From Cryobacterium sp. GrIS_2_6 (lineage in GTDB: Bacteria; Actinomycetota; Actinomycetes; Actinomycetales; Microbacteriaceae): 64,000 bases of DNA. The DNA lies in the NCBI RefSeq assembly GCF_035984545.1, contig NZ_JAXCHP010000001.1:4092001-4156000 (forward strand). The letters run 5' to 3'. Below the pieces are notes generated by a model that was not told the DNA's origin, ran no database searches, and saw only the letters and a list, made by a program, of their open reading frames with translations. How positions within the stretch are numbered: position 1 is the stretch's first letter; each line of letters opens with the position of its first letter. Positions 1-64,000 of the stretch are shown here, piece after piece. A program made the translations under genes and the position numbers.

Positions 1-2121
1 CTGCATGTCGTCGAGCGGCTTTCCGGAGTCATCGAGGTGGTGGCGGGTCCATTCGCCGGTTCTGTCGAGCCACCAGGATGCCGTGCGGTCGTCCATGGCG
101 CGGTTGAACAGCCCATCGATCTCCGTGAGGTGATCGGGGTCGACGAGGCGCACGAGGGCCTCAACGCGTCGGTCGAGGTTTCGGTGCATCATGTCGGCGC
201 TGCCGATGTACACCTGGGTGTCCCCGCCGTTGTGGAAGGAGAAGATCCGGGAGTGCTCGAGGTAGCGGCCGAGGATCGACCGCACCTTGATCGTCTCGCT
301 GACCCCGGGGATGCCCGGCGTCAGGCTGCAGATGCCGCGCACCCAGACCTCGACGGGGACCCTGGCCTGGCTGGCCCGGTAGAGCGCGTCGATGATGGCC
401 TCGTCGACCATCGAGTTGACCTTGATGCGGATGCCGGAGGGCTTGCCGTCGAGGGCGGCCTGCGTCTCCAGGTTGATCGCCTTCAACAACCCGCGACGCA
501 GGTGCAGGGGCGCTACGAGAAGCCGCTTGAACTTCTTCTCGATCGCGTACCCGGACAGCTCGTTGAACAGGCGGGTCAGGTCCTTGCCGACCTGGGGGTC
601 CGCGGTCAGCAGGCCGAGGTCCTCATAGAGCCTGCTGGTCTTCGGGTTGTAGTTACCCGTGCCGATGTGGCTGTAGTGCCGCAGCACGCCGTTCTCGTTG
701 CGCACGACGAGGGCGAGCTTGCAGTGCGTCTTGAGGCCGACGAGACCGTAGACGACGTGCACGCCGGACTTCTCGAGCTTGCGTGCCCAGGAGATGTTGG
801 CCTGCTCGTCGAAGCGAGCCTTGATCTCGACGAGGGCGAGCACCTGCTTGCCGGATTCGGCGGCCGCGATGAGCGCCTCAACGATCGGGCTGTCGCCGGA
901 GGTGCGGTACAGGGTCTGCTTGATCGCGAGAACGTCCGGGTCGGCGGCCGCCTGCTCGAGGAATGCCTGCACGCTCGTCGCGAAGGACTCGTACGGGTGG
1001 TGGAGCAGGATGTCGCGGCGCGCGATCGAGCTGAAGATATCGGGCTCGGCGTTCGGCTCTGGTGCGAGGAGCTGTACGGCCGTGGTCGGGACGTGCTTGA
1101 CGTAGCGCAGGTCCGGGCGGTCGACGCGCAGGTCGAACAGTCCGCCGAGGTCGAGTGGGGCGGGCAGCCGGTACACCTCCTGCTCGGTGACGTCGAGTTC
1201 GCGCACGAGCAGGCCGAGCGTGACCTCGTCCATGTCCTCGGTGATCTCGAGGCGGATGGGCGGGCCGAACCGGCGACGGAGAAGTTCCTTCTCAAGGGCC
1301 TTGATCAGGTTCTCGGTCTCGTCTTCCTCGATCTCGACGTCCTCGTTCCTGGTCACCCGGAAAACGTGGTGTTCGAGGATGTCCATGCCGGGGAACAGAT
1401 CGCCGAGGTGGTTGGCGATCAGGTCCTCGAGCATAATGAATCGCACATTGTCGAAGCCCTCGCGGCGGTCGACGCGCACGAAGCGCGGCAGCATCGTCGG
1501 CACCTTGAGCCTCGCGAATTCCTGCTTGCCGGTCTTCGAGTTGCGTACCCGGACGGCGAGGTTGAGGGAGAGGCCGGAGATGTAGGGAAACGGATGCACC
1601 GGGTCGACCGCGAGGGGCATCAGCACCGGGAAGATCTGGTTGGAGAAGTAGTCGCGGAGCGATCGGTGGTCGGCCTCGTCGAGGCTGTCCCAGGTCGCGA
1701 TGTGGATGCCGGCGGCCATCATGGCCGGGCTGACGAGGTCCTGGAAGGCGCGGGCGTGCCGGTCCTGGAGCACGTGCGCCATCGCCGAGATGTCGGAGAG
1801 GGCATCCTGCGGTGCGGTGCCGATGTTCGTCGGAACGGCGAGTCCGGTCAGGATACGGCGTTTGAGTCCCGCGACGCGGACCATGAAGAACTCGTCGAGG
1901 TTGCTCGAGAAGATGGCGAGGAAGTTCGCGCGCTCGAGAACCGGGAGCTGTGGGTCCTCGGCGAGTTCGAGCACCCTCTGGTTGAACGCGAGCCAGCTCA
2001 ATTCCCGGTCGAGATACCGGTTGGTGGGGAGTTCCGGGTCGTCCTTGCCGGTCAGGGGATCGAAATCGTCATCGAAGTCGCTTCCGAGACCCGATTCGTC
2101 CTGAATGTTTTCGCCGTCCAT
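1..2121 (-). CDS. ppk: Polyphosphate kinase PPK1 (C-terminus outside window)
   Basis: Polymerises the gamma-phosphate of ATP into inorganic polyphosphate in the cytoplasm. The minus-strand reading from the ATG at 2119-2121 begins [10 protein letters not shown], followed by the PPK1 N-terminal signature [18 protein letters not shown] at about residues 36-53 and the conserved [16 protein letters not shown] stretch. The frame stays open for 707 codons to the left edge, so only a short C-terminal tail is missing (family length about 690-750). An acidic N-terminal stretch precedes the core. The very long plus-strand frame over the same bases is a shadow. Next gene upstream is mshD, 56 bp away on the same strand. 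Confidence 0.95.
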
Positions 2122-2177
2122 GAGTCCATCCTGACACCGCGGGACCTGCCGGTGCGACGGTTCCGGGTGAACAGTGC

Positions 2178-3089
2178 CTATCGGGTTCGGCGGCGGTACT
2201 GGACGTCGACACTGCGATCGGTGAATCCGAGGGACCGATACAGCCGCACGGCGGGCACATTGTCGCCCTCGACATAGAGCGTCGCCCTGGTCGCCCCGCG
2301 CTGGCGCAGACGCTCGAGTCCCGCGGTCATCAGCCGGCGTCCGAGGCCGTGCCCGCTCCACTCGGGGCTCACCCCCACCACGTAGATCTCACCCTCGGCT
2401 GCTCCCGGCTCGATCTTCAGCCAGTTGTAGCCGACCAGGGCGCCGCCGACGCGGGCGACGAGGAAGTCGCCCGCGTCAAACCAGGCCTCGTTCATTCGGG
2501 CGGCGAGGTCGGCTGCGGTGATGCCGCCCTGCTCGGGGTGGATGGCGAAGGTCCGGGCATTCAGGACCACCCAGGCGTCCGCATCCGTTTCGGGGTCGAA
2601 GGCGGCGATCACGATCGCGTCGTCCTCCTCCCGAGCGGTAGCCCGCTCCGGGGCAGCGGATGCCGGGGGAGCGGCTGCGTCGAGCGCCAGTTCCAGCTGG
2701 AGCAGGCGACGGGCGGCGTCGAAGCCGAAGCGCCCGGCGAGGGCGCGGGCCGCCGGGTGATCGCCGTGCGCCCAGGCGGTCAGGTCGTCCGGCGCCGCCG
2801 CCGCGTACGCGGGATCACCGAAGAGCTCGGTCAGGGCCACGGTGGCGTGGCCGTGCCTGCGGAACTCGGGGTGCACCACGAGGTCGAGCTCGCCCGAGCC
2901 GAGGACGAGGGCTCCGACGGCCGCGTCGCCGTCGCGAAGCAGAAAGGGAGTGCGGCGCCCGGCCGCGAGATCGAGGGTGGCCTGCTCGTTGAGCGGGGCA
3001 TACCCGTCGACGCGTTCGGCGGCATCCGTCACCGCGTCCCAGGAGAGCGCGAAGGCGCTGTCGTCAGGCCCGTGCGACGGATTGATCAC
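2178..3089 (-). CDS. mshD: Mycothiol synthase (GNAT acetyltransferase) MshD
   Basis: Last step of mycothiol synthesis: acetylates Cys-GlcN-Ins using acetyl-CoA. The protein has two tandem GNAT domains. The C-terminal half carries [13 protein letters not shown], the MshD signature [18 protein letters not shown] (acetyl-CoA pyrophosphate loop) and [19 protein letters not shown], which together are diagnostic. I chose the GTG at 3087-3089, which has AGAGG six bases upstream; an ATG at 3111-3113 in the same frame would deepen the overlap with glnR. It overlaps the 3' end of glnR by 26 bp, so the two are probably co-transcribed. Mycothiol itself supports an actinobacterial host. Confidence 0.93.
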
Positions 3090-3756
3090 GCACGACCTCT
3101 GGTTCCTGCACATTAAAGCGGTATCCGACGTTGCGCACGGTGCCGATCAGGGATTCCTGGTCGCCGAGCTTGGCGCGGAGGCGGCGGACGTGCACGTCGA
3201 CCGTGCGGGTGCCGCCGAAGTAGTCGTAGCCCCAGACCTCGCTGAGCAGCTGCTCGCGGGTGAAGACCCGGGAGGGATGGGCCGCGAGGAAGCGGAGCAG
3301 TTCGAATTCCTTGTACGTGAGGTCGAGCGGTCGGCCGTAGACCTTCGCGGAATAACTCGCCTCGTCGATGACGACACCGGCGGCGCGGATCAGCGCGGAC
3401 TCCTCGGCCCGCGGCGTGCGGCCGGCGGCGAGGCGGATGCGGGCGTCGACCTCGGCGGGACCCGCCGTATCCAGGATCACGTCGTCGATGCCCCAGCCGG
3501 GGCTGACCGCGGCGAGGCCGCCCTCGGTGATCACGAGAAGCAGCGGGACCTGGCTGCCCGTCGTCTGCATGATCTGGCACAGCGACTTGGCGGCCATCAG
3601 GTTGGTGCGGGCGTCGACCAGGATGACATCGGAGTCCGGGGCGGTGATGAGCTGGTCGGGCTGGGCCGGAATGACGCGGATTCCATGCGAGAGCAACGCC
3701 AGCGCCGGCAGGACCTCCCCGCCGACCGCAGAGGTCAGGATCAATAATTGCGCCAC
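3064..3756 (-). CDS. glnR: GlnR-type atypical response regulator (nitrogen regulator)
   Basis: Actinobacterial GlnR is an orphan OmpR-family regulator of nitrogen-assimilation genes. Seen here: an N-terminal receiver-like domain with [13 protein letters not shown] ([10 protein letters not shown]) and [19 protein letters not shown] segments, then a winged-helix domain with [40 protein letters not shown] and [11 protein letters not shown]. GlnR proteins keep the receiver fold but lack a normal phosphorylation pocket. The GTG start at 3754-3756 is preceded by GGAGGG five bases away, better than the upstream start at 3783. Its neighbour mshD overlaps its end. Confidence 0.92.
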
Positions 3757-3839
3757 GCGGGCCCTCCAACCATTGTTGGCCAATCCTAGCGTGCAGCCGC
3801 GTGCAGCCCATTGCTCCCATGGCAGGGCACAATAGAGGA

Positions 3840-4103
3840 GTGAAGTGGCAGTGGAGAAGCGTCGGCCTGGTCTGGGCGTTCGCCGTGGTCTGTTCTGTGC
3901 TCACCGGGACCCTCGCGGCGCCCGGTCGTTCCCTCGTGTGGATCGGTCTGTCCCTCGCGGGATGCACCATCGGTACCCTCTCCATCCAGCTCGCGACCGG
4001 CCAAAAAGAGGGTTACGTGCACCGGGTCACGCTGAGCCTCGTCGGCGCGGTCGTCGTCCTCGCCGCCGCGACCGGGATCTTCGCGCTCGCCGGGCTTCTG
4101 TAA
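3840..4103 (+). CDS. Small membrane protein, function unknown
   Basis: An 87-residue protein of about three hydrophobic segments ([56 protein letters not shown]). The start is uncertain: the GTG at 3840 follows a CACAAT hexamer by six bases, which would suit a leaderless transcript; ATG 3819 in the same frame is the alternative. It is divergent from glnR. I recognise no named family. Confidence 0.6.
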
Positions 4104-4174
4104 CGAACTGGTAAAGCCGCGCCGGGTGCCCCCGCGCAGGCGTTTCGGCTCTCGCCGGGAGCTAAGGTGGTGTC

Positions 4175-4288
4175 ATGTCAATCCTCGCGCTCGAAATCTT
4201 CTTCCTGGGCCTCCTCGCGCTCGCGAGCCTGTCGATCGCCTGGGTCTCCGGCGTCGTGTTGTTCAAGCTGTTCCGGGGGCAGCGGTAA
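4175..4288 (+). CDS. 37-residue single-pass membrane miniprotein
   Basis: ATG at 4175 with AAGGTGG centred about eight bases upstream; stop TAA at 4286-4288. The product is almost entirely one hydrophobic helix (LEIFFLGLLALASLSIAWVS) followed by a short basic tail FRGQR. It sits seven bases before the nitrobindin gene, so the two are probably co-transcribed. Too short for most gene callers. The role is unknown. Confidence 0.6.
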   Translation: MSILALEIFFLGLLALASLSIAWVSGVVLFKLFRGQR

Positions 4289-4294
4289 CCCTCG

Positions 4295-4954
4295 ATGTTC
4301 GAGCTCCCGACCCGGCTCCCCTCCGAACTCGTTCCGCTCTCGTGGCTCCTCGGCGTCTGGGAGGGGTCAGGCGTCATCGACTATGCCATGCCGGACGGTC
4401 ATCGGGTCTCGCGTGAGTTCGGCCAGCGGCTGAGCTTCAGCCATGATGGCCTCCCGCACCTGAACTACAGTTCATACACCTGGCTCGAAGCGGATGCCAC
4501 AGCGAGCGTCGACGACGACGCCGAGGCAGCCGTCGGGGCCGCGTCCGGCTTCGTCGGGAAGACCCCGCTCATGACCGAGACAGGTTACTGGCGCCTGAGT
4601 CGTCCCCAGGGCGCCGGCGACCCCGGGCCCGGGCTGCTGCCGGCAGAGGGCGAGCACCCTTACACGACGGCGTCCGCCGTGGAGACGCTCCGCAATGCCG
4701 CCGGCGGCTTCGACATCGACGTGACGCTCGTGCACCCCGGCGGTGCCGCCGAGATCTACCTCGGCCAGGTCAAGGGGCCGCGGATCGACCTCGCAACCGA
4801 CGCGGTGATGCGCACCCAGGGCGCGAAGGCGTACTCGGCCGCGACCCGGTTGTACGGTCTCGTCGACGGCCACCTGCTCTGGGCGTGGGACATCGCCGCC
4901 CTCGGCCAGAGCCTGCGCACGCACGCCTCCGGCCGGCTCAAGCGGGTCGAATAA
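4295..4954 (+). CDS. Nitrobindin-like heme-binding FABP-fold protein (DUF1794)
   Basis: Nitrobindins are small beta-barrel heme proteins acting on peroxynitrite and nitric oxide. The family's N-terminal motif is visible as LSWLLGVWEGSGVIDY (residues about 12-27), and the C-terminus SGRLKRVE matches the family end. A segment of about 25 residues rich in Ala/Asp (about 68-93) and a Gly/Pro loop around 106-120 lengthen it to 219 residues against the usual 160-200. The conserved distal His is not assigned with confidence. A 37-residue membrane protein precedes it and ygfZ follows. Confidence 0.85.
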   Translation: MFELPTRLPSELVPLSWLLGVWEGSGVIDYAMPDGHRVSREFGQRLSFSHDGLPHLNYSSYTWLEADATASVDDDAEAAVGAASGFVGKTPLMTETGYWRLSRPQGAGDPGPGLLPAEGEHPYTTASAVETLRNAAGGFDIDVTLVHPGGAAEIYLGQVKGPRIDLATDAVMRTQGAKAYSAATRLYGLVDGHLLWAWDIAALGQSLRTHASGRLKRVE

Positions 4955-5021
4955 TCCCGGCGGCTCCCGCGTTGTCCCCGATGTGCGCCTCAGCGTCACA
5001 CAAACCCCGGAAGAAGTCCTC

Positions 5022-6203
5022 ATGACCCCGCCGATAGCATCCGTTTCAGCCCTGCTCGACCTGCCCGGCGCCGTGCAGGCCACCGGCCCCGATGCCGGCG
5101 TCGCCGCACATTACGGCAACCCGATGATCGAGCAGCGTCACCTGCTCGCCGGCGAGGCCATCGTCGACCTCTCCAACCTTGCGGTGCTCGGCGTCTCCGG
5201 CCCGGACCGGCTGACCTGGCTCAATTCGATCACGAGCCAGGAGCTGCGGTTTCTGGTGCCGGGGGAATCGGCTGAGACCCTCGTGCTCGACCCCACCGGG
5301 CACATCGAGCACGCGGTGCGGCTCGTCGACGACGGCACGGAGGCGTGGCTCGTCGTCGAGGCCGCCGAACTGCCCGCACTGCTTGCGTGGCTCGACCGGA
5401 TGCGCTTCATGCTGCGGGTCGAACTGCGCGACCGCACCGATGAGTATGCCGTCATCGGAACGATGGGGAGCATCGGCGACCTCGCCGCAGCCGCGCCCGC
5501 GCTCGAACCCGCCGCGCCGAACGGAACCCCCCTCGTCTGGCACGACCCGTGGGCTGCCGTCGTCACCGGCGGCTTCCAGTACGCGGAAGACCCTGCGCAT
5601 CCCGGTGCCGACTGGCACTGGACCGAGGCCCTCGTGCCCCGCACCGTGCTTCCCGCCCTGACGCCGGCCGTCCGCCGCGGAACCGTGCGCGCGGCCGGCC
5701 TGCTCGCCCTCGAAGCGCTCCGGATCGCTGCCTGGCGGCCCCGCCGGGCTACAGAGGTCGACGACAGGACCCTCCCGCACGAACTCGACTGGCTGCGCAG
5801 CGCCGTGCACCTGAACAAGGGCTGCTACCGCGGCCAGGAGACCGTCGCGAAGGTACACAACCTCGGGCACCCCCCGCGGCGGCTCGTGCTGCTGCACCTC
5901 GACGGCTCCCAGGGCGTGCTGCCGGTGCATGGCGACGAAGTCCAGGCCGTCCGGCGACTTGCAGACGGCGACACAGAGCGTCGCGGCGTCGGCTCGATCA
6001 CCTCGAGTGCGATCCACTACGAGCTCGGGCCGATCGCACTCGCCGTCGTCAAACGCACCGTGCCGGCAACGGTCGTGCTCCAGGTGCTGAGCGAGGAGAT
6101 CGCGGTCGCCGCGACCCAGCAGGTCATCGTTCCGCAGTCGGCCGGCTCGGTCGCCGAGATCCCCCGGCTGCCCCGGCTGGGCATCCGCACCCCCGGACAC
6201 TGA
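5022..6203 (+). CDS. ygfZ: YgfZ/GcvT-fold folate-binding protein
   Basis: A tetrahydrofolate-dependent helper in iron-sulfur cluster maintenance, paralogous to the glycine-cleavage T protein. The hallmark KGCYRGQE motif with the reactive Cys is present (HLNKGCYRGQETVAKVHNLG, about residues 264-283). N-terminal ISNLA-like (VDLSNLAVLGVSGPDRLTWL) folate-domain sequence is clear. The ATG at 5022 with GGAAGAAG upstream is preferred over an in-frame GTG at 4983. 393 residues, a normal actinobacterial length. Confidence 0.92.
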   Translation: MTPPIASVSALLDLPGAVQATGPDAGVAAHYGNPMIEQRHLLAGEAIVDLSNLAVLGVSGPDRLTWLNSITSQELRFLVPGESAETLVLDPTGHIEHAVRLVDDGTEAWLVVEAAELPALLAWLDRMRFMLRVELRDRTDEYAVIGTMGSIGDLAAAAPALEPAAPNGTPLVWHDPWAAVVTGGFQYAEDPAHPGADWHWTEALVPRTVLPALTPAVRRGTVRAAGLLALEALRIAAWRPRRATEVDDRTLPHELDWLRSAVHLNKGCYRGQETVAKVHNLGHPPRRLVLLHLDGSQGVLPVHGDEVQAVRRLADGDTERRGVGSITSSAIHYELGPIALAVVKRTVPATVVLQVLSEEIAVAATQQVIVPQSAGSVAEIPRLPRLGIRTPGH

Positions 6204-6248
6204 CCCCAGTCACCGACCACCGGCCCTGCTCTCGATAGAGTTGGAGGC

Positions 6249-6995
6249 ATGTCATACAATCTCATCCTCCTTCGCCATGGCCAGAGCCTATGGAACCAAG
6301 AGAACCTCTTCACCGGTTGGGTAGACGTTCGCCTGAGCGAGCAGGGAGCCGCGGAGGCCAAGCGCGCCGGCGAGCTCCTCGCAGATTCCGGCCTCCTGCC
6401 CGACGTCCTGCACACGTCACTCCTTAGCCGCGCCATCCAGACCGCGAACATCGCGCTCGAGGAAGCCGACCGCCTCTGGATCCCCGTGAAGCGCTCATGG
6501 CGCCTCAACGAGCGCCACTACGGCGCCCTGCAGGGCCTCGACAAGGCGGAGACCCTCGCCAAGTTCGGCCCCGAGCAGTTCCAGCTCTGGCGCCGCTCCT
6601 TCGACGTGCCGCCGCCCGTGCTCGCCGACGATTCCCCCTGGTCCCAGGCACACGACCCGCGCTACGCGGGCCTCGGCGACGAGCTGCCCCGTACCGAGTG
6701 CCTGAGCGACGTCGTCGACCGGATGCTGCCCTACTGGGAGTCCGACATCGCGACGGACCTCCGTGCCGGCAAGACCGTTCTCGTCACCGCCCACGGCAAC
6801 TCGCTGCGCGCCCTCGTGAAGCACCTCGACAACATCAGCGACGCGGACATCGCCGAGCTCAACATCCCGACCGGAATCCCGCTCGTCTACCGCCTCGACG
6901 AGAATCTGGTCCCGATCGGCGCAGGCCAGTACCTCGACCCCGAGGCCGCCGCCGCCGGTGCCGCGGCCGTCGCCGCACAGGGCAGCAAGAAGTAG
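6249..6995 (+). CDS. gpmA: 2,3-bisphosphoglycerate-dependent phosphoglycerate mutase
   Basis: Interconverts 3- and 2-phosphoglycerate in glycolysis. The phosphohistidine motif [10 protein letters not shown] is at residues 7-16 (His10), followed by [15 protein letters not shown]. The second catalytic His lies in [16 protein letters not shown], and RRSFDVPPP and RHYGALQGL are family-specific. Length 248 matches the family. A perfect hairpin terminator follows at 7035-7070. Confidence 0.97.
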
Positions 6996-7034
6996 CACTC
7001 CCGCTCAATTAGTCCCGCTCGACAGCCCCACCGA

Positions 7035-7070
7035 AAACGGCCCCGGAAGCATTCGCTTCCGGGGCCGTTT
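7035..7070. terminator. Bidirectional hairpin between gpmA and phoU
   Basis: A perfect 16-bp stem (7035-7050 with 7055-7070) and a four-base loop, with A's on the left and T's on the right. It lies between convergent genes and can serve both strands. Confidence 0.85.
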
Positions 7071-7104
7071 CGGGTTGTGCAGAGGTTCGAGTGGTGCGGG
7101 CGGC

Positions 7105-7767
7105 CTACTGGACGCCGGGCGTGCTCTGCTGCCAGGCGCCGGTGCCGAGGTACTGGATCTTCTTGGCGATCGAGACGGCGTGGTCTGCGAAGCGCTCGTG
7201 GTACCGGCTCGCGAGGGTCGAGTCGACCGTGTCGGCAGCCTCGCCCTTCCAGGTCTCCGCGAGGACGGCGTCGAAGACGCTCAGGTGCAGGGCGTCGACC
7301 TTGTCGTCTTCGTTGCGGATGACCTCGGCGAGCTTGACATCCTGGGTGGTGAGCAACTCGGTGAGCATCGTCGAGATGGTCACGAGCAGGGCGCCCATCT
7401 CGCCGAAGGTGCCCCGCAGGCTCTGCGGAACGACCTTGTCGGGGAAGCGGTAGCGGGCGAGCTGAGCGATGTGGGTGGAGAGGTCGCCCATCCGCTCGAG
7501 GGACGAGCTGATCCGGAGGGCGCTCACCACGATACGCAGGTCGCGGGCGACCGGCTGCTGGCGCGCCAGGATCGTGATGGCGAGTTCGTCGAGCTCGATG
7601 GTGAGTTCGTCGATCTTATCGTCTTCGCTGATGGCCTCTTCGGCGAGATTGACGTCGGACTCGTTGAAAGCCCTCGTCGACTTCGCGATCGAGATGCCGA
7701 CGAGACGGGAGATCTCGACGAGGCGGTCCTGAACCTCGGCGAGCTCCTGCTGGAATACTTCACGCAT
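7105..7767 (-). CDS. phoU: Phosphate signalling protein PhoU
   Basis: Links the Pst phosphate transporter to the phosphate sensor kinase. It is an all-helical protein of two PhoU repeats; the acidic metal-binding motifs are visible as NEDDKVDALH in the second repeat and SEDDKIDELTIELDEL in the first, and the DLRIVVSALRISSSLERMGDLSTHI segment is typical. 220 residues is the family length. It is transcribed divergently from senX3-regX3, the usual actinobacterial context. Confidence 0.95.
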   Translation of the reverse strand: MREVFQQELAEVQDRLVEISRLVGISIAKSTRAFNESDVNLAEEAISEDDKIDELTIELDELAITILARQQPVARDLRIVVSALRISSSLERMGDLSTHIAQLARYRFPDKVVPQSLRGTFGEMGALLVTISTMLTELLTTQDVKLAEVIRNEDDKVDALHLSVFDAVLAETWKGEAADTVDSTLASRYHERFADHAVSIAKKIQYLGTGAWQQSTPGVQ

Positions 7768-7947
7768 ACGTCTGTGTTCCTTCCTGGGCGCGCAATACGC
7801 GCAGAAACGTGGAAACCACCTGGCCCCCAGCGAATCTTTGTCGACAGAGGTTAACGGCAGGTGCCGGAGTGTTGAATACTACCTAAAGTAGCCGCCCAGC
7901 GGCCCGGCACGGTTCGTTCCGCTTTTTTGTGTCAGTAATCTGGTGGA

Positions 7948-9102
7948 ATGGAATCATCGTGGCTCGTGCTGGTGTCTCTGGCACTGGGCCTCATGGTCGG
8001 TGCCGGCTTCATCAGCCTGCTCCAGATCGCGGAACGCCACGGCCGTCGCGCCTCAGAGGTGGTCAACCCGGCTGTGCCGGACGGCATCGACCAGGTCCTC
8101 GACGCACTCGACACCGCGGCCGTCGTGCTCGACCCTTCCAACAATGTGATGAAGACATCCCCGGCCGCCGTGTCGATGGGGATGGTCTGGAACCGGCAGA
8201 TCGTGCACCCGGAACTCCTCGAGCTCGCCGGTAAGGTGCGGCGCTCCGGGGAACCGATCGCCGAAGACCTGATCCTCTCCCGCGGCCCGTTCGGCGACGC
8301 GAGCATGCGGGTGCGCGTGCGACTGGCCACGCTCGGCGCCCGCTACGTGCTGCTGCTCGCCGAAGACCGCACGGAGGCCTTCCGTCTCGACGAGGTGCGC
8401 CGCGACTTCGTGGCCAACATCAGCCACGAACTCAAGACCCCGATCGCCGCCGTCGGCCTGCTCGCCGAGGCGCTGAACCAGGCCGCCGACGAGCCGGTGC
8501 AGGTGCGCAGGTTCGCCAGCAGGCTCACGACGGAGTCCGGGCGCCTGACCCGGCTGACGCAGGAGATCATCGAGCTCTCCCGGCTCCAGGCACAGGACTC
8601 CCTGTCCGAGCCGGAAGACCTCCCGATCGACGACGTCGTCGCGGCGGCCGTCGACCAGAGCAGGGTCGTTGCGGATGCCGCACGCATCACCCTCGCCGTC
8701 GGCCAGCCCTCCGGTGCTCTCGTCACGGGCGATGAACGTCTCCTCGTGATGGCCGTGCACAACCTGGTCGCCAACGCGGTGCACTACTCCGCTGAGGGAT
8801 CCCGGGTGGGTGTGGGAGTGCGTCACCACGACGGCGTCGTCGAGGTGACGGTGACCGACCAGGGCGTCGGCATCCAGGAGGCCGACCTCGACCGCATCTT
8901 CGAACGATTCTTCCGGGTCGACCAGGCCAGGTCGCGTCACACCGGTGGAACGGGCCTCGGCCTCTCCATCGTGAAGCACATCGTGCAGATCCACGGCGGC
9001 GACATCCGCGTCTGGTCCCAACCGGGCAGCGGTTCGACGTTCACCATCCGGCTGCCTGAGGCGAGTCACACCGCCCTGGCCACAAAAGGAGAGACCCCGT
9101 GA
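7948..9102 (+). CDS. senX3: Phosphate-responsive sensor histidine kinase SenX3
   Basis: Membrane kinase of the phosphate two-component system. One N-terminal membrane segment (about residues 5-25), a PAS-like region, then the H-box FVANISHELKTPIAAVGLL (His160), the N-box MAVHNLVANAVHYS, G1 VTDQGVGIQEADLDRIFERFFR and G2 GGTGLGLSIVKHIVQIHGG. Length 384 fits SenX3. It overlaps regX3 by 4 bp and sits opposite phoU. Confidence 0.93.
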   Translation: MESSWLVLVSLALGLMVGAGFISLLQIAERHGRRASEVVNPAVPDGIDQVLDALDTAAVVLDPSNNVMKTSPAAVSMGMVWNRQIVHPELLELAGKVRRSGEPIAEDLILSRGPFGDASMRVRVRLATLGARYVLLLAEDRTEAFRLDEVRRDFVANISHELKTPIAAVGLLAEALNQAADEPVQVRRFASRLTTESGRLTRLTQEIIELSRLQAQDSLSEPEDLPIDDVVAAAVDQSRVVADAARITLAVGQPSGALVTGDERLLVMAVHNLVANAVHYSAEGSRVGVGVRHHDGVVEVTVTDQGVGIQEADLDRIFERFFRVDQARSRHTGGTGLGLSIVKHIVQIHGGDIRVWSQPGSGSTFTIRLPEASHTALATKGETP

Positions 9103-9779
9103 CCCACATTCTTTTGGTTGAGGACGAACAAGCGCTGAGCGAGCCGTTGAGCTTCCTGCTCGAACGCGAAGGCTACGAGGTCACCGTCGCCGAGGACGGG
9201 CCGAGCGCCATCAGCGAATTCGACCGGATCGGACCCGACCTGATCCTGCTAGACCTGATGCTCCCCGGCATCCCCGGAACCGAAGTGTGCCGCGAGATCC
9301 GCACCCGATCCCAGGTCCCGATCATCATGCTCACCGCGAAGGACTCCGAGGTCGACATCGTCGTCGGGCTCGAACTCGGCGCGGACGACTACGTGACCAA
9401 GCCGTACTCGACCAGGGAACTACTCGCGCGCATCCGTGCGGTGTCACGTCGGCGCACCGACCAGACCGAGGACGACGAGAACATGCTCACGGCGGGCACC
9501 GTTCGGATGGACATCGAACGCCACACGGTCGCAGTGAGCGGCACCGTGGTGAACATGCCGCTCAAGGAGTTCGAGCTCCTCGAGTTCCTGCTGCGGAACG
9601 CCGGGCGGGTGCTGACCCGCGGGCAGCTGATCGACCGGGTCTGGGGCACCGACTACTTCGGCGACACCAAGACCCTCGACGTGCACATCAAGCGGATCCG
9701 TTCGCGCATCGAGGCGACGCCGTCAGAGCCGACCATGCTCGTCACCGTGCGCGGCCTCGGCTACCGCTTCGAGGCCTGA
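9099..9779 (+). CDS. regX3: Response regulator RegX3
   Basis: OmpR/PhoB-family activator of the phosphate regulon. The receiver domain has acidic pair ED near residues 8-9, phospho-acceptor Asp52 in LILLDLMLPG and Lys in YVTKPY; the C-terminal winged helix reads MPLKEFELLEFLLRNAGRVLTR and VWGTDYFGDTKTLDVHIKRIRSRIE. 226 residues. Its ATG lies inside the last codons of senX3, so translation is probably coupled. Confidence 0.94.
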   Translation: MTHILLVEDEQALSEPLSFLLEREGYEVTVAEDGPSAISEFDRIGPDLILLDLMLPGIPGTEVCREIRTRSQVPIIMLTAKDSEVDIVVGLELGADDYVTKPYSTRELLARIRAVSRRRTDQTEDDENMLTAGTVRMDIERHTVAVSGTVVNMPLKEFELLEFLLRNAGRVLTRGQLIDRVWGTDYFGDTKTLDVHIKRIRSRIEATPSEPTMLVTVRGLGYRFEA

Positions 9780-9853
9780 ACCGGTCTGGTTCGAGGCCTG
9801 ACCCGGTCGGGCTCGACCACTTCCGGTCTGGCCTGACCTGAGCAGGCCAGGCG

Positions 9854-10333
9854 CTACGGCGCCGTGGTCGGCAGCAGGGTCGAGTACTGGGGGAGCGTGC
9901 CGTCGAGCACCGGCGTGAGCAACTGGATGCCGGTCTCGGTGCCGTACTGGAAGTAGACGGGGAACAGCGAGCCGAGCGGGGCGTCGATGTTCACGAGGGT
10001 GATCACGGGGCCGCCCGTCGCACCGATCGCGGTGCTCGACTGCGGCCTCAGGGTCAGCTGCTGGGTGACCTTACCGGTCGTGGCCGTGTACTGCACGGAC
10101 AGGCTGTGCGCTGAATCGCTCGGGTTGACCACGGTGACGAGGAGGCTCCCGGTCTTTCCGTCCGTCGAGAGCACGATCGCGTTTCGGACCTGCAGGTCGC
10201 CGACGTTGCCGCTGACCCCGTCGCTCGCGTCGTAGTGTTTGGTCGTTGACTGCGGAGCCAGCAGGTTGCATCCACTAGTACCCAGCAGGATACCGGCCGT
10301 CAGCAACACGGACAGCAAGACTCGAGCCCTCAT
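9854..10333 (-). CDS. Putative lipoprotein, unknown function
   Basis: A 159-residue secreted protein. The N-terminus MRARVLLSVLLTAGILLG leads to a lipobox-like TSGC, predicting lipidation at about Cys24, with an Ig-like rest (VTVVNPSDSAHSLSVQYTATTG). In the same frame an upstream start at 10513 exists but lacks sense. Similar small lipoproteins are often found divergent from carD in Microbacteriaceae-like genomes; function is unknown. Confidence 0.75.
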   Translation of the reverse strand: MRARVLLSVLLTAGILLGTSGCNLLAPQSTTKHYDASDGVSGNVGDLQVRNAIVLSTDGKTGSLLVTVVNPSDSAHSLSVQYTATTGKVTQQLTLRPQSSTAIGATGGPVITLVNIDAPLGSLFPVYFQYGTETGIQLLTPVLDGTLPQYSTLLPTTAP

Positions 10334-10511
10334 AAGACCTCCAACAGTTCGACGGTGCGCCTGAAGGCGCGAACGCCGCAGATTTCGCTTCGAGCCTAGC
10401 GCATCGGGGAGGTCGGCCACGTGGCGCTGCCGGACCATGCCCCGGTCAGGGTCGCAAACCCTACCACCCCTCGCTGTGGTATCATAGACGTTGCTGAAGG
10501 GATATCCATAC

Positions 10512-10994
10512 ATGCTTTTTGAAGTAGGCGAAACCGTCGTTTATCCCCACCACGGTGCCGCGACGATCACGGAAGTGAAAACGCGGATCATCAAGGGTGA
10601 GGAAAAACTGTACCTGAAGCTCAACGTGACTCAGGGCGACCTCACCATCGAGGTTCCCGCCGAGAACGTCGACCTCGTCGGCGTGCGCGACGTGATCGGT
10701 CGTGAGGGCCTCGACAAGGTGTTCGAGGTGCTGCGCGCCCCGTTCACCGAGGAGCCCACCAACTGGTCCCGCCGGTACAAGGCCAACCTCGAAAAGCTCG
10801 CCTCCGGTGATGTCATCAAGGTGTCAGAGGTCGTCCGAGACCTGTGGCGCCGCGACCAGGACCGCGGCCTGTCCGCCGGTGAGAAGCGGATGCTCGCCAA
10901 GGCCCGCCAGATCCTGATCAGCGAGCTGGCCCTCGCCGAAAAGACCGACGAAGAGAAGGCCTCAACGGTCCTCGACGAGGTTCTGGCTTCCTGA
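10512..10994 (+). CDS. carD: CarD-family RNA polymerase-binding regulator
   Basis: Binds RNA polymerase beta and stabilises open complexes at housekeeping promoters. The N-terminal RNAP-interaction domain is [19 protein letters not shown] and the C-terminal helical DNA-binding part contains [16 protein letters not shown] and [22 protein letters not shown]. 160 residues. ATG 10512 has GAAGGG upstream; the longer in-frame start at 10491 is rejected. ispDF follows, as in mycobacteria and relatives. Confidence 0.96.
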
Positions 10995-11020
10995 CCCACC
11001 CTCACTTTTTTTCACACGCT

Positions 11021-11050
11021 GAAAGGCGGCGCCGCGAGGTGCCGCCTTTC
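11021..11050 (+). terminator. Hairpin after carD
   Basis: Perfect 10-bp stem, 11021-11030 with 11041-11050, and a ten-base loop. The T-run lies on the upstream side, so it may be a weak or bidirectional terminator. Confidence 0.5.
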
Positions 11051-11122
11051 GCACGTTCCGGTGCGCACGTTCTGGTGCGAACTATCCCGCACCATCCGCC
11101 CTCCAACAGATAGCCTCCAGAC

Positions 11123-12382
11123 ATGACTGAATACGCAGCCCCCGCGGTAGCGGTCATCGTCGTTGCCGCGGGCAGTGGCGCCAGGCTCGGAGCGGCGGAG
11201 CCCAAGGCGTTCGTCCTGCTCAGAGGCCGCACTCTTCTCGAGCGTGCGCTCGGGTCCGTTTTCGGAATGATCGAACCCGCCCAGGTGATCGTCGTGGCGC
11301 CGGACAGCCACCTCTCCGAGGCCAGGGTGATCGCGGCATCCGCCGCCGGGGCTGCCGCGTCGTACATCGACGTCGTGGTGGGCGGCCCCACCCGTGCCGA
11401 CTCCGTCAACCGGGGCCTCGCCGTGCTGCGCCCGGGCGTCGAGACTGTCCTCGTGCACGATGCCGCCCGCGCCCTCACCCCTTCGAGTCTGTGCGACGCC
11501 GTCGTCGCCGCCGTGCGGTCGACCGGGCATGGCATCGTCCCTGGTCTGGCCCTCGTCGACACCATCAAGCACGTCGATACCGAGGGCACCATCCGTGCGA
11601 CGGTCGACCGCTCGGCCCTCTCGGCGATGCAGACGCCGCAGGGCTTCCCCCGGAACGTGCTGCTCGCCGCAATGAACGCCGCGGACCCGGCGGGCACCCC
11701 CACCGACGACGCCGAGATCGTCGCGGCCGCCGGACATCCGGTCGGGGTCATCCCCGGAGACCCGCTCGCGTTCAAGATCACGACCCCGTGGGACCTGCAC
11801 AGGGCCGAGGCCTTCCTCGACGAGCGTGCCCGCACGGATGCCGCCGCGTTCGGCCAGCAGGCCGACGCGCCGTCACCGCGGATCGGTTCGGGCTTCGACG
11901 TGCACGGGTACGACGATGCCGCGCCGCTCTGGCTCGCCGGCCTGTTCTGGCCGGGGGAGCGCGGCCTCTCCGGGCACAGCGACGGCGACGCCGCCGTGCA
12001 CGCCATCTGCGACGCGCTCTTGTCCGCGGCCGGCCTCGGCGACGTCGGCGGTGTCTTCGGCGTGGCCGACCCCCGTCTCGAAGGTGCGCACGGCGACGTG
12101 TTCCTCCGCGAAACCCTCCGCAGGGTCACAGCGGCCGGGTTCCGGGTTGGCAACGTCACCGTCCAGATCATCGGCAATCGCCCGAAGGTCGGCCCGCGCC
12201 GTCTCGAGGCCGAGGGGTACCTCAGCGCGATCATGTCCGCGCCGGTCAGCGTGTCCGCAACGACGACGGACCGGCTCGGTTTCACCGGGCGCGGCGAGGG
12301 CATCGCGGCCCTCGCGACGGCCCTGATCGTGCCCCTCATCCCGCTGCCGGAAACCGGCCCTGTTCTAAGCTGGGACGTGTGA
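11123..12382 (+). CDS. ispDF: Bifunctional IspD/IspF isoprenoid enzyme
   Basis: Fuses two steps of the MEP isoprenoid pathway: CDP-ME synthesis from MEP (IspD) and cyclisation to MEcPP (IspF). Residues about 1-235 are IspD ([13 protein letters not shown] nucleotide-binding loop, [24 protein letters not shown]). Residues about 252-419 are IspF ([12 protein letters not shown] with metal-binding Asp/His, [34 protein letters not shown]). The join is short, with no stop between. It overlaps cysS by 4 bp. Confidence 0.95.
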
Positions 12383-13794
12383 CGATCCAACTGTACGATT
12401 CCCGGGCCCAGGCCTTGCGCGACTTCATTCCGACGAACCCCGGTGCGGTCGGGATCTACGCGTGCGGGCCGACCGTGCAGTCCTCTCCGCACATCGGCCA
12501 CCTGCGCAGCGCCCTGGTCTACGACCAGCTCCGGCGCTGGCTCACCTACCGCGGCTTCGACGTCACGTTCATCCGCAACGTCACCGACATCGACGACAAG
12601 ATCCTCGCCAACGCGGCAGGCACCGCGGAGCAGTGGTGGGCCCTCGCGTACCGCTACGAACTCGAGTTCACGGCCGGGTACCAGCGCCTCGGCATCCTCG
12701 CCCCCACTTACGAGCCACGTGCGACCGCGAGCATCCAGCAGATGCAGGACCTGATCACCCGACTGATTGACCGCGGCCACGCGTACCCGGCGGCCGACGG
12801 CTCCGGCGACGTCTACTTCGACACCAACAGCTGGGCGGAGTACGGGGCGCTCACCCGCCAGGGTCGCGGCGACATGGAAGCGGCGGCGGACGCCGACCCG
12901 CGTGGCAAGAACGACCCCCGCGACTTCGCCCTCTGGAAGGGCCACAAGGCCGACGAGCCGGCCTCGGCGTCCTGGCCATCCCCCTGGGGACCAGGCCGCC
13001 CGGGCTGGCACATCGAGTGCTCAGCGATGGCGAGCCGCTACCTCGGCGCGGGCTTCGACATCCACGGCGGCGGCCTCGACCTGCGGTTCCCGCATCACGA
13101 GAACGAACTCGCCCAGTCAACGGCGGCTGGCGACGCGTTCGCGAAGTACTGGATGCACAACGGTCTCGTGCACGTGCAGGGCCAGAAGATGTCCAAGTCC
13201 CTCGGCAACTCCGTCTTCGCTGCCGAGCTGCTCGACCAGGCCAGGGCCATCGTCGTGCGCTACTACCTCGGCGCCGCGCACTACCGCTCCACGATCGACT
13301 ACACCGACCACTCCCTTGCGGAGGCTGAAGCCGCCCTCGAACGGATCGAGAGCTTCCTCGACCGGGCCGACCGCCGCCTCGCCGAGACACGTTTCGCCTC
13401 AAGCGGCGTCGAGGTCGTCCCCGACGAGTTCGCGATCGCCATGGACGACGACCTCGCCGTGCCCCAGGCCCTCGCCGTGCTGCACGAGACCGTACGCACC
13501 GGCAACGCGGCGCTCGACGCCGAAGACCTGCGCGCCGCCGCCGCCGCTCGTGGCCAGGTGCTCGCCATGAGCGAGGTCCTCGGCATCAACCCCCTGTCAC
13601 CCAGCTGGGCCGTCGCCACGGACGAACCAGCCATGGTCGCACTCACCGCCCTCGTCGAGCGCCTGCTCTCCGACCGGGAGACCGCCAGGGAAAGCCGCGA
13701 CTACAAGGCCGCAGACCGTATCCGGGACGAGCTCGTCGCCGCCGGAATCACCATCGAAGACACCCCCTCGGGTGCGCATTGGAGTTTTGACTGA
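12379..13794 (+). CDS. cysS: Cysteinyl-tRNA synthetase
   Basis: Charges tRNA-Cys. Class I synthetase motifs: HIGH at residues 38-41 ([10 protein letters not shown]) and KMSKS at about 270-274; zinc/Cys region IYACGPTVQ at the start and [14 protein letters not shown] in the middle. 471 residues. The GTG start (12379) overlaps the ispDF stop as GTGA, and the end overlaps rlmB as ATGA, so the three genes form a tight operon. Confidence 0.96.
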
Positions 13795-14888
13795 TGAAGA
13801 ACACAGACCGCAAGGCTCGCACCGGGTCCGTGCGCAAGGGCAGCCGCGGCCCCCAGGTCGGCTCCGGCGGACAGGGCCGCCAGGCCCTCGAGGGCAAGAA
13901 GCCCACGCCCAAGGCCGAAGATCGTCCGTACCACCCCGCCGGGAAGCGCAAGGCCGCCCAGGACCGCTTCGCAGCGGCCGGCGGCGGCCGCAGTCGTCCC
14001 ACAACGGGTTCGCAGGGCGGGCAGCGCTCCACCGCCAACTCCGGCGGCGGTGGCACCTCCACCCGCAAGGCCAAGTCGATCGACGAGCACGAGATCGTCA
14101 CCGGACGCAACTCGGTGCTCGAGGCCCTGCGCGCGAAGATCCCCGCGAGCACCCTGTACATCGCGACCCGCATCGAAATGGATGATCGGGTCAAGGAAGT
14201 CCTGACCCTCGCGACGGGCCGCGGCATCCCGGTGCTCGAAGTAATGCGACCGGAACTCGACCGCCTCGCAGGCCGCGACGCCGTGCACCAGGGCCTCGCA
14301 CTCAAGGTGCCCGCGTACGAGTACGCGCACCCGATGGAGCTCCTCGAGCTCACGATCAGCCGCGGCTTCAAGCCGTTGTTCGTCGCCCTCGACGGCATCA
14401 CCGATCCCCGCAACCTGGGAGCCATCATCCGTTCTACCGCGGCATTCGGCGGCCACGGCGTGATCGTGCCGCAGCGCCGGTCGGTCGGCGTCACGGCATC
14501 CGCGTGGAAGACATCCGCCGGTGCCGCTGCGCGTACGCCCGTCGCCATGGCGAGCAACCTCACCCAGACACTCAAATCGCTCAAAGAGGTCGGCGTTCTC
14601 GTGATCGGTCTCGACGGCGGCGGAGACACCTCGCTGCCCGAGCTCGGCCTCGGCTTCGCGGAGCGCCCGATCGTGGTCGTCGTCGGCAGCGAGGGCAAGG
14701 GCCTGTCGCGCCTCGTCACCGAAACCTGCGACGCGATCGTCTCGATCCCGATCAGCGCGAGCACAGAGTCCCTCAACGCCGGCATCGCCGCGAGCGTCAC
14801 GCTCTACGAGATCTCCCGCCTGCGCGCGGCAGCGAAGGTCGCTAAGGCCGTCAAGCTCGCCGCCGCCAAGGCAGCCGCCACCGCCTGA
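13794..14888 (+). CDS. rlmB: 23S rRNA 2'-O-methyltransferase RlmB-type (SpoU family)
   Basis: Methylates a ribose 2'-OH of 23S rRNA. A basic, disordered N-terminal extension of about 90 residues (typical of actinobacterial members) leads to the substrate-binding domain ([16 protein letters not shown]) and then the SPOUT knot with motif 1 [21 protein letters not shown], motif 2 [13 protein letters not shown] and motif 3 [22 protein letters not shown]. 364 residues. Start overlaps the cysS stop. Confidence 0.93.
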
Positions 14889-14943
14889 CCCGTCACCGGG
14901 TCAGGGTTCGCCACGACGGAGGATGCCGCGGGCCGCGGCATCC
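14885..14943. terminator. Hairpins between convergent rlmB and DUF4032 genes
   Basis: Two inverted repeats: 14885-14892 with 14897-14904 (8-bp stem overlapping the rlmB stop) and a 23-base near-perfect palindrome at 14921-14943. Neither has a strong T-run. Confidence 0.45.
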
Positions 14944-14965
14944 GGACGTCGCCCGGACCGGACGT

Positions 14966-16288
14966 CTAGACCTTGAGGCGCCAGTCCTGGGCGTCGTCAG
15001 CGCTGGTATCACCGGCGCCCGCGGCGACGTCGTCGTTCGTGACGTCGATCGGAAGTGTGATGGACCCGGTCGCGGGTTCGATCACGGTCGCCTCGTCGCG
15101 GCGGTGACGCAGGACATCCTGCACATAGGACGTGACAGCTTCGGCGAGCGGGATGTCCCTGGACTGGTTCTGGGCCATGTACCAGCGGTGATCGAGCAGC
15201 TGGTGGAACACCTCTGCCGGCTCGAGCTTGCCCTTGAGGTCGCGCGGAATCGCGCGGATGACGGGTTCGAAGACCCGGACGACCCACTCGTGGGCGAGGG
15301 ACTCTTCGTCGCTCGCCGGGTCGCCGTACGCGAGGCGGTAGGCGTCGAGGTCGTTGAGCAGGCGCCTGGCCTGGTTCTCCTCGGCGTCGAGGCCGGTCAG
15401 CCGCAGCAGGCGGCGCTGGTGGTGCCCCGCATCCACGACCTTGGGCTGGATGCGCACGGTCGAGCCGGTCGCATCCGTCTTGATGGCGAGTTCCTCGATG
15501 TCGAAGCCGAGGTCGTTCAGGCGCTCGACGCGTTCGGTGATGCGCCAGCGCTCGGAACTCGCGAAGGATTCGGAGCCGGTCAGCTCGGTCCAGAGCAGCC
15601 GGTAGGCGTTCACGATGCCGTTGCTGACTCGGATCGGGTCGAGTTCGTCCGCGGCGCGACCGCCGGCCTCGAGGTCCATCAGCTCGCCCGCGATGTTGAC
15701 CCGGGCGATCTCGAGGTCGTTCTCGCGCTGGCCCTTGGACAGGCCGCCCGGGTAGAGCTGCCCGGTCTCCGCATCGACGAGATAGGCGGCGAACGCGCCC
15801 GCGTCGCGGCGGAAGAGCGTGTTGGAGAGCGAGACGTCGCCCCAGAACAGGCCGGCCATGTGCACGCGCACGAGCAGCAGGGCGAGGGCGTCGACGAGGC
15901 GGGTCGCGGTCGTCGGTCGCAGGGTCTGCGAGTACAGGGCGCGGTAGGGGAGTGAGAACTTGAGGTGCCGGGTGACGAGGACCGAGTTCAGCGGCTCGCC
16001 GTCTTCGTTGGTGCGGTTCGTGATCACGGCGAGCGGCTCCACGCAGGGGATCTCGAGTCCCTGGAGGGTGCGGAGCATTTCGTACTCGCGCTTGGCCATC
16101 TCGCTCGTGGTTTCCTTGATCGCGACGACGCGACCGCTGAGGTGCGCGAACCGTACGAGGTGACGGGAGAGGCCCTTCGGCAGGGCGGCGATGTTCTCGT
16201 TCGGCCAGGCATCCAGCGGCAGGTGCCAGGGCAGGTCGAGGAGGGCCGGGTCGGCCGTGGCCGAGGTGATATTGACAGAACCGCTCAT
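14966..16288 (-). CDS. DUF4032 kinase-like protein
   Basis: An actinobacterial DUF4032 protein with a lipopolysaccharide-kinase-like N-terminal half. Kinase landmarks can be placed: VVAIKET (Lys58), a Glu-rich helix EMAKREYEML, a catalytic-loop match GLFWGDVSLSNTLFRR (Asp151, Asn156) and a metal-binding-like LVDAETGQLYP (Asp172). The C-terminal half is family-specific. No substrate is known to me. A 10-bp inverted repeat lies 75-110 bp upstream of its start. Confidence 0.85.
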   Translation of the reverse strand: MSGSVNITSATADPALLDLPWHLPLDAWPNENIAALPKGLSRHLVRFAHLSGRVVAIKETTSEMAKREYEMLRTLQGLEIPCVEPLAVITNRTNEDGEPLNSVLVTRHLKFSLPYRALYSQTLRPTTATRLVDALALLLVRVHMAGLFWGDVSLSNTLFRRDAGAFAAYLVDAETGQLYPGGLSKGQRENDLEIARVNIAGELMDLEAGGRAADELDPIRVSNGIVNAYRLLWTELTGSESFASSERWRITERVERLNDLGFDIEELAIKTDATGSTVRIQPKVVDAGHHQRRLLRLTGLDAEENQARRLLNDLDAYRLAYGDPASDEESLAHEWVVRVFEPVIRAIPRDLKGKLEPAEVFHQLLDHRWYMAQNQSRDIPLAEAVTSYVQDVLRHRRDEATVIEPATGSITLPIDVTNDDVAAGAGDTSADDAQDWRLKV

Positions 16289-16362
16289 GGATTGAGCCTA
16301 CCGGTGCGGGTTGGCGGCCGGGGCCGGATGCCCCTGCCCGCTTGGCAACCGTGGTCGATACG

Positions 16363-16396
16363 GACAACTGTGGTTCGTCCGCAGGGCACAGTTGTC
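16363..16396. promoter_or_regulatory. 10-bp inverted repeat upstream of the DUF4032 gene
   Basis: GACAACTGTG at 16363-16372 and its exact reverse complement at 16387-16396 with a 14-base spacer. Placed in the promoter region of the minus-strand gene, it could be a dimeric operator. The regulator is unknown. Confidence 0.4.
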
Positions 16397-16430
16397 GGGC
16401 GAGACGACGCGGGAAGCACGGCCGAGACGC

Positions 16431-16467
16431 AGAACGGCCGGGCGGAATGAATCCGCCCGGCCGTTCT
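16431..16467. terminator. Terminator of the UgpC/MsmK-type gene
   Basis: A perfect 16-bp stem (16431-16446 with 16452-16467) and a five-base loop, 17 bases past the stop at 16484 on the minus strand. Confidence 0.8.
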
Positions 16468-16483
16468 CTTGAATCGTTGTGGA

Positions 16484-17581
<1,098 letters not shown>

Positions 17582-17833
17582 TTTCGGTATTCTCCTTCAC
17601 CGGCAGGTACGTGCCGGACGATCCGTAGTGATGGGATTTATTGTCGGCCTGCGCATGGCAGGATCCGACTGTTCCAGTATGACACGCCCGAACAGGGGGT
17701 CTGCGGCGGTTTTGCCCAGCGGATGCGGCGCAAGGCAGCCCCTGTCTGGTCATTTCCCAGACTGGAGTCCTATTATTTGGAGGGCATTTACATAGGAAAT
17801 GTCGATCCAAAGACCTACCCGAAGCGAGCATTC

Positions 17834-18748
17834 ATGACTATTGGCGGATCTGGCGAGAGTCGACCTTCCCGAAATAAGCGACGCGACGCGGTCCGCACGA
17901 AGGCTACCCAGCTGCGTGTCGAGCAGAAGAAGAAGAACCGTCGCAACCGGTTCCTGCTGCAGGGCGGCATCCTGGTTGTGGCACTCGCTATCGTCGCGGT
18001 CATCGCACTCGTCGTCATGAATTCGATCCGCCCCGCAGGCCCCGGCCCCGCGAACATGGCCAGTGACGGCGTCCTCATCGGCGAGGGCATGAAGGTCACC
18101 GAGACCACGGCCCTCAAGGCCGGCGCCGACGCCGTGCCGTCCACACCGGATGCGACCGGAACCGTCGCCGACATCCGCGTATACGTCGACTACCTGTGCC
18201 CGTTCTGCGGCCAGTTCGAAACGACCAACAGCGACCAGATCGTGAAGTGGGTCACCTCGGGTGCCGCAACGGTCGAGATCCACCCGATCTCGATCCTGAC
18301 CAGCAAGTCAGCTGGAACCCAGTACTCGCTCCGCTCGGCGAACGCTGCCGCGTGCGTCGCCGACTATTCCCCCAATGATTTCTTCGCCTTCAACGCCGCA
18401 CTCTTCGCGAACCAGCCGAAGGAAGGCACCGCGGGGCTGGACGACGCAGCAATCATGGGGCTCGTGAAGAGCTCCGGAGTCGCGTCATCCGTCTCGGAGA
18501 TCGACTCCTGCATCACCGACGTACGCTACAAGGCCTGGGTCGTCGCCGCGACCAACCGGGCGCTGTCCGGGCCGCTGCCCAACACCACGGTCGAGGCCGT
18601 GACCGGCACTCCGACCGTGCTCGTGAACGGCAAGCAGTACTCGGGCGCTCTCGATGACCCCAAGGAATTCGCTGCATTCGTGCTGCAGTCCGCGGGCGAG
18701 ACCTACTCGACGTCGACGCCGACGCCCACGCCGACCCCGGCGGGCTGA
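17834..18748 (+). CDS. Membrane-anchored DsbA-like thioredoxin-fold protein
   Basis: Predicted extracytoplasmic disulfide oxidoreductase. A basic cytosolic N-terminus (to about residue 41), one membrane helix (42-63), then a DsbA-type domain with YVDYLCPFCGQFE (CPFC at 122-125) and the cis-Pro region TGTPTVLVNGKQY. A Thr/Pro tail (TPTPTPTPAG) ends it. ATG 17834 begins the sensible protein; an upstream in-frame start at 17723 adds no recognisable sequence. Confidence 0.85.
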   Translation: MTIGGSGESRPSRNKRRDAVRTKATQLRVEQKKKNRRNRFLLQGGILVVALAIVAVIALVVMNSIRPAGPGPANMASDGVLIGEGMKVTETTALKAGADAVPSTPDATGTVADIRVYVDYLCPFCGQFETTNSDQIVKWVTSGAATVEIHPISILTSKSAGTQYSLRSANAAACVADYSPNDFFAFNAALFANQPKEGTAGLDDAAIMGLVKSSGVASSVSEIDSCITDVRYKAWVVAATNRALSGPLPNTTVEAVTGTPTVLVNGKQYSGALDDPKEFAAFVLQSAGETYSTSTPTPTPTPAG

Positions 18749-18878
18749 TCCGGCTGTTCCTCGACGGGTCCGTAGTTTTCGTCCGCAGCGGACTCCCGGC
18801 CGGCGGATGCTGCCCGTCTGGCCCCGGAGACCCCGTTCGTCATTTAGGATGGGGGACCGAGGCGGGAATCCGCCTCAT

Positions 18879-18951
18879 GCCGGCCTGGCGCAATTGGTAG
18901 CGCACCACTCTTGTAAAGTGGGGGTTACGGGTTCAAGTCCCGTGGCCGGCC
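18879..18951 (+). tRNA. tRNA-Thr (anticodon TGT)
   Basis: Seven-bp acceptor stem (18879-18885 with 18944-18950), anticodon stem 18905-18909/18917-18921, loop CTTGTAA with anticodon TGT at 18912-18914, and the canonical GGTTCAAGTCC T-arm. No CCA is encoded in the usual form. Its 3' half is duplicated at 20820, marking an integration site. Confidence 0.95.
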
Positions 18952-19025
18952 CCACAACCCGTGACAACACTGGGATCCACGCCGATCCGGTTCCCACGGA
19001 ATCGCCCGCAGTCATGATTTAGTCA
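18916..19025 (+). repeat. attL-like direct repeat overlapping tRNA-Thr
   Basis: First copy of a 110-bp repeat. It covers the 3' half of tRNA-Thr plus about 75 bp downstream, and its far end encodes the last residues (IMTKS, stop) of the integrase on the minus strand. It matches 20820-20929 at 108 of 110 positions by eye. Confidence 0.9.
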
Positions 19026-19790
19026 TGATGAGAAACGACGGCCGGGCCGCAAGCGCCGCGTCGCGAGCGCGGCCGACGGCATCCGTCACCTCGTCGAGGC
19101 GGTCGGGCCAGAGGTGTCCATAGGCGTTCAACGTCTCGGCCGCGTCGCGGTGCCCGAGCATTTGCTGGAGGACGAGCGCGTCGGCACCGGCGGCGACGGC
19201 GGCAGACGCGGCTGTGTGGCGCAGCTTGTGCGGGTCAGGCCGAGAATGTCGAGGCCGGAGCCCAGGACCGCAAGGCGCCACGTGCGGCTGCGCCAGTTGT
19301 GGTCGTGGATCGGCCCGCCTCGTGGCCCCTGGAAGACGTAGGCGCCGGGGGAGCGGCCCGTGGTCAGTGCCCGCAGCTCGTCGACGAGGAAGGGCTGCAG
19401 GGGCACGACACCGGTCGATCCGGTCTTGGGTGTGCCCGTGACGCGCTCACCGGCCGCGTTGAGCGACCAGGTGGCCTTGACCGTCGCCCGGCGCGTCTCC
19501 AGGCTAAGGTCGCCGACGGTGAGCGCGAGCGCCTCGTTGATGCGCATGCCCGTGTACGCGAGCGTGTGGATGAGGACCCGGTCGGTCTCGTCGGACGTCG
19601 CAGCGAAGGCAGCGTCGGCCAGCAGCTCGACCTCGGCGTAGCTCAGGTAGATGTGGTGCGCGCGGAGGATGGTCGGCAGCTCGACGCCGTTGGCCGGGTT
19701 GACCGGCAGCCAGCCGGCCTTGTGGGCGTAACTGAGCACGGCGCTCGTGATAGCGAACAGGCTGCCCGCAGTACCGCCGCCATCAAGGAG
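19012..19790 (-). pseudogene. Tyrosine integrase, frameshifted and N-truncated
   Basis: The upstream frame gives SYAHKAGWLPVNPANGVELP, LAYTGMRINEALAL (catalytic Arg) and TGTPKTGSTGVVPL. At about 19232-19234 the frame changes: the expected GLTPHKLRHTAAS needs four C's where only three are present. The second frame (19012-19281) then gives PHKLRHTAASAAVAAGADAL (His-x-x-Arg), MLGH (second His) and TLNAYGHLWPD (catalytic Tyr). The arm-binding and much of the core-binding domain upstream of about 19790 are not recognisable. One missing base could be a sequencing error, but the N-terminal loss would remain. Confidence 0.85.
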
Positions 19791-20019
19791 CGATTCCTCT
19801 TCAGAGACACGCGAGACGGTGGCTGTCCCGTCACGGAAGCCTCGTCGGCGATAAGGCTCGGCTCCGGCTTCGACGGTGGTATCCGACGGCGAACTCGCGG
19901 CGGGGGTCGCTGACGTCGCTTCGTCGGCACGCCGGTAGGCGCAGGCAAGGTGCCGAAGAGTTAGCGATCGATCACTCGGCACGAAGCTGTTGACTCCTCT
20001 GAGTGCACGCGTGGCGACG

Positions 20020-20325
20020 TCAGGCGACGAGTTCGCGTAGTCGCTGGATGTCTGCGGTGACTCTGTCGAGCGCGGTCGCGATGGACTCGTCACGGTGTGC
20101 CGCGAGGGCATCCAGAATCCAGCCGCGCAGGAGGCTGGACATCGGTACGTCAAGCTTGTTGGCCAGGATCTCGATGGCGGCGACGTCGTCGGGTGGGAGT
20201 CGAACGGCGACCGGGACGGACTTGTTGGGACGCATCGGGGTCGCTCCGGCAGGCATCGGTTCATCACGCGAGGCATCTGCCTCGGCGGCGACATTTTCAA
20301 TCAGCTTCTGGATGTTGCTGCTCAC
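20020..20325 (-). CDS. Ribbon-helix-helix antitoxin
   Basis: A 101-residue protein starting at GTG 20325 (SSNIQKLIENVAAEADASRD). The C-terminal half, VAVRLPPDDVAAIEILANKL followed by VPMSSLLRGWILDAL, is a ribbon-helix-helix DNA-binding fold typical of CopG/BrnA antitoxins. The GTG overlaps the stop of the toxin frame as GTGA, so the pair is translationally coupled. It probably binds the inverted repeat upstream of the toxin. It appears intact, unlike its partner. Confidence 0.8.
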   Translation of the reverse strand: MSSNIQKLIENVAAEADASRDEPMPAGATPMRPNKSVPVAVRLPPDDVAAIEILANKLDVPMSSLLRGWILDALAAHRDESIATALDRVTADIQRLRELVA

Positions 20326-20618
20326 TGTTCGATCCCTTCTCGATACGTTCGTCGGTCTGCGGCGCCGGCTCGCCATCCATTCGCACCCCATCAAGCCCGA
20401 GCGCGGTCATCCCGATGGACGAGGATGACCACGATCACAGCGCTCGCCGTGTGCGAATAGCCGAGCACTCGCGCGCTGTTGCCCGACGTGCTCTTGGGGT
20501 CCGGGTCGAACCACTGCGCATCGACGTCGGCCAGCGCTTCCGTCGCCTCGGTCACGGACACTCGATGCTTCGACCACATGTGATCACTTCCGTGCGTCCA
20601 ATCAACGTCGAACCCCAT
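20322..20618 (-). pseudogene. BrnT-like toxin interrupted by an in-frame TGA
   Basis: The frame from ATG 20618 encodes DVDWTHGSDHMWSKHRVSV, ALADVDAQWFDPDPKS and VLGYSHTASAVIVVILVHRD, resembling small ribonuclease-like toxins paired with ribbon-helix-helix antitoxins. A TGA at codon 76 (20391-20393) stops it. Reading through gives WGANGWRAGAADRRTYREGI, a natural C-terminus, ending in the TGA that overlaps the antitoxin start. A single Trp TGG to TGA change explains this. The truncated 75-residue product is probably inactive. Confidence 0.75.
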
Positions 20619-20625
20619 ACGTGAA

Positions 20626-20641
20626 GTTTACGATTGTAAAC
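20626..20641 (-). promoter_or_regulatory. Operator/-10 region of the toxin-antitoxin pair
   Basis: Inverted repeat GTTTAC-GATT-GTAAAC just before the toxin start. On the minus strand it includes TACAAT, a good -10 hexamer. Binding of the antitoxin here would give autoregulation. Confidence 0.5.
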
Positions 20642-20673
20642 AGCAGCTCACAAGGGGCATCCAGGCCGCGCGG

Positions 20674-20695
20674 CAGTCATGATTTAGTCATGATG
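20674..20695. repeat. Third, partial copy of the att core
   Basis: 22 bases identical to 19010-19031 (the end of the repeat including the integrase stop). A flanking GTTTCTC-like stretch also matches the end of the integrase gene, so this looks like the scar of a second integrase end. Confidence 0.6.
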
Positions 20696-20819
20696 CCGAG
20701 AGAAACGCGGCAGTTTCGGCGCGCGCCGTGGTGATCCCAAACAGGCCTGGATCCCAGTCGTAGCAAGGAACTGAGGGTTGTAGCGCGTTCCCGTGAGCGG
20801 CCGAAAAGGGCCAAAACGC

Positions 20820-20929
20820 AAGTGGGGGTTACGGGTTCAAGTCCCGTGGCCGACCCCACAACCCGTGACAACACTGGGATCCACGCCGATCCGGTTCCCA
20901 CGGAATCGCCCGTAGTCATGATTTAGTCA
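20820..20929 (+). repeat. attR-like direct repeat
   Basis: Second copy of the 110-bp repeat, differing from 18916-19025 at two positions, one in the tRNA acceptor sequence. It encodes only the 3' half of tRNA-Thr. Confidence 0.9.
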
Positions 20930-21146
20930 CCTGCAGAAGACGGGGCCTCTCGACGAGCCGGTGATGCGGCAGATACAAAGGCCGGAAGAACATCCCGAAA
21001 CCGTTCGCGGCGGCCGGCGGCAGATAGACGCTATCGCCACCGGGTGAGGGTGTCGCTCCGGTGACCGACGCCCAGAGATCGGCAAGCGCAGTCGGGTCAT
21101 GGGCCTCGAGGTTGATCGCGCCAAGGGCGATGTGAGGAGCCGTCAT
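20916..21146 (-). pseudogene. VOC/glyoxalase-like protein, 3' end lost at attR
   Basis: From ATG 21146 the frame reads MTAPHIALGAINLEAHDPTA with ALADLWASVTGATP, the first beta-alpha-beta module of a VOC-fold protein. It then runs into the attachment repeat and stops there (VTKS), giving about 76 residues where about 120 or more are expected. The element apparently cut the gene, or joined its remnant to the repeat. Confidence 0.65.
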
Positions 21147-21296
21147 CTCGCCGACGCTAGCACGCGTCCGACACACATCTCGGGACAGCGGATCCGCAAA
21201 TGTGGGATTCTCCGGTCCAAACGATTGCGACCCGGTCCTGAAGGCGGTTTGATGGACCGGCCCGAGATTCCGGGTTCCACCAGCGAAGGAGCAGAG

Positions 21297-21587
21297 ATGT
21301 CATTCCAGGCCTACCTTGACAACATCGAAGACAAGACTGGCCTGACCCCGCGCGAGTTCATCACCCTCGCCCACGAGAAGGGGTTCGACGACCCGTCCAC
21401 GAAGGCCGGCGTGATCGTCGACTGGCTGAAGGCGGACTTCGACCTGGGTCGAGGTCACGCGATGGCCCTCGTGCACGTCATCAAGAACGGCGAGAAGATC
21501 GACGCCAAGCACGTCGGGACCGGGACCATGCACAGCGACGCGTCCGACACGCTCTGGCTCGACGGGAAACTGAAGCGCTCCCGGTGA
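21297..21587 (+). CDS. DUF4287 domain protein
   Basis: A 96-residue soluble protein, MSFQAYLDNIEDKTGLTPRE, with the DUF4287 core TKAGVIVDWLKADFDLGRGH and ALVHVIKNG. GAAGGAG lies upstream of ATG 21297; the longer in-frame start at 21099 is rejected. The family function is not known to me. It is intact in an otherwise eroded stretch. Confidence 0.85.
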   Translation: MSFQAYLDNIEDKTGLTPREFITLAHEKGFDDPSTKAGVIVDWLKADFDLGRGHAMALVHVIKNGEKIDAKHVGTGTMHSDASDTLWLDGKLKRSR

Positions 21588-21765
21588 CCGGGTGAACGCA
21601 GCCGTCGCCAAGATGTCGTAGTTTGACACTGCGGGCAGACGCCGGGCGCGAAATGGTCGATGATGGCATAGTCGGCCTCGAACGCGCCACCGCGTCGACC
21701 GACGCCGCCAGACCAGAGGGATGCACGCCCATGCCGCACGACGCCATCGCCCGGGAGGGAGACCG

Positions 21766-22698
21766 GTGACAGCAGAGCGCTCCGGGCTGCTCGGCTTTGG
21801 TCGAACCGCCTGGTTCAGGCTCGCCGTGGCCATCATCCTCGCGATCGGCCTGCTCGCCGCCGCCGTGCTCGCCGCCAAGGGCCTCCGTTCGCTGCCGGCC
21901 GTGCGATCCTTCCTGACCGACTTCCCGGGAACGTCGCCGCTGCCGTCCGGGGCGCCCGTCGGCTTCCCGGCCTGGCTGGCCTGGCAGCATGGGCTCAACG
22001 TCTTCTTCCTCCTCTTCATCGTGCGTTCGGGCTGGCAGGTCCGCACTGCCGGGCGGCCGACCATGTTCTGGACCCGGCGCAATATCGGGCTGGTCCGCAC
22101 GAAACGAGCGCCCACCCGGATGGGCATCAACGTCTGGCTGCACCTCTCGGTCGACGCGCTCTGGGTGCTCAATGGGCTCCTCTTCTACGTGCTGCTCTTC
22201 GTCACCGGCCAGTGGGTGCGAATCGTTCCGGTCAGCTGGGACATCATTCCCAACGCCGTCTCTGCCGCGCTCCAGTACGTCTCGCTGGGCTGGCCGGTCT
22301 CCGACGGTTGGGTGAACTACAACGCCCTCCAGACCCTGAGCTACTTCACCATCGTGTTCGTGGCCGCTCCGCTCGCGCTGGCCACCGGCATCCGCCTGTC
22401 GCCGCTCTGGACGTCACGCCGGCTGAGCGAACTCGTCCCGCTCCGCCCGACCAAGGCGGTGCACGTCGGCGTGATGGTCGTCTTCCTGATCTTCGTCGTC
22501 GTGCACGTGACCCTGGTCTTCGCGACCGGGGCGCTCCGCAACCTCAACCACATGTACGCCGTGCAGAGCGACGACGGCTGGACCGGATTCTGGATCTTCG
22601 CGGCCTCGGTCGTCGTGATGATCGTGGCGTGGTTCGCCGCCGGCCCGCGCCTGCTGCGGGCGGTCGCCTCGCTCGGCGGCACCGTCATCTCGCGCTGA
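21766..22698 (+). CDS. Cytochrome b/b6-domain integral membrane protein
   Basis: A 310-residue protein with about five hydrophobic segments (residues about 15-37, 73-90, 120-145, 185-215, 230-255, 280-300) and His residues at the starts of helices (WLAWQHGLNVFF, INVWLHLSVDAL, AVHVGVMVVFLIFVVVHVTL), consistent with di-heme b-type cytochromes. It resembles the membrane anchor paired with sulfite-oxidase-like molybdoproteins, but no such partner is beside it. GTG 21766 has GGGAGGGA upstream. Confidence 0.75.
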   Translation: MTAERSGLLGFGRTAWFRLAVAIILAIGLLAAAVLAAKGLRSLPAVRSFLTDFPGTSPLPSGAPVGFPAWLAWQHGLNVFFLLFIVRSGWQVRTAGRPTMFWTRRNIGLVRTKRAPTRMGINVWLHLSVDALWVLNGLLFYVLLFVTGQWVRIVPVSWDIIPNAVSAALQYVSLGWPVSDGWVNYNALQTLSYFTIVFVAAPLALATGIRLSPLWTSRRLSELVPLRPTKAVHVGVMVVFLIFVVVHVTLVFATGALRNLNHMYAVQSDDGWTGFWIFAASVVVMIVAWFAAGPRLLRAVASLGGTVISR

Positions 22699-22714
22699 GC
22701 CGCGCCGGCGCCGG

Positions 22715-23056
22715 TCAGTGCTGGGCCGACTCCTGCGCGGCCGCCTCGACGCGTTCAGGGTAGCCCTCCCACCAGGCGCGGTCGGCCGGCGGCATATTGT
22801 CGTTGCCCTGCCGGAGTCCGGCTTCCCCGTCGTTGAGCTCTCGGACGAGGTCGGTGTGACCGGCGTGCCGGTGCGTCTCCGCGATGAGGTGCACCAGGAT
22901 CTCGTGCAGGCTCGCGGCGCTCCGGTCGCCCGTCCACCACGGCACCTGTCCGATGGTGTCGAGCGAGAGCGCATCGATCGTCGCGCTCGAGTGCGTCCCG
23001 ACCCGGCGGTAGAGGGCGATGAGCGACTCGCAGGACTGATCCGGCGTCGCCCACAT
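22715..23056 (-). pseudogene. DinB-family protein, N-terminus missing
   Basis: The 113 residues match the C-terminal part of DinB/DUF664 metal-binding proteins: WATPDQSCESLIALY, TIDALSLDTIGQVPWW, ILVHLIAETHRHAGHTDLVR (metal-binding His pair) and GNDNMPP. In the same frame upstream, ESLPWTADDVEFNTD is also homologous, but a TGA comes soon after, so the first 50 or so residues are absent. It could still be translated from ATG 23056. Upstream sequence is the tandem repeat at 23161. Confidence 0.6.
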
Positions 23057-23160
23057 ATCCGTGTTGAACTCGACGTCGTCCGCCGTCCACGGAAGCGATT
23101 CCGGGCATCAGTCATCCCGCCAGCCTCGCAGACCCGGCCCTGCGGGCCAAGCGATCCTTG

Positions 23161-23200
23161 CCGATCCGGGCCGATCCGGGCCGACCAGGGCCGATCCGGG
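23161..23200. repeat. Four tandem 10-bp units
   Basis: CCGATCCGGG repeated four times, the third unit altered to CCGACCAGGG. It lies between the broken DinB and VOC remnants. Confidence 0.85.
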
Positions 23201-23213
23201 CGGGTCTGCTCCA

Positions 23214-23300
23214 GGACTCATCGACCAGCCCTGGGCGCCGACCGACTGCGCGTTCCGCGATCCGTCCGGCAACACGGCACGCATCGCGCAGGCCGAGTGA
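23214..23300 (+). pseudogene. C-terminal fragment of a VOC/glyoxalase protein
   Basis: The frame ending at 23300 encodes DQPWAPTDCAFRDPSGNTAR followed by IAQAE, the standard last beta strands of a VOC protein (metal/substrate region FRDPSGN). Everything upstream in this frame is low-complexity. It is on the opposite strand from the N-terminal VOC remnant at 21146 and so is not its missing half without an inversion. Confidence 0.65.
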
Positions 23301-23301
23301 C

Positions 23302-23706
23302 CTACGGGCGAGCGCTCATCTGGCCGAACTCGGGGCTCACGGGTCGGCGGATGCTGCCGGCGCTCGACAGTGCGAGGGCCGGCAGTCCCACAGCGGGGTA
23401 GTCCGCCTGCGGCCAGACGATCGGCTCGAGCTCCCGGCTAGCCAGGCGGGACCGCGGCCCCTTGGCGAGCAGGACGACCCAGACATAGCAGCCGACGAGC
23501 GCCCAGAGGAAACGGAGCACGATATCCACGAGCGGTTCCAGGATGGTGGCGTCGGCATCGTCGAGGCTCGGGCTCCGGGGAACGGCGGAGGCGGTGGCAG
23601 CAGGAGCGTCGGCGGTCAGGGGTGCTGTCGCAGCCGGCCGCAGGACGGTCAGCGTGGCGAGGGAGACGGTGTCGGGCCGGACGAGTGTGCTGATTTCTGC
23701 GCTCAC
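23302..23706 (-). CDS. Hypothetical membrane-anchored protein
   Basis: A 134-residue protein: an Ala/Thr-rich N-terminal half, one hydrophobic helix (LVDIVLRFLWALVGCYVWVV, about residues 59-78) and a short polar tail. No family recognised. Its stop abuts the VOC fragment on the opposite strand. Confidence 0.5.
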   Translation of the reverse strand: MSAEISTLVRPDTVSLATLTVLRPAATAPLTADAPAATASAVPRSPSLDDADATILEPLVDIVLRFLWALVGCYVWVVLLAKGPRSRLASRELEPIVWPQADYPAVGLPALALSSAGSIRRPVSPEFGQMSARP

Positions 23707-23831
23707 GCCACGAGGATACGTCCCGCGCCTGCTGCGCCCGGGACATTCTGCCGACGTTCAGGTAAAGAAACGGTGAAGCCTCGCCTTCGCGCGACCCTGA
23801 AAAACTGAAAATGGGGGCAGTCAGGGGGTGG

Positions 23832-24410
23832 TCAGAGTGCGGTGAGGTGCGCGGCAGGGTCGATCGGGAGCCGGACGCCCGGCTTCGCACCAGACGGCAC
23901 TCCGCCGACATAGAGCCAGCCGAGCAACTCCTCCGACCCGGCGAGCCCGTGCAGCCGGTGCACCTCGGCGGTGCGGGTGAACGCCCCGGTGCGCCACATC
24001 ACACCCCAGCCGGCCTGCGCCAACAGGAGGCTCAGGGCGTGTCCGACACCCGCCGCGGTGACGTCCTGTTCCCAGGGTTCGACCTTGTCGCTCTCCCGAT
24101 GGCTCGCGACGACCGCGATCAACAGCGACGCCCGAAGCGGCTTACCCGCAAGCTTGGCCAGCTCCGCAGCGGACGGCGGTTCCGCACCGGCCTCAGCGGC
24201 GAGGCGGGCGGATGCCGCGGCGAACGCCGCCCCGAGCCGCGTGCGGGCATCCCCGCGCAGCTCGATCAGGCGCCAGGGCCGCAAGGCCCCGTGGTCGGCC
24301 ACGCGCGCGCACGCGGCCACGAGCGGGAGCAGGTCGTCGTGCGTAGGGGCATCCGTCGTCACGGCGGACGAAGAACGCCGCCCGCCGATGGCCTCGAGCG
24401 CCGTGGACAC
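23832..24410 (-). CDS. Nitroreductase-family protein
   Basis: Predicted FMN-dependent NAD(P)H oxidoreductase of the YdjA type. The N-terminus AIGGRRSSSAVTTDAPT carries the flavin-phosphate Arg pair (RRS); HGALRPWRLIELRGD and VTAAGVGHALSLLLAQAGWG are conserved family segments, and GWLYVGGVP the C-terminal one. 192 residues. It lies 3 bp downstream of msrB and is probably co-transcribed. Confidence 0.88.
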   Translation of the reverse strand: MSTALEAIGGRRSSSAVTTDAPTHDDLLPLVAACARVADHGALRPWRLIELRGDARTRLGAAFAAASARLAAEAGAEPPSAAELAKLAGKPLRASLLIAVVASHRESDKVEPWEQDVTAAGVGHALSLLLAQAGWGVMWRTGAFTRTAEVHRLHGLAGSEELLGWLYVGGVPSGAKPGVRLPIDPAAHLTAL

Positions 24411-24413
24411 GGT

Positions 24414-24815
24414 CTAGTCGACCGGCTTGAACTCGAGCGAGATGGAGTTCATGCAGTAGCGGTCCCCGGTCGGGGTGCCGAAACCGTCGTCGAAGACGTG
24501 CCCGAGATGCGAACCGCAGTTCGCGCAGCGCACCTCGGTGCGGACGACGCCGAGGGAGGTGTCCTCGATGAGTTCGACGGCCTCCGGGCGCACCGACTCA
24601 TAGAAGCTCGGCCAGCCGCAGCCGGAATCGAACTTCGTGCCGCTCTTGAAGAGTTCGGCGTGGCAGGCGCCGCAGGTATAGATGCCGGAGCGGCTCTCGT
24701 CGAGTAGCTCCCCGGTCCAGGCCCGCTCGGTGGCGGCCTGCCGCAGTACGGCAAACTTCTCCGGCCCGAGTTCCGCGGCCCATTCAGCGTCTGACTTCGT
24801 GACTTCGTAGTCCAT
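24414..24815 (-). CDS. msrB: Peptide-methionine (R)-S-oxide reductase
   Basis: Repairs oxidised methionine. Two zinc CxxC pairs (Cys48/Cys51 in YTCGACHAELF, Cys97/Cys100 in RCANCGSHLGHVF), the core GCGWPSFYES and the catalytic Cys121 in DRYCMNSISLEF are all present. 133 residues. The gene pair with the nitroreductase suggests a small oxidative-stress unit. Confidence 0.96.
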   Translation of the reverse strand: MDYEVTKSDAEWAAELGPEKFAVLRQAATERAWTGELLDESRSGIYTCGACHAELFKSGTKFDSGCGWPSFYESVRPEAVELIEDTSLGVVRTEVRCANCGSHLGHVFDDGFGTPTGDRYCMNSISLEFKPVD

Positions 24816-25073
24816 GGTTCATCCTTCCCATCGGGCGAGGGCGCAGTGCAGCGTGGCCGCCAACCCTCCCAACAAGCTTAAACTCAGCCCGGCAGCGGCG
24901 TATTCCGATTCCCGGGCCCGTTCAGCACTTTCACAACGGGATGTTCGACGGGACGCTCCCGCGACTGCCCGGGCACTTTCCTCCCGACGAGGGAGCGACC
25001 CGCGTGGCCCAGCAAATCCATAGCCGACGCCAAATAGGATTCGAGCAGCGAATGGCGATGGTGAAAGAGGTGG

Positions 25074-25388
25074 ATGGTGGACGGCGTGCCTGACCCGAAC
25101 CCCGCCGACTCCCCGGGCGGACTCACCGACCGCGACCGCGGCATCCTGAGCTTCGAACGGCGCTGGTTCACGCATGCCGGAGCCAAGGAGCAGGCGATCC
25201 GTTCCGAGTTCGGGCTGTCCTCGGCCCGGTACTATCAACTATTGGGCGTTTTGATCGACTCCCCTCTTGCCCTGGCTCACGATCCGATGCTGGTGAAACG
25301 CCTGCAGCGGATGCGTGCAGCCCGTGCGCAGGCACGGGAGCGCCGGACAGTGCGCGCTCCGGAGCACCGAACCAGCCCCGCCCCCTAG
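25074..25388 (+). CDS. DUF3263 protein
   Basis: A 104-residue actinobacterial protein with the helix-turn-helix-like DUF3263 core: LTDRDRGILSFERRWFTHAG, KEQAIRSEFGLSSARYYQLL and ALAHDPMLVKRLQRMRAARA. ATG 25074 follows AAAGAGGTGG. It probably binds DNA, but the role is unknown. The LytR_C gene downstream is in its usual place. No gene is seen in the 258 bp upstream. Confidence 0.88.
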   Translation: MVDGVPDPNPADSPGGLTDRDRGILSFERRWFTHAGAKEQAIRSEFGLSSARYYQLLGVLIDSPLALAHDPMLVKRLQRMRAARAQARERRTVRAPEHRTSPAP

Positions 25389-25458
25389 GCGCAGCCGGCT
25401 TTCCGACCCCGACGTTCCACCCATTCGCCCGCGACAAGAGGATCGACCCAGCCCCACA

Positions 25459-26040
25459 ATGCCTCCCACCTATCCGAAAGACCGCTTCGACCATCTGCCG
25501 CACTCCCTCGACCGGGTGGGCGCCCATCGCGCCCCCGGAAAGAAGGGACGCCACTGGGTTGCGTTCTGGTGGGCACTGGGGGCAACGGCCGTCCTGATCG
25601 GCCTCGGAGTCTTCGGGATGGCCTCGCTCAGCAACAAACTGAACATCGCGATCCCCGGGCTGTCCTCCAGTTCGGCGACAGACCCGGCAACGGCAACGGA
25701 TGCCGCGACCGCCGTTCCGACGGCCGTCGCGACGGTCGATCCGAGCCTCACCGTAACCGTGCTCAACGGTACAAAGGGAACGGGTGTCGCCAAGGCTGCC
25801 GGGGACGTGCTCTCCGCGGCCGGCTGGACTGTCGGCGCGCTCAGTAACGCGAGCACCGAAGATGTGACCAAGACGACCGTGTACTACGCCGATGCGACCC
25901 TCGAGGGCGCCGCCCGCGGGGTCGCGGCTTCGTTGCCGGGATCCACGGTGCTCCTCGCGAGCGACTTCGCGGCCTCGGGGGCCGACCTCACGGTCGTCGT
26001 CGGGGCGGACTTCGTGTCCAGCACCACGCCCACGTCCTGA
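25459..26040 (+). CDS. LytR C-terminal-domain membrane protein
   Basis: A 193-residue protein with a cytosolic N-terminus, one membrane helix (about 35-58) and an extracytoplasmic LytR_C domain (LTVTVLNGTKGTGVAKAAGD, VYYADATLEGAARGVAASLP, DLTVVVGADF). LytR_C domains occur in cell-wall glycopolymer ligases, but here without the catalytic LCP domain. ATG 25459 is chosen because the protein makes sense from there. Confidence 0.88.
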   Translation: MPPTYPKDRFDHLPHSLDRVGAHRAPGKKGRHWVAFWWALGATAVLIGLGVFGMASLSNKLNIAIPGLSSSSATDPATATDAATAVPTAVATVDPSLTVTVLNGTKGTGVAKAAGDVLSAAGWTVGALSNASTEDVTKTTVYYADATLEGAARGVAASLPGSTVLLASDFAASGADLTVVVGADFVSSTTPTS

Positions 26041-26265
26041 CCGGCCATTCGCCTCCGGTTACATAACTCCACGGGGGCTCTTCGTCAACCCCCTTTCGTT
26101 CTTTCTTGGCTTCAGTACTCTTTGATTCAGGTCGCTCATCTCGTTCGTCCGGTTGCCCCCCTGGGGCATCCGACCGGTCGGATCAGATGGACGCAGTCAC
26201 ATGCGCCAGGCCCGGTACGGCCAACGGGCGGTTGCCGAAAATATCAGAGCACTGGGGAGTTACAC

Positions 26266-26469
26266 ATGGCGAACGGAACCGTCAAATGGTTCAACGCTGA
26301 AAAGGGTTTCGGCTTCATCACCGTCGACGGCGGCGGACAGGACGTCTTCGTCCACTATTCCGCCATCGACATGCACGGGTACAAGGTTTTGGAAGAGGGA
26401 CAGCACGTCATCTTCGAAATGGGAACCGGGGCAAAGGGGCCACAGGCCGAGTCGGTACGTCCCGTCTGA
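26266..26469 (+). CDS. cspA: Cold-shock protein
   Basis: 67-residue single-strand nucleic-acid chaperone with RNP1 KGFGFITV and RNP2 [15 protein letters not shown] precedes ATG 26266. The 225 bp upstream hold no gene and probably include its promoter and leader. Confidence 0.96.
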
Positions 26470-26567
26470 TCTGAAAAATCAGGCGCACCCTCATCAAGCG
26501 CACCCAATCTCGGGTAACATCCCGAGCCGCGCGGCATCCGCGAGTTTGCCGCGTTAGGGTGTGGGGC

Positions 26568-27638
26568 GTGACAGCGAAAAGAACTGCAACAATCCACGGG
26601 CGAAGCACGGCACGACTTTTCGGTGCCGTGCTTCTTCCATGCCTCCTCTTGGTGATGACGGCGTGCGCCGGAACTGAGCCGCCGACCACGGCGACGCCGA
26701 CGGCGAGCGTGAAACCCACCGCGGCTTCTGTCGACGTCCCGCCGCCGCTGGCGATCGCGCCGCTTCGTGGCACGATCGTGCCGACCGGGAAGGCTGCGAA
26801 CCCGTCCCTCGCTGTGAAGATCGACAACCACGAGGCCGCCAGGCCCCAGATCTCGCTGGATCGTGCTGACATCGTCTTCGAGGAACTCGTCGAGGGCGGA
26901 CTGACCCGTTACGTCGGCGTCTGGCAGTCCGACATTCCCGACGCGATCGGCCCGGTGCGGTCGATCCGGCCGATGGACCCCGACATCATCACGCCGTTCG
27001 GCGGGATCGTCGCGTACTCCGGCGGACAGCAGATCTTCGTCGACATGATGAAGGCCACCCCCGTCATCAACTCGGTCTTCGACTACGACACGACGGGCCT
27101 GTTCTCCCGCGTCGCCGACAGGGAGGCCCCGCACAACGTCGTGTTGAAGGCCGCCGAACTCGTGGGGCGCAACGCCTCTGTCGCGCCGCCGGTGCAGCAG
27201 TTCGCGTATGCGGGCAGCATCGCGGCATCGACCGCCGGGGTCGACGGCACCCCGATCACCCAGATCAACGCGCGGTTCTCCGCATCGCGTTACCCCGGCT
27301 GGAGCTGGGACACGGCCTCACAGGCATACCTGCGCTCGCAGGAGGGCACCCCGGACCTCGACACGACCGGCGCCCGCCGGGGCGCCACCAACGTCCTCGT
27401 GCTCCGGGTCGACATCGACGGCACTTACGGCGAGGTACCCAAGACCGTCATGATCGGCACGGGGGAGGGCTCGGTGTCCGCCGGCGGCAAGACCGTGCAC
27501 GCGACGTGGTCAAAGGCCGGGCAGGCTGACCCGATCCGGCTGATCGACGACAACGGGATCACCATTCGCCTCGCCCCGGGCAATACCTGGATCGAACTGA
27601 TCCCGAACGGTACCGGCTCCGTCGAACTCGTCCCGTAG
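26568..27638 (+). CDS. DUF3048 lipoprotein (YerB-like)
   Basis: Secreted lipoprotein: basic N-terminus, hydrophobic core, then lipobox LLVMTAC (Cys about 30), a Thr/Pro linker and the DUF3048 domain (VKIDNHEAARPQISLDRADI, FEELVEGGLTRYVGVWQS, GPVRSIRPMDPDII, FAYSGGQQ-like VAYSGGQQIF). GTG 26568 is the preferred start. 356 residues. Function unknown; extracellular. Confidence 0.9.
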   Translation: MTAKRTATIHGRSTARLFGAVLLPCLLLVMTACAGTEPPTTATPTASVKPTAASVDVPPPLAIAPLRGTIVPTGKAANPSLAVKIDNHEAARPQISLDRADIVFEELVEGGLTRYVGVWQSDIPDAIGPVRSIRPMDPDIITPFGGIVAYSGGQQIFVDMMKATPVINSVFDYDTTGLFSRVADREAPHNVVLKAAELVGRNASVAPPVQQFAYAGSIAASTAGVDGTPITQINARFSASRYPGWSWDTASQAYLRSQEGTPDLDTTGARRGATNVLVLRVDIDGTYGEVPKTVMIGTGEGSVSAGGKTVHATWSKAGQADPIRLIDDNGITIRLAPGNTWIELIPNGTGSVELVP

Positions 27639-27664
27639 CCTCCCCCGACGCTTCCCGACGCTCA

Positions 27665-27691
27665 CTTGCACTCTCGACCCCTGAGTGCCAG
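27665..27691 (+). promoter_or_regulatory. CIRCE-like operator 1
   Basis: CTTGCACTC, nine-base spacer, GAGTGCCAG. A near match to the HrcA-binding CIRCE element, 79 bp upstream of groEL. Confidence 0.8.
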
Positions 27692-27698
27692 AATCGAC

Positions 27699-29389
<1,691 letters not shown>

Positions 29390-29432
29390 GTCCACCCTGC
29401 TCGATAGCTAGACCGCTTCACCGCTTCACCGC

Positions 29433-29467
29433 AAACAGGGCGTTTCCTCCGGGAAGCGCCCTGTTTT
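29433..29467 (+). terminator. groEL terminator
   Basis: 15-bp stem with one mismatch (29433-29447 with 29452-29466), loop of four bases, ending in TTTT. Confidence 0.85.
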
Positions 29468-29547
29468 CGCGTCCGGGCAGGCACGATCCCGATCCGGTCT
29501 CCGCACGACCGGCATCCGCCACGTCCCGGCATCCGCCACAATGTGGC

Positions 29548-29676
29548 GGACGCCGCTACCGGACGCCGCTACCGGACGCCGCTACCGGACGCCGCTACCG
29601 GACGCCGCTACCGGACGCCGCTACCGGACGCGCTACCGGACGCCGCGACCGGACGCCGCGACCGGACGCCGCTACC
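29548..29676. repeat. Ten tandem 13-bp units
   Basis: GGACGCCGCTACC repeated ten times; unit 7 is one base short and units 8-9 read GCGACC. The last unit contains the stop codon of the WXG100 gene (29672-29674). Confidence 0.92.
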
Positions 29677-29963
29677 GGGCGAAGAGCCGCGCGTTGGCCT
29701 GCTCGATCTCGGCATACTGCTGGCCGGCCTGGTTGAGCGCCTGGCCGAGGCTTTCAGCGCTCTGCGCAACCTTGTTGCTGGGTCGCCCGCCAGTCCGTCA
29801 CGGCGGCCTGGAACGCGGCGGCGGCCTGCCCGGTCCACGAACCCTCCAGCCCGGTCAGCTGGCCGAGCAGCGCGGCGACCTCCGCCTGGATCCGACCGAG
29901 CGTCGCCCTGGCCGTCGTTGTGGTGCTGAGCACGAGTTCACTGTCTACCTGGTACCGGGGCAT
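29672..29963 (-). pseudogene. WXG100/ESAT-6-like gene with a frameshift
   Basis: ATG 29963 with AAAGGA upstream. The first frame gives MPRYQVDSELVLSTTTTARA, then LTGLEGSWTGQAAAAFQAAV (the W-x-G turn) and TDWRATQQ. After about 29775 a +1 shift is needed to continue as KVAQSAESLGQALNQAGQQY and AEIEQANARLFAR, stop 29672. Without it, translation ends after QGCAER at 29754. Total length 292 is one base over a codon multiple. WXG100 proteins are small helical-hairpin substrates of type VII secretion. Sequencing error is possible. Confidence 0.7.
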
Positions 29964-30060
29964 CTGCAGTCCTTTCGAGGGGTGTGCTGCCACCGTATGG
30001 CGGACGCCGCGCAGGGCCGGCGCTTACGCCCCTGCTGGGGACAACTCGCCGCCACCCGCG

Positions 30061-30110
30061 CCGGGGGAGGAGCCGCCGGGGGAGGAGCCGCCGGGGGAGG
30101 AGCCGCCGGG
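30061..30110. repeat. 15-bp tandem repeat at the kinase 3' end
   Basis: CCGGGGGAGGAGCCG three times plus a partial unit, ending one base before the kinase stop codon. Confidence 0.85.
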
Positions 30111-30111
30111 G

Positions 30112-31845
30112 TCAGGGGGCCGGGGTGATCGCGAGCCGCTGCGGCGCGTTCGGAGACTCTGCGAGGGGGAACCAGACCCGGAAGGTCGCGCCGCCACCCG
30201 GGGTCTCTACGACCTGGACGGTGCCGTTGTGGCTGGCGACGATCGACGCGACGATCGCCAGGCCGAGTCCGCTGCCACCGGTCTCGCGTGCACGGGAGGT
30301 ATCGGCGCGCCAGAAGCGCTGGAAGATTTTGTCGCGGATCTGCGGCGGGATGCCCTCGCCATGGTCGATCACGGCGACGGATGCGCGCTGGTTCCGCCGG
30401 TCGACGGCGATCTCGAGCTCGATGGGGCTGTCGGCGGGGCTGAATCGAAGGGCGTTGCCCATCAAGTTGGTGATGACCTGGCGGATCTTGTTCTCTTCGG
30501 CCATGACGACGGCGGGGATCGCGGCGGTCGGGGCAGCGGTCGGCACCGGCTCAGGGAGGATGGCGACAGCATCCGATTTACGGGGGCGACGGGTACGCAG
30601 TCGGGCGAGGGTCGCGCCGGCGAAGGAGACGGTACTCGTATGCGGCACGGCCACGGCCCCTCCGGCACGTTCGGGGGCCGTCACGAGGGCCGAGGTCAGT
30701 ACCTCGCCCGTGGAGTGCGCGAGATCGATGGCGGGGGCCAAAGGGACGACAGGCTCTTCGTCCGTGTCGGGAGCCGCCGTCACGACCGTGATCGTGCGAC
30801 CGGGGGCGGAGGCCATCGCGTCGAGTGCCGCATCGCGGGCGAGGGGGAGCAGGTCGACGGGGGTGAGGGCGAGCGGCTTCGTCTCGTCGAGACGGGCGAG
30901 TTCGAGGAGATCCTCGACCAGGCCGCCCATCCGGATCGCTTCCTTCTCGATGCGCTCCATCGCCTGGGCGACCTCTTCCGGAGTCTGCAGGGCACCCATC
31001 CGGTAGAGCTCGGCGTAGCCGCGCACGGAGACGAGGGGGGTGCGGAGCTCGTGACTCGCGTCGCCGACGAAGCGGCGCATCTGGTCGATCGTGCGGGCCC
31101 GTTCCTTGAACAGGCGGTCGATCCTGCTGAGCATGGTGTTGAGGGAGCGGTTGAGTCGGCCGACCTCGGTGTTCGGGGTTGCCCCGCCGAGCCGCTGGCT
31201 GAAGTCGCCGTCTGCGATCGCAGCGGCCGTGCGCTCCACTTCGCGCAGTGGGGCGAAGGTGCTCGTCACGAGCAGCCGCGTGATCAGGCCGCCCAGGAGC
31301 ACGACGCCCAGGCCGAAGCCGAGGAAGATCGTGAGGTAAGTGCCGACGGTGTTCTCGGACTGCTTCAGCGAGACGGCCATGACGAGGGTGCCGTAGGTGC
31401 CGTGGACGTTGGTGACGAGCGGCACCGCGACAGCGAGGAACTCGGTGTCGTGCGAGGCGTCCTGCAGGCGCATGGTCTGGCCGTTGAGCGCGTTGACCGA
31501 CTGCAGGTCAAGGGGCATGGTGATCTGCGGCAGTTCGCGTGCGGGCACGTCGGTCCAGGAATGGTAGCGGAGTTCGCCGTTCTCGTCGTACAGGGCGACG
31601 AAGTAGTCCGAAGGAACGACGGTGCCGGTATTCTGCCCGAGGGCGTTCGCGGTGTATGCGACCGACGTCGTTTGGGCATCCGCCTGCAGCTGCGCGTCGA
31701 CCTGCTGGATCACGTACTGCCGGAGCATGGCCATCGTCCCGATCCCGGAGACCAGGAGACCGAGCGTGAGCATGAGAACGGTCACGCCGGTGATCTTGGA
31801 CCTGAGGGATATGCGGTTCCACCGCTCCGTAAGTGACTGATGCAT
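30112..31845 (-). CDS. Sensor histidine kinase with a long inserted linker
   Basis: 577 residues, MprB/TcrY-like. Membrane helices at about 20-42 and 168-192 enclose an extracytoplasmic sensor domain; HAMP follows, then the H-box VGDASHELRTPLVSVRGYAE (His265), N-box VITNLMGNALRFS, G1 VIDHGEGIPPQIRDKIF and G2 GGSGLGLAIVASIV. Residues about 357-446, between the dimerisation domain and the ATPase domain, are an Ala/Pro/Val-rich insertion not found in close relatives I know. The regulator gene lies 31 bp upstream. Confidence 0.9.
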   Translation of the reverse strand: MHQSLTERWNRISLRSKITGVTVLMLTLGLLVSGIGTMAMLRQYVIQQVDAQLQADAQTTSVAYTANALGQNTGTVVPSDYFVALYDENGELRYHSWTDVPARELPQITMPLDLQSVNALNGQTMRLQDASHDTEFLAVAVPLVTNVHGTYGTLVMAVSLKQSENTVGTYLTIFLGFGLGVVLLGGLITRLLVTSTFAPLREVERTAAAIADGDFSQRLGGATPNTEVGRLNRSLNTMLSRIDRLFKERARTIDQMRRFVGDASHELRTPLVSVRGYAELYRMGALQTPEEVAQAMERIEKEAIRMGGLVEDLLELARLDETKPLALTPVDLLPLARDAALDAMASAPGRTITVVTAAPDTDEEPVVPLAPAIDLAHSTGEVLTSALVTAPERAGGAVAVPHTSTVSFAGATLARLRTRRPRKSDAVAILPEPVPTAAPTAAIPAVVMAEENKIRQVITNLMGNALRFSPADSPIELEIAVDRRNQRASVAVIDHGEGIPPQIRDKIFQRFWRADTSRARETGGSGLGLAIVASIVASHNGTVQVVETPGGGATFRVWFPLAESPNAPQRLAITPAP

Positions 31846-31876
31846 CAGGCTGCCAGTCTATTTGCGCAGTCTGGGA

Positions 31877-32569
31877 CTATGCCTTGGCAGCCTTGAGCAT
31901 GTAGCCGAAGCCGCGCTTGGTCTGGATCAGCGGCTCTGAGGAGTGCGCGTCGACCTTGCGGCGCAGGTAGGAGATGTAGGACTCGACGATGCCGGCGTCG
32001 CCGTTGAAATCGTATTCCCAGACGTGGTCCAGGATCTGCGCCTTCGAGAGCACCCGGTTCGGGTTGAGCATCAGGTAGCGGAGCAGCTTGAACTCGGTCG
32101 GGCTGAGCTCGATGGGCTCTTCGCCGACGAGGACCTCGTGGGTGTCCTGGTCCATGGTCAGTTCGCCGGCGCGGATGACGGCGTCTTCGTCGGCGTGCAT
32201 CGTGCGCCGGAGGATGGCCTTGATCCTGGCCACGATCTCGTCGAGGCTGAACGGCTTGGTCACGTAGTCGTCGCCGCCGACCGTGAGGCCGGTGATCTTG
32301 TCTTCGGTGTCGTCCTTGGCCGTGAGGAACAGGATCGGCGCCGTGTAGCCGGCGGAACGGAGGCGTTTGGTCACGCCGAAGCCGTTCATGTCGGGAAGCA
32401 TGACGTCGAGGATGATCAGGTCGGGTTCCTCTTCGAGCACCGCGGAGATCGCCTGGGCGCCGTTGCCAACGGCCCGCACGGCGAAGCCGGCGAAGCGCAA
32501 GCTGGTGGTGAGGAGATCCCGGATGTTGGGCTCGTCGTCGACAATAAGAATGCGGGGGCCATCAGTCAT
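31877..32569 (-). CDS. OmpR-family response regulator
   Basis: 230 residues. Receiver with DDE (11-13), phospho-acceptor Asp55 in LIILDVMLPD and YVTKPFSLDE; winged helix ELSPTEFKLLRYLMLNPNRV and VWEYDFNGDAGIVESYISYL. First gene of the operon with the kinase at 30112. Similar to actinobacterial MprA/TcrA/TrcR regulators; the exact orthologue is not resolved. Confidence 0.93.
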   Translation of the reverse strand: MTDGPRILIVDDEPNIRDLLTTSLRFAGFAVRAVGNGAQAISAVLEEEPDLIILDVMLPDMNGFGVTKRLRSAGYTAPILFLTAKDDTEDKITGLTVGGDDYVTKPFSLDEIVARIKAILRRTMHADEDAVIRAGELTMDQDTHEVLVGEEPIELSPTEFKLLRYLMLNPNRVLSKAQILDHVWEYDFNGDAGIVESYISYLRRKVDAHSSEPLIQTKRGFGYMLKAAKA

Positions 32570-32710
32570 TGGACCAGTATCTGCGCGTTAGCTGGACCTT
32601 TGCTGTAAGTGACCGGTGTGGTGCGGACGTGAGTAGATTGTGGGTGGGGAGCGGAGCCGCCGGGGCTAATCCGACGCGTACGCCGCGACGGATTCGAACG
32701 GGAGAACGCC

Positions 32711-34048
32711 ATGAAAATCGCAACATGTGTGATCGTCGGGGCCGGCCTCGCCGGGGCGCGCGCGGCAGAGGCGCTCCGCGTCGAAGGCTTCGACGGACGG
32801 GTCGTTCTGCTTGGCGAGGAGGCCGAGTACCCGTATATCCGGCCGCCGCTGTCCAAGGACTTCCTCGCCGGGACTTCCGCCCGCGACTCGATCGAGGTGC
32901 ACCCGGCCGACTGGTACGCCGCACAGGACATCGAGGTCGTGCGGGGTCGCGCGGTGACGGCGCTCACCCTCGACGCGCGGCAGCTGAGCTACGCCGGCGG
33001 CGGGACGCTGCGCTACGACCGGCTCCTGCTTGCGACCGGGGCGGCCGCCCGGCCGTTCCCCGGCCCCGGGGGAGACCTGGACGGTGTACACCTCCTGCGC
33101 ACCGTGGCCGACTCGACCCGGCTGAAGGCGGCGCTCGCGCCAGGGGGCCGCCGGATCGTCGTGGTCGGTGCCGGCTGGATCGGACTCGAGGTGGCGGCTG
33201 CTGCTCAAAGCTACGGCAACGACGTGACGGTGCTCGGCCAGGGCGCTGTGCCGTTGCAACGCGCGGTCGGCGCGGAGATCGGCGGAGTCTTCGCCGCGCT
33301 CCACCGGGCCAACGGGGTAGACCTGCGAATGGAGACCGGCGTGGCCGAGATCCTCGGCACGGACGGAAGGGTCACGGGCGTCCGGCTCCAATCGGCCACG
33401 GACGGTACCCCCGGCGCGGACGGGCCGGCCGGAGAGGTCGTGCTCGCGGACGTCGTCGTGGTCGGGATCGGCGCGACACCCAATACGCGGCTCGCTCTCG
33501 ACGCGGGGCTCGAGGTCGCAGACGGCATCGTCGTCGACGCGGCCTTCCGCACCAACGAGCCAGGGGTTTTCGCGGTCGGTGACGTCGCGAGCGTGTTCCA
33601 TCCCGTTCTCGGACACCACCTCCGGGTCGAGCACTGGGCGAACGCCGAGAACGCCGGTCGGGCCGCCGCACTCTCCATGCTCGACCGTGCGGTGAGCTAC
33701 GAGGAGATTCCCTACTTCTACACCGATCAATTCGACCTCGGAATGGAATACTCGGGGTATGGCGATTTGGCGAGGGATGCGGAGCTGGTGTTCCGGGGAG
33801 ACCGGGCCGCCCGCGAGTTCGTCGCGTTCTGGGTCGCCGACGGCCGTGTGGTTGCGGGCATGAACGTCAATGTCTGGGACGTCAACGATTCCGTCCAGAA
33901 CCTGATCAGGTCGCGCGTGCGCGTCGACGTGTCCGCGCTACGGGACGAATCCCGAAGTCTCGACAGCCTCTTCGGCCCCGCGGCCGCCCGGAGCCACGGC
34001 CCCGAAGCCGGTCGAGCGGTCGCCGATACGCCAGGGGTGGGTTCCTGA
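32711..34048 (+). CDS. FAD-dependent NAD(P)H:ferredoxin/rubredoxin reductase-type oxidoreductase
   Basis: 445 residues. Two Rossmann motifs (VIVGAGLAGARAAEAL near residue 7 and VVVGAGWIGLEVAAAA near 145), the EYPYIRPPLSKDFLAG active loop and FAVGDVASVFHP for FAD closing. The C-terminal domain YTDQFDLGMEYSGYGD matches ferredoxin reductases of Rieske/cytochrome P450 systems. No oxygenase partner is adjacent. Its stop overlaps the next start (TGATG). Confidence 0.88.
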   Translation: MKIATCVIVGAGLAGARAAEALRVEGFDGRVVLLGEEAEYPYIRPPLSKDFLAGTSARDSIEVHPADWYAAQDIEVVRGRAVTALTLDARQLSYAGGGTLRYDRLLLATGAAARPFPGPGGDLDGVHLLRTVADSTRLKAALAPGGRRIVVVGAGWIGLEVAAAAQSYGNDVTVLGQGAVPLQRAVGAEIGGVFAALHRANGVDLRMETGVAEILGTDGRVTGVRLQSATDGTPGADGPAGEVVLADVVVVGIGATPNTRLALDAGLEVADGIVVDAAFRTNEPGVFAVGDVASVFHPVLGHHLRVEHWANAENAGRAAALSMLDRAVSYEEIPYFYTDQFDLGMEYSGYGDLARDAELVFRGDRAAREFVAFWVADGRVVAGMNVNVWDVNDSVQNLIRSRVRVDVSALRDESRSLDSLFGPAAARSHGPEAGRAVADTPGVGS

Positions 34049-34944
34049 TGGCGGGCGGCACCGCCGCGTTTCCCGTTTTGATTCATCCCCGTCGCATGAT
34101 CGGCGGCCGCGAATTCGATTTCGACCGCGAGATCGCGGTGATGGCGATCATCAATCGCACCCCAGACTCGTTCTTCGACCAGGGCGCCACTTTCGCCCTG
34201 GACAAGGCCGTCGCTGCCGCGCACCAGGCGATATCCGATGGCGCGGACTGGGTCGACATCGGCGGGGTCAAGTTCGCGCCCGGCCCGCCCGTCCCCGTCG
34301 AACAGGAGATCGACCGTGTCGTCCCGGTCGTCCTGGCCTTACGCGGGGCCGGCGCGGTCATCTCCGTCGACACGTTCCAGGCGGCCGTCGCACGGGCGGC
34401 GCTCGCGGCAGGCGCCGACGTCATCAACGACACCACCGGCATCCACGACCCGCTGATGGCGGACATCGTCGCGGACAGCGACGCGACCCTCGTCGTGACG
34501 CACAGCCTCGCTCGCCCGCGGATGCCGCACCCGGCTCCGCGCTACGGCGACGTCGTGAGCGAAGTCGCCGCATTCCTGCGAGAGCGCACTGAGCTGGCCC
34601 TGTCCCGGGGGATCCCCGCGGAGCGGATCATCATCGATCCCGGCCATGACCTCAACAAGAACACCCGGCATTCGCTCGAGCTCACCCGGCGCCTCCCCGA
34701 GATCGCCGCGCTCGGCTACCCGACCCTCGTCGCGGTCTCCAACAAGGACTTCATCGGCGAGACCCTCGGCCGCGCCCGTGACGAACGTGTCGAGGGCTCC
34801 CTCGCCGCCGCCGTGTTCAGCATCATGCAGGGCGCCCGGATCGTGCGGATGCACAACGTGCGCGCCGCCGTGGACGCCGTTCGGATGACCGAGGCGATCC
34901 TGGGCTTCCGCGAACCGTCGTACGAGCGCCACAACCTGGCCTGA
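34048..34944 (+). CDS. folP2: FolP2-like dihydropteroate synthase homologue
   Basis: TIM-barrel pterin-binding protein: MAIINRTPDSFFDQGATF, DWVDIGGVKFAPGP, ISVDTFQAAVARAALAAGAD, VINDTTGIHD, IIIDPGHDLNKNTRHSLEL and VAVSNKDFIGETLG. The IINRTPDSF and GGVKFAPG variants and SNKD loop resemble mycobacterial FolP2, reported to lack normal DHPS activity, rather than FolP1 (ILNVTPDSFSDGG). Real function open. 298 residues. Confidence 0.85.
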   Translation: MAGGTAAFPVLIHPRRMIGGREFDFDREIAVMAIINRTPDSFFDQGATFALDKAVAAAHQAISDGADWVDIGGVKFAPGPPVPVEQEIDRVVPVVLALRGAGAVISVDTFQAAVARAALAAGADVINDTTGIHDPLMADIVADSDATLVVTHSLARPRMPHPAPRYGDVVSEVAAFLRERTELALSRGIPAERIIIDPGHDLNKNTRHSLELTRRLPEIAALGYPTLVAVSNKDFIGETLGRARDERVEGSLAAAVFSIMQGARIVRMHNVRAAVDAVRMTEAILGFREPSYERHNLA

Positions 34945-34947
34945 GCG

Positions 34948-35664
34948 ATGACCGACTTCAGCCAGGCGGGTCTCCTCGACGCCTACCGCATCGAGGACAG
35001 GACCGCCGCGCGACTGCGGGTGAACGTCATCGCGAGCCTCGACGGCGCCGCGACCCACGACGGCCTGAGCGGTGGCCTGAACAATGCCGATGACAAGCAC
35101 GTCTTCGACACGCTCCGGACCCTCACCGACGTGATCCTCGTCGGCGCCGGGACGATCCGCGCCGAGGGCTACGGTGGCATCCGCCTGGATGCCGCAGCCG
35201 AGGCCTGGCGCGTCGCGCACGGCCTCCCGCCGCAGCCGCGCATCGCGGTCGTGAGCGGGCGCCTGGATCTCGACGCCGGGCATCCGCTGTTCACGGACGC
35301 CGCGACGCGCCCGATCGTCATCACGCATGCGCGGTCACCGGCCGACAAGCGTGCCGACCTCGAGGCAGTGGCCGACGTTCTCGTATGCGGGGAAGCGATG
35401 ATCGATCTCCCGCTCGCGCTCCGCGAGCTTGCCGCGCGGGGCCTGCGCCAGGTGCTCTGCGAGGGCGGCCCGAGCCTGTTCGGGGCCCTGCTCACAGCCG
35501 ATGCCGTCGACGAACTCTGCCTGAGCCTGAGCCCGGTGCTTGAGGCAGGCACATCTGGCCGTATCGCGCATGGTGCCGTGGCCGCGTCACGCCCGATGCG
35601 TCTCGGACACGTGCTCACTGCCGGAGACATGCTCTTCCTGCGCTACACGCGCCCGTCGCCCTGA
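34948..35664 (+). CDS. RibD C-terminal-like pyrimidine reductase
   Basis: DHFR-fold NAD(P)H reductase, 238 residues: LRVNVIASLDGAATHDGLSG, DVILVGAGTIRAEGYGGIRL and LCEGGPSLFGALLTADAVDE are RibD_C landmarks. No deaminase domain is fused. Directly after folP2, three bases away. Such proteins act in riboflavin, or related pterin or deazaflavin, reductions; the substrate is unknown. Confidence 0.87.
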   Translation: MTDFSQAGLLDAYRIEDRTAARLRVNVIASLDGAATHDGLSGGLNNADDKHVFDTLRTLTDVILVGAGTIRAEGYGGIRLDAAAEAWRVAHGLPPQPRIAVVSGRLDLDAGHPLFTDAATRPIVITHARSPADKRADLEAVADVLVCGEAMIDLPLALRELAARGLRQVLCEGGPSLFGALLTADAVDELCLSLSPVLEAGTSGRIAHGAVAASRPMRLGHVLTAGDMLFLRYTRPSP

Positions 35665-35687
35665 CCGAGTCCGCCGGATCGGTTCGG

Positions 35688-37364
35688 TCAGCGGATGCCT
35701 GCGGCGGCCTCGTCGACCAGGGCGTCGGTGTCGAGGTTGTTCGCGTCGAGAATGGTGTAGCTGTACCCTTGCTCCGCGAGGAAGCGCTGGCGGTTCTGCG
35801 CGAAGTCCTGGTCGACGGTGTCGCGGGCGACGAGCGTGTAGAAGTTGGCGGCGAGGCCGGACTCCTTGGGACGGAGCAGCCGGCCGAGCCGCTGCGCCTC
35901 CTCCTGGCGGGAACCGAACGACCCGGAGACCTGGATGGCCACGGTCGCCTCGGGCAGGTCGACGGAGAAGTTCGCGACCTTGGAGACGACGAGCAGGTTC
36001 TCCTCACCGACCCGGAAAGCCTGGTAGAGCCGTTCGCGTTCGTCGACGGGGGTCGCCCCGGTGAGTTTCGGCGCGTTGAGGGCGTCGGCGAGTTCGTCGA
36101 TCTGGTCGAGGTACTGGCCGATCACGAGGATGCGTTCGCCGGGGTGCTTGGCGACGAGACGCTTGACCACGTCGAGCTTGGCCGGGGCGGTCGCGGCGAG
36201 CCGGTATCGCTCGTCGTCCGCTGCGGCGGCATAGGTGAGCCGCTCGGACTGCGGCAGGTCGATCCGCACCTCATAGCAGGAGGCCGGGGAGATGAAGCCC
36301 TGGGCCTCGATCTCCTTCCATGGCGCGTCGAAACGCTTGGGGCCGATCAGGCTGAACACGTCGCCCTCGCGGCCGTCCTCGCGGACGAGCGTCGCGGTGA
36401 GGCCGAGGCGGCGGCGGGCCTGCAGCTCGGCCGTGAGCTTGAACACCGGCGCGGGAAGGAGGTGCACCTCGTCGTAGATGACGAGGCCCCAGTCCATCGC
36501 GTCGAGGAGCTCGAGGTGGGCGTACTCGCCCTTCCGCTTCGCGGTGAGGATCTGGTACGTCGCGATCGTGACGGGCTTGACTTCCTTGACCTGCCCCGAG
36601 TACTCGCCGATCTCGTCCTGGGTGAGGGTGGTGCGTTTGAGGAGCTCGTCGCGCCACTGCCTGGCCGAGACGGTGTTGGTGACGAGGATGAGCGTGTTGG
36701 TCTTCGCCGTCGCCATCGCGCCGGCACCCACGAGGGTCTTGCCCGCTCCGCAGGGCAGGACTACGACGCCGGAACCGCCGTCGAAGAAGCTCGCGACGGC
36801 CTTGTTCTGGTAGTCGCGCAGCGCCCAGCCGTTCTCGAGCAGCGCGATGTCGTGCGGGGTCCCCGGCGTGTAGCCGGCGAGGTCCTCGGCCGGCCAGCCG
36901 AGCTTGACGAGTTCCTGCTTGAGCTGGCCGCGGGCCCAGGGCTCGACGAGGAAGGAATCCGGGTTCGGGTGGCCGATCAACAGGGGGGCGATCCGTTTGG
37001 CGCCGGAGATCTCCATCAGTACGGCCCGATCGTTGCTCTGCAGTACGAGCTGGCCCTCGTCGTCGCGCTCGATGATCAGGCGGCCGTAGCGCCCGACGGT
37101 CTCCTCGATGTCGATCCGCACGGTCTGCGGGATCGCGAACTTGGAATACTTCTCAAGGGTCCCGAGCATGTCCGAGGCGGCATGTCCCGCCGCGCGGGCG
37201 TTCCAGAGGCCGAGCCGGGTGATCCGGTAGGTGTGGATGTGCTCAGGTGCCCGTTCGAGCTCGGCGAACACGGCGAGGTCGTGGCGCGCATCTTCGGCGA
37301 GGGGGTGGGCGACTTCGAGCAGAACCGTGCGGTCGCTCTGGACAATCAGTGGGCCATCAGACAT
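35688..37364 (-). CDS. XPB/Ssl2-type DNA helicase
   Basis: 558-residue superfamily 2 helicase of the bacterial XPB group. Motif I VVLPCGAGKTLVGAGAM, motif II VIYDEVHLLPA, motif III LGLTATLVREDGRE with the XPB RED motif, and motif VI QRLGRLLRPKESG. An N-terminal domain of about 190 residues precedes motif I. ATG 37364 gives MSDGPLIVQSDRTVLLEV; the upstream start at 37412 is rejected. It pairs with the helicase-associated gene upstream. Confidence 0.93.
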   Translation of the reverse strand: MSDGPLIVQSDRTVLLEVAHPLAEDARHDLAVFAELERAPEHIHTYRITRLGLWNARAAGHAASDMLGTLEKYSKFAIPQTVRIDIEETVGRYGRLIIERDDEGQLVLQSNDRAVLMEISGAKRIAPLLIGHPNPDSFLVEPWARGQLKQELVKLGWPAEDLAGYTPGTPHDIALLENGWALRDYQNKAVASFFDGGSGVVVLPCGAGKTLVGAGAMATAKTNTLILVTNTVSARQWRDELLKRTTLTQDEIGEYSGQVKEVKPVTIATYQILTAKRKGEYAHLELLDAMDWGLVIYDEVHLLPAPVFKLTAELQARRRLGLTATLVREDGREGDVFSLIGPKRFDAPWKEIEAQGFISPASCYEVRIDLPQSERLTYAAAADDERYRLAATAPAKLDVVKRLVAKHPGERILVIGQYLDQIDELADALNAPKLTGATPVDERERLYQAFRVGEENLLVVSKVANFSVDLPEATVAIQVSGSFGSRQEEAQRLGRLLRPKESGLAANFYTLVARDTVDQDFAQNRQRFLAEQGYSYTILDANNLDTDALVDEAAAGIR

Positions 37365-37418
37365 AGCCGTTAATCCTACGCCCGCATGGCTGGGAGCCTC
37401 CCATCGGCCCACCCCCGC

Positions 37419-39305
37419 TTATGGGGCGGGAGTGATGCTGATGATGCTCGAGAGCGGCAGGGTGCGTTCGATGTCGGCACGGCGGTCCCTGGCGCGGAAT
37501 CGGCCGCCGCCGACACTGGCCGGTTCGAGCAGGTAGTCGACGACGACCCCACCCGGCATCGCAATGCTGACGACGACGGTCTGCTTGGACTTGATCGCCG
37601 AATCGAGTTGACGGGCGAGCCAGGCGTCGGCGGCGACGTCTTCGCCGCCGTCCGTTGCACGGAGCTTTTCGACCAGGATGAGTGCGAGGTTAGGAGCTTC
37701 CGGGGGGAGGACCCTCGCGAGCTGGTGCCTGCGGAGGTGCAGGACCTCTCCGTCGGCGCTCTCCGCGGCCACGGGGTACTTGGCGTCGTTGAGCGCCCAG
37801 AACACGACGTCCGAGGTGAACCGGCTCGTGAGGCGGTGGGCGTCCGCGCGGATGAATCCGAGCGGGCCGAGGGTCTGGTCGACGGCGAGGGTGCCGAGGA
37901 GTTCATCGTCCTCCGAGCGGACGTAGCTGCGGCTGAGCGCGGTCGGTGCGGCCGCCTCGCCGACCCGGATCCGTCCGTACCGGCCTGCGGACTCCCGGAT
38001 CAGGTACTCGATGGGCTGGGGGATGCCGGTGAGCGAGATCGTGCGCAAGAAGTGGAGGAGTGACTCGGCGGTTTCACCCGCGGCGAGTGCCCGGTTGACC
38101 GAGGTCGCCGAGATCCGGTAGCTGAGGGCCAGTTCGCGGCTCTCGACGTCGGCGAGGCCGCGGAGCCGGGCGTCGATCGACGGGGCCAGGGGGCCCGGGG
38201 AGACGATGGAGAGGTCGTTCTGCAGGTAGACGGCACCGACTTCTGCAGGCAGGGACGCCCCGATCGTGACGATGGCGCCCTCGAGGTCTTCGGCCAGGAC
38301 CGCGGCACCGGCCGGGCTCGTGGTCTGGTGCGCGGTGATGCCGATCAGTTCGGCGTCGCGGGCGAACTCGGTGACGCGGGTGTCCATCCACTCGCCGCCG
38401 GCCGGGTAGAGCCAGGTCACGAAGCTGCGAAGTCCCTCGCCCCAGGAGACGCCGGGGCGGTGCGCGAGGATGCTGCGCACGTCGGCCGGCAGTGCCGCCT
38501 GCCAGGAGCCGGCCAGGGCCGCCCAGCGCTGGGCGGTGCCCTCGAGGAGCCAGGCCTCGCCGGCCTCCGTCTCGTTCCAGTAGCCGGTCGAGTGCGCGAT
38601 GAGCTGCGCCCTGGCCGCTGTCGCGACGTAGGTGGCGACGGCGTCGAGCTCGACGCCCATGACGGACGAGAGGCGCTTGGTGTCCGGCAGGCCAAGTCCG
38701 CCCCGGCTGAGCTCGCGCACGGGCTCCCGGGAGAGTTCGGTGACGAGCTCGGCGATTGAGGAGACCGCCGCGAAGGCACGTTCGGCGGCGAGGTGGTCGG
38801 TGAAGCGGCTGTCGGTCGTGATCACGGTCGCGAGCGCGGAGGGCGCGGGTATCGACGCGAGCTCGAGGGCGGACGGCAGGCCGAGGTCGGGCCAGGTGGC
38901 CAGGTGCTCGGCGACCGCCGCATACACCCTGAGGCCGTCGTCGGACAGGAGTGCGAGCATCAGTTCGTCGAGCACGGCTGCGCGCGCGGCGACATCCGCT
39001 CGCGTGACGGGAAGGCCACCGAGCTCGGTGATGCGGGAAGTGAGCGCATCGAGGCCGAGGGACGCGCCGGGCACTCCCGTCGGGTCGGTCGGTTCGGCAG
39101 GCGCCTCGGTGGCGGTGATCGCAAGCACGGCCAGGGTCGACCGGTCGAGCCGGGAGAGGGCTGCCTGGACCGCGGCCGGGTTCAGCAGGGCTTCGGCGAG
39201 GTCGAAGAAATCACGGATGCCGTGGGCTGAGATCGCGCGGATCTCGATCGTGCGGCGCAACGCCGCATCGTCGAGGGCACGAAGGCGTGAGGCGAGCGTC
39301 AGCAC
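37419..39305 (-). CDS. Helicase-associated protein (XPB partner)
   Basis: 628 residues, the actinobacterial helicase-associated family that sits next to XPB helicase genes. Segments: LASRLRALDDAALRRTIEIR at the start, a long helical middle, and LSYRISATSVNRALAAGETA with IPQPIEYLIRESAGRYGRIR near residues 400-450, which are typical. No catalytic motifs. Likely a DNA-repair or transcription-linked cofactor; the experimental role is unknown to me. Confidence 0.87.
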   Translation of the reverse strand: MLTLASRLRALDDAALRRTIEIRAISAHGIRDFFDLAEALLNPAAVQAALSRLDRSTLAVLAITATEAPAEPTDPTGVPGASLGLDALTSRITELGGLPVTRADVAARAAVLDELMLALLSDDGLRVYAAVAEHLATWPDLGLPSALELASIPAPSALATVITTDSRFTDHLAAERAFAAVSSIAELVTELSREPVRELSRGGLGLPDTKRLSSVMGVELDAVATYVATAARAQLIAHSTGYWNETEAGEAWLLEGTAQRWAALAGSWQAALPADVRSILAHRPGVSWGEGLRSFVTWLYPAGGEWMDTRVTEFARDAELIGITAHQTTSPAGAAVLAEDLEGAIVTIGASLPAEVGAVYLQNDLSIVSPGPLAPSIDARLRGLADVESRELALSYRISATSVNRALAAGETAESLLHFLRTISLTGIPQPIEYLIRESAGRYGRIRVGEAAAPTALSRSYVRSEDDELLGTLAVDQTLGPLGFIRADAHRLTSRFTSDVVFWALNDAKYPVAAESADGEVLHLRRHQLARVLPPEAPNLALILVEKLRATDGGEDVAADAWLARQLDSAIKSKQTVVVSIAMPGGVVVDYLLEPASVGGGRFRARDRRADIERTLPLSSIISITPAP

Positions 39306-39309
39306 GGCG

Positions 39310-39585
39310 TTACTCCCCGTTCTGTCGTGCCTCGCGAGCGCGGCGGACGGTGGTCGTCACCAGGAGAACGATGATCAGGATGAATCCAATCGGCAGTCCG
39401 ACGAGCGGGAGCGCGAGGATCGCGGGCCAGACACCCTGGCCGAAGCCGTTGTTGGCGCCGGCGCCGAGCCAGGTGCCGATGATGACGGCGAAGAACGCGA
39501 GGATCGACAGGCCGACGGTGGCGGCGACCATATAGGCGAGGATGCGTTCCGGCCGGCCGGCGGCATGTGGAGTTTGATTGGTCAC
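39310..39585 (-). CDS. Small two-helix membrane protein
   Basis: 91 residues from GTG 39585: TNQTPHAAGRPERILAYMVA, a first helix VAATVGLSILAFFAVIIGTW, and a second ILALPLVGLPIGFILIIVLL, ending in a basic tail. Four bases from the helicase-associated gene and probably co-transcribed. The family is unnamed to me but common in Microbacteriaceae. Confidence 0.75.
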   Translation of the reverse strand: MTNQTPHAAGRPERILAYMVAATVGLSILAFFAVIIGTWLGAGANNGFGQGVWPAILALPLVGLPIGFILIIVLLVTTTVRRAREARQNGE

Positions 39586-39678
39586 AGTGTCAAGGATACG
39601 GGGCGGGGACGGGTGCAACCGAATAAGCTGGGTGCGGTTGGCGCGCATGTCGCGCGCCCGGAATTCAGCGAGGTCCAG

Positions 39679-40059
39679 ATGCCCACCGGCAAGGTCAAGT
39701 TCTACGACGAGGAGAAGGGTTTTGGCTTCATCAGTTCCGATGACGGCCAGGAGGTCTTTCTCCACGCTTCTGCGCTGCCCACCGGAGTGACGGTCAAGCC
39801 AGGAACGAAGCTCGAATTCGGCATCGCCGATGGCAAGCGCGGCGCCCAGGCACTCTCCGTACGCATCATCGAAGCGCCGCCGAGCCTCGTCAAGCTCAGC
39901 CGCAAGCCCGCAGACGACATGGCCATCATCATCGAGGACCTCGTCAAGGTGCTCGACGGCATCGGTGCGAGCCTGCGTCGCGGCCGTTACCCCGATAGCG
40001 CCCACAGCCACAAGATCGCCGCCATGCTTCGCAAGGTCGCAGAGGAACTCGATGCCTGA
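39679..40059 (+). CDS. Cold-shock-domain protein with C-terminal extension
   Basis: 126 residues. The cold-shock domain (residues 1-66) has KGFGFISS and EVFLHASAL; a further 60-residue helical extension (ADDMAIIIEDLVKVLDGIGA and SHKIAAMLRKVAEELDA) is typical of the longer actinobacterial Csp. The start ATG 39679 fits the fold. It overlaps the DUF3027 gene by 8 bp. Confidence 0.92.
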   Translation: MPTGKVKFYDEEKGFGFISSDDGQEVFLHASALPTGVTVKPGTKLEFGIADGKRGAQALSVRIIEAPPSLVKLSRKPADDMAIIIEDLVKVLDGIGASLRRGRYPDSAHSHKIAAMLRKVAEELDA

Positions 40060-40666
40060 GCAGATCCAAGACACCACACTCAACGTACCGGCTGTCGACG
40101 CCGCCTCCGATGACACCGTCGCCGATGACGCCGGGTCCCCGGCAGCGGATGCCGTTCCGACCGACGAGACACTCGTCGCGGCTGTCGAGGTGGCCAGGGC
40201 CGCCCTCCTCACCTTCACGCCGGAAGACACCATCGGCGACCCCCTCGGACACCTCGTCGAGGGTGACCGGGTCGTGTCGCTGCTCTTCGACTGCACCATG
40301 ACCGGGTATCCGGGCTGGCGCTGGACCGTCACGCTCTCGCGCATCGACGGGGAATCCCTGCCGCAGGTGCTCGAGACCGAGCTCACGCCGGGGGACGAGG
40401 CCCTCGTGGCACCCGAGTGGATCCCGTGGTCCGATCGCCTCGCCGACTACCGCACGGCCCAGGACCTGGTCGCTGCGACCGCGGCCGCCGACGCTCTCGA
40501 CGACGACACCGATGACGATGACGACACCGATGACGATGACGACACCGATGACGACGACGCAGACGACGACGACGCAGACGACGACGACGCAGACGACGAC
40601 GCAGACGACGACGATGACGAAGAAGACGACGACATCGACCCGGACGACATCGACGAGGACGAATAG
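40052..40666 (+). CDS. DUF3027 protein with an extreme poly-Asp tail
   Basis: 204 residues. Residues about 30-150 match the first half of DUF3027 (PGWRWTVTLSRI, PGDEALVAPEWIPWSDRLAD). The second half is replaced by about 55 residues that are almost all Asp with Thr/Ala/Glu, encoded by short repeats from 40500 on. ATG 40052 overlaps the Csp stop. The usual downstream Cys-containing part of DUF3027 is absent. Function unknown. Confidence 0.85.
   Translation: MPEQIQDTTLNVPAVDAASDDTVADDAGSPAADAVPTDETLVAAVEVARAALLTFTPEDTIGDPLGHLVEGDRVVSLLFDCTMTGYPGWRWTVTLSRIDGESLPQVLETELTPGDEALVAPEWIPWSDRLADYRTAQDLVAATAAADALDDDTDDDDDTDDDDDTDDDDADDDDADDDDADDDADDDDDEEDDDIDPDDIDEDE
40497..40664 (+). repeat. GAC/GAT-rich repeats encoding the poly-Asp tail
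   Basis: Short imperfect units of the type GACGATGACGACACCGAT and GACGACGACGCA. Likely to vary in copy number. Confidence 0.85.
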
Positions 40667-40677
40667 CGTCTGACGAA

Positions 40678-40911
40678 CTACCGGTGCCTCAGGCGCAGCC
40701 AGACCAGCCCGGCGGCACCGAGGCCGACCCCGGCCACCGCGCACCACAACCACCAGCCGAGCCCGCGGGCCGCGAGCTCGCCCTGGAAAACCAGGGCGAG
40801 ACCCGCGGCCACGAGCCAGGAGAGGGCTCCGATCAGGATCGGCGTGCGCGCATCCGCTTTCGCCGGCTCAGGATCGGGCCGGCGCTCGCTGTCTCTCAGC
40901 CAGAGGCGCAC
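40678..40911 (-). CDS. DUF2530 membrane protein
   Basis: 77 residues. Polar start MRLWLRDSERRPDPEPAKAD and two helices (ILIGALSWLVAAGLALVF, WLWCAVAGVGLGAAGLVWL). It matches DUF2530 in length and layout. Eight bases downstream of serC. Function unknown. Confidence 0.85.
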   Translation of the reverse strand: MRLWLRDSERRPDPEPAKADARTPILIGALSWLVAAGLALVFQGELAARGLGWWLWCAVAGVGLGAAGLVWLRLRHR

Positions 40912-40919
40912 GAGGACCG

Positions 40920-42047
<1,128 letters not shown>

Positions 42048-42108
42048 CTAACGACCCCTAACACGGCGATAAGATTGTGACGCACACGGAGGCACTGGGA
42101 GGCCGGCG

Positions 42109-42816
42109 ATGACTGATCTGATCGACACGACCGAAATGTATCTCCGGACCATCCTCGATCTGGAGGAGGAAGGCATCGTCCCCCTCCGGGCCCGGATCTC
42201 CGAACGGCTGGGCCATTCCGGCCCGACCGTCTCGCAAACCGTCGCGCGCATGGAGAGGGATGGGCTCGTCGTCGTTTCCGGCGACCGTCACCTCGAACTC
42301 ACGATCAACGGTCGCCGCAAGGCCGTACACGTCATGCGCAAGCACCGCCTTGCCGAGCGCCTGCTGAGCGACGTGATCGGCCTCGAATGGGAGTTCGTCC
42401 ACGACGAAGCCTGCCGGTGGGAACACGTCATGAGCGAACAGGTCGAGCGCAAGATCCTGGAGATGCTCGGGCATCCCACCGAGTCACCGTATGGCAACCC
42501 GATCCCCGGGCTCGACGAACTGGGCGACTCGCCCGCCGTAGCATTCATGGCTGGAGTGACGAACCTCGTCGAGGTCGTCGCGCGGTCAACGACCCCGGTG
42601 ACCGCCGTCATCCGCCGCCTCGGCGAACCGGTGCAGTTCGACCCGGAACTCCTCGCCCAGCTCAAGAACGCCGGCGTGATGCCGGGCAACTCGGCGGTTT
42701 TCTCCGCAATCGGTTCCTACGTTCTCGTCGAGGTCGCGGGGTTCAATGAGGGTCTCGAACTGCCCAATGAAGTCGCGAGCCACATCTTCGTGGCCACCCC
42801 GGTCGCCGCTCTCTAA
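42109..42816 (+). CDS. DtxR-family metal-dependent repressor
   Basis: 235 residues. Winged helix LIDTTEMYLRTILDLEEEGI and GHSGPTVSQTVARMERDGL, metal/dimerisation domain HRLAERLLSDVIGLEW with VHDEACRWEHVMSEQVERK (metal ligands Cys, Glu, His), and an SH3-like C-terminal domain. Clearly DtxR/IdeR family; iron or manganese specificity is not decided. Confidence 0.92.
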   Translation: MTDLIDTTEMYLRTILDLEEEGIVPLRARISERLGHSGPTVSQTVARMERDGLVVVSGDRHLELTINGRRKAVHVMRKHRLAERLLSDVIGLEWEFVHDEACRWEHVMSEQVERKILEMLGHPTESPYGNPIPGLDELGDSPAVAFMAGVTNLVEVVARSTTPVTAVIRRLGEPVQFDPELLAQLKNAGVMPGNSAVFSAIGSYVLVEVAGFNEGLELPNEVASHIFVATPVAAL

Positions 42817-42883
42817 CCGCCCGTTTCGCGGGGCAAAACCCGAACGGATGCCGGATTTTCGTCGGTCGGACGATGACCGTTTC

Positions 42884-42899
42884 GTTACACTTTCGTTAT
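42884..42899 (-). promoter_or_regulatory. MtrA-like box upstream of the NlpC/P60 gene
   Basis: GTTAC-N6-GTTAT; on the minus strand ATAAC-N6-GTAAC, an 11-bp-period direct repeat like actinobacterial MtrA sites. It lies 190 bp before the gene. Confidence 0.55.
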
Positions 42900-43088
42900 T
42901 AAATCGTCACCGAGGGGTGACAAACGGAGAAACCTCACGTACTGTCGGACGAGTCCCATAGGCCAGAACCGGCCGCCGGGCTCGAAGCAGGACGTCTCTT
43001 TTCCCGTCTCCTGGTTCGGTAACACATGCGACCAACGCATTGGACGGGGCAACTACCTAGTGTTGTCGAGGCGCCGGAGGTACACACT
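42900..43088 (+). promoter_or_regulatory. Long leader of the NlpC/P60 gene
   Basis: About 190 bases without a gene. It contains a perfect 6-bp hairpin (42906-42911 with 42916-42921) and other GC-rich pairings. Such leaders upstream of cell-wall hydrolases can hold c-di-AMP (ydaO) riboswitches, but the conserved ydaO core words are not evident here. Treat as an unassigned structured leader. Confidence 0.35.
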
Positions 43089-43940
43089 TTGGCCGAAGAA
43101 TTAGGTAGAAGACTGTCCCGTCGAGGTTCCGCCCCGACACCCGCACGGCCGGCCCCGACGCCGGCGCAGCGTGAAAAGGCCCCCGCGCGCGGGATCTTCA
43201 CCCGCCCGTCACGCCGGCACGGCGCCATCGCCAACATCGTGACGATGACCCTGGCCGGCGGACTCGTCGCCACCATGGCGATCCCCGCGTACGCGTTCGC
43301 GCCGAGTTCTCCCGGCACGGATACCGCGCACGGCACGACGGCATCCACGGCCCTCACCCGAGCGGGCGCCCAGTCGCTCACCGTCGCCGGCCAGGCCTCG
43401 ACCGTCAGCGTCGCCCGCGACGGTTTCAGCGCCACGACGCCTGAAGAGATCGCCGCGGCCAAGGCTGCTGCTGCTGCTACGGCCGCCGCAGCAGCAGCCG
43501 AAGCGCGCCGGGTCGCGGCGGCCGCCTCCATGACGACGTATGCGGCCGCGTATTCGGGGCCGTCGGTCTCCGACTTCCTGGCGAACCCGTCCTACCCGAC
43601 GTTCAGCCTCGCATCCGTCTATAACGTCGGCCTGCAGTACCAGGGCGTTCCCTATGTCTACGGTGGGTCGACCCCGGCAGGTTTCGACTGCTCGGGCTTC
43701 GTCATGTACGTCTACGCCCAGTTCGGGATCAGCCTGCCGCATTCCGCAGCAGGCCAGGGCGCCACGGGCACCCGCATCTCCCTCGCCGATGCGCAGCCGG
43801 GTGACCTTGTCATCATGGACGGCCACGACGGCATCTACGCAGGCAACGGCAACATCCTGCATGCGCCCTATGAGGGGGCTTCCGTGCGGGTGCAGCCCAT
43901 CTGGACGAGCTCGTACTACATCGTTCGCCTCGGGATCTGA
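43089..43940 (+). CDS. Secreted NlpC/P60 peptidoglycan endopeptidase
   Basis: 283 residues from TTG 43089, which has GGAGG eight bases upstream; ATG 43026 is the alternative. A long basic cytosolic N-terminus, membrane segment with AYA site (about 48-69), a shared module QSLTVAGQASTVSVARDGFS, an Ala-rich linker, then NlpC/P60: GGSTPAGFDCSGFVMYVYAQ (Cys201), DGHDGIYAGNG (His246). It cleaves peptide cross-links near the envelope. It shares its N-terminal module with the CHAP gene at 44930. Confidence 0.9.
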   Translation: MAEELGRRLSRRGSAPTPARPAPTPAQREKAPARGIFTRPSRRHGAIANIVTMTLAGGLVATMAIPAYAFAPSSPGTDTAHGTTASTALTRAGAQSLTVAGQASTVSVARDGFSATTPEEIAAAKAAAAATAAAAAAEARRVAAAASMTTYAAAYSGPSVSDFLANPSYPTFSLASVYNVGLQYQGVPYVYGGSTPAGFDCSGFVMYVYAQFGISLPHSAAGQGATGTRISLADAQPGDLVIMDGHDGIYAGNGNILHAPYEGASVRVQPIWTSSYYIVRLGI

Positions 43941-43996
43941 GTCGCTCCGGCGGTGCACGGCGAGGCCGTGACGTGGCCTCGCCGTGCTGCAACGAT

Positions 43997-44012
43997 GTGA
44001 ACAATGCGTAAC
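43997..44012 (+). promoter_or_regulatory. MtrA-like box upstream of a small transcript
   Basis: GTGAA-N6-GTAAC with the 11-bp period, about 43 bp upstream of a TTGTGC-N17-TAGTAC promoter (44055-44083). Confidence 0.5.
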
Positions 44013-44054
44013 AGCTTGCCCACGAAGTGTTGTGGGTGCTGCGCGGCGTGTCGC

Positions 44055-44083
44055 TTGTGCGTTAACCTGATGCTCTGTAGTAC
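44055..44083 (+). promoter_or_regulatory. Promoter of the 44.1-kb small transcript
   Basis: TTGTGC, 17-base spacer, TAGTAC; a start near 44090 is expected. Confidence 0.5.
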
Positions 44084-44105
44084 TGCGAGTCTTTTGGGAG
44101 AGCCA

Positions 44106-44231
44106 ATGCGCGAGCGATGCACGATCCACACCATGGATGTGCGCTGCCGCTTTGCGTTGCGGCACGGCAGTCAAACTTGTCTGAGTTGCGCGTGTTCTCG
44201 CGTTTCAGCCCGTAGGGCGTTGTCATTGTGA
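44106..44231 (+). CDS. 41-residue Cys/Arg-rich miniprotein (or part of an sRNA)
   Basis: ATG 44106 with GGGAGAG upstream. The product starts MRERCTIHTMDVRCRFALRH and includes CLSCACSR, giving five Cys. The stop lies inside the terminator hairpin at 44214-44244, which is unusual for a gene and fits a small RNA of about 150 bases that may encode a peptide. It lies between two cell-wall hydrolase genes. No family known. Confidence 0.4.
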   Translation: MRERCTIHTMDVRCRFALRHGSQTCLSCACSRVSARRALSL

Positions 44232-44244
44232 CAGCGCCCTTTTT
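44214..44244 (+). terminator. Rho-independent terminator of the small transcript
   Basis: Stem AGGGCG-T-TGTCA paired with TGACA-G-CGCCCT, three-base loop, then T-run. Confidence 0.85.
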
Positions 44245-44328
44245 GTTTGCCCGTTTGCCCCTGACTCTCGGTGCGAGGGAGTAGATCGAATGGCTGGAAG
44301 CCGTCCAGCCCTTTTCGAAAGGGAACGA

Positions 44329-44826
44329 ATGCGCACACTTGTTCTGAACGCGGGCTACGAGCCCCTCGCCGTGGTCTCGTTCAAACGGGCCATCGTGCTG
44401 GTCATGAATCAGAAGGCCACCATCGTGGCCGCCGACCAGGCCCACCCGGTCTGGGCGACGACCGGCTCGTGGGATCGACCCAGCGTGATCATCCTCACGC
44501 GGTACGTGCATCTCCCGCGTTCACGTTCCCTGCCGGTGAGCCGGCGCGGCGTGCTCCGCAGGGATGACCATCGCTGCGCGTACTGCGGCCGGACTGCGAA
44601 TACGATCGACCACGTGCAGCCCCGTTCCCGCGGTGGCCGGGACAGCTGGGACAACCTCGTGGCCTGCTGCCTGCGCTGCAACAACATCAAGAGCGACCGC
44701 ACTCCCGCCGAGATGGGCTGGGATCTGCTTTTCCACCCGAAGGTCCCAATCGGGTCCAGCTGGGTCGTGCGCGGCGTCGAGCGACCATTACCGCAGTGGG
44801 ACGAATATCTTGCGCCTGCCGCCTGA
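44329..44826 (+). CDS. HNH endonuclease-family protein
   Basis: 165 residues. MRTLVLNAGYEPLAVVSFKR is the typical start of this actinobacterial family; the HNH domain has zinc pairs CAYCGR and CLRCNN around IDHVQPRSRGGRDSWDNLVA. ATG 44329 follows GAAAGGG; in-frame 44290 is rejected. A chromosomal HNH protein of unknown biological target. Confidence 0.88.
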   Translation: MRTLVLNAGYEPLAVVSFKRAIVLVMNQKATIVAADQAHPVWATTGSWDRPSVIILTRYVHLPRSRSLPVSRRGVLRRDDHRCAYCGRTANTIDHVQPRSRGGRDSWDNLVACCLRCNNIKSDRTPAEMGWDLLFHPKVPIGSSWVVRGVERPLPQWDEYLAPAA

Positions 44827-44835
44827 TCAGGCAAT

Positions 44836-44851
44836 GTAACGGATGCGTAAC
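44836..44851 (+). promoter_or_regulatory. MtrA-like box upstream of the CHAP gene
   Basis: GTAAC-N6-GTAAC, a perfect 11-bp-period direct repeat, 79 bp before the start codon. Confidence 0.65.
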
Positions 44852-44929
44852 GCCGGGGGTGACTTCTTCGGCGGTTTCCCCTAGGGTGGGATCAACCCGA
44901 TTGATACGCCACGATCCAGAGGAATCCTG

Positions 44930-45880
44930 TTGCCCGAGTCTGGCGTGTCCGATTCCGTAGCGAGCCCCGAGGTCTTTCTCACTCGTCGCGAACTCCGGGC
45001 CCAGCGTGAGGCGCTCCCGGCTTTGAGCCCGGCAACGGAGCAGTTCCTTACCCCGAAGCCCGAACCCGTCGTTGTGCCCGCAGTGAGGCCGCGTAGCCGT
45101 TTTTCGGCCTCGCCCGCGAAGCCGGTCGGTCGTTTCCCACGCAAGCGGCGGCATCCGGTCAAGATCGCGATTGCCGTGTTTGCCATTCCGGCCATCTTCC
45201 TCACCGCGGCACTGCCCGCGTACGCTTTCACTCCGCGTGCAGCCGGTGACCTGACGAGCGCAACGCACTCCTCCGACAACAAGACCGTGCAGGGCCTTAC
45301 CGTCGCAGCAGCGGCGACCGCGGTCACTGTTTCGCGTGACGGCTTCGCTGCCACCACGAAAGAGCAGCTCGCGTCGCAGGCGCTCGCGGCCAAGAAGGCC
45401 CTTGCTGCCCAGCAGGCGGCGACCGCCCGTGCCGCTGCGGCCGCTTTCGCCGTCTACGGCGTGCGTGCAGAGGGTGACGACTACCCCTGGTACAACATGC
45501 CCACCGAGTCGCAGGGTGGCGGCCTATCCCCGCTCAGCTACTACTACCGCGAGTGTGTCGACTTCGTGGCCTGGCGCCTGAACCGCGACGCCGGCTCGAC
45601 CGGCTCTTCCTGGCGCTGGACCTGGAACAGTCTGACCCCCGGCGGCGGCAACGCGAGCGCCTGGGCGAGTGCGTGGTCCAACCATGGCTGGACTACGAGC
45701 AAGACCCCCGTCGTCGGCGCGGTCGCCTGGTTCAACTACAACCACGTCGCCTACGTGCAGTCGATCGGCAGCGACGGATCCGTCGTACTTGAGGAGTACA
45801 ACTGGATGGGCAGCCACGCCTATCACAAGCGCACGGTCTCACCCAGTGACGTCGCGCTGTTCCTGTATCCGCCTGCGTAA
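44930..45880 (+). CDS. Secreted CHAP-domain cell-wall hydrolase
   Basis: 316 residues from TTG 44930 with AGAGGA upstream. Basic N-terminus, membrane/signal segment (about 77-100, ALPAYAF), shared module QGLTVAAAATAVTVSRDGFA, Ala-rich helix, then a CHAP domain: YYYRECVDFVAWR (Cys209) and NHVAYVQSIG (His272). CHAP enzymes cut peptidoglycan amide bonds. Very probably co-regulated with the NlpC/P60 gene. Confidence 0.88.
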   Translation: MPESGVSDSVASPEVFLTRRELRAQREALPALSPATEQFLTPKPEPVVVPAVRPRSRFSASPAKPVGRFPRKRRHPVKIAIAVFAIPAIFLTAALPAYAFTPRAAGDLTSATHSSDNKTVQGLTVAAAATAVTVSRDGFAATTKEQLASQALAAKKALAAQQAATARAAAAAFAVYGVRAEGDDYPWYNMPTESQGGGLSPLSYYYRECVDFVAWRLNRDAGSTGSSWRWTWNSLTPGGGNASAWASAWSNHGWTTSKTPVVGAVAWFNYNHVAYVQSIGSDGSVVLEEYNWMGSHAYHKRTVSPSDVALFLYPPA

Positions 45881-45901
45881 TTCCGATCGGGCTCGCACCA
45901 G

Positions 45902-47776
45902 CTAAACTTTAAACGCCAGCCTCTGTAGCTCAACGGAAGAGCAGTTCCGTCCTAAGGAAACGGTTGGGGGTTCGAATCCCTCCAGGGGCACCATAGACGG
46001 CTTACTCGAACCCTGTGCAGGTTCCATCGCCTGTAGCAAGTCGTCTAGGTTATTGCGCAACGCGTCCACCCTCTGGGGTGGGCGCGTTTTCGTTATTTGG
46101 TCATATGCAGCCTTCGCCACTGCATCATCGGCGAGACCCGCCGTCTGAGCCGCGAAGCCTTTTTGTGCCGCCAGCAACTCAGCGACGGGTTCGTTCAATT
46201 CGAAGTCCACCACTTCATCGTTCCTGACCCATATGCGTTTGAAGATCGCCTGATTGAGTTTTCGGCGGGTCTCGTCCGACGATTGCTTGTAGAGCGTGTG
46301 TGGGTCAGCAAGAAGGTCGAGCCAATCGCTGATGTACTGGCCACCTACGGAGAGATCGTCGTTGACCTGATCAAGCTGCTCTTGAAGCCGTGCCCGCAGC
46401 CGTTCTATCTCGCGAAGCTTGGCGCGAACACGCTCGGCCGCAATCTGACCGTCTGCAGCAAGGTCGATGAGGTTGTCAGTCTTCACTGAGAGCGCTTTTA
46501 GTTGCTGTCGGAGCTGGTGATGAAGGAGTTTCTGAGTATTCTCCGCGTCGCCGAGCGTCGACTCGATGAGTGCTTTGATCGCCGCGATGAAGTCTGGTTT
46601 GAATTGAACAGCAGTCTTGTAGTGCTCTGTCACGGCGTCCTCGAGTGCGATTTGCGGAACGTAACGCGAATCGCAGATTCCCTCCTGCTTACCGCGGCAG
46701 AAGAAGTAGAAGTACTCGCCCCCGTTATTACCGATCGACCGTTGAACGATCATGCGGCTATCCGGGATGTCGCGGTCCTGCTTACAGTGACCACACCACA
46801 CACTCCCTTTCAGATAGTGCGGGTACAGACGTCGTCGTTCGCCGGCTACTCCTCGTGTTTCCAGGAGATCTTGCACGCGGTCGAAGACTGTCGAATCGAC
46901 GATGGCCGGGTGGCGCCCGTCGAACACTTCGCCCTTATAGACGACCAACCCGAGGTAGTACTTGTCGCGCAGCATGCGCGACATCTTGGACATAGACACT
47001 GGGCCTGCTGGATGACGACCAGTGGGTCTGGTTGTGAGGCCTCTGTCCGTGAGGGTGTCGACGATATCTTCCATTGTGTGATCACCGGTCGCGTACATGG
47101 CGAACGCGAGTTTCACGAAGGGCGCACGCTCGGCATCGACGGTGACCGAACGAATCTCGCGACCGTCGTACCGGTCGATCGAGTTGATATATCCGATCGG
47201 TGCGCGCCCAATGGTGCCGCCGGTCTTGGCCTTTTGGCTCATTTTGTAGGCGATATCTGCGCCGTCCTTCGCAGAACGATATTCGTTGAATGCTGCGAGG
47301 AGCCCCTGCATAAGCTGCCCGACCGGTGACTCGTCGATCGACTCGGTCGCGGAGATGAGGGTGACGCCCCGCTTCTTGAGGTCAGCCATGACGATGGCAT
47401 CGTCGGTACGGTTTCGGGTGAGTCGGGAGAGTTCATAGACGATTACGTAGTCGATGTCCTTTTCGCGGCGAATGCGCTCGAGCATCTGTTGGAAGGCCAC
47501 TCGCCGAGTCATCTCGGTTGCTGATTTTCCCGGTTCCACATACTCGGACACCACGTTGATGCCCATTTGCTCAGCTTTGCGCACACATGACGAGCGCTGG
47601 GCTGGAATTGAAAGTCCTTCCGGGTCGTAGTCGGTGTTTACCTGGCCCTTGGAAGAAACGCGCAGATACAGCACGGCGCGGGTGCCGGCCGGGGCAATGA
47701 TTTCCTCCGGCTCGTCCACGGGCGATGCGGGTGCGCTCGTGAACGCCGCGGGCTGTTGGTCATCGAGCAGGCTCAT
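45902..47776 (-). CDS. Large serine recombinase (integrase)
   Basis: 624 residues. Resolvase catalytic domain AVLYLRVSSKGQ (nucleophile about Ser41), VIVYELSRLTRNRTDDAIV, the recombinase domain (GRAPIGYINSIDRYDGREIR onward), zinc ribbon SVWCGHCKQDRD with later CRGK and CDSR, and a coiled coil (about 400-470). The last 30 residues, VPLEGFEPPTVSLGRNCSSV onward, are a reverse translation of tRNA-Arg, so the gene end is fused to the host tRNA by integration. AAAGGAG precedes the start; it overlaps the small gene upstream. Confidence 0.93.
   Translation of the reverse strand: MSLLDDQQPAAFTSAPASPVDEPEEIIAPAGTRAVLYLRVSSKGQVNTDYDPEGLSIPAQRSSCVRKAEQMGINVVSEYVEPGKSATEMTRRVAFQQMLERIRREKDIDYVIVYELSRLTRNRTDDAIVMADLKKRGVTLISATESIDESPVGQLMQGLLAAFNEYRSAKDGADIAYKMSQKAKTGGTIGRAPIGYINSIDRYDGREIRSVTVDAERAPFVKLAFAMYATGDHTMEDIVDTLTDRGLTTRPTGRHPAGPVSMSKMSRMLRDKYYLGLVVYKGEVFDGRHPAIVDSTVFDRVQDLLETRGVAGERRRLYPHYLKGSVWCGHCKQDRDIPDSRMIVQRSIGNNGGEYFYFFCRGKQEGICDSRYVPQIALEDAVTEHYKTAVQFKPDFIAAIKALIESTLGDAENTQKLLHHQLRQQLKALSVKTDNLIDLAADGQIAAERVRAKLREIERLRARLQEQLDQVNDDLSVGGQYISDWLDLLADPHTLYKQSSDETRRKLNQAIFKRIWVRNDEVVDFELNEPVAELLAAQKGFAAQTAGLADDAVAKAAYDQITKTRPPQRVDALRNNLDDLLQAMEPAQGSSKPSMVPLEGFEPPTVSLGRNCSSVELQRLAFKV
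45919..45993 (+). tRNA. tRNA-Arg (anticodon CCT)
   Basis: Seven-bp acceptor (45919-45925 with 45983-45989, one G-T), D-arm, anticodon loop GTCCTAA with CCT at 45951-45953, T-arm and encoded CCA (45991-45993). The first anticodon-stem pair (45944/45960) is mismatched. A recombinase gene reads into it from the right. Confidence 0.93.
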
Positions 47777-47898
47777 TGCTGCTCTCCTTTCGAGTGGGTG
47801 AGAGCAGCTTCGAATCTGGTGATTCGAGAGAGAAGTTCTGGAGGTTGCGCCCCGTCGGTTAGACGGCTGGGACGCGGGGCCGTGGGCGAGTTGGCCAT
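47773..47898 (-). CDS. 41-residue protein upstream of the recombinase
   Basis: ATG 47898 with GGAGA upstream: MANSPTAPRPSRLTDGAQPP, then ELLSRITRFEAALTHSKGEQ. Its stop overlaps the recombinase ATG (ATGA), and the recombinase ribosome site lies inside it, so the two are coupled. By position it could be a recombination directionality factor or leader protein; no sequence family supports this. Confidence 0.5.
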   Translation of the reverse strand: MANSPTAPRPSRLTDGAQPPELLSRITRFEAALTHSKGEQQ

Positions 47899-48043
47899 GG
47901 GCTTGGTTCTCCGTTTACCTTCCCATTTTACCTCTTGAGGCCCGTATTTCCGGGCCTGTTGACCATTCCGCAACAGTCTCTGTCTGCCTTCGGAGAACAC
48001 CCTTTTCGGCCCGGTCTGTAGTCCCCATTGGGCGCAGACCGAG

Positions 48044-48832
48044 CTACTTATTGAAGACATAGAGGACCCCGTTCATCTCGACGATGTCGTAGATATCACG
48101 GGTCTGGGCTTCGATCAGATCGAGGTTCAGCGAGACGGCATCGGGCAGGATGCCGCGGTCGGCGGCGAAGTTATGAAGGTCCGTTTCCCACTCGTCGAGT
48201 TCGGTGAGGCCGTAGAGCGCCTCATCGATGGATCCGAAGCTGCTGATGTAGCTGTCGTGGAACGATTCGACCAGATTTGTAGCAGACGCGTCGACGTCGG
48301 CAAGCCTGAGAAAGGCGCGAAACGCGTTCGTGTCCGCAGTCGGCAGAAGCTCGAGTGCAGCCGCCAGCGCGGTGATCTCCGCTTCCGATTTGGTGGCGGG
48401 AACCTGGACGATCTGGCGCCTTCCACTCAGCTCGATGGTTGTCGGTACGAGAAGATGAGCAAGGTCCGGGGTTGGTCCGGAGGTCATGAAGCGACGGTCA
48501 CTGCCGCGGTTGGTCTGCTCAACCAGATGCGTGCCGAACCAGTCGATCCACTCCCGGATCTCGGCGGGCGTTGTCGGATCGCTGTAGAGCGGGAGGTACT
48601 CCTCGCGGAGGGCCTCGTAAGTTCCTTCGCCGCTCCGTCCGAACTCGGCCAGCGCCGAACCGCGTCCGAGCGCGCGGCCCAACGCATGGGCGATCATGCG
48701 CGCCGTGAGGTGGTCGATCTCCCTTTGCTCGGTCTGTGCTGCGGTGATGCCTTCGACGATACGGCTCTCGAACCGATGGGCGGTTCGTTTCATTCGCTCG
48801 GGACTGGGTGTGAAGCGTTCCTGCTCGTTCAT
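48044..48832 (-). CDS. Hypothetical protein of the transfer operon
   Basis: 262 residues, soluble, acidic. Residues about 43-110 (TARMIAHALGRALGRGSALA, EFGRSGEGTYEALREEYLP) resemble a segment of the next upstream gene product. The C-terminal part FHDSYISSFGSIDEALYGLT is faintly like ArdA antirestriction proteins, but this is weak. ATG overlaps the preceding stop by 4 bp. Confidence 0.7.
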   Translation of the reverse strand: MNEQERFTPSPERMKRTAHRFESRIVEGITAAQTEQREIDHLTARMIAHALGRALGRGSALAEFGRSGEGTYEALREEYLPLYSDPTTPAEIREWIDWFGTHLVEQTNRGSDRRFMTSGPTPDLAHLLVPTTIELSGRRQIVQVPATKSEAEITALAAALELLPTADTNAFRAFLRLADVDASATNLVESFHDSYISSFGSIDEALYGLTELDEWETDLHNFAADRGILPDAVSLNLDLIEAQTRDIYDIVEMNGVLYVFNK

Positions 48833-49122
48833 TGGTTGATGTCCTCGTTGGCGGTGAGGCGCATTTCGAGCAGGTCCCGCCAGATGCTGTGTTCGACGCT
48901 GAGCTGCAAGGTGCCGAGTTCGTCGAGCATGCCGGATCGGCGTTCGCCGGTACTGGCGTAGTGGGCGAGCGCCGAGCCTTCTCCTGGGTGGACTGCGGCT
49001 GCGATAAGGCGGGCCGTCCGTTCGCTGAGGTAATCTGGCTGGTCATATATGGACGCGTTGATCTGCCGCCGCGCGCGGTCGCTCTGGTCCGGGTTGCTGG
49101 TGGTTGGGGATTGCATTGTCAT
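48829..49122 (-). CDS. Hypothetical protein, partial paralogue of its neighbour
   Basis: 97 residues: ERTARLIAAAVHPGEGSALA with HYASTGERRSGMLDELGTLQ, matching the TAR-IA/GSALA/SGE pattern of the 48044 product. GAAAGGAGGAA-like site upstream. Overlaps both neighbours by 4 bp. Function unknown. Confidence 0.65.
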   Translation of the reverse strand: MTMQSPTTSNPDQSDRARRQINASIYDQPDYLSERTARLIAAAVHPGEGSALAHYASTGERRSGMLDELGTLQLSVEHSIWRDLLEMRLTANEDINQ

Positions 49123-50141
49123 GTGGTTCCTCCTTTCGAGGTGTTAGGTGTGGGAGCATCGGGGGCGAGAACGCCGAGCGCCTCGTTTACGGGGATGACA
49201 TGGAACAGTTCGGTGGTGAGCCTGGGCTCGTCTTGGATGGCGGTGCGCAGCTTTCGAGCCCGGGTCTCGTCTGGGGTGACCCAGACGACCGCCGGGAACA
49301 GGTCCCGCGTGGTCTGCTCTATGCCTGTCCGCCAGTACCGCTGATACGCGAGGCACTTTCGCAGCACGGCGGGCAGGTGCTCGGTGGCGAGGTCGACCTC
49401 GACGAACGCATGGCTCTCGAACTGGGTGTCGGCAGTCACCACGTAAAGGTCGGGCTTCAGCCACTTCGCCACTCCGGCCGCGTTCGTGTATTGCCGCCAG
49501 CAGTCTGGTTCGGCTTGGAGCTCCAGTAGCTCGACGCCCCCGGTTCTCGCTTGCTCGTGAAGCAGGGTTGCGAGCTCGGCGATGGCCAGGGTGTGGCGGG
49601 AGAACTGTGGCGATGGTTCGACGTAGCGGCGACGAGGTGTTTCGCTGCTGAGTCGGCGGAGCACTCGTTCGCCGGTCGCAGCGAGCTGCCAGACGTTTGC
49701 CGCTGAGCCTCGGATGCTGCCGCCGACGCGTCTGGACAGTCGGGAGATGAGGCCGTGCCCTTCGAGCCGGTTCAGGATGCGCACGGCAGTGCGTGTGCCC
49801 GAGGCGACGTTGGCGTGCTGGTGGAATCTGAGCCGCTGAATGTGTCGCGTTGAGAGCAGTCGAAACTGTTCGAGGTCCTTCAGTACCAGGAGATCGCGAT
49901 CGGTGAGGAGCTGCACCAGTTCGCTGGTGGGCCGAATGAGGCGAGGACGATCAGGTACCAGGGGTTCCGCTGCCGGGAGCGAGATGGGATGACCCGTAAG
50001 GCGGGTAGTCCCATCCCAAGGTGCCCCCGAGCGGCCGCCACTTCGGGCCTTCTGGGCCTCTGTCGGTGCTGCGGATGGAAGGGCGAACGGAACACCGACG
50101 GGTAGAGCTGGCTCAGAGGTGAGCCGGTTCCGGGCGCTCAT
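49119..50141 (-). CDS. Replication-relaxation family protein
   Basis: 340 residues. A proline-rich N-terminus, then a winged-helix region LLTDRDLLVLKDLEQFRLLS and HIQRLRFHQHAN-VASGTR-type PF13814 sequence, LNRLEGHGLISRLSRRVGG, and a nuclease-like second half (HAFVEVDLATEHLPAVLRKC LAYQRY region). The family is carried by actinobacterial plasmids and ICEs and may contribute to replication or relaxase function. Overlaps the coupling-protein gene by 4 bp. Confidence 0.8.
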   Translation of the reverse strand: MSARNRLTSEPALPVGVPFALPSAAPTEAQKARSGGRSGAPWDGTTRLTGHPISLPAAEPLVPDRPRLIRPTSELVQLLTDRDLLVLKDLEQFRLLSTRHIQRLRFHQHANVASGTRTAVRILNRLEGHGLISRLSRRVGGSIRGSAANVWQLAATGERVLRRLSSETPRRRYVEPSPQFSRHTLAIAELATLLHEQARTGGVELLELQAEPDCWRQYTNAAGVAKWLKPDLYVVTADTQFESHAFVEVDLATEHLPAVLRKCLAYQRYWRTGIEQTTRDLFPAVVWVTPDETRARKLRTAIQDEPRLTTELFHVIPVNEALGVLAPDAPTPNTSKGGTT

Positions 50142-52294
50142 GGTCGCCTCGCTTTCCGGTGCGTGGCGGCGGGCGGCGTATCGGCAACTGCGGCGTTAAC
50201 CGTCGCGGGCGGATCCGTGGGTCCCGTGTCCGGAGGCAGTTGGGCACCATACCGATTGCGGCTGTGCTGGCGCACACGCTCGAGTGTTCCGAGCGACGGC
50301 TCCGGAGGTAGAGTCCGGGCCGCGAACCAGCCGGTGGGTGCACCCTGGTCGACGAGGTTCACTTGGATCTCGTATGGCGGCAGGCTCATGAAATCTTCCG
50401 CGTCGAGGCCGGGAGCCATCCGGGCGAGGTCGCGGGCGTCATCGGGGCCGACAGCGAAGACGACCTTGCTGCGGGCGTTGGCGTCGAAGGCCGAGCGCAT
50501 GCCGGACGGAAGCTGTGCCCGAAACTGGTGAGCGAGATTCCAGGACACCCCGTAGGAGCGGGAGGTGGCGAGGGCATCGGCGATTGAGGTCGGCAAGTTC
50601 AGGAACTGTTGCACCTCATCGATGTAGATCGATGCCGGTCGCGTCGTCGGATTGTGTTCCGATGCCCGCTCCAGGGTAGCCATCCAGAGTTCGGACGTGA
50701 TGAGGCTGCCGAGGAGCTGGGCGGCACCAGGGCCGAGCAGGGCGTCGTTGAGGGGTACGAGCACGGTCTTGCCTTCCCGGAAGACATCACGCAGGCGAAA
50801 GCGAGGCCGGGATTGGCCGAGGACGGCTGCCAGATTTCGCCGCAGCACGAACTTGCGTAGCTTGTTCATTGGGGCGGCGATGACCGCCGCCCGGGCACCA
50901 GGAGTCATTTCCTCATAGCCAGCCCAGAATGACGCCAGCGTCTGGTCCTCCGAGACTGCTCCCGTCACCGAGCGGCGGAATGCAGCATCGGTCAGGAGTC
51001 GTGGGAGGTCCAGCAGCGTATAGGGGGTGCCCCGGGCCTCGCCGGCCCGGGCCAGCGTCAGCAGGCCGGCGTGAAGCAGATCCTCGGTGCGCGGTCCCCA
51101 TCCATCCTCGAAGACGGCTTTGAATGCCGCCAGAATGCCGTCCACGACGACATCAGCGTTACGGCCCTCCGTGTCGAGTGGATTGAACCCGACCGGTTGC
51201 TTATCCGCCGCGTCGAGGATGACGATATCTGCGAGGTTCGCCTCGGGGATGCGGTCGGCGATGTGATCGATGAGCTGGCGCTTCGGATCGACGACAACGG
51301 CCGGGCGTCCGGCCTTGATGTCGGCTAACACCAGGTGGGCGAATACCATCGATTTTCCCGAGCCGGTCGGGCCGGTGACAACCACGTGCTGGAGATGGGC
51401 CTCCGGTCGAATCCCGACCAAGCGAGCGTCACCGGGTGCGGTCGTGGTGGCGAAGACGCTCTCACTGCGGCTGAGCGCCGCCGAAGCCGCCATCCGGCGC
51501 GGGTGTGGCCCAGGCAGCCCCGGAAGAAGTCCATCACCGACAGGCCAGCCGAGCAAGGGCACGAGTTCCGCCGCGCTGAGACGCAGCGGTGAGCGGCGCG
51601 GTGCATGGACAGCGTTGAGGAGGCGAGCATCCTCGCGGACGAGTTCCAGGCGAACACCCGGTGACTCGAGTCCCTTGAGGGCGCCCGCCAGTTCGAAGGC
51701 AAGGTTCTGCCTGCGTGATGCGGTCGCAGCCGAGACGCCGATTCGTATCATGACGTCCAGGCTCGGCTGTTCCGCCCGGCTACGGAGTCGGGTGCGCAGT
51801 TCCGCCGGTGCGGGGCTACTACCGCGGGTGAGCGCCGTCCAGAGCGACGTTCGGGTTGGATCCGACACCGTGGGCGACACCAGCTCCGGTCGATAACCTC
51901 GCCCAATGATGAGCTGCAGCACGATCTGCTCACCCGCGCGTCGTCCAGCCAGCGCCGCATGGACTGCGTGGACGATGTCGTCAAGCTTGCCGATATTGAG
52001 CGGCAGACCACCGGAACGGATGGTGACGCGTCCGGCTGACTGCACCGCAGTCCGTTTCGAGTCGTCACTCGTGCGTGAGCCGGGTAGCTGGTCACCAAGC
52101 AGACGGGCAAGGAGCTGCACCTTGTCGGGGCTTGTCCCAGCAAGGTACGAGATGCTCTCGTGGTCCGCGCGGGTCTCGAACGCCAGCGGGCGGGGAGTAC
52201 CGGGCTGCGCGAGTCGGCTCAGCAAGCGCGTCACAATGTCTGCCCCGAGCGGGAGCGGCAGATACAGGCGGGTGAAGTCCAGCGGCGCGCTCAT
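50138..52294 (-). CDS. VirD4/TraD-like coupling-protein ATPase
   Basis: 718 residues. About 290 N-terminal residues of unknown fold, then a P-loop domain: HVVVTGPTGSGKSMVFAHLV (308-315 Walker A), VVVDPKRQLIDHI, ILAAFKAVFEDGWGPRTEDL, Walker B PASIYIDEVQQFLNLP and NLAHQFRAQLPSGM. It probably brings DNA to a type IV-like conjugation channel. No clear N-terminal membrane helix is seen; the four-helix protein at 54457 might anchor it. Confidence 0.85.
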   Translation of the reverse strand: MSAPLDFTRLYLPLPLGADIVTRLLSRLAQPGTPRPLAFETRADHESISYLAGTSPDKVQLLARLLGDQLPGSRTSDDSKRTAVQSAGRVTIRSGGLPLNIGKLDDIVHAVHAALAGRRAGEQIVLQLIIGRGYRPELVSPTVSDPTRTSLWTALTRGSSPAPAELRTRLRSRAEQPSLDVMIRIGVSAATASRRQNLAFELAGALKGLESPGVRLELVREDARLLNAVHAPRRSPLRLSAAELVPLLGWPVGDGLLPGLPGPHPRRMAASAALSRSESVFATTTAPGDARLVGIRPEAHLQHVVVTGPTGSGKSMVFAHLVLADIKAGRPAVVVDPKRQLIDHIADRIPEANLADIVILDAADKQPVGFNPLDTEGRNADVVVDGILAAFKAVFEDGWGPRTEDLLHAGLLTLARAGEARGTPYTLLDLPRLLTDAAFRRSVTGAVSEDQTLASFWAGYEEMTPGARAAVIAAPMNKLRKFVLRRNLAAVLGQSRPRFRLRDVFREGKTVLVPLNDALLGPGAAQLLGSLITSELWMATLERASEHNPTTRPASIYIDEVQQFLNLPTSIADALATSRSYGVSWNLAHQFRAQLPSGMRSAFDANARSKVVFAVGPDDARDLARMAPGLDAEDFMSLPPYEIQVNLVDQGAPTGWFAARTLPPEPSLGTLERVRQHSRNRYGAQLPPDTGPTDPPATVNAAVADTPPAATHRKARRP

Positions 52295-52521
52295 TCGGTA
52301 GCCTCGCCGGTCGTCGGAGCCGGGTCGGCCGGGGCGTTATCCGTCAGGTGTTCGTGCCCAGTTCTTGCCTCGTGTTCGAGTCGTGCTTGTTCGAGCGCGG
52401 CGCTGGTGAGGACTTTGGCCATCTGCTCAGGTGTCAGGTCGTGGTTGAGCTCGCTGAACACCCAGACGCGGCGTTCGGCTGTTTTGCGGTATCGGCGGCG
52501 CGGTGCGCGGTTGCTCGTCAT
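52291..52521 (-). CDS. Small hypothetical protein
   Basis: 76 residues: basic start TSNRAPRRRYRKTAERRVWV, LTPEQMAKVLTSAALEQARL and an acidic Thr/Ala/Pro tail. Strong AAAGGAGG before ATG 52521; overlaps the ATPase start. Such small partners of coupling proteins are common in actinobacterial elements. Function unknown. Confidence 0.7.
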   Translation of the reverse strand: MTSNRAPRRRYRKTAERRVWVFSELNHDLTPEQMAKVLTSAALEQARLEHEARTGHEHLTDNAPADPAPTTGEATE

Positions 52522-52692
52522 GGTCGTCCTCCTTTCGGGTTAGCTTGGTGTTGCTTCTCTCGGTTGGTCGGTCGTGGGTATACGGCAGCCGCGCAGTGCG
52601 GTGGAAGATGTTTTATGAAGTACGGGGCACTTTTTGTCAATACACGTTGTGCATTCCGCAACGACTTGTCAGAGGTGATCGTGCTCACGGTT

Positions 52693-52896
52693 TCACCACC
52701 TGTCCCGACGAGCACGGACGATGTACACCAGCGCCCACGAGGCTGCTACGACTACTCCGACCAGTACGAGCCACCCCCAGAATTGGGCGAGAAGTTCGAG
52801 TGCGAGGTCGAGCAGCACGATGCCGCCGAGCACCAGTAGACAGAAGTTGAAAAAGCGCCGTGCCATGGATTTTGGGTCTTCCTTGCCGGTCGTCAT
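52693..52896 (-). CDS. Small two-helix membrane protein
   Basis: 67 residues: MARRFFNFCLLVLGGIVLLD and FWGWLVLVGVVVAASWALVY are hydrophobic; ends RARRDRW. Three bases after the methylase stop. No family recognised. Confidence 0.65.
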   Translation of the reverse strand: MTTGKEDPKSMARRFFNFCLLVLGGIVLLDLALELLAQFWGWLVLVGVVVAASWALVYIVRARRDRW

Positions 52897-52899
52897 GGC

Positions 52900-53523
52900 T
52901 CATATCCGCCCGTCTCCAGCAGGTAGGGTGGCGGCCTGATCGGTGAAGTCAGAGGGCACCGGATATCCCGGAATCGAGATGTCGGAGTCGATCATCTCGT
53001 TGCCCCAGACCGACCAGTCTGATCGGCTGTTGGGGCGCTGCCGAGCGAACAGCTCCAAGTACGGGCCGTCGAGGACCCGCTCGATGAGCGGGATCATTTC
53101 CTGAGGCTTGCGGCTGTGCTGCTGTCGTGGAAAGTGCAAGGTCGAACGCTGACCGTGGAACTTAAAGGGGGCTTTCCCCCGGGTGCCGTGCAAGAGCAGC
53201 TCGTGCGAGCCCCTGAAAAATTGGCCTAATCCCATGTAGTACTTGTCCCAGGCGGCGTTGGTCTTGTATTCGAAGCCCCAGGCCTTCATCACTTCCAGGC
53301 CAGCGGGCAGCGCCGCGTTGGTGACCCAGAGCAGTAGTGTTGCGTTGTCGTCGACGAGGTCGGCGACGGGCATGTTCTTGATTCGTTCGAGGGTCATCAG
53401 GTCGTAGTGCTTGACGGCCCCGCGGGCACCCTTCTGCTGAATGTCCCATGGCGGGTCCGCATAACAGACCGCAAATTTCTTGCTGAGCTTGGACGTCTTG
53501 GTGGTCGTGTCGTTGGTGTTCAT
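52900..53523 (-). CDS. MT-A70 family adenine methyltransferase
   Basis: 207 residues. SAM/catalytic motif AVCYADPPWDIQQ (DPPW at 23-26), then KHYDLMTLERIKNMPV, ATLLLWVTNAALPAGLEVMK and GSHELLLHGTRG with KPQEMIPLIERV and LELFARQRPNSRSDW, all typical of phage/plasmid MT-A70 N6-adenine methylases. Likely protects element DNA on entry. AAAGGAGG before the ATG. No restriction partner is seen. Confidence 0.9.
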   Translation of the reverse strand: MNTNDTTTKTSKLSKKFAVCYADPPWDIQQKGARGAVKHYDLMTLERIKNMPVADLVDDNATLLLWVTNAALPAGLEVMKAWGFEYKTNAAWDKYYMGLGQFFRGSHELLLHGTRGKAPFKFHGQRSTLHFPRQQHSRKPQEMIPLIERVLDGPYLELFARQRPNSRSDWSVWGNEMIDSDISIPGYPVPSDFTDQAATLPAGDGRI

Positions 53524-53753
53524 CGGTTTGTTCCTCCTTTCAATTCCGGGCTCACATGGACGCGATGCGCGTGCCGCCGGGGTGGACGTATGGTTATGGG
53601 CTCTCGACGCGGTTCGCGCAATGTTCCGATCGCTCCAGGCAAGAAGCGATGCGACAGGCGATCGGAATACCGACCAACGGAGGTCGCGGCGTCGAAGTTC
53701 GCTTCGCCGTTGGCGGCGATTTCTGATGTTGTGAAATGAGCAACGATGTTCAC
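53520..53753 (-). CDS. Hypothetical 77-residue protein
   Basis: GTG 53753 with GAGGAGG upstream, overlapping the VWA-gene stop (GTGA); its own stop overlaps the methylase ATG. Product: polar, Arg-rich C-terminus (ITIRPPRRHAHRVHVSPELK). The double 4-bp overlap and strong ribosome site support it; no family is recognised. Confidence 0.55.
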   Translation of the reverse strand: MNIVAHFTTSEIAANGEANFDAATSVGRYSDRLSHRFLPGAIGTLREPRREPITIRPPRRHAHRVHVSPELKGGTNR

Positions 53754-54460
53754 GCTGTTGCCTCCTCGATGGCGGTTGTTGCGATGAAGCGGCGCCCGCG
53801 TCGACCGACTGTCAGTTCGCCGAACAGCGCCCGAGCAACCGCCCCAGGCGGGTCATCGTGGGCGATACGAAGGCCGACGATGTCGTGGCCGTCAACTGGC
53901 GAGGGGAGGCTTGCGTTCAACCCAATGGCGAGCATCGTTCCCGGAAAGTTACGTAGCCGCTCGAGGACGTTGTCGGTGTCGAACAGTTGCCAGTCCGTCA
54001 GCACGACCAGCCGAACCTCGTGTTTCGGGAAGCGTGCTGCGATGTCCTCCGCTCGGGTGAGGCCGGGGCCGAGGACGCTTGAGCCAGCCGCGCCGCGCGG
54101 TATCCGGAGGCCACTCGCGAGTTGTCCTTGGAACGAGGTGCTGCGCAACTTGCCGGGGTCGACGTCCCCTCGCGGAGTGTCGAAGTGCAGCACCCCGGCC
54201 AGGCACTTGCCGCAGGAACACCACTCCCGGAGGGCCTCGAATGCACGTTGAGCTTCCTGATACCGGTTACCGATGGGGTCGCCTCCGCCGGGCAGCGATA
54301 CCGAGCCGGAGTCATCGAAGATGGGAAGCACCAGCCGGGGCTGGCGGGGGCAGAAGCCTGGCCAGCCCAGTTCAATGGGTGGTTCGTTCCTGCGCTGCTT
54401 GACCTGCCGCGGCATTTCGCCCACGAGGGCACTGGGTTGGAGGTGTGGCGTGAGGCTCAT
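53750..54460 (-). CDS. VWA-like protein of the element
   Basis: 236 residues. RLVLPIFDDSGSVSLPGGGD carries a MIDAS pattern (DxSxS at 49-53), followed by a Cys-containing loop CSCGKCLAG, TRAEDIAARFPKHEVRLVVL with TDWQLFD (second metal loop), as in von Willebrand A domains. No signal peptide, so probably cytosolic. Overlaps the membrane-protein gene by 4 bp. Possibly a peptidoglycan- or protein-binding assembly factor; speculative. Confidence 0.7.
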   Translation of the reverse strand: MSLTPHLQPSALVGEMPRQVKQRRNEPPIELGWPGFCPRQPRLVLPIFDDSGSVSLPGGGDPIGNRYQEAQRAFEALREWCSCGKCLAGVLHFDTPRGDVDPGKLRSTSFQGQLASGLRIPRGAAGSSVLGPGLTRAEDIAARFPKHEVRLVVLTDWQLFDTDNVLERLRNFPGTMLAIGLNASLPSPVDGHDIVGLRIAHDDPPGAVARALFGELTVGRRGRRFIATTAIEEATA

Positions 54461-55548
54461 GCTCCGCTCCCGTCGTCGCGTGTGCGGCGTTCGACAACGG
54501 GCTCCGGTTCGGCGGCGGGGCCATGTCCGGCCACGCCTGGGTTGCGGCGCAGCACACGGTGCTTCAGACCTTCATAGGTCAGCTGTGCCGCCTGTCCGCG
54601 CGTCTCGTGCTCGTAACGGATCGACTCGTCCTCGGCGTGCTTCTCCAGCGCCGTTTTCAGCGGTGCACTCGCAGCGAGCGCGGTCTGGCGTTTGAGGGTG
54701 CGCTCATAGTCTTTCTCTGCAGTGTCGATTGCGTCGGCGATTTCATCGGTGACGATGTAGCTGGAGATGAAGCTGGCCGCGGCAATGCCCGCCGCCAACG
54801 CCCCGTAGACGAGGCCACTGAGCGGGCCGTCGATGGTCGAGCGCAGCGCGAAGATCCCGGTCGAGATCAATACCCCCACTGTTGCGCCTACGTAGACGAG
54901 TGCTTTGACGAAGTGCGTGCCGTCATCGGTGCCGTCGAACAGGTGCGCGAAGGGCTCCTGCTGTGTGGTGAGGTTGGCGCGTTCGATCTTTCGCTTGCCC
55001 GCCAGGCGCAGGTCTTTGATCTCACCGCCGACCAACCCCGCGGTGACGACCGCGACCCCGGCGGCCAGTGCTTGGGTGAGTGCGAGTTCAGGGATCTCGC
55101 CGTAGTAGATCTGCGCCCCAGCTTGTCCAGCGACGTCACCGAGCAGGAGCAGGCCGGTGCGAACCATGAACCAGGTCTTCTGGCCTTTCTTGCGGCGCAC
55201 GAACGGACTCAAGGCTGCAACCGTGCGTTCCAGACGACGCTGGGCGCGTTTGACCAGTCGGCGGTGCCGGCGGCTCAGGTGCTCCGCCGTCTCGGCCTGC
55301 ACCTTCAAGCCTGAGTGCGCAATCAGCGCCGGGCGGGACTGCAGGATGCCCTCTGCCTTCCACAGTGGTTCCTGCTCGCGCCCGAAGGCATCGAGCTCGT
55401 TCTCGACATGCAGGGCTGGCCCGGTGATGCCGTCGATGCGGTGCGCTTCATCAACCTGCTGGAGGCTGAGGGTGCTGTACTCCGTGACCCGCTCATCTGT
55501 CGGGTCGGTGGAGCCGTTGGTGTGCTTGGTGGGTGCCATGACGGTCAC
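54457..55548 (-). CDS. Four-helix membrane protein of the element
   Basis: 363 residues. Cytosolic N-terminal helical region with basic RRHRRLVKRAQRRLERTVAA, then two hydrophobic pairs (TWFMVRTGLLLLGDVAGQAG / LTQALAAGVAVVTAGLVGG and ALVYVGATVGVLISTGIFAL / GLVYGALAAGIAAASFISSY) and a charged C-terminus. GTG 55548 overlaps the upstream stop (GTGA); ATG 55539 is an alternative. Possible membrane anchor for the transfer machinery. Confidence 0.75.
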   Translation of the reverse strand: MTVMAPTKHTNGSTDPTDERVTEYSTLSLQQVDEAHRIDGITGPALHVENELDAFGREQEPLWKAEGILQSRPALIAHSGLKVQAETAEHLSRRHRRLVKRAQRRLERTVAALSPFVRRKKGQKTWFMVRTGLLLLGDVAGQAGAQIYYGEIPELALTQALAAGVAVVTAGLVGGEIKDLRLAGKRKIERANLTTQQEPFAHLFDGTDDGTHFVKALVYVGATVGVLISTGIFALRSTIDGPLSGLVYGALAAGIAAASFISSYIVTDEIADAIDTAEKDYERTLKRQTALAASAPLKTALEKHAEDESIRYEHETRGQAAQLTYEGLKHRVLRRNPGVAGHGPAAEPEPVVERRTRDDGSGA

Positions 55549-56327
55549 CGCCCCGCCGTGTAATCGGTCACGGAGACGCAGGTCTCCGCGCCGGTCTTTA
55601 CGCACAGCGCGTTGTAGAACGCCACCAGCCCTTCGACCAGAGCGGACGGTGCCGGGTCGCCGTTGATCCGGCCGAGACCCGCGACCGTGATCGAAGCGCC
55701 AGGCAGCGCCGGAACATTGACCGTCGAGGCCAGGTCGGTCGCCTGCTCGGGGGCGAGCGCTTGGGAGGTGAGGTCGGTGCCGATGTTGTTCAGGCCATCG
55801 GTCAGTACATACAGGTGCAGCACATAACCGGTGCCGAGCTGGGCGGCATACTCGCCGGCCAGCCGGTAGACGGAGGTGATGTCCGAGCCGCCGCCCGAAA
55901 GGGCGGCGATGGCGTCACCGTATTTGGCGGTGACCTCGGCCATGACTTTCTCGACCAGCCCGTCAACTCGCCGCAGGCGCGCGTTGTCTGTCGCACCCGG
56001 CAACGACAGGTCGCCGTCATAGATGGTGACCGTCGCACCGCTCGAGGCGGAGAAGGCACGGACCAGAAGATGGCCGCCGCAGATAGCCGTGCGGCGCACC
56101 ACGTCAGCGGTGATCGCCAGCCGTTCGGTCGCGATGGTATCGCCGGAGCTTGAGCCGCTGCCATCGATGTCGACGTCGGCAGCGACCTGCTTGTCGGGAG
56201 CGCACGCGGCGAGGATTGTCTGGTCGGGGGTGGTGGTGGTGTTCAGGGATGAGCATGCGGTGAGTGCGAGCGCTGCGCTGAGGGCGCAGACGGCCGCGCC
56301 GGTGCGCAGTACGGTGAAGGTGGTCAA
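55545..56327 (-). CDS. Lipoprotein with a VWA-like domain
   Basis: 260 residues. Signal peptide with lipobox ALTAC (Cys25), then ADVDIDGSGSSSGD (MIDAS DxSxS at 55-59), ERLAITADVVRRTAICGGHL, a central loop and LHLYVLTDGLNNIGTDLT (TDG metal loop). So a surface-anchored metal-dependent adhesion domain. First gene of the minus-strand operon; a divergent region with a 13-bp inverted repeat precedes it. A second VWA-like gene is at 53750. Confidence 0.75.
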   Translation of the reverse strand: MTTFTVLRTGAAVCALSAALALTACSSLNTTTTPDQTILAACAPDKQVAADVDIDGSGSSSGDTIATERLAITADVVRRTAICGGHLLVRAFSASSGATVTIYDGDLSLPGATDNARLRRVDGLVEKVMAEVTAKYGDAIAALSGGGSDITSVYRLAGEYAAQLGTGYVLHLYVLTDGLNNIGTDLTSQALAPEQATDLASTVNVPALPGASITVAGLGRINGDPAPSALVEGLVAFYNALCVKTGAETCVSVTDYTAGR

Positions 56328-56382
56328 TTGTGTTCTCTCTTTCGTTCTTTCACGGGGACAGGGATGGGGATTGATTCGGCCA

Positions 56383-56414
56383 GGGAGCGATGCAATTGAC
56401 GTTGCATCGCTCCC
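56383..56414. repeat. Perfect 13-bp inverted repeat in the divergent promoter region
   Basis: GGGAGCGATGCAA at 56383-56395 and its reverse complement at 56402-56414 with a six-base loop TTGACG. It has no T-run. It may be an operator for both divergent units or part of a transfer origin. Confidence 0.6.
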
Positions 56415-56506
56415 GCTCCGGCATATGAAGTTGTTGATTCCAGTCTGGTTCGCAGCGACGTTTGCGTCACTGACACGAAACTGACACCACGGGCAGGAGC
56501 CAACCA

Positions 56507-57361
56507 GTGAAAGACGACCCGACCCGGCTCAAACTTCGCGATGAGCTACGCCAGCTTCGACGCGGAAACGGAACCCTGTCCGCAGAACGAATCGCCATCT
56601 CCGAGGAGCTGGTTAATGTCATAGGCATGGGCAGTTCCGAGCAGGCGTACGCCACATTGGTGGACATGCTCAAGCGATATGCCGTCGAGCCGGAGGGCGA
56701 CATGCGGGCGTTCCTGGAGACCTGCGGCGTCGGGCTTGAGGGCTACACGCTCAACGAGCGGCTCGACGCATACGCGGTCGTCCACTTCGTCGACCCACGC
56801 ACGGCGCTCAGGCGCAGCGACCGCGGTGCCGACAAGCTGGCCACGATCTTCCGCGATGAGATTCTTTTCAACCGCCCATGGGGAAACATTATTCTCTATC
56901 AGTTCGGCAACCACGTGAATGCAAGCGTGGCACTTCATATCGCACCCCTATCCGAGTACAAGCCGCCGGCCGTCTGGATCAATGACGAGGAGTTGGAAGG
57001 CCTCGCATTCGAGTTCAAGGACGCCGGTGCCCCGACCGGATATCTCAGAGCGCTCGAGCACATAGACGGATACGAGCTCCAACGCGACAAGCAGTGGCTC
57101 TATAAGATAGATGTCAACTGGCGAATGCCGGTCTGGCCGAACTGGGTACTAGGCGCTCAAGTCGCAGACAATCGCCTTGTCACGAAACTCCAGACCCAGC
57201 GCAACTTCATGACCGAAGCGACCATCACCTGGGGCGGGACCGCCGAGGGCATGCCAGATGCGGGTGAACCTTTCTCGACCTTCTCGACTGATGACGCGAT
57301 TGGCGCCGGCTTAGATGCTCTCGGCCAACCTCAAAGAGAGGAAATGAGCGGTGAAAGATGA
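56507..57361 (+). CDS. Hypothetical protein, divergent from the transfer operon
   Basis: 284 residues from GTG 56507: LRDELRQLRRGNGTLSAERI (possible helical N-terminus), DMRAFLETCGVGLEGYTLNE and VDPRTALRRSDRGADKLATI, then a beta-rich C-terminal half with NWRMPVWPNWVLGA and TITWGG. No domain recognised with confidence; the first 120 residues could be a regulatory domain. Overlaps the next small gene by 4 bp. Confidence 0.7.
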   Translation: MKDDPTRLKLRDELRQLRRGNGTLSAERIAISEELVNVIGMGSSEQAYATLVDMLKRYAVEPEGDMRAFLETCGVGLEGYTLNERLDAYAVVHFVDPRTALRRSDRGADKLATIFRDEILFNRPWGNIILYQFGNHVNASVALHIAPLSEYKPPAVWINDEELEGLAFEFKDAGAPTGYLRALEHIDGYELQRDKQWLYKIDVNWRMPVWPNWVLGAQVADNRLVTKLQTQRNFMTEATITWGGTAEGMPDAGEPFSTFSTDDAIGAGLDALGQPQREEMSGER

Positions 57362-57576
57362 CCAGCGCCGGCCTTGACTCCCGCGCACCGCTCATCCGTC
57401 TCTGGCAGTTCGTCGGGGACCAACCCGAGGAACGAGACGTGTTGGTCGAACCAGACGAGACCTCGGCAGCAGAAACCACCAAAGATGAGTACAAGATGCG
57501 GCGTCATCGAATCACGATCGAAGTGCCAACCATGCGCGAAACACGGCAAGACACCATGCTCCTCGGGTATCCCTGA
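57358..57576 (+). CDS. Hypothetical 72-residue protein
   Basis: ATG 57358 overlaps the preceding stop as ATGA. Product polar: LIRLWQFVGDQPEERDVLVE, MRRHRITIEVPTMRETRQDT. No family. The overlap is the main support. Confidence 0.45.
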   Translation: MTSAGLDSRAPLIRLWQFVGDQPEERDVLVEPDETSAAETTKDEYKMRRHRITIEVPTMRETRQDTMLLGYP

Positions 57577-57789
57577 AAAGACGCGATGCGCCAATGCACA
57601 CCGTGACGGTTGAGGATAGAAGGACTCTCGCTGCTCCTTACGGTCTCCGTTTCCACCTTTACCGAACAATCCTTTCAGTCGAATTGTTTGCGAGGCCAAC
57701 CAAACCTTGACTGCTCAGATTCGCCCATCACTGCGGCGCGCCGTGGCATCATGGACCTAACGTCAGGTAGATCGGAGCAACGTCGAAGC

Positions 57790-58863
57790 ATGAGTGATTA
57801 CGCAACAGGTGTCGTGGTGGCTACCGAAGTCCGCGGGCCGCGCACAAAGACCGGATCGGGGTTCCTGCAGCCGAGCGTGATTGCCGAGTTCGACGATCTC
57901 TGGGACCGACCGGAACGGGTCGCCGTACCGGTGGCGCACCTGCGCCAGGCGGATGTCTGGTCACGCGTGCGGGAGCTGCCGATTGACCGCGCCGGGCTGG
58001 CGGAGGCAGTAGGGCGGATCCATCCGCAAGCGTACGTCGACGAACTCGCGCGCGATCCGATCCGGTCCGATCCGGCGCTCGACGCCTGCGCCGCGGTCCT
58101 GACGATGGGGAGAGCAGTCGCGCGGGGCGACGTGCGAAACGGCTATGCCCTCGTGCGCCCCGCCGGGCATCACGCCGCGACGTCCAGCGCCGGCGGTGGA
58201 GGCTGTGTGTTCGCCCACAGCGCGGTGCTCGCAAGAGAGCTTCAATCCCTCGGCTTCGCACGCGTCGCGATCGTCGACTGGGATGCACACCACGGCAACG
58301 GCGCCCAGGGCATATTCTGGGAGGATGAGTCGGTACTAACGATCTCCCTCCATCAGGACCGGGAAGCGTGGGTGTCTTCTGACGGTTCGGTGGATGCGGT
58401 CGGTGCGGGCCGGGGCAGTCTCCGGAATGCCAATTTGCCGTTCGCACCCGGCGCTGGCGGCGCTGCGTACGCGCTGGCGATGAAGTCGGTGGTGGCGCCG
58501 CTCTGCGCCCGATTCGTGCCGGATGTCGTGATCGTCAGCTGCGGGTTCGATGGATCGAACGTCGATCCAGCTGCACGACTGCAGCTGTGTGCGGCCGATT
58601 ACTTTGAGATGACACGAATCGTGATGGCTATCGCTGACGCCGCCTGCGATGGCCGGCTTGTAATACTGCATGAGGGTGGGTACGCGGTGTCCTACGTGGC
58701 GATCTGTCTGGAGTCTGTGCTGCTCGCACTCAGCGGGGGGGAACCGGCGCCGGACCGGTACGCGGATCGGTGGGGCGAAGGCTTTGCTGGATCCCCGCGC
58801 GCGTCCGATTTGGACCTCGTGAGGGCATCGATTGAACGACACAAGCTGGATGTGCACCTGTGA
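57790..58863 (+). CDS. Histone-deacetylase-fold amidohydrolase
   Basis: 357 residues, class II HDAC/acetylpolyamine-amidohydrolase type. ALVRPAGHHAATSSAGGGGC holds the catalytic His pair; IVDWDAHHGNGAQGIFW and VIVSCGFDGSNVDPAA carry the zinc Asp/His/Asp; LHEGGYAVSYV the C-terminal loop. It hydrolyses acyl-amides. ATG 57790 is the natural start of the fold. Ends overlap the dioxygenase (GTGA). In this locus it may remove an acyl group from a product or precursor; inference. Confidence 0.88.
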   Translation: MSDYATGVVVATEVRGPRTKTGSGFLQPSVIAEFDDLWDRPERVAVPVAHLRQADVWSRVRELPIDRAGLAEAVGRIHPQAYVDELARDPIRSDPALDACAAVLTMGRAVARGDVRNGYALVRPAGHHAATSSAGGGGCVFAHSAVLARELQSLGFARVAIVDWDAHHGNGAQGIFWEDESVLTISLHQDREAWVSSDGSVDAVGAGRGSLRNANLPFAPGAGGAAYALAMKSVVAPLCARFVPDVVIVSCGFDGSNVDPAARLQLCAADYFEMTRIVMAIADAACDGRLVILHEGGYAVSYVAICLESVLLALSGGEPAPDRYADRWGEGFAGSPRASDLDLVRASIERHKLDVHL

Positions 58864-59720
58864 CGACTGTTTTCACGACGGTCCCGATCGGGAGGTTTGG
58901 CGCGGTCGTCGAGGGGATCGATCTTCGCGAGCCTGCAGACGACTCAACCGTACGACAGCTGCGGGAGGCGCTAGCGGAGTTTCAGCTGCTGCACTTTCGC
59001 GATACACGGATCGGCCCTGCCGACCAGCTCCGCCTGACTGCGTACTTCGGAGACCTCGATCTGGGGATCTCGCGCCGGCCTCGGTCGCATCAGGTGAACG
59101 GGTATCCGGATTTGTTGTACATTCGCAATTCTCCCGACTCACCGACGATGGAATACGGAATGGCCTGGCACTCGGACGGTCTGGCGTATGCGAGACGTCC
59201 GCACGGCGCCACGGCGCTGCACTGCCTCGAATGCCCCTCGGGTCCGGGGGGCGACACGCTATTCGCAGACCAGTACGGGGCCTATGAGTCGATTCCCGAC
59301 GATGTGCGCCCGTCGCTTGACGGGCTGTACTGGTACCTCCCATCAATCGATCATTCGGAGGTCCCCGAGGGCCGGGGGCTCATTCAGCCGATCGTGCGCG
59401 TGCACCCGGTCACCGGGCGCCGGTTCATCTACTGCTCCCCGCAGGCGACTCGGCTCCGCGGCCTCACTGACGCTCAGAGCGACAGAATCCTGGGTATCGT
59501 CCATGCCTCGCAGGTCGAGGAAGAGTTGGTTTACCGGCATTCCTGGCGTTCGGATGACGTCGTGATCTGGGAGAACGCGTCGCTTCTGCATAACCGGGCC
59601 GAGGTGCTCGACTTTTCGAGCCAGGGGCTCCGGGAAATGCATCGCTCGGCGACGACAGGGGACGTCGAAGCGACGGAGTGCGAGGCCGTCGACGCTGTGA
59701 ACTTCGAGCAACGCGCGTAG
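58860..59720 (+). CDS. TauD/TfdA-family Fe(II)/2-oxoglutarate dioxygenase
   Basis: 286 residues. VPIGRFGAVVEGIDLREPAD start, iron motif GMAWHSDGLAYARRP (HxD), the distal His in ENASLLHNRAEVLD and a 2-oxoglutarate Arg in REMHRSATTG. TauD-like enzymes hydroxylate or otherwise oxidise small acids and peptides. GTG 58860 overlaps the amidohydrolase stop. The substrate cannot be read from the sequence. Confidence 0.88.
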   Translation: MTTVFTTVPIGRFGAVVEGIDLREPADDSTVRQLREALAEFQLLHFRDTRIGPADQLRLTAYFGDLDLGISRRPRSHQVNGYPDLLYIRNSPDSPTMEYGMAWHSDGLAYARRPHGATALHCLECPSGPGGDTLFADQYGAYESIPDDVRPSLDGLYWYLPSIDHSEVPEGRGLIQPIVRVHPVTGRRFIYCSPQATRLRGLTDAQSDRILGIVHASQVEEELVYRHSWRSDDVVIWENASLLHNRAEVLDFSSQGLREMHRSATTGDVEATECEAVDAVNFEQRA

Positions 59721-59760
59721 AGGGCGCGCGAACGTTGAAAAAACCACGACACTGGTATTA

Positions 59761-59789
59761 TTGACCGAATCGTGCGCATGCTTTATAGT
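59761..59789 (+). promoter_or_regulatory. Near-consensus promoter of the HisRS-like gene
   Basis: TTGACC, 17-base spacer, TATAGT. The ATG at 59800 lies 11 bases past the -10, so the transcript is nearly leaderless. Confidence 0.75.
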
Positions 59790-59799
59790 CATCGCCAGC

Positions 59800-61143
59800 A
59801 TGAACAATCGACCGCCCCGAACTAACAGCCGAGAATCGAGTTCTGCGTTGCCCCTCTCTACGAAACCCTATCGAGGCACGCGGGACTTTCTGCCCGAAGA
59901 GATGTCGATTCGGACGCAAATCTTCGAGTCGTTATTCAAGACAGCCGAGCTGTTTGGGTTCGAGCGCTACGATGGGCCGATCATCGAGCCCGCTGCAATT
60001 TACGAGGCGAAGTCCGGCAAGGAGATCGTCGACGAGCAGATGTACCGATTCACAGACAAGGGCGGGCGCGAAATCGTCTTGCGACCGGAGATGACGCCGT
60101 CGGTAGCGCGAATGATCGCCGGCCACCAGGCCGATGTTGTCTTTCCGGCGCGTTGGTACTCGCACATCAACGCCCACCGGTATGAACGACCGCAACGCGG
60201 CCGAGTGCGCGAGCACTGGCAGCTCAACCTTGACATCTTCGGCAGCGAAGACCTCGGGGCAGAGATCGAGATGTTCGAGCTGATTGCCGCGCTTTTGAAC
60301 GGGCTCGGTGCGGACCCCTCGATGTATGTCATCCGCGTGAACGACCGGGGCTTGCTCGATGCCGGGCTCAGGAACTATGTCCGTGTGTCTGACGAGAATC
60401 TCGCGGCCATAGGCAAAGTCATTGATCGCTGGGAGAAGATCGACGATGAACAGCGGTCGGAATCCCTGCGTGGTGCTGGTCTCGACCCCGAGCAGGACGC
60501 CCGTTTGCGCGCGCTGCTCGCCATGGATCTGGCGTCGTTTGTCGATGTCGCGGGAGAGGACGCAGCGTCCCATTCGCGGATCGTGCGGATCATAGGTGAA
60601 CGGATGACCTCAGTACCGCTTGAGTTTTCCCCACACATCATCCGAGGATTTGACTACTACACGTCCACAGTGTTTGAGGTGTTCGACACCTCGCCGGATA
60701 ACCGCCGTTCCCTGTTCGGAGGCGGGCGCTATGACGATCTCGCGAGTCTGTTCACTGACCGAAAGATCCCGGGTATCGGCTGCGGGATGGGCGACGTGAC
60801 TGTAGTCGACTTCCTCACGACCCACGGTCTCCTTCCAAAGCCGGACTTCGGCCCGGACGTGTACGTCTTCGGGACAGGCGACGACCTGCTCGCGGACGCT
60901 CGTCGACTGACTAGAGTGCTTCGCGACGCTGGCATCCGCTCTGTGCCAGCCCTAGGCGCTATGACAGTACGCGCGGGGGTTAAGTTCGCCGACAGGACGG
61001 GCGTCCGATTCGCCGTGATCATCGGTGACAACGAGCAAGCATCCGGAAAAGTGTCGTTGAAGAACATGCAGACGTCTGAACAAGTCAGCATGCTAGAGAG
61101 CGACGTTGCGCGATTTGTGTCAGAAGCCTTGGCTGCGTCATAG
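59800..61143 (+). CDS. hisS2: Divergent histidyl-tRNA synthetase paralogue
   Basis: 447 residues. Class II core: YRGTRDFLPEEMSIRTQIFE, motif 1 region PIIEPAAIYEAKSGKEIVDE, LRPEMTPSVARMI, motif 2 YERPQRGRVREHWQLNLDIF, HisA-type IIRGFDYYTSTVFEVFD, GGGRYDDL, and a C-terminal anticodon-domain-like part. The usual motif 3 ...GxERL is replaced by GIGCGMGDVTVVDFL, so the ATP-contacting Arg is not in its normal place. A normal hisS is expected elsewhere. It may supply His-tRNA for a tRNA-dependent step, or give self-resistance; inference. Confidence 0.85.
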   Translation: MNNRPPRTNSRESSSALPLSTKPYRGTRDFLPEEMSIRTQIFESLFKTAELFGFERYDGPIIEPAAIYEAKSGKEIVDEQMYRFTDKGGREIVLRPEMTPSVARMIAGHQADVVFPARWYSHINAHRYERPQRGRVREHWQLNLDIFGSEDLGAEIEMFELIAALLNGLGADPSMYVIRVNDRGLLDAGLRNYVRVSDENLAAIGKVIDRWEKIDDEQRSESLRGAGLDPEQDARLRALLAMDLASFVDVAGEDAASHSRIVRIIGERMTSVPLEFSPHIIRGFDYYTSTVFEVFDTSPDNRRSLFGGGRYDDLASLFTDRKIPGIGCGMGDVTVVDFLTTHGLLPKPDFGPDVYVFGTGDDLLADARRLTRVLRDAGIRSVPALGAMTVRAGVKFADRTGVRFAVIIGDNEQASGKVSLKNMQTSEQVSMLESDVARFVSEALAAS

Positions 61144-61158
61144 AGCGGCTGTTAGTAT
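61129..61158 (+). promoter_or_regulatory. Candidate promoter of the precursor-like peptide
   Basis: TTGGCT, 18-base spacer, TAGTAT, inside and just after the end of the HisRS-like gene; GAGGGAG ribosome site follows at about 61176. Confidence 0.45.
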
Positions 61159-61188
61159 CTCAGGCATACCAATGTGAGGGAGTGTCGA

Positions 61189-61395
61189 ATGAGCCTTTCA
61201 ACAAATGCTGTGGTCACCAAGTCCGAGTCGGCCGAAGTGCTGGCGTTCCGGACAGAAACGCGTTCTGTGGTGGTGGGTGACTCTGGCACGACGTTGTCAT
61301 CGAGCGTCACTGGTTTGCGTGGTGGCGCTGTGCAGGTTTCCGGCTACTCGCTCGAGTTGTACCTCAACGCCTGTAGCCCGACCTGTCACGGCTGA
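61189..61395 (+). CDS. 68-residue candidate precursor peptide
   Basis: ATG 61189 with GAGGGAG upstream. The leader-like first 58 residues (MSLSTNAVVTKSESAEVLAF..., Ser/Thr/Val-rich) end in a distinct tail YLNACSPTCHG with Cys62, Cys66, His67 and C-terminal Gly68. Size, position before enzymes and a Cys-rich end are typical of ribosomally made peptide precursors or peptide scaffolds. No known class matched by eye. A small protein with another role remains possible. Confidence 0.65.
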   Translation: MSLSTNAVVTKSESAEVLAFRTETRSVVVGDSGTTLSSSVTGLRGGAVQVSGYSLELYLNACSPTCHG

Positions 61396-62114
61396 CCATT
61401 CCTCGTCGGGTTGGATGGTTCCTGCCGCGTGCCCTCGAGGCGCGAGCCATCTGGTTTGACCCTGAACCCTACGCAGAGCAAAAGGATTATCGCGAGCAAA
61501 AAGGGCTCATCCGCTTCTGTCCCGCGTCACGAGACTTCTCGAGCAGTCTTTACACGATTCGGAGCCCCTTTGATCTCCAGATGCACTGTGAGTTGACCCG
61601 CGACGGATGCACGGTGTCGGTGGGAGAAAAATCAAGCATCCGGGCCGACAAGCTCGCGCCGCTGCTCAAGGTGCATCCGCGTGAGGAGTGGCGCCACTCC
61701 GACCGCCCGCTCATGCAGATGATGCTGAACTACTACTTCATCTCAGACGACGATGTCGACATCCAATATCTCTCGCCGCTGACGACGACCTACTTCGAGC
61801 CGGCTCTGCCCGGGCTTGTGCTCCAGGGGCGCTGGAATATTCGCTCCTGGGTGAGGCCGGTGAACTTCGTCTTCGAATGGTGGGACACCTCGACCCCTCT
61901 GTTCATTGCGCGGGGCGCACCGATCCTCAACCTAATGTTCCTGCCCGGCCGGGGGGGCAAAGTGGAGTTGATCGAGGCAGAGGAGACTGATGAGGTCGTG
62001 GCGATGGCCCGTGGCGTCCAGAACGTTAACTCCTACATCAGGAACGTTGACTCGGTGATGCCGTCGCTCCTGAAGCGACGGCCAAAGACGCTGGTGAAGC
62101 CGTGGAAGAACTGA
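61392..62114 (+). CDS. Uncharacterised protein, apparent CTG start
   Basis: The frame from ATG 61581 is 177 residues, but upstream in frame the sequence is clearly protein-like (FLPRALEARAIWFDPEPYAE, DYREQKGLIRFCPASRDFSS, LYTIRSPFDLQMHCEL), back to a stop at 61374-61376. No ATG, GTG or TTG lies there; CTG 61392 overlaps the peptide stop as CTGA. With it the protein is 240 residues. The core (MMLNYYFISDDDVDIQYLSP, GRWNIRSWVRPVNFVFEWWD, SYIRNVDSVMPSLLKRRPK) resembles an uncharacterised family also met in phage genomes, by memory only. Confidence 0.7.
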   Translation: MTIPRRVGWFLPRALEARAIWFDPEPYAEQKDYREQKGLIRFCPASRDFSSSLYTIRSPFDLQMHCELTRDGCTVSVGEKSSIRADKLAPLLKVHPREEWRHSDRPLMQMMLNYYFISDDDVDIQYLSPLTTTYFEPALPGLVLQGRWNIRSWVRPVNFVFEWWDTSTPLFIARGAPILNLMFLPGRGGKVELIEAEETDEVVAMARGVQNVNSYIRNVDSVMPSLLKRRPKTLVKPWKN

Positions 62115-63298
62115 GCCGCCTCATCTTCCGCAGCGCACACGGGGACCGCTACCTGGAGGCACGCGATTCCGACTCAATCGTCGACGTGTGCCGACGCTAC
62201 AGCTTGCCGGTCACGCAGGTCTCGGTATACCGGGAGGGTGCGCGGGGCCAGCTGACTCTGCAGGTCCGGCCCTATGATCGCCTTCTGGACTATCGCGGCG
62301 ACGACATGATTGTCGTCATCCCGAACCGGAACATTGACTACCACGCGCTGCTCGGCGGCCGCGACGTCGTCCGCGAGCGACCCGACGCCTCGACCTGGAT
62401 ACGTCAGCGAGCCGACGACGGCGACGGGTTTGTCACAGAGTACCTCCGCCCGTCCGACGCGATGGATCTTGTCTCGGCTCAGGTTGCGACGGCACTCGAG
62501 GCCAGCGGGGTCAAGGACGAACCGCTCATCGTCGGGGTGAGTGGTGGCGGCGATAGCAATGCCCTCCTAGAGGCGATCGTGCGATCCGGTGTCGTGGCGA
62601 AGGAGAACATCCGACCAGTCATGATGCTCGGTATCCCCGACTGGGACCGTGGCTGGGAACGGGCCACCGCGATCTGTGACAGGCACGGCCTTGCTCTCCG
62701 CACCGTGCAGGAGGACGAGACTGCGAGGATTCTGGGATTCGTGGAACCCCATGTGGACTGGGTCACGGCGTTCGAGCGCCAGTTCCCTGGCGACGATCTG
62801 GAGGTGCTCGGAGTCTACGGCGTTCGACGTGTGCTCGACGCGGTCGCCCAGGAGCAGGGTGCCAGGCGGATCGTCATCGGCAGCAATCTGGAGGATTGTC
62901 TGTCCGACACCCTGTACTACCTGGCCGCAGGGAAGGTTCCGTTCCCCAAGCCCGTTGGCCGGATGGGCGAGGTCGAGATCCTTTACCCGCTCTGGCTCAC
63001 GCCAAAGTCGTTGATTGACGGCTGCTTTCCGAAGTTCTCCCTGCAGAACTACGAGGCCCGGTACCCGAGCCGGATGTACGGCAGGGCCTACTTCTACTAC
63101 CTGGCGCAGATGATGGTCGATGCCTATCCAGGGGCAGCGCAGGATCTGTTACGAGGTTCCAGCCGCCTCGCGGCGGAAAAGTTCGACGAGCTTCTAAATG
63201 ATGACGAGTTTGGCACTCCTGTCGCCGCCCCCATTCCGCTGGATGTACGGGTCCGTCTGCGACGACTCTTTGGCCGTCAGGCGGGGGGCGTTCGATGA
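62102..63298 (+). CDS. PP-loop ATPase (TtuA/Ncs6-like) with N-terminal beta-grasp-like domain
   Basis: 398 residues from GTG 62102. Residues 1-77 (LIFRSAHGDRYLEARDSDSI, VTQVSVYREGARGQLTLQVR) look like a ThiS/TGS-type beta-grasp fold. The PP-loop is PLIVGVSGGGDSNALLEAIV (SGGGDS 147-152), and RIVIGSNLEDCLSDTLYYLA parallels the HNLDDEAQ helix of tRNA-thiolation enzymes. No Cys-zinc fingers. The family adenylates a carbonyl, commonly for sulfur insertion. Overlaps both neighbours (13 and 4 bp). Confidence 0.8.
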   Translation: MEELSRLIFRSAHGDRYLEARDSDSIVDVCRRYSLPVTQVSVYREGARGQLTLQVRPYDRLLDYRGDDMIVVIPNRNIDYHALLGGRDVVRERPDASTWIRQRADDGDGFVTEYLRPSDAMDLVSAQVATALEASGVKDEPLIVGVSGGGDSNALLEAIVRSGVVAKENIRPVMMLGIPDWDRGWERATAICDRHGLALRTVQEDETARILGFVEPHVDWVTAFERQFPGDDLEVLGVYGVRRVLDAVAQEQGARRIVIGSNLEDCLSDTLYYLAAGKVPFPKPVGRMGEVEILYPLWLTPKSLIDGCFPKFSLQNYEARYPSRMYGRAYFYYLAQMMVDAYPGAAQDLLRGSSRLAAEKFDELLNDDEFGTPVAAPIPLDVRVRLRRLFGRQAGGVR

Positions 63299-64000
63299 CC
63301 CCCTCCGACTCCACGCCCCCGCAATACGACCTGAAGCGTCTGAAGTGGATGGACCCGACGTCGGCAGAGAGATTCCGTCGGCGAGAGCTCGAACTCTCCA
63401 CGGGTGCAACTGACATGGACATTCTCGACGACATCGCCCGTCTGACCGACCGGCTGTTCGACGATCTATCAGTGCTCGGCCAGTCCCCAGAGGCCACAAG
63501 CCGAGGGGCTGAGGGCGATTCGCTCCTGGAGGTCGATTTGTCGAGCATTCGCGCTCGGCTGGCCCGAGCGCGCGACGAACTCGCGACTGGTTACTCCACG
63601 CTGCGGGCGGCCCGGGAAAAGTTCGTAGCCGAACAGCTCGAGGTGGTGCGGGCTGCGACGCGGCACGCGCCGACGCGGCTACACATCGGCTCTGGTGGGC
63701 ATCGACTCGATGGTTGGGTTAACATCGACGCCGGGGGCGACGACTTGGCGCTCAACGTGAACTGGGGCCTGCCATTCCCCGACGGGAGCGTTGCGTTTGT
63801 CTACGCGGCACACCTCTTGGAGCACATGCGATTTCGCGATCAGGCTCCCGTCCTGGTGGCCGAGATCCTCCGTGTGCTAGAGCCGGGCGGAACCGCCAGG
63901 TTCGTGGTGCCGGATGTCGGTCGGCTCCTCGAGGCGTATGTCTCCAAGGACTCGGGCTTCTTCGCGGCGCGGAATCGGTTCTACCCGCTTAGTGAGGGCT
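63295..64000 (+). CDS. SAM-dependent methyltransferase (3' end outside window)
   Basis: Open from ATG 63295 (ATGA overlap) to the right edge, 235 codons. A helical N-terminal region of about 120 residues, then LHIGSGGHRLDGWVNIDAGG (SAM motif I), LPFPDGSVAFVYAAHLLEHM and ILRVLEPGGTARFVVPDVGR, a class I methyltransferase of the type seen in sugar and natural-product clusters. Substrate unknown. Confidence 0.85.
   Translation, partial: MTPSDSTPPQYDLKRLKWMDPTSAERFRRRELELSTGATDMDILDDIARLTDRLFDDLSVLGQSPEATSRGAEGDSLLEVDLSSIRARLARARDELATGYSTLRAAREKFVAEQLEVVRAATRHAPTRLHIGSGGHRLDGWVNIDAGGDDLALNVNWGLPFPDGSVAFVYAAHLLEHMRFRDQAPVLVAEILRVLEPGGTARFVVPDVGRLLEAYVSKDSGFFAARNRFYPLSEG

What the first reader, a model, noticed from the sequence alone, without database searches (positions are those of the whole stretch)
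57790..64000. Candidate undescribed peptide-derived natural-product locus
HDAC-fold hydrolase, TauD dioxygenase, HisRS paralogue, a small Cys-tailed peptide, an unknown protein, a PP-loop enzyme and a methyltransferase are all on one strand, with overlaps joining peptide to methyltransferase. No YcaO, LanB/C/M, radical-SAM or protease gene is in view, so it matches no peptide class I know. Families are established knowledge; the pathway is inference.
Basis: partly seen in the sequence, partly recalled or inferred. Interest (0 to 1): 0.9.

Follow-up and report, generated by a model that had tools for sequence, protein, structure and literature searches.

The report
Peptide pathway with matching tRNA-synthetase
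A small bacterial gene for a peptide lies next to an unusual ATP-using enzyme and a spare copy of the enzyme that charges histidine onto tRNA; in relatives the spare enzyme changes together with the peptide's second-to-last amino acid, which suggests a family of undescribed antibiotics that carry their own immunity.

Summary
A short precursor-like ORF lies upstream of the PP-loop gene in 39 of 53 distinct loci compared (Actinomycetota, Proteobacteria, Patescibacteria, a Geobacillus plasmid); the rest of the window's gene set does not recur. The PP-loop protein is a ubiquitin-like domain fused to a TtuA/NcsA/TilS-type ATPase without the thiolases' CxxC pair. The window's HisRS is a second, divergent copy (27.5% identical to the other). 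In 17 loci a HisRS lies by the PP-loop gene and all 17 precursors have His second to last; 0 of 22 other precursors do. A Patescibacterium with ..NGWG has an extra TrpRS, Xanthomonas arboricola with ..TFYG an extra TyrRS: 5 of 5 lineages match at position -2, 0 of 5 at the other seven of the last eight. A related group ending ..TAQV shows no HisRS. Best reading: an undescribed RiPP-like class whose product mimics the penultimate residue and inhibits its aminoacyl-tRNA synthetase, with the spare synthetase as immunity. Product, chemistry and target are inferred. A SagB-YcaO fusion gene lies 1.8 kb past the operon, so 'no YcaO' is a window-edge effect.

The parts
61189..61395 (+). precursor peptide gene, 68 aa, tail ..LELYLNACSPTCHG; His codon at 61387-61389 is the penultimate residue (alternative GTG start 61174)
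   Evidence: a short ORF upstream of the PP-loop gene in 39 of 53 loci; in the window the unknown gene lies between the two
62102..63298 (+). PP-loop maturase, 398 aa: ubiquitin-like N-terminal domain fused to a TtuA/NcsA/TilS-type ATPase (SGGGDS at residues 147-152)
62102..62347 (+). beta-grasp (ubiquitin-like) domain of the PP-loop protein; hits include TtuB, the sulfur carrier of TtuA
   Evidence: separate model pLDDT 83.7; Foldseek 5gha_F and 5ztb_E TMt 0.70, eukaryotic ubiquitin-like domains rank higher
59761..61143 (+). second histidyl-tRNA synthetase, catalytic and anticodon-binding domains present; proposed self-resistance copy
   Evidence: (other copy G000:C1:2279448-2280662)
57751..58863 (+). 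HDAC-fold amidohydrolase, tailoring or deprotection (inferred)
   Evidence: overlaps TauD by 4 nt
58860..59720 (+). TauD-type dioxygenase, tailoring (inferred)
61392..62114 (+). unknown protein, open from 61392 (CTG) or 61581 (ATG)
   Evidence: no Pfam hit; one plasmid homologue, Paracoccus pAMI5, 32%
63295..64000 (+). methyltransferase, continues to 64266

Best explanation
The locus belongs to an undescribed family of RiPP-like pathways built on a short precursor peptide and a ubiquitin-like/PP-loop fusion enzyme. Proposed working: (1) the 68-aa precursor is made; its C-terminus ..Cys-His-Gly is the core. (2) The PP-loop enzyme, perhaps holding the leader with its ubiquitin-like domain, spends ATP to adenylate a carbonyl near the C-terminus, most likely that of the penultimate residue X, and leaves a modified X (thioamide, amidine or a stable adenylate; not resolved). 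(3) In the window the methyltransferase, TauD and HDAC-fold enzymes, and perhaps the SagB-YcaO fusion and an acetyltransferase downstream, decorate or trim it. (4) The released small molecule mimics histidine or histidyl-adenylate and blocks HisRS. (5) The divergent second HisRS keeps the producer alive. In relatives X is Tyr or Trp and the spare synthetase is TyrRS or TrpRS. Shown here: conservation of peptide + PP-loop, the second synthetase copy, its match to X. Inferred: steps 2-4 and the immunity role.
For: Short ORF upstream of the PP-loop gene in 39 of 53 loci. HisRS-like gene beside the pair in 17 of 53; penultimate His in 17 of 17 of these and in 0 of 22 other identified precursors (Fisher 2e-11, not corrected for relatedness). 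By lineage: window His/HisRS; 15 related actinobacterial loci ..AH[FYLI]/HisRS; Patescibacterium G1489 ..MSHI/HisRS; Patescibacterium G1216 ..NGWG/TrpRS; X. arboricola ..TFYG/TyrRS: 5 of 5 match at -2, 0 of 5 at -1 and at -3 to -8, one tail taken per lineage. The match was seen in the window, G1216 and X. arboricola before the other two lineages were found. These synthetases are extra copies: HisRS at least 2 in 16 of 16 cassette genomes and in G1489; Tyr/TrpRS family 3 in X. arboricola and in G1216. Related loci with ..SALTAQV (L018, L074, L075) have no HisRS in the stretch held, and the two genomes tested carry a single HisRS. The window HisRS and the actinobacterial cassette HisRS are one group in 0 of 200 bootstrap trees, so recruitment seems repeated. 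The window HisRS aligns through its active-site motifs (recalled) with the solved HisRS 1wu7; the G1489 copy has catalytic and anticodon domains. Actinobacterial precursors: pN/pS of means 0.41, pN below pS in 101 of 105 pairs, invariant His in 15 of 15.
Against: No product, modification or inhibition is shown. The 15 actinobacterial loci are close relatives, so the association rests on 5 lineages. In X. arboricola the TyrRS matches only positions 5-308 of 406 of the family, so the C-terminal (tRNA-binding, recalled) part is missing, and the PP-loop gene is split over two contigs; that copy may not charge tRNA. In L076 the HisRS and in L080 the PP-loop frame is broken, and in Bartonella L014 the PP-loop frame. 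34 of 53 loci show no linked His, Tyr or Trp synthetase. Other synthetases were only partly checked: class II G/H/P/S/T in 11 genomes, none in the stretches held; no PheRS among 10 further ORFs scanned at the Phe-type locus L012 and no GlnRS among 10 further ORFs at the Gln-type loci L074/L075; AlaRS and others were not searched for. No precursor was identified at 14 of 53 loci. No transporter or protease gene shared by the actinobacterial cassettes was seen, so export and trimming are unexplained.
Confidence: 0.62

Rival explanations
1. The synthetase paralogue is a biosynthetic enzyme: it activates or transfers the amino acid X during assembly of the product, and is not an immunity copy.
For: The X. 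arboricola TyrRS lacks the C-terminal part, so it could make Tyr-AMP without charging tRNA (inference); the synthetase lies within about 1 kb of the PP-loop gene in the cases seen.
Against: X is already encoded in the precursor, so no enzyme need add it; related clusters with Gln, Thr or Phe at -2 show no cognate synthetase in the partial checks made; the HisRS and TrpRS copies read are full length.
Confidence: 0.17
2. The window cluster is an azol(in)e (TOMM) cluster: the SagB-YcaO fusion just past the window cyclises the Cys/Ser/Thr of ..NACSPTCHG and the PP-loop enzyme is accessory.
For: SagB and YcaO domains, 1.8 kb from the last operon gene; the core has two Cys, a Ser and a Thr.
Against: The YcaO gene is convergent, beyond about 1.1 kb without a convincing gene and a GNAT gene; no ORF compared in the other loci paired with it; the genes shared by all 15 actinobacterial relatives are precursor, PP-loop and HisRS.
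Confidence: 0.1
3. The PP-loop protein is a tRNA-modifying enzyme like its relatives and acts with the extra synthetase on tRNA(His/Trp/Tyr), as an alternative decoding or defence system; the peptide is secondary.
For: Closest solved relatives are tRNA thiolases and TilS.
Against: Of 10 stretches scanned 9 hold no tRNA gene and one holds a tRNA-Arg; the thiolases' CxxC pair is not conserved; the peptide is under selection and similar ORFs exist where no synthetase was seen.
Confidence: 0.06
4. The short ORF is a regulatory leader (attenuator or arrest peptide) that senses charged tRNA(X) through its penultimate codon.
For: Single X codon next to the last codon and linkage with XRS.
Against: In the window, G1216 and G1489 the synthetase gene lies upstream of the ORF and cannot be attenuated by it; the last 32 codons are constrained as amino acids in 15 loci; similar ORFs exist where no synthetase was seen.
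Confidence: 0.04

Closest known systems
Microcin C and related peptide-nucleotide RiPPs
   Same: A ribosomal peptide whose C-terminal end becomes an aminoacyl-adenylate mimic that blocks one aminoacyl-tRNA synthetase (AspRS); passages read in PMC7136475. GNAT genes lie near the window operon and at L010 and L012, and MccE-type acetylation acts on microcin C (a cited title and a passage); a HIT hydrolase gene is about 2 kb from the L006 precursor, and HIT hydrolases give microcin C resistance (PMC7157772, start of abstract in a listing).
   Different: Microcin C has a 7-residue precursor adenylated by MccB (that MccB is ThiF-like is recalled). Here precursors are about 47-80 aa and the likely maturase is a ubiquitin-like/PP-loop fusion. 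Product unknown.
Agrocin 84 / AgnB2
   Same: A resistant LeuRS, AgnB2, against TM84 (passage in PMC7916415); that the agrocin producer carries it as immunity is recalled.
   Different: Agrocin is not ribosomal (recalled); here the encoded residue and the spare synthetase change together.
TtuA / NcsA tRNA thiolases and TilS
   Same: PP-loop fold and motif; TtuA is solved with a ubiquitin-like carrier TtuB, which the N-terminal domain here resembles.
   Different: CxxC pair not conserved, carrier-like domain fused so that it has no free C-terminus, linked to a peptide gene.
YcaO/SagB azol(in)e RiPPs
   Same: A SagB-YcaO fusion gene lies downstream.
   Different: No partner among the ORFs compared in the other loci; not in the operon.

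Membership tests
RiPP (general) | precursor gene near a maturase gene, conserved together | tested here: met
   39 of 53 loci
RiPP (general) | precursor is post-translationally modified and cleaved | not testable with these tools
   needs expression and mass spectrometry
Microcin C-type peptide-nucleotides | about 7-residue precursor | tested here: not met
   68 aa in the window, about 47-80 aa elsewhere by likely starts
Microcin C-type peptide-nucleotides | MccB-type (ThiF-like, recalled) adenylyltransferase | tested here: not met
   no ThiF family among Pfam hits of the operon and next genes
Microcin C-type peptide-nucleotides | product inhibits an aminoacyl-tRNA synthetase | tested here: inconclusive
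   indirect: matching second synthetase copy
Self-resistance synthetase (AgnB2-like) | second copy of the synthetase, linked to the cluster | tested here: met
Self-resistance synthetase (AgnB2-like) | the copy is insensitive to the product | not testable with these tools
   needs enzyme assays
TtuA/NcsA thiolases | PP-loop SGGxDS motif and fold | tested here: met
TtuA/NcsA thiolases | cysteine ligands of the [4Fe-4S] cluster (which residues: recalled) | tested here: not met
   the CxxC of 6scy aligns with non-cysteine residues; in 14 sequences Cys is frequent only at window residues 120 (11), 192 (13) and 308 (8), no CxxC
Azol(in)e/TOMM | YcaO cyclodehydratase acting on the precursor | tested here: inconclusive
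   gene present downstream, convergent; membership of the cluster unproved

The most novel reading that the evidence does not exclude
A categorically new RiPP class: a ubiquitin-like/PP-loop ATPase turns the penultimate residue of a genetically encoded precursor into a synthetase inhibitor, so target choice is written in one codon and immunity is kept by swapping in the matching aminoacyl-tRNA synthetase. The actinobacterial version (precursor, PP-loop, HisRS) would be a minimal natural HisRS inhibitor system, and other branches aim elsewhere (an enolase gene lies near type A precursors in three loci).
Probability: 0.45. Interest if true: 0.95.

Novelty: new variant of a known kind. Interest (0 to 1): 0.86.

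Why it matters
If true, it gives a taxonomically scattered source of encoded aminoacyl-tRNA synthetase inhibitors, including a HisRS inhibitor (no natural one turned up and the passages), with the target predictable from one residue and a resistant target supplied for testing. It would also give PP-loop ATPases, known from tRNA modification, a role in peptide maturation.

Tried and rejected
Considered and set aside: (a) the whole seven-gene set as the conserved unit: only peptide + PP-loop (+ HisRS) recur. (b) Canonical Fe-S thiolase chemistry: CxxC pair missing. (c) Alternative tRNA system: one tRNA-Arg in ten stretches. (d) Attenuator reading: gene order contradicts it in three lineages. (e) Cognate synthetases at the other branches: class II G/H/P/S/T none in the stretches held of 11 genomes; no PheRS or GlnRS in 20 further ORFs. 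(f) The class-I-like frame at L006 4964-6247: no family or meaningful PDB match, so not counted as a synthetase. (g) Enolase as a general immunity marker: the locus copy is extra in G931 and G964 but the only copy found in the L007 genome, and four genomes without an enolase seen at the locus also have two (G950, G988, G1605, G1608), so weak. (h) S. goshikiensis hisS cluster: its plasmid gave no PP-loop hit, and the only two small ORFs with His at -2 lie far from hisS and look like chance frames. (i) IMG/VR scan: none confirmed. (j) Precursor motif search at 13 type G loci: none found. (k) A single-sequence search of 297 genomes of the order found only the own genome. (l) Plasmid relatives of the SagB-YcaO fusion: none at E 1e-10.

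Literature: nine searches listed nothing describing a PP-loop RiPP class or a matched-synthetase rule; passages were seen in PMC7136475 and PMC7916415, all other papers only as listing and start of abstract. Subscription papers and preprints were not searched, so absence from print is not established.
Full report
What is there. The window is bases 4092001-4156000 of contig C1 of a 4.34 Mb genome. The genome is in the same class as G997, one of whose contigs has the length (671,636) of a Kitasatospora xanthocidica contig, so it is an actinomycete by inference. From 57751 to 64266 seven + strand genes follow closely: HDAC-fold hydrolase, TauD dioxygenase, HisRS, a 68-aa peptide, an unknown protein, a PP-loop protein and a methyltransferase. 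Past the window lie a GNAT gene (window scale 65404-66105, +), a convergent SagB-YcaO fusion (66102-68207, -), a protein with an HExxH motif by eye (68381-69046, -), an RHH protein and type I restriction genes.

The peptide and the PP-loop gene travel together. A pattern-based scan of one genome each of 84,980 species with the PP-loop protein gave 11 loci (10 genes, one split over two contigs): X. arboricola, an alphaproteobacterial MAG, Sulfitobacter, Paracaedibacteraceae, three Streptomyces, Patescibacteria, Kitasatospora and a broken copy in Bartonella. Four plasmid records of 72,556 carry it (Xenorhabdus, Pantoea, Paenarthrobacter, Geobacillus). A profile of 14 sequences (A1) found it in 8 of 394 genomes of the class, 26 of 298 of one family, 13 of 345 of another, 1 of 178 of the X. 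arboricola family and 2 of 211 of the Patescibacterium's phylum, and in no IMG/VR contig. Of 53 distinct loci compared, a short ORF of about 47-80 codons by likely start was identified upstream in 39; 14 gave none (L014, L031, L032, L077-L079, L091-L098). It is usually the next gene; in the window the unknown gene lies between. The window peptide aligns with that of X. arboricola, the nearest PP-loop relative (54-56% identity in the PP-loop protein)..VSGYSLELYLNACSPTCHG against ..VSCYGLERYLNPSSATFYG. In 15 related actinobacterial loci the last 32 codons show mean pS 0.445 and pN 0.182 over 105 pairs, so the peptide is translated and constrained.

The synthetase match. By the pair a HisRS lies in 17 of 53 loci (window, 15 actinobacterial loci, Patescibacterium L151), a TrpRS in L010, and a TyrRS follows the C-terminal piece of the X. 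arboricola gene in L015. They are extra copies: HisRS at least 2 in all 16 cassette genomes tested, 1 in each of two genomes with ..TAQV precursors; 2 in G1489; three Tyr/TrpRS-family genes in X. arboricola and in G1216, against two in the L006 genome. The penultimate precursor residue is His in 17 of 17 HisRS loci and in 0 of 22 other loci with a precursor. It is Trp with TrpRS and Tyr with TyrRS. By lineage the match is 5 of 5 at position -2 and 0 of 5 at -1 and at -3 to -8. I noticed it in three lineages first; the actinobacterial and G1489 loci were fetched afterwards. The best internal control is the precursor family with G[MIL]DR[MI]T..: 15 loci with His have HisRS, 3 with Gln have none. 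In the PP-loop tree (FastTree, midpoint root, supports not printed) the window (His) groups with X. arboricola (Tyr), the His group with the Gln group, and the Trp locus with Thr/Phe loci, so synthetase and residue seem to have changed together more than once. The HisRS tree agrees: window and actinobacterial cassette HisRS are one group in 0 of 200 bootstrap trees (the window branch is very long and the bootstrap had not settled). The window HisRS is 27.5% identical to the genome's other HisRS and 48-50% to a HisRS in a gene cluster on Streptomyces goshikiensis plasmids.

Reading. A second synthetase that matches one encoded residue is what self-resistance to a residue-specific synthetase inhibitor would look like. 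Precedents seen here: microcin C, a ribosomal peptide processed to an aspartyl-adenylate analogue (PMC7136475, passages), and the TM84-resistant LeuRS AgnB2 (PMC7916415, passages). The only neighbours common to all 15 actinobacterial cassettes are precursor, PP-loop and HisRS; helix-turn-helix regulators recur near many, and an ORF of one group (an APH-fold phosphotransferase in the one scanned, L086) follows HisRS in 6 of 15. So the PP-loop enzyme should make the active group with little help. Which group is open: thioamide, amidine or a stable adenylate.

Results against it. The X. arboricola TyrRS matches only the first three quarters of the family. The PP-loop gene is broken in Bartonella and L080 and split across contigs in X. 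arboricola; the HisRS frame is broken in L076. 34 of 53 loci show no linked His, Tyr or Trp synthetase. In 11 genomes no class II G/H/P/S/T synthetase lies in the stretch held, and 20 further ORFs at the Phe- and Gln-type loci gave no PheRS or GlnRS, so those branches lack a visible matching target; AlaRS and others were not searched. Type A loci (..GASCETGAQ and the like) carry an enolase gene in L007, L070 and L072, which would fit another target, but second enolases are common in relatives. The Fisher value ignores relatedness, and the five lineages are the real sample. No chemistry is shown.

Novelty. Nine literature searches found no description of a PP-loop RiPP class or of the matched-synthetase rule, within an open-access library only. 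I rate it a new variant of a known kind (a RiPP-like synthetase inhibitor with a new maturase), with a real chance of a new class.

Noticed in passing
window 45902-47776 and 45919-45993: A large serine recombinase gene overlaps a tRNA-Arg(CCT) gene, followed by replication-relaxation-like and TraG/VirD4-like genes (names by eye): the locus probably sits on an integrated mobile element.
   Followed up: partly
L156 14055-15356 (S. goshikiensis plasmid): A HisRS 48-50% identical to the window's lies in a plasmid gene cluster with a nucleoside-diphosphate kinase, an adenylate-forming enzyme, aminotransferases and a methyltransferase, without a PP-loop hit: possibly another HisRS-directed pathway.
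   Followed up: partly
L007 5032-6321, L070 7021-8421, L072: Enolase genes near type A precursors, with NDK-like and amidase genes: possible enolase-directed branch.
   Followed up: partly
L015 426-1388: TyrRS without the C-terminal part, followed by an MFS-like frame (by eye), a DUF455 protein and a methyltransferase.
   Followed up: partly
L012 3892-5235: Phosphonopyruvate decarboxylase gene about 5 kb from a type B precursor, and a lysine/ornithine monooxygenase shared with L011: perhaps a phosphonate- or hydroxylamine-bearing product.
   Followed up: no
L019 11659-12879: The Geobacillus plasmid PP-loop protein keeps a C-terminal CxxC..CxxC like a zinc ribbon, possibly an early-branching form (by eye).
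   Followed up: no
window about 64270-65400 (L002 10266-11404): A 1.1 kb gap with minus-strand frames that look like a decayed gene.
   Followed up: no
L086 11473-12366 and five sister loci: An APH-fold phosphotransferase gene follows the cassette HisRS in L086; same-group ORFs follow it in L082, L084, L085, L087, L089. A second resistance or tailoring gene?
   Followed up: no
L011 2804-4276: An argininosuccinate-synthase-like gene, a second kind of PP-loop enzyme, in a type B cluster.
   Followed up: no
L006 4964-6250: Unclassified protein with HLGT and KLSKS, reminiscent of class I synthetases by eye, no family match.
   Followed up: partly
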